The notes under the pieces: generated by a model
What the model saw: the letters and a program-made list of their open reading frames with translations, nothing else
What the model was told of the DNA's origin: nothing
Databases searched by the model: none
Translations under genes and position numbers: made by a program
From: a bacterium
Lineage (GTDB): Bacteria; SZUA-182; DTGQ01
Length of the DNA: 30,961 bases
Assembly: GCA_023512255.1 (NCBI GenBank)
Contig: JAILZY010000040.1
Location: 1-30,961, forward strand
Direction of reading: 5' to 3'
Shown here: positions 1 through 30,961 of the stretch, piece by piece
How positions within the stretch are numbered: the first letter of the stretch is position 1
Layout: each line of letters begins with the position of its first letter

Positions 1-73
1 CTTTCTTCTCTCTTTATTTTCTCTCCTCCCCTTTATATTTTCAACATTATTTTTTCAACATGGGGAACATCTG
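1..73. repeat. Left copy of 73-bp terminal inverted repeat
   Basis: These 73 bases are the exact reverse complement of 30886-30958, checked base by base. Matching stops abruptly at 73/74 on this side. Base 1 is already inside the repeat, so the true repeat may extend beyond the window. Read on the minus strand, this copy carries the last 13 codons and the stop of the glycosyltransferase-like gene at the other end, but no such gene lies here. Positions 74-182 are AT-rich and non-coding, with small tandem duplications (GGCGATAATCA twice near 156-178). Confidence 0.95.
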
Positions 74-182
74 ATGATAAGGGATAAAAATTAAAGATAA
101 TTATGTAACATGATGTAACATCTTGATATTACTAAGAATTAAAAACCAATATTCCCGGCGATAATCAGGCGATAATCATTTG

Positions 183-1199
183 CTACTGCTCTCCTTGATA
201 ATATCTTTGCGGGATTTGAGAAACCTTCTCTCTGCCGGTAGGTTGATAGACCGGTTTGCCGAGTGGTCTATAAGGAAGCTGCCCTGAGAAAAGAAGCTCC
301 ATCCGATGCTTGGCTTCAGCAACATAAGCAGGCTCTCTCTCACACCCCATAGCCCGGCGATTGTGCCTCACCGCGGCTAACATAGCAGAGCCGACGCCAC
401 TGAAAGGATCAAGAACCCAATCATCTTCATTGGTCAAGGCTAACACACACCGCTCAACAAGCTCAATCGGAAATTGGCACGGATGAATCGTCTTCTCAGG
501 ATGATTAGCTTTGACATTTGGGATAGACCAAAGCCCTACTTCCCACTCATGGGCCATGAGCTCCCAAACGTCGCCTGGATTCTTCCCCAGAGGATTGCCT
601 GATGGAAGACCATATTTAGGACCTGGCCTAAAATGCGTTTTTCCCGGATACTTAGACGGGATACGAACAGAATCGAGATTGAAGGTATATTGTGATGTTT
701 TGGTGAACCAAAGCAAGGTCTCATAGCGCCCTGAAAATCTAACCGAGCAATGAAGCCCGTGATTGAAGGTCCATATAATCCGATTGCGCAGATGCAAGCC
801 CATCTGCTTAAAGAGGGGATAGAAAAAAATATCTAGCGGAAATATTTCGCTATTTTCGACATAGTTTCCAACCTACCAACAGAGAGAGCCTCGAGGGGAA
901 AGAACCCTAACCATCTGCTCGACAATTGGCTTTAGGGCTTCAAGGTATTGCTTGATCTCAACTTTCGATTCATAGGCTTTCCCAATATTATAGGGTGGAG
1001 AGGTAATAATCAATTGGGCAAAACCACTCGGGCAGGAGGTCAATATCTCAAGCGAATCTCCTTGAGCAAATACAATCTGGGCTGAAGGAGAGAAATGATC
1101 AGAAATCTTTTTAGGCTCAAAAAGCGTGCTCTGCCTATAGGGCGAAGAATCATATTTATCCGAGGGTTTATCCGAGGACGGAAGAGATGGATTAGCCAT
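183..1199 (-). pseudogene. DNA methyltransferase (N4-C/N6-A, beta-type motif order) split by an in-frame amber codon
   Basis: This would be an S-adenosylmethionine-dependent DNA methyltransferase modifying cytosine N4 or adenine N6. The N-terminal part (1199-876) has catalytic motif IV, TSPPYNIGK. The C-terminal part (from 872 down) has the SAM-binding motif DPFSGVGS, giving the IV-before-I order of the beta class. The two parts are in the same frame: a TAG at 873-875 follows ...GSLCW, and the frame then continues open as VGNYVENSEIFPLDIFF to ATG 803 and on to a TAG stop at 183. Related enzymes commonly read CWQVGN here (from memory), so CAG to TAG is the simplest explanation. Start 1199 has a good ribosome site, AAGGAG, 8 nt upstream. 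Full length would be 338 residues, normal for the family. No restriction endonuclease lies beside it, so it may have been an orphan enzyme. ATG 803 could in principle start a C-terminal fragment. The family call is firm; whether the gene is dead, polymorphic or suppressed is not known. Confidence 0.88.
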
Positions 1200-1298
1200 T
1201 TAGAAAACTCCTTGCGCTCAATTATCTTACCATTTAGGCCATTCATCACGGTCAGAGTATTGCCTAAACAGGTCTCTATTGTCAAGAAAGAATTCAAG

Positions 1299-1453
1299 GC
1301 AGGGGAAATTCGCCGACAAATGCGCCGTCGTCAGGCGACGGCATAATTTCCCCTGCTAAAGGGAAAATTCCAATTTAGTGCTGGTGACCGACATGCGGCT
1401 GAAATAATTTCCCCTGGTCTGAAATAATTCCCCCCTGGTAAAGGGAAAATTCC
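1299..1453. repeat. Cluster of short palindromic and direct repeats
   Basis: A 12-bp perfect inverted repeat (GCAGGGGAAATT at 1299-1310, AATTTCCCCTGC at 1345-1356) encloses a second hairpin, GCCGTCG/CGACGGC with a TCAGG loop (1324-1342). Downstream, CTGAAATAATTTCCCCTGG (1399-1417) is repeated with one extra C at 1419-1438. The block TAAAGGGAAAATTCC occurs twice (1357-1371 with a leading C, 1439-1453). Arrays of about 20-bp sites next to inverted repeats are typical of transposase-binding ends, for example in the IS21 family. That origin is only an inference, and no transposase gene is present. The cluster fills the gap between the methyltransferase and the TRL-like gene. Confidence 0.7.
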
Positions 1454-1569
1454 TTTCCTGACGATAAAATCTATGTCTTATTCTAATCTAAAATAAGAAG
1501 TCATGTATTATTCTTAAGTAGAAAAGTAATAAGAAGTTTTGAGGATAATGAAAGTGAGGGTTATAAAGA

Positions 1570-1899
1570 ATGCGCTGGAAAGGTATGATGCTATCATTTA
1601 TTGTTGGGCTGGGCATGATGGCTCTTGTGATCCTAGGCTATACCCCTATCCATTCTCCTGTTCTTGGCCTGGTGATCAGTGATGTCAGAGGGCCTATTGC
1701 TGTAGTCTCAACCAATCCTGGGCCTAAGGTGGGCAAAGCCGTATCCACAACTATTTTGGGCCTGGTGGCCAGCGGAGATTCCAGCATAGAGGCCGCAGCC
1801 AGAAATGGGGGGATCACCAAGATCATGACCGTCAATCATGATTCACGTAATATCCTGGGGCTGTGGACACGATTTACCACTACGGTTACGGGAGAGTAG
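1570..1899 (+). CDS. TRL-like family exported protein
   Basis: This 109-residue protein has an N-terminal hydrophobic segment (about residues 7-23) followed by a compact domain with the TRL-like family signature: VRGPIAVVS, then NPGPKVGKAVSTTILGLVASGDSSIEAAA (quoted in part), then NGGITKIMTVNHDSRNILG and a TTVTGE-like end. The family takes its name from a tRNA-associated locus; its molecular role is unknown to me. Members are usually lipoproteins, but the expected lipobox cysteine is a tyrosine here (ILG-Y24), so the protein is more likely a signal-anchor or type-I-cleaved product. The start ATG 1570 follows GTGAGGG with a 9-nt spacer. It stands alone between the repeat cluster and a hairpin that overlaps its TAG stop. 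The family call rests on motif memory and is fairly secure. Confidence 0.8.
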   Translation: MRWKGMMLSFIVGLGMMALVILGYTPIHSPVLGLVISDVRGPIAVVSTNPGPKVGKAVSTTILGLVASGDSSIEAAARNGGITKIMTVNHDSRNILGLWTRFTTTVTGE

Positions 1900-1930
1900 G
1901 CAAGCAGTGCTCCTGCTTGCGCTCCCTACT
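1895..1930 (+). terminator. Hairpin at the 3' end of the TRL-like gene
   Basis: The arms GCAAGCAG (1900-1907) and CTGCTTGC (1913-1920) form an 8-bp perfect stem with a TGCTC loop. It is extended across a 5-nt bulge by AGTAG/CTACT (1895-1899, 1926-1930). It overlaps the stop codon of the preceding gene. There is no U-tract directly after it, so it may be an RNA-stabilising or weak terminator structure. Confidence 0.45.
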
Positions 1931-2171
1931 GGATGGAGCTATTTTAGGCCCGCTATTTTTATTCAAATTCTATTCTACACTTTTGCAGAACTCTCCCCAT
2001 GCCTTGAACTTCTTGAAAATTATCTTTCATACCAAACCCACTAAAATCAAGGATTCAGAGAAAAAGTGCAAAAGTATAGATCTTATCCACCATAAATTGA
2101 GTGTTCAAGGATAGTCTGCCAATAAAATTTATCATCACCTCCTTGAAGATTACCATGAAGATTATCATGAA

Positions 2172-2283
2172 CGCTCATGTCCATTTTCAGTAAAACACCA
2201 CAAAATTTCAGCCTGCTATACCTCCCGCGACGAGCTAAAAATCATACTTAAATTCCGCCGTTTAAGAATGAGAGACATGAACG
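2172..2283 (+). repeat. MITE-like element, copy 1 (diverged)
   Basis: This stretch of about 112 bp begins CGCTCATGTC and ends GACATGAACG, an imperfect terminal inverted repeat (9 of 10). Its first 24 bases match the minus strand of the element at 11423-11546 with one mismatch and one gap (CGCTCATG, CCATTTTCAGT). The interior (CGAG...TAAAAAT...) and the far end (GAATG..AG.CATGA.CG) also align. No clear target-site duplication flanks this copy. It encodes nothing. Read as a non-autonomous element this is an inference; the shared sequence is seen directly. Confidence 0.6.
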
Positions 2284-2657
2284 TAGTGAGGAACATAAAA
2301 GAAGCTTTCATAAAGCCAGAGATCTATACTCGTTCAAGTTAGGTTTTGATTGGCATGAATATTGATAATCACGTCAATGAACATATTTTTATGGTAAACT
2401 AATATTGAAATGGACTATAAATTTTCACCAAAATAGCTAATCAATCATGCCTGGAAAAACCAAAGTTGAAGCCCTATACATATCTTTCTGACGGGTTTAT
2501 CCTTACTATTGTGTCTGCTATAGTTGTCTGCTATATAAGAGCGACTTTCTTAAAATGTGTTCGGTGGTGAGAGTCCCCGGATAGGATTTTGGGATAGCCT
2601 CTAAGTTTCAAAAAACTGCCCCCTATCCCCTTATCTCCATCCCCCTATAAAGCAGCT

Positions 2658-2698
2658 ATGGGGTGATAGGGTCTTTTTATCAGACCCTATCACCCCAT
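2658..2698 (-). terminator. 17-bp perfect hairpin downstream of the surface-protein operon
   Basis: The 17-nt arms at 2658-2674 and 2682-2698 (one reads ATGGGGTGATAGGGTCT) are perfectly complementary around a 7-nt loop. The hairpin lies about 100 nt beyond the stop of the giant surface protein, where an operon terminator is expected. No T-run follows on either strand, so it may be a Rho-assisted or 3'-end-protecting structure, or another small repeat. Confidence 0.5.
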
Positions 2699-2797
2699 TC
2701 AAACGATTCTACTTTAGCTTATCTGCACTTTCTACCCTCAAGGAGTACAACTCCCCGCGGGGCAGGTGATAAGCTCCCTCTTTTTTAAGGCGATCAA

Positions 2798-5700
2798 TCA
2801 ATAAACCGACAGATCATCGATCAAAACATTTCCACCAATGGCTACACTGTCAATACTGCTCAGATCAATATAGCCATAGTATGCTTGCAGCAGATCCTCA
2901 AGATTCAAGGTCAAGATATGCCACTTACCGTCAGTGTAGGATGGCCCAAGATAGCTATACGCCCAGGTACCAATGGAAGCTCCACTCTGAGCAGTCCCAC
3001 CGGTAGCATAGAGGAAGTTATACTCCACAGAGTAGCTGTCCCTTACCTTGAACCAGAGCATAAACTCACTCTTAGCCTTAATACGCAAGGTAACACTCTT
3101 GCCGGTGGCATTCAGATTCGTGGCCGCTAGATACCGAGCAGGGAAGGCTGCATCGGCTTCAGGAACAATAGAGATAACCTGACTATGAACCTCAGGGTCA
3201 TAGACCATGCTAATATCTCCTAGCCCAGCCGCATTATCGTACCAATTGCTCAGCATACTGCAATCATCAATATGGGTGAACTGGCGTGGCACGGCTGAGA
3301 CCTCAACACCATTACTTTCTAATTCATCCTTCATCACCTGAATAATTCTGAAAGTGTAAGGAAGATCATTGGTCAGGCCGCCCACCTGATAACTATACTC
3401 ATTAGCGGTACCGACAATTGGATTATTGGGAATAACAATCGCTTCCCCTCCATCGATCGAGAGGAGGAACTCTTTCACTGCCGACGGATCAGCACTACTC
3501 CAGCTTAATCCTACCGAGCCATTGCCTGGTCTGGCGATCAGATTATCGACGTCTGGAATAGCCTTTTCTAACCGAATATTATCGATGTCACCTTCCCCTC
3601 TAAAGATAATCCCAAGCAGATACTTAAAGGTTACATTCTCAAGACCTTTCGCATCCTGAAGATCTCGATTCAGGTTTCTGACTATGCTACGCCATTCGTT
3701 TGCATCCTGCATCTTCCATCCGAGGTAGTGAGTGATGTAGAGCCCCTGTTGAATCTTATCCGGAGGATTGCAATAGTCGTACTCTCTGGTAATGTCTGGC
3801 TGGTAACTCATGAAATATTTATTACCGTTGCTTGCCAAGATGCAGAATTCGACGCGACAGTTTCCGCTAGATCTTAGATCAAAATGAAGCTCTGGATTGT
3901 TATATTCCTCGGGGTTATCCATCCATTTGACTACGATGAAATTCAGCTTGGCGCTGGCACTCGTAGTCAGGTTCATATAAGATCTTGTACCTTCCACTAC
4001 CCGGTTGATACTGCCTGTTCCCTGGAGACGGAACCAGCCATGATCAGTAGGCTTATCTACTCCTGGATAGTCAAAATCATCTACCGAAATCTCAACCGGA
4101 GTAGATGGCTTTACCATAACCGAAACCGAAGAGGCATTTGGAGGAGATGCATTATCATAAGCCTTGACGGTAAAAGTATACTGCCTGTCATTCTCAAGGT
4201 TAGTTATCCGATAGCTGGTTACTGTTTTATCCACCACCTTAATGGAACTTCCATCCTGGAAAATCTCAAAGAAGTCCAGATCAGCGTCAGACGGGCGGAC
4301 CCAGCTCAGCAAAACGGCCTTATTCTGCGGTGTAGCGCTAAGAGCATTAGCTGGCCAGACCGGAGCCGTTGTATCCTTCTGAGGTTGCATAGAGATGGAA
4401 ACTCCATTGCTGACATTCCCAATTATCTTACCGCTATTATCCCTCACTGGAGCATTGTCAAAGGCTTTGACCGTGAAGGTATAATTCTTGCCATTAATCA
4501 ATCCAGTAACCGTACACATGGTGGCTGTGGCCGGCACCTTATCAACCTTGGTCCCCACCGTCTCGATCAGATAGCCAATAGTATCGCTATCCTGATCAGC
4601 AGGAATGGTCCAGGAGAGGATCACGGCTTTATCCTTGGCAATGGCGGTCAGATTTTCAACATCCCGCGGGGGCTTTAAATCCAAAGTGCCCTTAGCCACA
4701 GCAATATCATCAATGGAATCTATATCTCCCCGCAAGATAATGCCCATCAGATAATCGTAGTGAACCTGATATCCATCCTGAGTGGCAGCAATGGCCTTAT
4801 TCAGGTCGCTTTCCATACTGCGCTTAATCTGACAACCAGCAGGATTAATATATCTCTTGCCGATATACCAGTTAATATAAAGGCCCCTGACCTCAAATTC
4901 CTTGTTATTAACCGGATCTTGAGGAATGTAGCGCAGGAAATAATTCTTGCCCTGGCCGCTGTTGTCAATAGCATGGACACAGACCTCAAAATAGTAGAGG
5001 TTGCGATCGGCAATAGTGAATTGCAATTCAGGGAAGCCCTGGGTATCAAGGGGATTATTGAGCCATTTGGTAATGATATATTGAAGCTGCCCAGTAGCTG
5101 AAGTATTATTAGGATCAGTGTAGGATGTGATCGTCTTCAGATAGTGATTAACCTGCTCACCCTCTGCCTCTTCCATAACCATCATCTGTCCCTGGCCCTG
5201 CAAACTGATCCAGCCGTTATCCGATGGTTTTGGCTGGCTGGCCGGATATTCGAAGTCCTCAACCACTTTTGAAGGATAGATTACCTGAATCTGAATATTC
5301 TTAGTAACCGATAGGTTAGTCGGCTGGCCATCGGTTTCCTGAATCTTGAAGGAGGCCTGATAAATACCCTGGTTGATAGCCGAGGCGCCAACAGCCGGTG
5401 TCCAACTCAAGATATTGTTAGCAAAGGTAGCCCCTTCTGGCAAGCTAAGTGCTGAGCACACCAGCCGGTTATTATCCGCATCGCTGCCGATGATCTCAAG
5501 GGTAAGGGGTTCGGCTTCATTGACGCTAACCACTGTGTCGACAATCTGGCCACCCTTTTTGATGGTCATGGTCGGAGTGCGATTGCCAATGGTTACGGCT
5601 GCTGTCAGGTGAGCAGGGCCATCGGTCTGACCATCGGAAGGAGTAACCTTGCAGGTATACTGAGCCCCTTGAACCAGAACAATACCTGATGGCAGCGTGG

Positions 5701-7882
5701 CGCTAGTCGAAGAAGTATTGCTCGTGCTACTGCCGGAAATTGGCTGGCCATCCTTGAACCATTCGTAGGTGTAGCGTACGGCATCTCCATCTGGATCGCT
5801 ACTTGGAGTAGTTATAGTGCATACTAGGATAGAGTCCTTATAGGGACTGGCAGGAGTGATTGAGGCCACCGGCTTGGTCGGTGGATTATTGACAATAGTA
5901 ATATTCTGAGCCGCCGGATTTCGTACATAATCCGTTGTGGCCGTACCGTCAGTGACCGCAACCTCACAGTACCAGGTCTGGTTCTTGGCCAGCCCTGAAG
6001 ACAAAACCTGGCTCAGCTCCGTGGTTGGCCCTTGAATTACGGCAGGCTGGACAACGCCACCTACCGTGCAAACCCATTTGTAAATATATTTTATAGTGTC
6101 GCCGCTATCGGCATCAGTAGCTGGCTGCCCTACGGTGCACTTTAAGCCATTGGCCACTTTCTCAATCGAAATGCTACCAGGAGCTGATGGAGCTGTATTG
6201 CCGATGGTCAAGGAATTAGAGGTGCCAACATTAGCTGTGCTAACCCCGCCCTCGGTCAAAGTAGCCTTACATACCCAGGTCTCACCCTTTTGGGTTTGAC
6301 TAGCTGGAAGGGTTAAGCCAGTATTGCTGGTTTCCTGACCATTCTTGAACCATTTCAAAGTATACCCCAAGGAGTCACCATCTGCATCTGAGCATCCGCT
6401 GATGCTTACTGTTGCCGTCAGGTCAGAACTAGTGGTCGGATTAGCTGGACCGATGCTCACGCTCGGAGTTCCAGTAGCCGGAGTATTGGCAATAGTTACT
6501 GTATTTGAAGCTACAGCCGCGCTTTCACCATCAAAGGGAGTATCTTTGACCGTAACCGAACAGGACCAGGATTCCCCCTTGGCCGTGCGGCTGCTCGGTA
6601 CCGTGTTCCCTGTAAGATCGCTCTGCACGGCTCCATTCTTATACCAGGTATAGGTGTAAGTTACCGGATCCCCCAATGGATCAGCGCCACCTTGGGCTGT
6701 ACAGACCAGATTATCGCTGGTCTTGGGACTGGCCGGTGTAATTACTACCGAAGTCGGTGGGCTGGGCTTTCCATCAGTAACCAAAACAGTGAAGGTTTTA
6801 GAGCCAGTCTTATCGTTACTAGCTTCGATGGTCACGGTATACTCTTTGAGGGTAGTGCCCACCGGGCTCCAGATTATTTTAGCTTTATTCGGATTGGCCG
6901 CATCCTTAGTAATGGTCATATTGCTGTCCGGAGTATTTTTAAGGGCCCAGGAGATGATGTTCTCCCCCTCATCAGGATCAGAGCCTACAATCTCAAGGGC
7001 AAATTGCTGCCCTGGCTTGATCACATATTTACCGTTGACTTCTCTAATATCAGACCCAGAAGCCTTGGCAATAGAGTCGATCCGTGGCGGAGAGTTGACG
7101 GCTAAGACAATCTGGTTTGCATATTCATCGACACACTCAAAGCCTGACTGGCATAGGCTAGAGAGATCAAAACTTGCAATCGTCGCTGCCTTGCTGCCAT
7201 AGCTTCCTCCCAGACACTTGACAGTTATTGACTCCCCGCCATTTAAGGTCAGATACTTTTTGCTGCTTTGACTAAACAGTGTTCCACCACCCAAGCTGAC
7301 AGTTCCATCGCCGTAGTCATCAACCCAGCCGGAGTTCCAGTCACCGGCGACCGGATAGCTTGCTCCAGCAACTTCCATATAGACAAAAGCTCCCGTAGCC
7401 GGAGTTACCCCATCTGCCTGATACACTCTAAAGGTTATCGAAGGGTTAGGAGGAGGAGTATTCCCTTGGGCTCCTTCATCAAACTGGGTTACCACCTCTT
7501 TGAAAGGCGCGGCTGGCGGATAATAATACTCAACACCATTTTCTACCACCTTAATCTGGTAGTAGTATGTCTGCTGAGCAGCCAATCCCGTAACCTGAAC
7601 GGCCATGACGCCGTTATTAATGTTGACTTTAGACTCACAAGAGCTATTTGTGTTTCGGCTAGTTCCTGCCTGGTCATTATAGACTATGGCCTCGACAGTC
7701 GATATTGTTCCATCAATTTTAGCTTCCCAAGCCACACAAAAAGAGTTAAAGGTAACATCATAGGTAACAGGATCTCCAATTACTGAAAATGCCCTGGCAA
7801 ACTGAGGCGATATTAACCAAAAAAGGCTAAAAAACCCAATGGATAAAGAAACCAATAAAAACCTTTTTAGAGATTTGGGCAT
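2798..7882 (-). CDS. Giant exported multidomain Ig/fibronectin III surface protein (1694 aa)
   Basis: This is a secreted or surface-attached protein of unknown function, probably adhesive or matrix-forming. Start 7882 is preferred because AGGAGGAGG lies 5 nt upstream and a clean signal peptide follows (MPKSLKRFLLVSLSIGFF..., cut after ARA). An alternative ATG at 7945 overlaps the upstream stop as TAATG and would add 21 polar residues. Approximate domain order: N-terminal Fn3-like (25-130); a second module with VYQADGVTPATGA (140-270); a cadherin/Ig-like domain (275-375); four Ig-like repeats with WYKNG/WFKNG/WFKDG cores and paired cysteines (375-765); another cadherin-like domain (765-865); module A (873-1065); two Fn3 (1070-1262); module B, homologous to A (1266-1442); Fn3 (1443-1540); a C-terminal beta-sandwich (1545-1694). 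No sortase, PEP-CTERM or membrane anchor is visible at the C-terminus. It is second in a two-gene unit with the 490-residue protein, whose N-terminal half it resembles. The fold assignments are by eye. Confidence 0.85.
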   Translation of the reverse strand: MPKSLKRFLLVSLSIGFFSLFWLISPQFARAFSVIGDPVTYDVTFNSFCVAWEAKIDGTISTVEAIVYNDQAGTSRNTNSSCESKVNINNGVMAVQVTGLAAQQTYYYQIKVVENGVEYYYPPAAPFKEVVTQFDEGAQGNTPPPNPSITFRVYQADGVTPATGAFVYMEVAGASYPVAGDWNSGWVDDYGDGTVSLGGGTLFSQSSKKYLTLNGGESITVKCLGGSYGSKAATIASFDLSSLCQSGFECVDEYANQIVLAVNSPPRIDSIAKASGSDIREVNGKYVIKPGQQFALEIVGSDPDEGENIISWALKNTPDSNMTITKDAANPNKAKIIWSPVGTTLKEYTVTIEASNDKTGSKTFTVLVTDGKPSPPTSVVITPASPKTSDNLVCTAQGGADPLGDPVTYTYTWYKNGAVQSDLTGNTVPSSRTAKGESWSCSVTVKDTPFDGESAAVASNTVTIANTPATGTPSVSIGPANPTTSSDLTATVSISGCSDADGDSLGYTLKWFKNGQETSNTGLTLPASQTQKGETWVCKATLTEGGVSTANVGTSNSLTIGNTAPSAPGSISIEKVANGLKCTVGQPATDADSGDTIKYIYKWVCTVGGVVQPAVIQGPTTELSQVLSSGLAKNQTWYCEVAVTDGTATTDYVRNPAAQNITIVNNPPTKPVASITPASPYKDSILVCTITTPSSDPDGDAVRYTYEWFKDGQPISGSSTSNTSSTSATLPSGIVLVQGAQYTCKVTPSDGQTDGPAHLTAAVTIGNRTPTMTIKKGGQIVDTVVSVNEAEPLTLEIIGSDADNNRLVCSALSLPEGATFANNILSWTPAVGASAINQGIYQASFKIQETDGQPTNLSVTKNIQIQVIYPSKVVEDFEYPASQPKPSDNGWISLQGQGQMMVMEEAEGEQVNHYLKTITSYTDPNNTSATGQLQYIITKWLNNPLDTQGFPELQFTIADRNLYYFEVCVHAIDNSGQGKNYFLRYIPQDPVNNKEFEVRGLYINWYIGKRYINPAGCQIKRSMESDLNKAIAATQDGYQVHYDYLMGIILRGDIDSIDDIAVAKGTLDLKPPRDVENLTAIAKDKAVILSWTIPADQDSDTIGYLIETVGTKVDKVPATATMCTVTGLINGKNYTFTVKAFDNAPVRDNSGKIIGNVSNGVSISMQPQKDTTAPVWPANALSATPQNKAVLLSWVRPSDADLDFFEIFQDGSSIKVVDKTVTSYRITNLENDRQYTFTVKAYDNASPPNASSVSVMVKPSTPVEISVDDFDYPGVDKPTDHGWFRLQGTGSINRVVEGTRSYMNLTTSASAKLNFIVVKWMDNPEEYNNPELHFDLRSSGNCRVEFCILASNGNKYFMSYQPDITREYDYCNPPDKIQQGLYITHYLGWKMQDANEWRSIVRNLNRDLQDAKGLENVTFKYLLGIIFRGEGDIDNIRLEKAIPDVDNLIARPGNGSVGLSWSSADPSAVKEFLLSIDGGEAIVIPNNPIVGTANEYSYQVGGLTNDLPYTFRIIQVMKDELESNGVEVSAVPRQFTHIDDCSMLSNWYDNAAGLGDISMVYDPEVHSQVISIVPEADAAFPARYLAATNLNATGKSVTLRIKAKSEFMLWFKVRDSYSVEYNFLYATGGTAQSGASIGTWAYSYLGPSYTDGKWHILTLNLEDLLQAYYGYIDLSSIDSVAIGGNVLIDDLSVY

Positions 7883-7944
7883 ATTGACCTCCTCCTTTCG
7901 CTCTCCATTTTTCCTACTATAAAAATTTGATCTTATATTTTTCA

Positions 7945-9417
7945 TTATTTAATTACCAGCGGATCAACTGTCAATGTCCCTGCCCCTGCAGGAATAGAAT
8001 CCATAATGACTAAATAAGCTTTTCCTCTTTCAATCAAAACCTCCCCATTAGCCGCAGGAGTGATCTTGGGCCCTGTGGACAGATAGACGACACTTGCCAC
8101 TGGCCAGGAACCCTTGTCATACCGTTTGATCTGCTTAACCTTCCCGCCAGCTACTGAGATTGCCTTGACTAGATCGGAAATTTTATAGAAGCTTGGAATC
8201 TGAGTAAAATTGACCACATTCATACCAGCCCTTAAGGTGATAGTGGTTGGAGTCGGCGATCCGCTGATATAAAAATTCTGAGGCAGGGCAGTCCCATCCA
8301 TGATAACCAGATATCCTTCACCAGGATTAATCGGGACCTCCCCATTAGCCGCAGGAGTGATCTTAGGCCCTGTGGACAGATAGACGACACTTGCCACTGG
8401 CCAGGAACCCTTATCATACCGTTTGATCTGCTTAACCTTCCCGCCAGCCAGATATATCGCCTCAACTAGCTTTTTGATCGTATATCCCGCCGGTACCTCA
8501 AACGGATAGGAGAAGGTATTCATTCCGGCCTGAAAAATGATCTTCGTGGCTGCCTTGGCTGAGCTGATCTCCTGATTCCCTACCTTGGTAATTCCCGGAA
8601 CCGGCATGATCTGGACTGTGTCTCCAGCTACCGGAGTCACCCCCGGAATCACTACTACCTTAATATAATTCCCCTCAACCACACTAGTCGTAGTCGGATC
8701 ATCTCCAGTCAACTGGAGCGGGAACAAATCCTCTGCCGGCGTAGCTGGATCATCAGCAAACAGGTTGTTCAAATTTAAGGCTGCATATTCTTTGTAGGAA
8801 ATATTATCAGAATCGAAAGTCTTAGCTGTATAAGATGCGGCCTGGGGATTGCCCGGCATACCGAACCCAACCCAGCCGGTAAGGGGATAGGCGCTTTTTT
8901 TCTTCGTGCAGCTTGCATCCTCATAAATTTCAGCCATCACCAGAGCACCCAAAGCAGGGGTTTTCCCATCGGCATTGTAGACTGCGACATGGAAAATATC
9001 ATTGGTAACAATGTCATTAGCCTCAGGATCAAGTGAAACCAGCCCCCTAAACAGGGCGGTAGTTACCGGTTTTTCACCGGTGAAGGCACTTCCATCTCTC
9101 CTGGTTCCCGAATAAATATAGGTAGTGCCATAATCTAACCCTACAACCTCATACTTGATCACTCCGCGATTCAAAGCATCTGCATCAGATTCCAAAATAA
9201 TCTGGCTGTTTTCTACAAATGCTCCTCCCTTTTTCTGCACCTTGAGGCTGCAAGCGCCTAACCCTGGAGAGCTTTCTGTCCAAACCACACTAAAGGATCT
9301 GGTGGTTACATCGGTAACTGTCGGCTCCAGAGCCCAGACCGATACCGAAAGAAAGACCATACCCACCAACATAAAAATAAAAAGGCAGGCTATCTGATTG
9401 CCCCTAACAAATTTCAT
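7945..9417 (-). CDS. Exported Fn3-like protein with two near-identical C-terminal modules (490 aa)
   Basis: This is an exported protein of unknown function. A signal peptide occupies residues 1-30 (hydrophobic IACLFIFMLVGMVFL, cut after VWA). A fibronectin-III-like domain follows, with TDVTTRSFSVVW. Next comes a module with VYNADGKTPALGALVMAE, also found in the giant neighbour. The C-terminal 190 residues hold two copies of a module of about 99 residues with AGMN..., GGKVKQIKRYDKGSWPVASV and GEGYLVIMDG/GKAYLVIMD; 37 residues are identical between copies. I know this type of module ("YD..W...PGEGYFV") from large exported proteins of deltaproteobacteria, without a known role. Start 9417 has AAAGGGGG upstream. 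Its TAA overlaps an ATG of the downstream frame (TAATG), and a sigma-54-like promoter lies about 165 nt upstream. It probably forms one transcription unit with the giant surface protein. Confidence 0.85.
   Translation of the reverse strand: MKFVRGNQIACLFIFMLVGMVFLSVSVWALEPTVTDVTTRSFSVVWTESSPGLGACSLKVQKKGGAFVENSQIILESDADALNRGVIKYEVVGLDYGTTYIYSGTRRDGSAFTGEKPVTTALFRGLVSLDPEANDIVTNDIFHVAVYNADGKTPALGALVMAEIYEDASCTKKKSAYPLTGWVGFGMPGNPQAASYTAKTFDSDNISYKEYAALNLNNLFADDPATPAEDLFPLQLTGDDPTTTSVVEGNYIKVVVIPGVTPVAGDTVQIMPVPGITKVGNQEISSAKAATKIIFQAGMNTFSYPFEVPAGYTIKKLVEAIYLAGGKVKQIKRYDKGSWPVASVVYLSTGPKITPAANGEVPINPGEGYLVIMDGTALPQNFYISGSPTPTTITLRAGMNVVNFTQIPSFYKISDLVKAISVAGGKVKQIKRYDKGSWPVASVVYLSTGPKITPAANGEVLIERGKAYLVIMDSIPAGAGTLTVDPLVIK
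8039..8448 (-). repeat. 113-bp near-identical intragenic repeat, two copies 297 bp apart
   Basis: Positions 8039-8151 and 8336-8448 are the same 113-bp sequence with two differences (G/A in CTTGGGCC and in CCCTTGTCAT). Both differences are silent, leaving 37 identical residues. The flanking parts of the two modules are more diverged, so either gene conversion or a recent local duplication within an older tandem domain pair explains the pattern. Confidence 0.9.
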
Positions 9418-9591
9418 AAATGAGGACCCCCTTTCGCCAAAACATAAAAACTGCTCCTTCTCCTAAGATTCTTCATCGTAAAAGGCTATGCTTATCAATT
9501 CAATATTAAATTCAATATCATATAATCCTCTATTAATCCTCTACCTTTGCCCCCCTTAAATAATAAAAATTATCCCTTGGATTAAACTATA

Positions 9592-9608
9592 AGCAAATCA
9601 GATGCCAC
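9592..9608 (-). promoter_or_regulatory. Sigma-54 (RpoN)-type -24/-12 promoter for the surface-protein operon
   Basis: The minus strand reads GTGGCATCTGATTTGCT. It fits the consensus YTGGCACGRNNNTTGCW at TGGCA and TTGCT with the exact 17-nt frame; the differences are at positions 1, 7, 8 and 9. It points toward the start codon at 9417, giving a leader of about 165 nt. The same TGGCAT...TTGCT pattern occurs at 26957. Enhancer sites were not identified. Confidence 0.55.
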
Positions 9609-9788
9609 CTATCCCTCTAGGGGGAAAAAATATCTCTTTTCTCCGCCTTATTCATTGGCAACTCTGTCTATTTCTTTTCCCCTATCCCTCTTCCACTAAT
9701 TAATGGATACTTTTTTTCACATCTCAAAAAACAAAAAATGTGTAGACCTGTTCATAATATGCAAACAATTACCTACTCAGTGCCTAAT

Positions 9789-9822
9789 TTTTGGTTCTGC
9801 CCATCTTTTGGTTCTGCCCATC
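9789..9822. repeat. 17-bp perfect tandem duplication
   Basis: TTTTGGTTCTGCCCATC occurs twice head to tail (9789-9805, 9806-9822) with no mismatch. It is non-coding, between hisD and the surface-protein promoter. It may be a duplicated regulator site, lying about 200 nt upstream of the sigma-54-like promoter where an enhancer could sit, or simple slippage. Confidence 0.9.
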
Positions 9823-9955
9823 ATCACCTACAGCTGTAAAATCTGCAAATAGATTATAACATTCCTAAATTAGTATTGTCAAACTATGTCAATAAATAAA
9901 TAATATAATAAGCAATAATGTATTGCTCGATTTACACAAACCGCCCCGCGGCTGC

Positions 9956-11251
9956 CTAATCTTCGGATACCCTTCGTCGAACAGCCTCGGCATGGGCTGC
10001 AAGCCCCTCGATCTCCGCCAAGGTAATCGCCATCGGTCCCAATTCTTTCAGGCTGCTGCGGGTCCAATGAGTAAAGCCGGATCGTTTACAAAAAGTATCT
10101 ACCCCGAGAGAAGAAAAAAATCTAGCCGTTCCGCATGTCGGCAAAACATGGTTTGGTCCTGCTAGATAATCACCTATGGTTTCTGGCGTAAAATGTCCTA
10201 AAAAGATAGAGCCGGCATTTCGTATCTTAGGCAAGATGGAAAAAGGATTCTCTACTGCCAAGATCAGGTGCTCGGCCGCCAGTTGATTAACAAGATCGAT
10301 TGCCCCATCAAGGTCAGCAGCGCGGATCAGATAGCCATAATCCTGCAGAGAACGGCTGGCGATCTGCCTTCTAGGCAACTGTTCAACCTGGATGGCGATC
10401 TGGCGTTCGACCTCCTGGATAATCGAATCCTCAGCCGTAACCAGTATGGTAGTTGCTCGCTCATCATGCTCTGCCTGTGAAAGCATATCTGCAGCCACAT
10501 ATTCTGGATTGGCGCTACTGTCAGCTAAAATCAGCACTTCGCTAGGGCCAGCCAACATGTCGACGTCAACCACTCCAAAAACCAGCTTTTTGGCTATGGT
10601 TACAAAAATATTGCCAGGGCCAGCAATTTTTTCTACTCTGGGAACAGTCTCACTCCCGTAGGCAAGAGCTGCGATGGCTTGGGCGCCGCCAACTTTCACT
10701 ATTTTCTTAACTCCCAGAAGATCGCTCGCCACCAGGGTATAAGGAGAAAGCTTCTTATCCCTGCCAGGAGGAGAGGTAATGACAATCTCCTTCACCCCAG
10801 CAATCTGAGCGGGGACAACAGCCATGATCACCGATGATGGATAAGCAGCCTTACCGCCCGGCACATAAAGCCCAACCCGCTCAATGGGAGTAATTAGCTG
10901 CCCCAACACTGTCCCATTTTCTTCAAAGTAAAACCAAGATGTATTTTTCTGATGACGGTGAAATTCGCGAATCCTTACGATACTTAATTTCATGGCTGCA
11001 ATTTCATCATCCCGCACCAGCTTGTATGCTTCTTCAATTTCAGCCTCGCTCACCAAAAGCTCTTCCTGGGTCAGGGAAACACCGTCAAACTGCCGGCTGT
11101 AGTCAAGAAGCGCCTGATCACCTTCCTGCCGCACCCTCTGAATAATAGCCTTGACCTTCTCCTCTATTTCCTCATCCGCCAGGGAAAAGCGATCGATCAG
11201 CCGGGCAATTTCACCAGCAAAATTACTCTGCTGCGTGGTAATAATTCTCAT
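9956..11251 (-). CDS. hisD: Histidinol dehydrogenase
   Basis: This cytoplasmic zinc enzyme oxidises L-histidinol twice with NAD+ to L-histidine, the last two steps of histidine synthesis. The sequence shows family hallmarks along its length: the YVPGGKAAYPSSVIM block, GGAQAIAALAYG, KIAGPGNIFV, DMLAGPSEVLI, the SQAEHDER zinc/catalytic segment, GDYLAGPNHVLPT, and the C-terminal HAEAVRRR histidine. Start 11251 (MRIITTQQ) is chosen because GGAGG lies 4 nt upstream; an in-frame ATG at 11275 precedes this ribosome site. At 431 residues it has the normal family length. It ends in TAG. It is the only his gene in the window. It follows prmC after a 333-bp gap containing a MITE-like element, and is probably transcribed on its own or loosely with the rho-prmC series. 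Confidence 0.97.
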   Translation of the reverse strand: MRIITTQQSNFAGEIARLIDRFSLADEEIEEKVKAIIQRVRQEGDQALLDYSRQFDGVSLTQEELLVSEAEIEEAYKLVRDDEIAAMKLSIVRIREFHRHQKNTSWFYFEENGTVLGQLITPIERVGLYVPGGKAAYPSSVIMAVVPAQIAGVKEIVITSPPGRDKKLSPYTLVASDLLGVKKIVKVGGAQAIAALAYGSETVPRVEKIAGPGNIFVTIAKKLVFGVVDVDMLAGPSEVLILADSSANPEYVAADMLSQAEHDERATTILVTAEDSIIQEVERQIAIQVEQLPRRQIASRSLQDYGYLIRAADLDGAIDLVNQLAAEHLILAVENPFSILPKIRNAGSIFLGHFTPETIGDYLAGPNHVLPTCGTARFFSSLGVDTFCKRSGFTHWTRSSLKELGPMAITLAEIEGLAAHAEAVRRRVSED

Positions 11252-11422
11252 GATTCCTCCTTCGATTCCTCCCACTTAAAATTTATGAAAAGGTATAAAT
11301 TTATAAAAATATATAAAAAATGAATAAAAAACCCTACAGAAAGACTACCTTATTTGTGAAATATTTATTTTTCGCTTAAATAGGGGCCTTATTATTTCTG
11401 TTCGCTCTTATGATTATTCGCT

Positions 11423-11546
11423 CGCTCATGGCTACCATTCGTGAGGAGCCGAAATCCGAGGAATTTTTACCCCTCGACTCTCGCTTTTGGCGAAAAGTGA
11501 CGGAATGGTGATTTAGCTGACTTTTCACTGAAAATGGCCATGAGCG
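11423..11546 (-). repeat. MITE-like element, copy 2, with near target-site duplication
   Basis: This 124-bp element has 10-bp perfect terminal inverted repeats: CGCTCATGGC at 11423-11432 and GCCATGAGCG at 11537-11546. The 8-mers directly outside the ends are TATTCGCT (11415-11422) and TATCCGCT (11547-11554), alike at 7 of 8 positions as a decayed target duplication would be. Inside is a CTTTT..GGCG..AAAAG hairpin near 11482. It encodes no protein. Its minus strand aligns end to end, with divergence, to 2172-2283. The mobile-element reading is an inference. Confidence 0.65.
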
Positions 11547-11584
11547 TATCCGCTATTAAATAGACACAAAATGATGGGAAAAAG

Positions 11585-12517
11585 TCAGGAATCCAATCTG
11601 GCCACGATCACCCGATCAATCCCAGCATAATCAGCCACAATCTCCTCAACCTCATATCCCTGGTCCTGAAATTCCCGAACCAAGGCCTCTTTTTGTCCAC
11701 AGCCCATTTCCAGAATCACCCTCCCCCCGGCTTTCAACACTCCCTTGCTCTCACGAATCAGACGCCGCAAGCAGTCCAAGCCGTCGCTTCCGCCGTCCAA
11801 GGCCAGCCTGGGTTCAAAAACACTGATCTCAGGAGCCAAAGTGGCTATTTCTGCTGACGAAATATAGGGAGGATTTGAGACAAGACAATCGATCAGTTTT
11901 GAAAAAAATCTTGGAGCAAAGGCAGAGACAAGATCTGACTGAAGGAAGGTAATCCGGCTGGCTACCCGATGATAAGCCGCATTCTGGCGAGCTACCACGA
12001 GCGCAGCCCAAGAGATATCTACAGCATAAATATGAACCTTGGGAAGCTCTTTGGCCAGACAGATAGCAATATTGCCGCTTCCAGTACCCACATCAATGAT
12101 CCGGGCGGCACCTTGAACATACCGCAGCGCAGCCTCGATCACAAATTCCGTCTCTGGCCGAGGAATAAGCACATCGCGATTTACCAGAAAGTTCAAGGAC
12201 CAAAATTCCCTAGCACCGATAAGGTAGGCCAGAGGCTCACGACGAGCTCGCCTTGCCAGCAGCGCCTGAAATTCCCGGCTCACAGATTCAGGCAACTCCT
12301 CATCCCATCGGATAAAGAGCTCGATCCGGCTGATCTTAAGCACATGGGCCAGGAGAACTTCAGCCTCAAGCCTAGGATTTTCTATGCCGGCTAAACCAAG
12401 CTGACCAGTAGCCTCCTGCAAGATGGCTTGTATGGGCCGCCCGCCCACTTTTCCCTTCCGATCAGCTCTCATAGGGAAAGATTCCATATCCTTATCATCC
12501 TCAATCTTGACTTCCAT
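11585..12517 (-). CDS. prmC: Peptide chain release factor N5-glutamine methyltransferase
   Basis: This cytoplasmic enzyme transfers a methyl group from SAM to the glutamine of the GGQ motif in release factors, raising their termination efficiency. The N-terminal helical domain (about 25-120) contains RREPLAYLIGAREFW and the RPETE segment. The Rossmann domain has the SAM motif DVGTGSGN (about 142-149) and the substrate-binding NPPY (215-218). Start 12517 (MEVKIEDD) is chosen for the GGAAGGAAG directly upstream; an in-frame ATG at 12565 lacks a ribosome site. At 310 residues it is slightly longer than the usual 280-290 because of a short charged N-terminus. It lies downstream of its substrate gene prfA, a widely conserved pairing, but here with a 332-bp gap. 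Confidence 0.95.
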   Translation of the reverse strand: MEVKIEDDKDMESFPMRADRKGKVGGRPIQAILQEATGQLGLAGIENPRLEAEVLLAHVLKISRIELFIRWDEELPESVSREFQALLARRARREPLAYLIGAREFWSLNFLVNRDVLIPRPETEFVIEAALRYVQGAARIIDVGTGSGNIAICLAKELPKVHIYAVDISWAALVVARQNAAYHRVASRITFLQSDLVSAFAPRFFSKLIDCLVSNPPYISSAEIATLAPEISVFEPRLALDGGSDGLDCLRRLIRESKGVLKAGGRVILEMGCGQKEALVREFQDQGYEVEEIVADYAGIDRVIVARLDS

Positions 12518-12849
12518 CTTCCTTCCCAAGGTGAGTGGGGAAAAAGAAAGTCCGGCTGAAAACAATAAACCTTATCGTAAGTATAAGTAATTAAAAATAA
12601 AATAACTTTAAAAAAGCAAGATTCAAACTAGCTCTTTATATATCAACAAATTACTTAAAAATCAATTTTTATTAGAAATGAAAGTCTATAAATAACAAAG
12701 GGATGAAGGCCAGTTTTGGCTCTGATGCATATCCTGCAAACTCTCCTTCGCCAGGTGGAGGGATAAAGCTTTTCTGATTTTCTCCAAGGGGAGAAACAGG
12801 TTGAGAGAAAGACTACTTAGATGAGGAAGACAGTAAAAAGAGCCGCCCC
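12518..12849. other. prfA-prmC intergenic region, no gene seen
   Basis: AT-rich non-coding sequence. The only structure seen is a TTTCTCC/GGAGAAA hairpin with an AAGG loop near 12780-12797. A gap of this size between prfA and prmC, which usually nearly abut, is unusual. Confidence 0.5.
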
Positions 12850-13917
12850 TCAGGCAACCCGCTTAAGCTCTTCCGCCTGAGCCGAGGTAATGAGCTGATC
12901 AATGATTTCCTGGAGATTTCCAGACAGAATTGAATCCAGCTTGTAGAGGGTTAACCCAATTCGATGGTCAGTGATTCGGTTTTGAGGGAAATTATAGGTA
13001 CGAATTTTCTCACTCCGCTCTCCTGAGCCAACCTGCAGACGCCGGTTCTGAGAAATCTCGCTCTGCTGCTCTTTCTGCAGCTTGTCCAGCAGCCGGGAGC
13101 GAAGCACCCGAAGAGCCTTGGCCTTGTTTTTATGCTGCGACTTCTCATCCTGGCAGGAGACAACGATACCCGTAGGAAGATGAGTGATTCGGACAGCAGA
13201 ATCCGTAGTATTCACACTCTGCCCACCAGGTCCCGAGGAGCGGAAAATATCCACCCGAATATCATTAGGATCGATTTCAATATCAATCTCCTCAGCCTCG
13301 GGCAACACGGCTACCGTAACCGTAGAGGTATGAATTCTGCCAGAAGCTTCCGTAACCGGCACTCTCTGAACCCTGTGCACACCACTCTCGAACTTCAACT
13401 GACTGTATACTTTCTCACCACGGATGCCAACGATCACTTCTTTATATCCGCCGACCCCTGTCGTGTGGGCATCAAGGATTTCCGCTTTCCACCCCTGCAT
13501 TTCTACATACTTAAGGTACATCCTAAGCAAATCTCCGGCAAAAAGGGCCGCTTCCTCTCCACCGGTGCCAGCTCGAATCTCCAAGATAATGTTTTTCTCA
13601 TCATTCGGATCTTTTGGCAGCAGCAGGATACGAAGCTCCTGCTCCAGGAGTTCTTTGCGGGCTAATAACTCATCTAGCTCGATCTTGGCCAGCTCGCGCA
13701 ACTCCTCATCCTTGCTGCGGCTGATAATCTCCTTGGCCTCATCCATATCTGCACAGATCTTTTTGTATTCCTGATACTTGGAAACAATGTCAGCGATTTC
13801 AGCATGCTGCTTCGAATAATCACGAAAGGCCTCCTGATCGGCAATTACCTTCGGATCGCTGAGCCTTCTGTTCAACTCATCAAATTTCTTTTCTACTTCA
13901 GCAAGTTTATGAAACAT
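12850..13917 (-). CDS. prfA: Peptide chain release factor 1
   Basis: RF1 recognises UAA and UAG stop codons in the ribosomal A site and triggers peptide release. Residues 187-189 are PVT in [10 protein letters not shown], the PxT codon-recognition tripeptide of RF1 (RF2 would have SPF). The catalytic GGQ is at residues 231-233 in [10 protein letters not shown]. The N-terminal helical domain and the [14 protein letters not shown] segment are typical, and the length of 355 is normal. GGAG lies about 11 nt upstream of the ATG, a loose ribosome site. It follows rpmE and precedes prmC. An intact RF1 means UAG should act as a stop in this organism, which bears on the amber codon in the methyltransferase at 873. 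Confidence 0.98.
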
Positions 13918-14393
13918 CTACAATTTTACTCCTGGCCTGCAAAGGCCATCTAGCCTTCTCTCTGCCCCTTGCTAAAGCTCCCTGACCCTTGCCACAGCTA
14001 TTTTTGTACCCTCAAACTTGCTCTTGCCCCGGCTCTTTGCTATTGCCCCGGGCCTCTATCTCTCTTTGCCTGCTCCGTGCCTGCAAGCCCTAAGCCCCTG
14101 CTCATCTGGTCGTAAAAGGCACGTAGGCGACATCCTAGTAAGTTAGATGCAAAAGACCAAAACCATTGAGTTGTGTCTAATACTGCTGGGCTTGAGAAAG
14201 TGTCTAACCCGTCCCTTCATCCCTAATAATCTGGCCTAATAATCTGGGCCCAATCATCTGAGCTGACTTTACTTTGATCAAGCCTTAGGTTATTTTACCA
14301 CATTTGCTATTTTAGCACACCTTTTGGCTATACCAAACCTTTTGGCTAAATATAGCAGCCCCTGCTCTCTCGCACCCTTATAGCCAAATTATT
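13918..14393. other. rpmE-prfA intergenic region with degenerate short repeats
   Basis: 476 bp without a credible gene. The plus strand is pyrimidine-rich from about 13950 to 14100, with degenerate TTGCCCCGGCTCTTTGCT-like units. CTAATAATCTGG is repeated near 14222-14248, and ACCTTTTGGCTA is repeated near 14320-14348. In some lineages another gene sits here; I see no remnant of one. Confidence 0.5.
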
Positions 14394-14609
14394 TTACTTC
14401 TTTTGGGTTTTATCATACCGCTGCCGGAATTTCTCAATCCGGCCAGCAGTATCAACCAATCTCTGCTCACCGACTCCAGTGTAAAAGGGATGACACTTGG
14501 AGCAGATTTCAACATGCATCTGCGGCTTGGTCGAGCGGGTATGAATAACTTCACCACAGGCACAGATAATAGTAGCCTCTTGATATTGAGGGTGAATTCC
14601 TTTCTTCAT
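14394..14609 (-). CDS. rpmE: 50S ribosomal protein L31, zinc-binding type
   Basis: This is a small protein of the large ribosomal subunit at the intersubunit bridge. MKKGIHPQY at the start and [12 protein letters not shown] near the middle are diagnostic of bacterial L31. Cysteines 16, 18, 36 and 39 give the zinc-binding (C+) form, which can be swapped for a C- paralogue under zinc limitation. Two tandem ATGs occur; the second (14609) gives the canonical MKKGIHP start and a 7-nt spacer to GGAG, while 14612 would add one Met. At 71 residues it is the usual length. It lies 158 bp downstream of rho, a neighbourhood seen in many bacteria. Confidence 0.97.
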
Positions 14610-14767
14610 CATCTAACTCCTTTTTTCTCTCCTACAAAATACATTTCTTAGTAGAATATGAATACCTCAGCAAGACTTCCAATTTTAATCCAAGATCACA
14701 ACTTAGACAAGGGGAAAAAGGAGGTTTTGTGGAAAATATCAAAAATATCTATAAATAGGTCAACAGG

Positions 14768-16024
14768 TCAGTCTTCCATCTTGTTCATATAGTTCAGAAA
14801 CTCTTCATTATTCTTGGTTTCCAGCAACTTTTCCTGGAGAAATTCCATTTTTTCAACTACGCTCAATGGTGAGAGGATCTTTCTCAAGATCCACACCCGG
14901 TTCAATTGGTTCTGGCTCAACAGCAACTCCTCTTTTCGAGTTCCTGAGCGGTCAATATCAATCGCCGGAAAGATTCTCTTGTCCACTAACTTCCGATCAA
15001 GATGGATCTCCATATTTCCGGTACCTTTAAACTCTTCAAAAATAACATCGTCCATCCGACTTCCGGTATCTATAAGAGCCGTAGCAATTATGGTCAGACT
15101 TCCCCCTTCCTCGATATTCCTGGCTGTGCCGAAAAACCGCTTTGGCCACTGAAGGGCATTGGCATCAATACCCCCGGAGAGAATCTTGCCGCTGGAAGGA
15201 ATAATAGCATTATAGGCTCGAGCCAGCCTAGTGATACTATCGAGCAGAATAACCACATCATTTTTGTATTCCACGAGTCGTTTAGCCTTTTCCATGACCA
15301 TCTGCGCCACCTGGATATGCCGCTCCGGCGGCTCATCAAAGGTTGATGAGACCACCTCTCCCTTGACCGAACGCTGCATATCGGTAACCTCTTCGGGCCG
15401 CTCATCAATCAAAAGCACAATCAGAAATACCTCTGGGTGATTTTTGGTAATACTGTTGGCAATTGATTGAAGAAGCATGGTTTTCCCTGTCCTCGGAGGA
15501 GCTACGATCAGCCCTCTCTGCCCCTTGCCAACCGGGGTGAGCAAATCCATAATCCGACCGCACAGCTCGGTAGAGGTGGTTTCCAGGCACAAACGCTTGT
15601 TGGGATAGAGAGGGGTCAGATTATCAAAAAGAATCTTGTGCTTAGCAAGATCAGGATGCTCGCGATTGACCGCCTCCACCTTCAGGAGGGCGAAATACTT
15701 CTCGTTATCCTTAGGCGGACGGATTTGCCCTGAAACCGTATCACCGGTCTGTAAATCAAATTTGCGGATCTGTGATGGAGAAATGTAGATATCATCAGGT
15801 CCTGGAAGATAATTGTAATCCGGTGCGCGCAAAAAGCCAAAGCCGTCCGGTAAGGTCTCCAAAACTCCTTCACCAAAAATTAACCCATTTTTTTCTGTTT
15901 GGGTTTGTAAAATTTTAAAAATCAATTCTGATTTGCGTAAGTTACTGATCGATGTTACTCCTAATTCCCTAGCCACATCAGTCAGCTCGCCCATATTTTT
16001 TTGTTTAAGCTCAGCAATATTCAT
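14768..16024 (-). CDS. rho: Transcription termination factor Rho
   Basis: This hexameric RNA-dependent ATPase helicase loads on unstructured transcripts and terminates transcription. The N-terminal Rho domain ([17 protein letters not shown]) comes first. The cold-shock-like RNA-binding domain has GFGFLR (61-66). The ATPase domain has Walker A, APPRTGKT (175-182), Walker B-type [16 protein letters not shown], the Q-loop region [17 protein letters not shown], and the R-loop and C-terminal [14 protein letters not shown]. At 418 residues it is the standard compact form without inserts. The ATG has GAGATGAG upstream. It is first in the rho-rpmE-prfA-prmC series and may autoregulate through its long AT-rich upstream region, but no attenuator was identified. 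Confidence 0.98.
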
Positions 16025-16687
16025 TAGCGCTCATCTCTTTAACGATAATATATTAAATTAATTATTCTTAAAAATTTTCTCTCCTAGAAACAAACCTTCC
16101 CTCTCCACCAATAATAGAAAAATAATAGAATAGTTAGACTGTGATTACGATCAAGCGCTTTCCCATTTCCTTACCCTGCTTCGCTCTCACCACCCGAGGA
16201 TGAAAATCAATAAATAAACCATTTTTCGCTCGTCACTTCGATTGTTTTACCGCGTCTTTAGGAAGGTTAAAATAATTTCCAAAAATCAATACACTACTCT
16301 TATCGGCAGAAAATAAGATAACGACTTCTCTTTAGGGTTTACCATGAATTTCAAAAACTGCCCTTCGCTCGGCCAACGCAAATCTACCACATCCCCGGCA
16401 AACTACCTAAACTCAAATCCCAAAGTCGTTTATCAATCTGAAGAAGCATATCTAACAGCACAAGCAGCCTTTCTTAAAGGCTGTGCCTTTTCCCGTCAGG
16501 GTGGGGAGCCTATCAATTATTACGAATTTTTCTGCAAATTTTAAATTTGATAATATAATCGGATTAGATAAAAGTTCCTATTAGGTAGGTGGAGATATCC
16601 TACATCTTTGCGGATATTATTTCTAATAGAAAGTATATCCATATTAGCCATATCTGTCAAGCTATTTTTTCATTCCTCAAACCCTTT
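16025..16687. other. Intergenic region between the sigma factor gene and rho
   Basis: 663 bp of AT-rich DNA. A perfect 8-bp hairpin with a CTT loop (CAGCCTTT 16465-16472, AAAGGCTG 16476-16483) is followed on the plus strand by TGCCTTTT. It could terminate transcription, although the flanking genes run the other way. A 66-codon plus-strand frame (16344-16544) spans this hairpin, lacks a clear ribosome site and has no recognisable motif; I treat it as chance. Confidence 0.5.
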
Positions 16688-17641
16688 TTAGTCCTCCCTA
16701 CGCAAAAATTTTCGCAGCTTTCGAAAGGCCGAGTCCTCAATCTGCCGAATCCTCTCCCGCGTTACCCCAAAAATATTTCCGATCTGCTCTAGGGTCATCC
16801 CTCCTCCTCCATCAAGACCAAATCGCAGTCGCATAATTTCGTGTTCATTTTCATTCAACAGACTGAGGAGGATAGAAATATATTTTTTCTGCTCAAGAAG
16901 ATCTATCGACTCATCCGGAGAGGGTATGGAGGTATCCTCCAAAAGGTCCCTGATAGGGGTATTCGCCCTTGTTTCCGAAAAAGCATCCAGCGAGATGCTC
17001 TTTTGCAGCAGATCATACAATTCCTTAATCTTGCTCAAAGGCATGTCCATTACCTGAGCTAGCTCTAAGCAGGTCGGATCCCTCCCAAGCTTTTGAGCCA
17101 TACCCCGCAGGACATGAACAAACCGATTAACCGTCTCCGCCACATTGATCGGCAGGCGAATCGTCCCCGAATGTTTGGCCAGGGATCGGATAATGGATTG
17201 CTTAATCCACCAGGTGGCGTAGGTACTGAATCGATAGCCTTTGTCCGGATTGTACCGCTCAACTGCTTTAATGAGCCCCAAATTCCCCTCCTCAATCAAA
17301 TCCGAGAGCGGCAACCCCCGATTCACATACCGCTTGGCGATACTGATAACCAGCCTAAGGTTTGCCTTGATCATTTCTGCGCGGGCTTCTAATTCTCCCT
17401 GACAGGCTCTCTTGGCCAGGAGAAACTCTTCTTCCGCAGTCAAAACATTCAGCCGGCTGACATCACTAAAGTAGCGCTGAACAGGATCAAAGTTATCTCT
17501 TCTCCTGCCGCCTCGCCTTGGCTCCTCAAGATACTCTCCATCATCGAAATGATCTTCCCGATCAGCGCACAGCTCCTCTTCTTCTCCGTCGAATTCAGAC
17601 AGGGTATCCTCGTTAAGGTCATCAGCAAAAAACTTTTCCAC
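16688..17641 (-). CDS. rpoS: RpoS-type RNA polymerase sigma factor (sigma-70 family group 2)
   Basis: This alternative sigma factor directs RNA polymerase to stationary-phase or stress promoters. After an acidic N-terminus of about 50 residues comes DPVQRYFSDVSRLNVLT (region 1.2). Region 2 follows with ANLRLVISIAKRYVNRGLPL, DLIEEGNLGLIKAVERY and the -10 recognition and melting segment YRFSTYATWWIKQSI. Region 3 has RLPINVAETVNRF. Region 4.2 has the helix-turn-helix MTLEQIGNIFGVTRERIRQIE. At 317 residues, without the large non-conserved insert of RpoD, it fits RpoS. Its position downstream of pcm supports this, since pcm-rpoS linkage is widespread. Start 17641 is GTG, with AAGGA about 10 nt upstream. 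A broken methyltransferase and a tRNA now lie between pcm and this gene. Another group 2 sigma factor is the main alternative. Confidence 0.9.
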   Translation of the reverse strand: MEKFFADDLNEDTLSEFDGEEEELCADREDHFDDGEYLEEPRRGGRRRDNFDPVQRYFSDVSRLNVLTAEEEFLLAKRACQGELEARAEMIKANLRLVISIAKRYVNRGLPLSDLIEEGNLGLIKAVERYNPDKGYRFSTYATWWIKQSIIRSLAKHSGTIRLPINVAETVNRFVHVLRGMAQKLGRDPTCLELAQVMDMPLSKIKELYDLLQKSISLDAFSETRANTPIRDLLEDTSIPSPDESIDLLEQKKYISILLSLLNENEHEIMRLRFGLDGGGGMTLEQIGNIFGVTRERIRQIEDSAFRKLRKFLRRED

Positions 17642-17841
17642 TCTGGTCTATCCTTCTTTCCTATAAAGATTTTGAACAATCGTGAACAATCGGATGGAAG
17701 ATCTGATCGCTTAAGATTTGATTCCTTAATAGTATTATCGACTAAGGCGGGCAAGAAATCGGATCATAACAAAGTGCAATCCCTTTATCTTTCGGAGGCC
17801 GCCAATTTTAATCAGGCCCAAGAGCAGGGCACAGCACTCTT

Positions 17842-18227
17842 TTAAGAGCGAGAGATCAGAAAGCTTTTTATTCTCTTTCTAGCCAAATTGACATATTCGG
17901 GATTTATCTCATATCCCACATAGTGTCTATCAGCCTTGATAGCCGCGATCGCCGTCTGGCCACTCCCCATAAATGGGTCTAAGATTACCTCTCCTCGAAA
18001 AGAGTAGCTCGAGCCATATTTTCGCTCGATCCGCACAGGACCTTATCCAAAAATTCCGCCGGCACAGGATGCTCATGATAGTTCGCCGGCTCCTCCTCGG
18101 CCGACAGCCCCTCATAGAGCCAGCTCGCATAAAATGAGCCAGATGCCCTCAAGGTCATAAATACCTTACCTTGCTCTTCTCCCCTCCGGGAGGCCATAAT
18201 CAGAGCACAAGATATAAGATGATCCAA
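17842..18227 (-). pseudogene. Remnant of a second DNA methyltransferase (N-truncated, frameshifted)
   Basis: The C-terminal part (18036-17842) has the SAM motif ILDPFMGSGQTAIAA and HYVGYEINPEYVNLARKRI, typical of N4-C/N6-A DNA methyltransferases. The upstream part, in another frame (18227 to about 18040), reads PANYHEHPVPAEFLDKVL, the usual stretch before that motif. Restoring one G near 18036 (CTG-GTG-CGG) would join the frames as DKVLVRIERKYGSSYSFRGEVILDPF (26 residues, given here in two pieces: DKVLVRIERKYG and SSYSFRGEVILDPF). The N-terminal half with the SPPY motif is missing: coding similarity begins within about 60 bp of the 3' end of tRNA-Pro(CGG). The remnant looks like the residue of an inserted and decayed cassette between pcm and the sigma factor gene. 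The last part could still make a short peptide from GTG 18036, but a functional enzyme is excluded. Confidence 0.82.
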
Positions 18228-18289
18228 TCAAAATAGCCCAACAGGAGCTTTCTCAAAACTCTTCAAGGAGAGCTTAAACACTGAGGTGA

Positions 18290-18364
<75 letters not shown>

Positions 18365-18519
18365 ATCTTCTTAAGAAGCTATTAAGAACCTATCCAACCT
18401 TCCCTAATCAAGGTGCGAATAATCTTACCTCAATACTTGGGAGGTTTTGGGGGGATGTTTATCAGCCGCTCTAAATAAAATAGAGGAATAAAGCCTACCA
18501 GAAATAAAAAATTTTCTCA

Positions 18520-18561
18520 AGTATTATTTAAAGAGTATTATTTAAAGAGTATCATTTAAAG
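18520..18561. repeat. 14-bp tandem repeat, three units
   Basis: AGTATTATTTAAAG occurs at 18520-18533 and 18534-18547, and with one change (ATC for ATT) at 18548-18561. It lies in the non-coding gap downstream of pcm. The units have no spacers, so this is a simple tandem repeat and not a CRISPR. Confidence 0.9.
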
Positions 18562-18640
18562 CCACCTTTGAGCTTATCCCGGAATTTACCTCGCTTCTTG
18601 GCCACAAGGCCCAACCTCTTGGTACACACACCGCTCCCCC

Positions 18641-19318
18641 CTACTCACTCCATCCGTATTCGCCAATCAGTTTTACGAACGAGCAATGGAGCCTCTCTTC
18701 CTCGATAAGCTGCCCGCTCTTTTTATAAACTACCCGCAAGGTCTGGGACTTTTCCCCTCCCACAGGGGCGACCATCCGCCCTCCCTCATCGAGCTGCTCG
18801 AGCAGGATAAGGGGAAGGCTAGGCACTGAGGCCGAAATAATAATCCCATCAAACGGGGCCTTCTCTGGCCACCCTCGGCTGCCATCACCGACCATGATCT
18901 GAAAATTATGATACCCAAGCTGCTCAAGAAGCCTTTGCGCCTTCTGGGCCAAGGGTCTGATCCGCTCAATAGAGTATACCTTCTGACAGAGCTGAGCCAA
19001 GAGCGCAGTCTGATACCCTGATCCAGTCCCAATCTCAAGCACTCGCGATTTTTTGCTCACCTCTAGGGCTTCAAGCATGTAGGCAACTATATAGGGCTGG
19101 GAAATAGTCTGTTTTTCTCCAATGGGCAGAGGATGATCTGCATAGGCACGCGGGGCAAATACCTCTTCCACAAATAGATGCCGTGGAACCTTGCCCATAG
19201 CCTCAAGGACCCGCTCATCCTTGATCCCCCTGGCTATCAACTGCTCCCGAACCATTCTCTCCCGCTGAATCTGATAATCCACAAGTTTTTCTCTTCCCCC
19301 GGTCAATTTTTTAAGCAT
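18641..19318 (-). CDS. pcm: Protein-L-isoaspartate O-methyltransferase
   Basis: This enzyme repairs age-damaged proteins by methylating L-isoaspartyl residues with SAM. Visible features in order: RERMVREQLIARGIKDERVLEAM, split here as RERMVREQLIARGI then KDERVLEAM; the substrate motif IGEKQTISQPYIVAYM; the SAM motif VLEIGTGSGYQTALLAQL (about 93-110); and a late GGRMVAPVG block. Start 19318 (MLKKLTGG) overlaps the stop of the upstream FAD gene by 8 nt, implying translational coupling. A frame extension to 19357 would overlap more, and an internal ATG (MVREQ) with GGGAGAG upstream is another candidate. At 225 residues it is close to the family norm of about 210. Its position between the MerR/tRNA-Pro group and the RpoS gene matches the conserved surE-pcm-rpoS type of neighbourhood, although surE is absent. 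Confidence 0.95.
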   Translation of the reverse strand: MLKKLTGGREKLVDYQIQRERMVREQLIARGIKDERVLEAMGKVPRHLFVEEVFAPRAYADHPLPIGEKQTISQPYIVAYMLEALEVSKKSRVLEIGTGSGYQTALLAQLCQKVYSIERIRPLAQKAQRLLEQLGYHNFQIMVGDGSRGWPEKAPFDGIIISASVPSLPLILLEQLDEGGRMVAPVGGEKSQTLRVVYKKSGQLIEEERLHCSFVKLIGEYGWSE

Positions 19319-20714
19319 TGCCCGTGATTTTTCGCTCAATACTGCGAGCAGCCACAACTCCTGAGATCGAGGCCTGCATCAGCCCCCGGGTCAGACCCGC
19401 CCCATCCCCGATGGCATAAAGGTTACGAATAGCGGTTTCAAAAGAATTTGATAGCTCTAAACGCAGAGAATAAAATTTGACTTCAAGGCCATAGAGGAGA
19501 GTATGCCGTGAATTGATCCCTGGAGCAAGATTATTCATCGCCTCCAGCATCTCAACAATATTGGATAGATACCGATACGGCAGGGCAAAGCTTAGATCCC
19601 CAGGCGTTGCCTCCGGCAGAGTAGGCACAATCACATTTCTCTTTATCCGCTCCGGAGTCGAGCGCCTGCCCATTAAAAGGTCTCCAAGCCGCTGGACAAT
19701 GACTCCGCCGCTCAAAAAATTGGCTAACCGGGCCAGATAGCGACCATACGATATCGGACGATCAAAGGGTTCGGTAAATTTCGTGCTGACCAGGATAGCA
19801 AAATTCGTATTTTCCGTTTTGCTCTTGGCATAGCTGTGCCCATTAACCAAGTGAACCCCTTGGCAATACTCCATAACTACCCTACCATAGGGATTCATAC
19901 AGAAGGTTCGCACCCGATCATCAAACCGCCGGCTGTGAAAAATGAGTTTCGGCTCATAGGTAATCTGGGTAAGCGGCTCGAGAACAGCAGCCGGCACCTC
20001 CACCCGAACCCCAATGTCCACAGGATTTTTCATGGTAGCAAGCTTAAGCCGATCAGCCTCTCTCTTGAGCCAATTTGCTCCTACCCGGCCTGGGGCCACA
20101 ACGACAAAATCGGAAAAGATCTGCTCTCCGGCCGCGGTCCGAACCCCGGCTGCGTATCCATCCCGAACCAAAATCTCCTGCACAGGCGTAGAAAAGAGCA
20201 TATCCACACCAGAGTCTAGATGCTGCCGAAAAGCTTTGAGAATTTCAAGGCACTGATCAGTACCCATGTGTCGGATGCGGGAGGGGATTAAAGTCAAATT
20301 GTGAAGCGAAGCCTTTCGCTGAAGTTGAACAATGGCCTCGGTATCGGTGCCGTAAACGTATTTCGGAGCGCCAAACTGACAATAGAGCTGATCCACATAC
20401 TCGATCAGCTCTCGGAGCTCCTCTGCAGGCAGATACTCATCCAGAAATCCTCCAACATCCGAGGACAGAGTCAATTTTCCGTCACTGTAGGCACCTGCCC
20501 CACCCCAGCCAGAGAGCAAAGCGCAGGGTTGGCACCGATTGCAGGTGATCTTCTCCTCAGCAGCCAGACACTGCCGCTGGTTAATGTCCAGCCCCTGCTC
20601 GACCATCAAAATCCTGACTCCACTCTTGCGCCGAATTAACTCAAGAGCGGTAAAGATGGCTGCCGGTCCAGTACCGATGATAATAACGTCGTACTTTCTG
20701 CCACCGTTAGACAT
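19311..20714 (-). CDS. FAD-dependent oxidoreductase with CxxCxxC motif (COG2509-type)
   Basis: This is a predicted soluble flavoprotein dehydrogenase of uncharacterised substrate. The N-terminal dinucleotide-binding fold has DVIIIGTGPAAIFTALEL (about residues 9-26). Cysteines 58, 61 and 64 (CNRCQPC) are followed by GWGGAGAYSDGKLTLS. A second FAD motif, NLYAIGDGAGLTRGLMQA, lies near the C-terminus. This pattern matches the family annotated as 'uncharacterised FAD-dependent dehydrogenases', related to geranylgeranyl-reductase/HI0933-like flavoproteins. The cysteine cluster could hold metal or act in redox chemistry; that is an inference. Length 467 is normal. It is translationally coupled to pcm by an 8-nt overlap and follows a strong terminator, so it likely has its own promoter in 20715-20800. 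It sits where surE is often found. Confidence 0.85.
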   Translation of the reverse strand: MSNGGRKYDVIIIGTGPAAIFTALELIRRKSGVRILMVEQGLDINQRQCLAAEEKITCNRCQPCALLSGWGGAGAYSDGKLTLSSDVGGFLDEYLPAEELRELIEYVDQLYCQFGAPKYVYGTDTEAIVQLQRKASLHNLTLIPSRIRHMGTDQCLEILKAFRQHLDSGVDMLFSTPVQEILVRDGYAAGVRTAAGEQIFSDFVVVAPGRVGANWLKREADRLKLATMKNPVDIGVRVEVPAAVLEPLTQITYEPKLIFHSRRFDDRVRTFCMNPYGRVVMEYCQGVHLVNGHSYAKSKTENTNFAILVSTKFTEPFDRPISYGRYLARLANFLSGGVIVQRLGDLLMGRRSTPERIKRNVIVPTLPEATPGDLSFALPYRYLSNIVEMLEAMNNLAPGINSRHTLLYGLEVKFYSLRLELSNSFETAIRNLYAIGDGAGLTRGLMQASISGVVAARSIERKITGNA

Positions 20715-20803
20715 TGGAAAGATCCACCCCTTCTCTTCCCACTTTCTTACTCTTAGCGCTCTCCAAAAACTTCCTCATAAAGCGCCAAAAACTTACTCTA
20801 TTT

Positions 20804-20841
20804 CCAAAAAACAGAAGGGACATGATCCATGTCCCTTCTGT
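20804..20841 (-). terminator. Rho-independent terminator after MerR / tRNA-Pro(GGG)
   Basis: A 14-bp perfect stem (ACAGAAGGGACATG at 20811-20824 and its complement at 20828-20841, loop ATC) is followed on the minus strand by six T and GG. This is a textbook intrinsic terminator ending transcription from the MerR gene and tRNA, and isolating the downstream FAD-pcm pair. Confidence 0.88.
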
Positions 20842-20950
20842 CTAATTAATGATAATCATTATGTATAACTAAGTTATGGATAATTAATATAAACTTATAA
20901 AAACACAAACTAACATAAAAATAAAAACATAAACTAACATAAAAACCTGA

Positions 20951-21026
<76 letters not shown>

Positions 21027-21049
21027 ATAATCTACTAATCAATGGTCCA

Positions 21050-21460
21050 CTAGCTTGGATAACTTTCCAAAAAGTGTTTGATTTCTATAAGCTTTTTTTT
21101 ATGCCTATGCAATATTTCCTGAATCTGCCCCAATTCCGCCACAGGCTCTGATTTTCTAGCTTCACGCCGATCTAACTCCAGGCGCCTTCTGGCCCCTGGA
21201 ATCGTATATAGCTCCTCATATAATAATTCCTTGATCCTCTGCAAGATCAGAATATCCTTTTTTCGGTAAACCCGCTGGCCAGTTTCATTTTTTGAAGGCC
21301 GCAGCTGCTTAAACTCCGATTCCCAATACCGAATGACGAAAGGCTTAAGACCAAGAATCTGACTAACCTCTCCAATCTTATAAAACATCTTATCCGGCAA
21401 TTCCACTGTCTTCTGCTCCGGCTGTCTTTCGCCGGTTTTCCCTGCTCCTTCTTCCTTCAT
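21050..21460 (-). CDS. MerR-family transcriptional regulator
   Basis: This is a DNA-binding regulator of the MerR fold. A winged helix-turn-helix starts at [26 protein letters not shown] (given in two parts: [26 protein letters not shown]) at about residues 25-50, followed by [21 protein letters not shown] and a C-terminal coiled coil (about 95-135). No cysteine effector site of the metal-sensing members is visible, so it belongs to the short single-domain MerR-type proteins whose ligand is unknown. The 24-residue charged N-terminal tail is outside the domain; a start at the internal Met25 is possible but lacks a ribosome site. It lies 60 bp after the SPOR gene and 25 bp before tRNA-Pro(GGG). 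A MerR gene next to tRNA-Pro upstream of the pcm/rpoS group is, from memory, also seen in Geobacter-type genomes. Confidence 0.88.
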
Positions 21461-21520
21461 AATTTCTTTTTTTCGCTATACGCTATTTTTATCTTTCGCC
21501 ATCCGCACTCCGGCTCAAGA

Positions 21521-22555
21521 TTAATCGTCCGCCCCGGAAGCCGCAACAGCCACAGCCATAGGAAAGCCTTTTAGATTAAGCTGCTTTTGCTCCTCCAAGG
21601 CTTCCTCAAAGCTACGGTATCGACCCACAAAGACGGAGTAAAATATCACCTCAGTTTTTTCCTGTAATATATTACCAGAATATCCTTTATGTTTCAAACT
21701 TTTTAAAAGGTTTTTTGCACTTTCAAGATAATAACATGAACCTGCTCGAATAATATATTGATTTTTTTGATTTTTTTGAAGATAAACCGAAAATCCATCC
21801 TCCTTGAGCCGCCTTATCATCTCCTGACTGCCCACATCCTGACTAGCCGGGCCACCTGTCGCGGCCAGATAGACATTATTCATCATCGCAAAGCCCGGCT
21901 CTCGCACAACCTTTGGCGAATAGCTCATCCGGGCAAGAGATAAAGCCACCTTTTCCGCATCATCCTTAATTACGCTGGAATACACCCTCACTGAATACCC
22001 GGAGGCCACCGCGGCTATCTCACCTTCCTTATCCGCCCCTCCCTTGGGCCGCGGCGCTCTTTCGCCCTGCTCTGAGCTTAGTGCGCTCTCACCTTCCTTA
22101 TCGGCCTGTGGCAGCGGCTTCACCAGAGCATTCTCCTCACTTGGAACTGCCCCCTGCCTGGGGCCTCCTTGAGAGGGCAAGCCCCCCTCATCATGGTGAG
22201 GCTCATCCTGACGTGTATTGCTGAGACCGACAGAGGGGCCATCCTCTGCCGTCAGCTGCCCCTCTGCCTGAGTCGGTGGTCCATCTGCCTGAGGGGAGGT
22301 TTCTGATTCTGTCTGCTTGCCGGAAAATTCTATCCGCTTGTCGGAAAACTGTTTAGCTATCATTTTATCTATATCTATATATGGATGCGGTCCTGAACCT
22401 AAATGTCTCACTATCACCCCCAGCAAAAACAAAAATAGAGCCACCACCCCGCCCAGGATGAGAAAATTTTTCCACCAATGGCGGAAATTTCTCCCCCAAT
22501 GGCTATTACTATCGGCTCTATGTCGCGCTGAGGGAGAAAAATTAACATTTTTCAT
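21521..22555 (-). CDS. Inner-membrane protein with periplasmic SPOR domain(s)
   Basis: This 344-residue bitopic protein has a short basic cytoplasmic tail, one transmembrane helix (about 30-50, FLILGGVVALFLFLLGVIV), a long low-complexity Gly/Gln/Glu/Pro-rich linker (about 60-185), and a C-terminal region (about 190-342) with SPOR-type repeats. The repeats are SVRVYSSVIKDDAEKVALSL, then NQYIIRAGSCYYLESAKNLL and VFYSVFVGRY-like stretches (sequence VIFYSVFVGRYRSFEEAL). SPOR domains bind denuded peptidoglycan glycan strands, often at the division septum. Two consecutive SPOR-like units seem present, the first degenerate. It starts 21 bp after kdsC with no strong ribosome site and appears to be the last gene of the pyrG-kds operon, where many bacteria carry lptC. 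It is not LptC: the length, linker and C-terminal domain differ. The exact role is unknown. Confidence 0.85.
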   Translation of the reverse strand: MKNVNFSPSARHRADSNSHWGRNFRHWWKNFLILGGVVALFLFLLGVIVRHLGSGPHPYIDIDKMIAKQFSDKRIEFSGKQTESETSPQADGPPTQAEGQLTAEDGPSVGLSNTRQDEPHHDEGGLPSQGGPRQGAVPSEENALVKPLPQADKEGESALSSEQGERAPRPKGGADKEGEIAAVASGYSVRVYSSVIKDDAEKVALSLARMSYSPKVVREPGFAMMNNVYLAATGGPASQDVGSQEMIRRLKEDGFSVYLQKNQKNQYIIRAGSCYYLESAKNLLKSLKHKGYSGNILQEKTEVIFYSVFVGRYRSFEEALEEQKQLNLKGFPMAVAVAASGADD

Positions 22556-22576
22556 GGCTCGAAACCAAAAGTATTT

Positions 22577-23116
22577 TTAGCAGAAGACCGAGATCGCCTT
22601 CTGGTAAAGATCCTGAGCATACAGGATATGATCGATAACCTCCCGCACCGCGCCGCGACCTCCTGGTGAGGCGGTAACATAATGGGCGATCTGCTTGACC
22701 TCCTCCACTGCATCAGCCACGGCCACAGCCAGCCCAGCCTCAAGCATAACAGGCAAGTCATTGACATCATCCCCAATATAGCAGACCTGCTCTCGTCCCA
22801 GAGCATATTTTCCCAGAAGATGGGAAAATGGCTCCCGTTTTCTGCTAACTCCCTGATACACATCCTCAAGGTGCAACTCAGCAGCCCTTCTGGCCACCAC
22901 TGCTGACTCTCGTCCGCTGATCAGGGCCACCTTCAATCCAGCCTGCAGGGCCAGGGTTATACCCATACCATCCTTGATGCTAAATGAGCGGACCTCTCCA
23001 TCTTGCTCGGTGTAAATGAGTCTGCTTTCGGCCAAAACTCCATCTACATCCATAGCTATCAGACGGATTCTTCTGCCTCTGGCCACAAGTTCTTCATCCA
23101 GAGTTGTATTTGGCAT
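22577..23116 (-). CDS. kdsC: 3-deoxy-D-manno-octulosonate 8-phosphate phosphatase
   Basis: This enzyme hydrolyses KDO-8-phosphate to KDO and phosphate. It is a HAD-superfamily enzyme of the C0 subtype without a cap domain, acting as a tetramer. The nucleophile motif is AMDVDGVLAES (Asp23 and Asp25), motif II is LISGRES, the lysine is in the VSRKREPF region, and motif III is CYIGDDVNDLPVM. Length 179 is typical. Its ATG overlaps the kdsD stop as TAATG, so translation is coupled. It belongs to the pyrG-kdsA-kdsD-kdsC operon supplying CMP-KDO precursors. Confidence 0.96.
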   Translation of the reverse strand: MPNTTLDEELVARGRRIRLIAMDVDGVLAESRLIYTEQDGEVRSFSIKDGMGITLALQAGLKVALISGRESAVVARRAAELHLEDVYQGVSRKREPFSHLLGKYALGREQVCYIGDDVNDLPVMLEAGLAVAVADAVEEVKQIAHYVTASPGGRGAVREVIDHILYAQDLYQKAISVFC

Positions 23117-24087
23117 TAGACTACCCCTGCTTTCAGAAGATCGTGTAGGTGAATGACCCCGATCGGCTTTCTCCCCTGGTCCGCAATCAAAAGAGAGGTG
23201 ATAGAATAACTCTCCATGACCTGCACTGCCTGAGCGGCCAGAGAATCAGCATCAATCATCTTGGGATTCGGGGTCATGCACTGGCCCACTGGTTTGGTGA
23301 GAAAGCCGATGTCCCTCTCAAGCAGGCGCCGCAGGTCTCCATCGGTAATTATTCCGCTAACCTCGCCCTGCTGATTGACTACGCAGGTCATCCCCAGACG
23401 CTTGCTGGAAATCTCATAAATTGCTTCCTTCATCGGCTGCCACTCTCCCACGATTGGCATCTGACTCCCCGAATGCATCAGGTCCCTGACCTTCAGCAGC
23501 CGCCGGCCTAACTTCCCCCCAGGGTGAAACTGAGCAAATTCCTCGGCCCGAAATCCCCGCTTACGGATCAGGGCCATAGCCAGAGCATCCCCCAGGACCA
23601 GAGCCACCGTGGTGCTGGCCGTAGGAGCAAGATTCAGCGGGCAGGCCTCCTCCTCGACCTCAGCCCGCAGAACAACATCACTGAATCGGGCCAGGGTAGA
23701 GTTTGGATTTCCAGTAATGGAAATCAGTTTAATCATAAACCGCTGAAGGAAAGGGATCAATTGTTTTATTTCACTCGTCTCTCCGCTGTTTGAAATAGCC
23801 AGCACCACATCCCCCGGCACGACCATCCCCAAGTCTCCGTGAATAGCGTCAGCAGGATGCATGAAAAAAGAAGGGGTACCGGTGCTTGAGAGAGTAGCGG
23901 CAATTTTCTTGCATATCAAACCTGATTTGCCCATACCAGTGGTTACCACACGTCCACTGCATTGATAGAGCAGCTCTACAGCCTGAACGAATTCCTCCCC
24001 GAGGTGCTCCTCAAGCTTTAGAATTGAGGCCGCCTCTTTTCTCAAAACTTCCTTGCCCTGCTTTAAAATAATTTCTCGATCAATCAT
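23116..24087 (-). CDS. kdsD: D-arabinose 5-phosphate isomerase
   Basis: This enzyme interconverts D-ribulose 5-phosphate and D-arabinose 5-phosphate, the sugar input of KDO synthesis. The N-terminal SIS domain has VVTTGMGKSGLICKKIAATLSSTGTP (quoted here as VVTTGMGKSGLICKK and ATLSSTGTP), the active-site region HPADAIHGDLGMV and SNSGETSEI. Two CBS domains follow (about 205-323: RDLMHSG, ISSKRLGMTCVV, GIITDGDLRR, and then the CMTPNP pair). At 323 residues it is full length. It starts 32 bp after kdsA and overlaps kdsC by one base. No good ribosome site is seen, so coupling with kdsA is likely. Confidence 0.96.
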   Translation of the reverse strand: MIDREIILKQGKEVLRKEAASILKLEEHLGEEFVQAVELLYQCSGRVVTTGMGKSGLICKKIAATLSSTGTPSFFMHPADAIHGDLGMVVPGDVVLAISNSGETSEIKQLIPFLQRFMIKLISITGNPNSTLARFSDVVLRAEVEEEACPLNLAPTASTTVALVLGDALAMALIRKRGFRAEEFAQFHPGGKLGRRLLKVRDLMHSGSQMPIVGEWQPMKEAIYEISSKRLGMTCVVNQQGEVSGIITDGDLRRLLERDIGFLTKPVGQCMTPNPKMIDADSLAAQAVQVMESYSITSLLIADQGRKPIGVIHLHDLLKAGVV

Positions 24088-24119
24088 ATTTTTGACTCGC
24101 TTTTACGTGACTGCTCCTG

Positions 24120-26578
<2,459 letters not shown>

Positions 26579-26605
26579 TTAAAGACCTTGCCCGTACAGA
26601 AGGCT

Positions 26606-26634
26606 ATTATAATTAACAATTGGTCTAATTTCAA
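26606..26634 (-). promoter_or_regulatory. Sigma-70-type promoter of the pyrG-kds operon
   Basis: The minus strand reads TTGAAA, exactly 17 nt, then TATAAT (the -10 lies at 26606-26611, the -35 at 26629-26634). Transcription would begin near 26598, giving a leader of about 38 nt before the pyrG ATG at 26560. The leader is too short for a classic CTP-sensing attenuator hairpin, and none is seen. Confidence 0.85.
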
Positions 26635-26640
26635 GCCATT

Positions 26641-27396
26641 TAATTAGTAAGGACGGGCTTGAAAAACACAAGAGGTTGACTTGGCAAAAAGAAACTTTTC
26701 GAATCCACCCTCTCCTGCCCTTTGTGAAAAATTTTTCATAAACATCAACTCCTTCAAAAGGATAACCTTAAACCAATAAATTCTGCAGAGTATGAAAAAT
26801 TTTGCAAATAAGGAGCTTCTCCAAAGCTCAGGGCCAGAGCATCAAACAAAAACTCTCTTCAAGTTTTACTTTTAAAAACACCAAATTATTCAAATAAATA
26901 TCTAGTAAATATCTATATGTAAATTAAAAGTACTCATTTATCCTAAAATTTTTAGCTTGGCATGGGTATTGCTAGAAATTAAAGAAGAATTATTATTTTT
27001 CTATAACTTGGCTTCAATATAATACACCATAATACACCTGGTTATTTAAGGAGGTAAGGCCTCAACCAAAAGAGCAGGATTAAGCTTATAAATCCACAGT
27101 TCCCCGAGAAAATTCTGAAAAATCGCCTTGAAATCCAAATGCAGTCAGAACTACTGATTCGCCTGTAGTTTTTCTAAATCGCTTCTTATTGCTATCAAAG
27201 AAAAAATTGAACCAACCAAATCTGGGTTTAAACAAGGCCATAAGCTATTCTAAGGAGGTGAGAGCTGGAAGAATAAAAGAATATTATCTTTTATTACCTT
27301 AGCCGGAGCAGCGAATGTCTCGGAAAATGTCTTGGTAAGGAGCTGTTTTTCTCAAAAGTCGGGTTAAAATGTAATACCAATGAGGAGGTATGTGAG
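26641..27396 (+). other. Long leader/intergenic region upstream of the Gly/Tyr repeat gene
   Basis: 756 bp without a convincing gene. It contains a sigma-54-like promoter at 26957. Downstream of it are two strong ribosome-site strings without long frames (AAGGAGGTAAG near 27050, AAGGAGGTGAG near 27252; the latter could serve a 14-codon GTG-initiated peptide). There is also a hairpin AACTAC/GTAGTT followed by TTTCT (27149-27174) that could end a small RNA or attenuate. If the promoter is used, the transcript leader before ATG 27397 is about 410 nt. Confidence 0.5.
26957..26973 (+). promoter_or_regulatory. Sigma-54 (RpoN)-type -24/-12 promoter, near consensus
   Basis: TTGGCATGGGTATTGCT matches YTGGCACGRNNNTTGCW at every defined position except the seventh base (T for C), with exact GG-to-GC spacing. 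It points toward the secreted Gly/Tyr/Leu repeat protein at 27397. RpoN-dependent promoters need an enhancer-binding activator; no such gene or binding site was identified in the window. Confidence 0.72.
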
Positions 27397-27855
27397 ATGA
27401 ACAGGTTTTTGAAAGTCAGTCTGATTTTTATCATGGTAATAGTTTTAAGCTTTACGGCTGCAAAAAAAAGTGAAGCCTATTACGGTCTTTATGGTGGGCT
27501 CTATGGCTATGGCCTCTACGGCGGCCTCTATGGCCTCTACGGCGGCCTCTATGGCCTCTACGGCGGCCTCTATGGCCTCTACGGCGGCCTCTATGGCCTG
27601 TATGGCGGCCTCTATGGTATGGGCCTTTATGGCCTCTATGGCCTATACAGTCCCTTCGGTCTACAAAATATGTACTATCCGGTTGAGACCGGCACTGGTC
27701 TAACCTATCAGATTCCGTTCCTGCAGATAGCTCCGCTGCTTGGAATCGCTGGTCTCTACAATTCTCTCTTCCCCTATCTGTTTAATCCGCAAAGCGCTAC
27801 AGCGCCCTCGGTTGCTCCGACCACAACGGTAACCACTACACCGATTGTAACCTGA
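27397..27855 (+). CDS. Secreted Gly/Tyr/Leu-rich tandem-repeat protein (152 aa)
   Basis: The function is not known; composition suggests a self-assembling structural or matrix protein. A Sec signal peptide occupies about residues 1-27 (basic MNRFLK, hydrophobic VSLIFIMVIVLSF, cut near KKSEA). Residues 28-88 are almost only Gly, Leu and Tyr, built from GGLYGLY heptapeptides; four fit a 21-bp DNA repeat. The following 40 residues are ordinary (VETGTGLTYQIPFLQIAPLLG), and the last 20 are rich in Ala/Pro/Thr (PSVAPTTTVTTTPIVT). There is no cysteine and no retention signal. Start 27397 has GAGGAGG about 8 nt upstream. It is monocistronic: a sigma-54-like promoter lies far upstream and an intrinsic terminator directly follows. 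Other Gly/Tyr-rich exported proteins form amyloid-like, silk-like or cross-linked matrices; this one is likened to them on composition only. Confidence 0.85.
   Translation: MNRFLKVSLIFIMVIVLSFTAAKKSEAYYGLYGGLYGYGLYGGLYGLYGGLYGLYGGLYGLYGGLYGLYGGLYGMGLYGLYGLYSPFGLQNMYYPVETGTGLTYQIPFLQIAPLLGIAGLYNSLFPYLFNPQSATAPSVAPTTTVTTTPIVT
27520..27603 (+). repeat. 21-bp coding tandem repeat, four units
   Basis: The 21-bp unit encoding GGLYGLY is repeated at 27520-27540, 27541-27561, 27562-27582 and 27583-27603. The first three are identical and the fourth differs at two silent positions in its last two codons. Partial units flank the array on both sides (27493-27519, 27604-27618). Exact identity suggests ongoing copy-number change by slippage. 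Confidence 0.95.
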
Positions 27856-27886
27856 TAAAAGGTGTTGACTAGCTCTATTCATGGTT

Positions 27887-27922
27887 AAAAACCCACAGCA
27901 AAAATTTGTTGTGGGTTTTTTA
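27887..27922 (+). terminator. Rho-independent terminator of the repeat-protein gene
   Basis: AAAAACCCACA (27887-27897) pairs with TGTGGGTTTTT (27910-27920) around a 12-nt loop, continuing into a T-tract. It lies 32 bp after the stop codon and separates this gene from the methyltransferase downstream. Confidence 0.88.
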
Positions 27923-28023
27923 TTGCCTAGTCTTCAAAAAGCTGCTAAGAATAAAAAATATTAGGATGGGGATGTGGAGAACATCTGGCGCGCGAGCAAG
28001 TGGAAGTGATGGAGAGTATCCCG

Positions 28024-29022
28024 ATGATAAAACCTCAAGTTGTCAAAGCGGCTACCTGCATTTTGTGTGGCCCTGTTCAAAGCAAAATAGTTGCCCGCGG
28101 TGATTCTTTCGGATATCAGTCAGCCGATCTGGTCCGCTGCCCAAAGTGTAATCTCTGGTGGATCGATCCTCTGCCCTCCTCTATCCAGATAAAGGAATTT
28201 TATCCCCCACACTATTATGGGATAGAAAATAAAAAATTTCCCGAATACCTGGAAATCTTTGTCCGGCTCTTTTGCCGCCTGAGGATGAAAAAAGCAGCCA
28301 GCCTCCTCAACCCTGGAGGGAGGAGGGTACTTGACATTGGCTGTGGCCGAGGGCAGTCATTGAAAATCCTCAGCCAGTACGGGTATGAGTGCTACGGCAC
28401 TGAGCTGTCTGCCTTTGCCGCTCGCGCTGCCTCCTCAGTGCCTCAGGCTCGCATTTTCACTCAAAGCCTTCTCGATTGTCATTTTCCTGACCGATTCTTC
28501 GATCTTGTTCTGATGTGGCATGTTCTTGAGCATCTGCCTAACCCGAAGGAGGTCATAGGCGAGATTTTTCGGATTCTCACCCCTGGGGGCACCCTGCTCC
28601 TTTGCGTGCCGAATATTGAAAGTATTCAGGCCAGACTTTCCGGCCGAAGGTGGTTTCACCTTGATCTTCCCCGACATCTTTACCACTATAGTCCATCTGC
28701 CCTGCGCGGCCTGCTCGCTCGATGCGGCTTTCATATCATTCGCTGCCATACCTTTTCCATAGAGCAAGGACCTTTCGGACTGCTTCAGAGCATTCTCAAC
28801 CAGATCGGATTTCCCCAAGATGGCCTCTACCGGATGCTTCATCGCACCTTGCCGGACAATACCTTTTCCTTCCTCTCCAGGCTGGCCCAAATGGGAATTT
28901 TCCTCATCTCTATGCCTCTTATGATCTGGCTGTGCGGGCTCTTCTCTCTCCTTGGCCAGGGTGGAGTTATTGATATTCAGGCCCAAAAACCTGCTGAAGC
29001 AAGAAAGGTGCGCCACCCATGA
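28024..29022 (+). CDS. Class I SAM-dependent methyltransferase with N-terminal zinc-ribbon-like motif
   Basis: This is a predicted methyltransferase of unknown acceptor. The N-terminus has two cysteine pairs, CILC and CPKC, about 40 residues apart, resembling a zinc ribbon. The Rossmann domain follows with LDIGCGRGQSLKIL (SAM motif I), the acidic residue in CYGTELS, and FDLVLMWHVLEHLPNP, then LTPGGTLLLCVPN. The last 50 residues include a hydrophobic stretch (MGIFLISMPLMIWLCGLF) that may bind membrane. This layout is common in polysaccharide and glycoconjugate clusters. Start ATG 28024 (MIKPQ) is chosen because GGAGAG lies 7 nt upstream; a GTG at 28000 would add eight residues. Its TGA overlaps the next start as ATGA, so it is coupled to the TMTC-like gene and may methylate a sugar or lipid-linked intermediate of the same pathway. 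Confidence 0.85.
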   Translation: MIKPQVVKAATCILCGPVQSKIVARGDSFGYQSADLVRCPKCNLWWIDPLPSSIQIKEFYPPHYYGIENKKFPEYLEIFVRLFCRLRMKKAASLLNPGGRRVLDIGCGRGQSLKILSQYGYECYGTELSAFAARAASSVPQARIFTQSLLDCHFPDRFFDLVLMWHVLEHLPNPKEVIGEIFRILTPGGTLLLCVPNIESIQARLSGRRWFHLDLPRHLYHYSPSALRGLLARCGFHIIRCHTFSIEQGPFGLLQSILNQIGFPQDGLYRMLHRTLPDNTFSFLSRLAQMGIFLISMPLMIWLCGLFSLLGQGGVIDIQAQKPAEARKVRHP

Positions 29023-30926
29023 CCGCCAGGCTGCCCAAAACCTCAGCCTCTGCCCTGATCTCATCGAGCCTGACAAATCAAGCCTCAGCAGCTTCCGGCA
29101 AGCAGCTTACTCTGGCCATATTGCTTCTTTTCCTGTTGGTGACACTCTGTTTTGTTAACTCTCTCCCCAATTCGCTACTCAATTGGGACGATCAGGTATA
29201 TATCCAAGAAAATCCCTCCTTGCGCACACTTTCCTGGTCTAGCCTCAAGTCGCTCTTCAGCCGACCCTATTTCAAGAACTACGCTCCCATTCATATCCTT
29301 TCCTACCAGATTGACTACCGTCTCTTTCGCCTCCGGCCCCAAGGCTATCGGATGGTAAACATTCTGCTTCATGTTTTAAACAGCATCTTAATCTTTTTCC
29401 TGATCCTAAAATGCTATCCGCAGGGCTTTTTGACAGCTCTGGCCGCAGCCGCTCTCTTTGCTGTGCACCCTATCCATGTAGAGTCTGTGGTCTGGATCTC
29501 ACAGCGAAAGGATGTCCTATCGGCCTGCTTTTTTCTCCTCGCTCTGCACGGATATATAATATTTCGCCAAAAAGCCCGCCGCGGCCGCATCTGGTACGGC
29601 CTCTCCCTGGGATTATTCTGTCTTGCCCTGCTCACCAAGCCAACAGCAGTAACCCTTCCTCTGATTCTGATCCTCTATGAGCTATGCTTTCGAGGGAAAG
29701 AAGATCGGGCTAGCGGCAGACAACTTATGGCCACCGCTCCTTTTTTCTTCCTGGCTGCTCTCTCGGCCGCAGCTACCTTGTGGGCGCAGTATGTCGATAC
29801 TGGAATCAAGCAGTATGTGGGGCAAAGCTTTCTTATATCTTTCCTTCTAACTGGGAAAATTCTGATTCTCTATCTGTGGAAGCTTATCCTACCAATCGGT
29901 CTATCGAACCTCTATGTATTTTTGATCAAAAGGCTTGATGAGCTTATCACGCCCTCGCTTTTCTTCTCCTGGGCGCTTATACTAATATTTCTAGCCGGGC
30001 TAATATGGCTTTGGAGAAAGAAGAGAAAAGAGCTTGCCTTTCCAGGCCTCTGGTTTCTGATCACCCTTCTTCCGGTGGCTAATCTCATTCCTACCAGCAC
30101 TCAGATGGCTGACCGCTATCTGTACCTCCCTTCTTTGGGGTATTGTCTGGCCGTAGGGCTCATAATCCAGGCTCTTAGCCAATGGGCCGGAGGGCAGGAT
30201 GAAGAGGGAAGGGTTTTTCGCTGGGCTCACCTTCTCATTCTAGTTGGCCTGCTCATAGTCTATAGCTCTCTGACCATAGCCAGAAACCGCGTCTGGCGCA
30301 ATGATCGCACCCTGTGGAAAGATGCCCTGGCCAAAGACCCGGCTAATTACCATGCGGCCACAGGTCTAGCCAGTGCCCTTCTAGTTGAGGCTCAAAGGGA
30401 GCGATCAGTCAGCCAGAAGAAATATTATCTACAGCAGGCTGCAAAACTCTTGCAGCAGGGGCTTTCCATCAAACCAGATTTTGCCCTGGCCCACCTTGGA
30501 ATGGGTAGTGTCCTGCTGGAGGAGGGAAAAGCCAAGGAGGCTATCCCATTTTTGCTCAAAGCCCGCAGATTCAATGACGAGCGAAGATATGCCAGCCGTA
30601 TTGAATACAATCTGGCCGTAGCCTACCTAAAATCTGGCCAGCGAAAAGCCGCAGAGAGAAGCTTTATTTCAGCTATCAGACAAGATCAAACCTTTGCTTT
30701 AGCCTACCTTGCCCTTGGCACCCTCTACTTTGACTCCGGCACTCCGCAAGGGTACCAGATGGCCGAAGAACAGTACCTGAAAGCCACCAGAATAGCTCCC
30801 CATGATCCGCGAGGATTCTTTTACCTAGCCATAGCTAGAGAACGGCTAGGGAAGCTCTCCTTGGCCGCAGAAAATTATCAACAGGCAGATGTTCCCCATG
30901 TTGAAAAAATAATGTTGAAAATATAA
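29019..30926 (+). CDS. Polytopic TMTC-like (GT-C fold) glycosyltransferase with C-terminal TPRs
   Basis: This is a predicted membrane glycosyltransferase of the type that uses a lipid-phosphate sugar donor. The N-terminal two-thirds is polytopic (about ten hydrophobic helices). The first extracytoplasmic loop has LLNWDDQVYI, the acidic catalytic-type motif, followed by YFKNYAPIHILSYQIDY, ALFAVHPIHVESVVWISQRKDVL (shown as AVHPIHVESVVW and ISQRKDVL), and later PTSTQMADRYLYLPSLGY. This pattern matches TMTC/DUF1736-type proteins, whose eukaryotic members are protein O-mannosyltransferases. The C-terminal 200 residues are TPR-like helical repeats (DPANYHAATGLASALL, PDFALAHLGMGSVLLEEGKAKEAI quoted in part). 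Start 29019 overlaps the upstream stop by 4 nt (ATGA). At 635 residues it is complete, ending in TAA. Its last 41 bases lie inside the 73-bp repeat. Substrate and sugar are unknown. Confidence 0.85.
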   Translation: MTARLPKTSASALISSSLTNQASAASGKQLTLAILLLFLLVTLCFVNSLPNSLLNWDDQVYIQENPSLRTLSWSSLKSLFSRPYFKNYAPIHILSYQIDYRLFRLRPQGYRMVNILLHVLNSILIFFLILKCYPQGFLTALAAAALFAVHPIHVESVVWISQRKDVLSACFFLLALHGYIIFRQKARRGRIWYGLSLGLFCLALLTKPTAVTLPLILILYELCFRGKEDRASGRQLMATAPFFFLAALSAAATLWAQYVDTGIKQYVGQSFLISFLLTGKILILYLWKLILPIGLSNLYVFLIKRLDELITPSLFFSWALILIFLAGLIWLWRKKRKELAFPGLWFLITLLPVANLIPTSTQMADRYLYLPSLGYCLAVGLIIQALSQWAGGQDEEGRVFRWAHLLILVGLLIVYSSLTIARNRVWRNDRTLWKDALAKDPANYHAATGLASALLVEAQRERSVSQKKYYLQQAAKLLQQGLSIKPDFALAHLGMGSVLLEEGKAKEAIPFLLKARRFNDERRYASRIEYNLAVAYLKSGQRKAAERSFISAIRQDQTFALAYLALGTLYFDSGTPQGYQMAEEQYLKATRIAPHDPRGFFYLAIARERLGKLSLAAENYQQADVPHVEKIMLKI

Positions 30927-30958
30927 AGGGGAGGAGAGAAAATAAAGAGAGAAGAAAG
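30886..30958. repeat. Right copy of 73-bp terminal inverted repeat
   Basis: This is the exact reverse complement of 1-73. It covers the last 13 codons and stop of the TMTC-like gene and 32 bp of purine-rich downstream DNA. Three further bases (TTA) lie outside it at the window end. Because the gene tail here is in its natural context, this copy is likely the original and the left one derived. Confidence 0.95.
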
Positions 30959-30961
30959 TTA

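Follow-up and report, generated by a model that had tools for sequence, protein, structure and literature searches.

Results

A GLYG-repeat gene with a long leader

In the 30,961-nt stretch of DNA analyzed here, referred to below as the window, positions 27397..27855 of the forward strand (stop codon included) encode a protein of 152 residues that starts at an ATG at 27397. An earlier note on this DNA had placed the open reading frame at these coordinates; they are correct, and the frame is coding. The gene has its own Shine-Dalgarno sequence, GAGGAGGT (27382..27389, +; read directly from the sequence), which is conserved in the ortholog of a same-genus genome. Farther upstream, 145 nt 5' of the start codon, lies another Shine-Dalgarno-like sequence, AAGGAGGTG (27252..27260, +), which we call the leader element and which is conserved in the leader of the ortholog as well. 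Downstream of the gene, ACCCACAGC ... GTTGTGGGT followed by a T-run (27887..27922, +; also read directly) forms a probable intrinsic terminator, which suggests that the transcript is monocistronic. An open reading frame that overlaps the gene in another frame (27470-27703) was considered as a gene and dismissed as a by-product of the repeat.

The first 27 residues of the protein, MNRFLKVSLIFIMVIVLSFTAAKKSEA (27397..27477, +), form a predicted Sec signal peptide with cleavage before YYG, and an ...AYYG junction recurs across the paralogs described below. The basic start, the hydrophobic core and the SEA-YYG junction are consistent with the earlier proposal that the protein is secreted, as are the signal-peptide-like N-termini of nearly all of the paralogs, signal peptides having been assigned by eye and with a crude hydrophobicity rule. 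An AlphaFold model shows residues 2-20 of the signal peptide as a helix.

Residues 28-84 (27478..27648, +) make up a Gly/Leu/Tyr repeat region of spacer-free GLYG/GGLYG motifs, in which successive Tyr residues are mostly 3 or 4 positions apart. A 21-bp tandem repeat that encodes GGLYGLY underlies positions 27507..27617 (+; 5.3 copies, 97% match and a score of 208 in TRF), and three consecutive units are identical at the DNA level, which bears out the exact repeat reported earlier. The run made of Gly, Leu and Tyr only, which the earlier note had put at about 60 residues, is present but shorter: strictly it spans 47 residues (28-74), or 57 if one Met is allowed, and the regular Tyr spacing claimed for it is seen within the strict run. 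When the protein's own composition was shuffled in 20,000 trials, the longest such run had a mean of 6.7 residues and a maximum of 17.

Between the repeat and a Thr/Pro-rich tail lies a conserved module of 48 residues, SPFGLQNMYYPVETGTGLTYQIPFLQIAPLLGIAGLYNSLFPYLFNPQ (27649..27792, +), whose alignment across 20 proteins shows 11 invariant columns. The tail itself (27793..27852, +), noticed before, ends in TTTPIVT, and C-termini of this -P[VIAT][IVTL] type recur in the family. The 48-aa module, the paralogous family and the leader element 145 nt upstream had escaped the earlier note.

In the AlphaFold model the repeat is disordered, with pLDDT <50 over residues 23-86 and no strands, and the amyloid-like stacking suggested earlier for its tyrosines is thus not supported. 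Nor did any Pfam or NCBIfam family, including those of functional amyloids (curli, Fap and others), match the protein at E values up to 1. AlphaFold2 models the 48-aa module with low confidence (pLDDT about 60) as a beta-hairpin plus a helix; the helix (residues 108-124) corresponds to an uncharged hydrophobic stretch, IPFLQIAPLLGIAGLYNSLF, and is broken in a second AlphaFold model. For the module, Pfam, NCBIfam and PHROGs held no relative, and solved structures offered no convincing one.

A methyltransferase gene and then a gene for a 635-aa multi-spanning TPR protein occupy positions 28000-30926 of the window. In the same-genus genome this downstream pair is likewise kept beside the GLYG gene, and the upstream neighbors differ; that the two proteins modify the Thr/Pro-rich tail is only a thought. 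Elsewhere in the window, two large exported proteins are encoded at 2798-9417 (-), one of them 1715 aa long with FN3 and Ig-like domains. The window also contains genes that we take to belong to the Kdo pathway, and the organism therefore looks diderm.

A dispersed family restricted to one order

DNA and protein searches recovered about 27 GLYG-repeat genes on 18 contigs of the focal genome, which is a draft of 172 contigs, 96.6% complete, with genes called by a simple longest-ORF script. The genes are dispersed, mostly standing singly in unrelated neighborhoods. Their products range from 131 to 477 aa with repeats of variable length, and two of them (C46_263 and C50_1820) have little beyond the repeat and a short tail. 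The 48-aa module is present in 6 copies, so that about three quarters of the family are without it; the focal protein has all of the features of the family, namely the signal peptide, the GLYG-type repeat and the module. The other recurrent C-terminal architecture is a beta-like domain of ~115 aa (EQAGTWQGTWSSG...TPVI), with 19 copies in the focal genome and 23 in the same-genus genome and with no convincing match in Pfam or the PDB. Module and beta-like domain occur together in two proteins, C46_23421 and C12_19658. The beta-like domain is also found behind Pro/Tyr/Leu-rich linkers that are not of the GLYG type (L129, L130, L131, L132 and L134), including three tandem genes in L132. In both same-genus genomes, a related exported protein of YGYSPYGASYGS-type repeats adjoins a GLYG gene (L041 6286-7266 (-), contig C157, and L074 842-1900 (-)).

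Among 386 genomes, matches to the focal protein were confined to its own genome and four relatives, all of one order, and the other 381 genomes gave none. The earlier note had advised searching related genomes for exported proteins of the GGLYGLY type, and these four genomes are where they were found; a search with the beta-like domain gave the same one-order range. Of nine genomes of the phylum, four contain the 48-aa module and five the beta-like domain. The relatives include the metagenome bins JAFGSM01 (isolate Zod_Metabat.896) and DAOURK01 (CSMAG_150). The Zod_Metabat series originates from Zodletone Spring, and that relative is thus from an anoxic sulfidic spring. The family had no match in Pfam, NCBIfam or PHROGs, and an origin from a phage, plasmid or virus was rejected, as there were no matches among phages, plasmids and viral contigs. 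The GLYG-repeat family is real and conserved and, as far as the searched libraries and the literature go, previously undescribed.

Purifying selection on the repeat and its flanks

Twelve ortholog pairs between the focal and the same-genus genome gave dN/dS values of 0.10-0.18 outside the repeats and 0.05-0.11 inside them in the pairs that allowed the measurement, silent sites being nearly saturated; for the focal gene the values were 0.13 outside and 0.06 inside. Because dN/dS inside the repeats is low while silent sites are near saturation, it is the amino-acid pattern of the repeats that is maintained and not just their DNA, and the codons drift. The repeats and the 48-aa module are under strong purifying selection. 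The earlier note had held that relatives in which this region is frameshifted without consequence would speak against its reading; all 12 pairs align in frame. The earlier note had predicted length variation between strains; at the species level, the focal protein (152 aa) and its ortholog (164 aa) differ by 12 residues, and length varies among the paralogs as well. The signal peptide, the 48-aa module and the leader are kept in related genera.

A leader element and a C-terminal pattern enriched in the family

Between 60 and 200 nt upstream of the start codon, the leader element was found in 15 of 27 family genes, versus 5 of 67 other genes with signal-peptide-like or hydrophobic N-termini and none of 110 genes without such N-termini. 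The four related genomes gave 18 of 41 family genes versus 3 of 119 others (p=6e-10), a result that is a replication and not a blind test, since some of these relatives had already been seen in the ortholog comparison. About half of the family lacks the element. Its distance to the start codon is 70-188 nt, many cases being near 100 nt, and the leader sequence of the focal gene is partly conserved in the ortholog. The element is complementary to the usual anti-Shine-Dalgarno sequence. A start codon follows 3-12 nt after it at 7 of 30 sites, versus 39% expected by chance, and at the focal site there is none; a leader peptide translated from the element was rejected on these grounds. Riboswitches and other known RNA families were likewise rejected, as only tRNAs reached gathering scores in the window and the 18 family loci. 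No 16S gene was found in the draft of 172 contigs, and three exact matches to GGATCACCTCCTT were discarded as candidates for the 16S 3' end, since they lie inside open reading frames and match no Rfam family.

The same leader element also occurs outside the family. It accompanies a second family of exported low-complexity proteins (NW.ALPPYNTLWPLWSP..., with Pro/Thr-rich tails; L120 18303-19001 (-) and L125 12456-13193 (+)), one member of which ends in APVI, and a PEP-CTERM protein of the same-genus genome (L133 245-823 (+)).

The family is further marked by its C-terminus. The pattern -P[VIAT][IVTL], followed by at most two residues, ends 15 of 27 family proteins versus 1 of 338 other genes, and 15 of 41 family proteins versus 0 of 113 others in the related genomes, but it is only a lead, because it was chosen after inspection of the sequences and is shared by descent in the members with the beta-like domain. 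The sole other gene with a C-terminus of the family type has the leader element too.

Discussion

A probable cohesive material outside the cell

An obvious question is what the exported GLYG-repeat proteins do. From the spacer-free GLYG repeat and the behavior of its analogues, we infer a self-cohering structural protein that is exported and made together with its paralogs, the leader element common to many of their genes pointing to coordinated expression. By analogy, the focal protein probably contributes to an extracellular protein material that is cohesive. We give slightly better than even chances to the view that this protein, exported and disordered, serves as a cohesive structural element of a surface or of the extracellular matrix, and that it and its relatives form a family of exported structural proteins peculiar to their lineage. 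Self-association on a backbone of Gly and Tyr, as the earlier note had envisaged, draws support from published experiments on near-identical sequences, the condensing analogues there being purified peptides or designed repeats.

One possible course of events is as follows. A monocistronic mRNA with a long leader would be transcribed, and the non-initiating, Shine-Dalgarno-like leader element would probably bind a 30S subunit or another factor, which may raise mRNA stability or ribosome loading as for proteins that are needed in bulk. The protein would then be exported by the Sec pathway through its signal peptide. Beyond the inner membrane, the spacer-free GLYG/GGLYG repeat would be disordered as a monomer and may condense with itself and with paralogs through Tyr-Tyr stacking, hydrogen bonds of Tyr and of the backbone, and Leu contacts to give a cohesive gel or solid. 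The 48-aa module, or the ~115-aa beta-like domain in other paralogs, may be the folded portion by which the chain attaches to the cell surface or to a partner. How a cohesive chain crosses the outer membrane of a diderm is left unexplained by this account and counts against it, as does the lack of the leader element in about half of the family.

Other gene products bear on the cell exterior. The PEP-CTERM proteins encoded in the same-genus genome (L133, above) and, with a marginal score, in the focal genome (L051 5788-6384 (-)) fit an elaborate exterior, and the focal genome encodes large proteins with HYR, Ig, FN3 and cohesin domains. At L056 3243-6497 (+), a 1084-aa exported protein combines a cohesin, a He_PIG and seven HYR domains with a GLYG/Trp/Tyr-rich tail, and it may serve the GLYG family as a partner or an anchor.

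Alternative explanations

Alternatively, the 48-aa module may insert its hydrophobic helix into a membrane, in which case the focal protein would be anchored in the envelope and would not belong to the matrix. It would then be a surface protein or adhesin in which the Tyr/Gly-rich repeat acts as a sticky brush for attachment to surfaces or other cells, with no bulk material being made. The uncharged stretch that is modelled as helix 108-124 would suit such an anchor, and export, richness in Tyr and a repeat length that varies among paralogs would suit an adhesin. We nevertheless consider this unlikely, given that the repeat is N-terminal to the helix, that the ~115-aa domain comes after the helix in some paralogs, that the second model shows a broken helix and that about three quarters of the family do without the module. 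Less likely again is a quite different role, exerted by the folded modules, such as the binding of a ligand or glycan, with the GLYG repeat as no more than a flexible linker. Such a role would account for the conservation of the beta-like domain across the order and for its occurrence behind linkers of another kind (L129, L130 and L131), but the repeats are the part that the family shares, they are themselves conserved, and C46_263 and C50_1820 consist of little else.

The regularly placed tyrosines also invite the idea, raised by the earlier note, of dityrosine cross-linking, by which a peroxidase or oxidase would turn the proteins into an insoluble covalent sheath, and resilin offers a precedent for it (PMC6393770). 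That suggestion is weakened by the finding of no haem-copper oxidase in the 96.6% complete genome, which, together with the origin of a relative from an anoxic sulfidic spring, makes an oxidizing exterior unlikely; moreover, none of the family genes was seen beside an oxidase gene, neighbors being judged by their N-termini. A cross-linked coat is therefore a long shot. Finally, three identical 21-bp units point to recent duplication or homogenization, as would be expected of low-complexity sequence born of slippage and devoid of function. The dN/dS values far below 1 in repeats and flanks of the 12 ortholog pairs, along with the retention of signal peptide, module and leader in related genera, refute this in practice.

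Comparison with known systems

PEP-CTERM proteins in other bacteria accompany exosortase and extracellular polysaccharide. The GLYG proteins resemble these matrix proteins in being exported and in having many dispersed paralogs, but the PEP-CTERM sorting domain, made up of a PEP motif, a hydrophobic helix and a basic tail, is absent from the focal protein, which has no TIGR02595 match and the tail TTTPIVT.

The leader element recalls the STAB-SD of Bacillus thuringiensis cry3A, a Shine-Dalgarno-like sequence near -129 that starts no translation and blocks RNase J1 (PMC4113751). Like the STAB-SD, the family element lies far upstream and usually has no start codon after it. Unlike the case of cry3A, protection from RNase J does not fit, since RNase J had no match in the focal genome, where RNase E/G and RNase Y are present, and the classical RNase J-blocking mechanism is thus not supported. 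If the element is mRNA-stabilizing, it must act against other nucleases; or else it works differently. The shared element would be a candidate for a leader signal based on the Shine-Dalgarno sequence in a genome in which no RNase J was found.

For the repeat, cohesion of short G-L-aromatic-G motifs has been studied in the GLFG repeats of Nup98 and their engineered variants. When GLFG was changed to GLYG, the repeats condensed more readily, with a saturation concentration too low for the assay to detect, and the same paper reports that cohesion rises with shorter spacers (PMC9918544). Nup98 GLFG domains have long hydrophilic spacers and serve in the transport barrier of the nuclear pore, whereas the GLYG protein is spacer-free and exported from a bacterium; it contains no motifs with hydrophilic spacers of the Nup98 type and has no Pfam match. 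The histidine-rich proteins of squid beak contain GHGLY repeats, whose coacervation is driven by the stacking of Tyr residues (PMC10766971). The G-x-G-L-Y pattern is common to these and the GLYG proteins, but coacervation of the beak proteins is triggered by pH through His, and the focal repeat is without His.

The corneous beta-proteins of turtles, the material of tortoiseshell, are intracellular, in keratinizing cells. Their Gly-rich regions follow the patterns G-X, G-G-X or G-G-G-X, where X is usually Tyr or Leu, and include GGLYG, and, as in the GLYG family, a variable repeat region adjoins a conserved core (PMC8074788). The turtle proteins differ in their conserved beta-sheet core and Cys-containing peptides, neither of which is seen in the focal protein.

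Squid ring teeth (suckerins, SRT) provide near-identical repeat wording: the amorphous motif of LvSRT-18kDa is YGYGGLYGGLYGGLGY (PMC4555047), and a disordered SRT segment is STGTLSYGYGGLYGGLYGGLGYG (PMC6393770). In the amorphous segments, Gly gives flexibility and Tyr provides hydrogen bonding, and the 47-residue run of the focal protein is a segment of this Gly/Tyr/Leu-rich kind. Disorder, secretion and the many related proteins per material are further points of likeness. In squid ring teeth, however, the amorphous segments alternate with Ala/His-rich beta-sheet crystal blocks, PAAASVSTVHHP (PMC6393770); no such block occurs in the focal protein or the listed paralogs, and the GLYG family has C-terminal modules of its own. 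The likeness is most likely due to convergence, and there is no evidence for common descent.

The probable working principle is already known from animal structural proteins; the family itself is undescribed as far as the searched libraries and the literature go. A bolder version of the matrix reading, to which we give somewhat less than even odds, is that a material akin to squid ring teeth and tortoiseshell arose independently in an uncultivated bacterial order, where dozens of co-regulated, exported GLYG proteins are made in bulk by way of a shared leader element, are possibly addressed by a shared C-terminal tag and condense outside the cell into a solid or gel. Should the repeats condense like the near-identical animal and designed sequences, the family would be a bacterial equivalent, independently reached, of the proteins of squid ring teeth and tortoiseshell. 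It would then supply the study of materials with a compact natural collection of exported repeat proteins and open a way to the cell surface of a bacterial lineage that is uncultivated.
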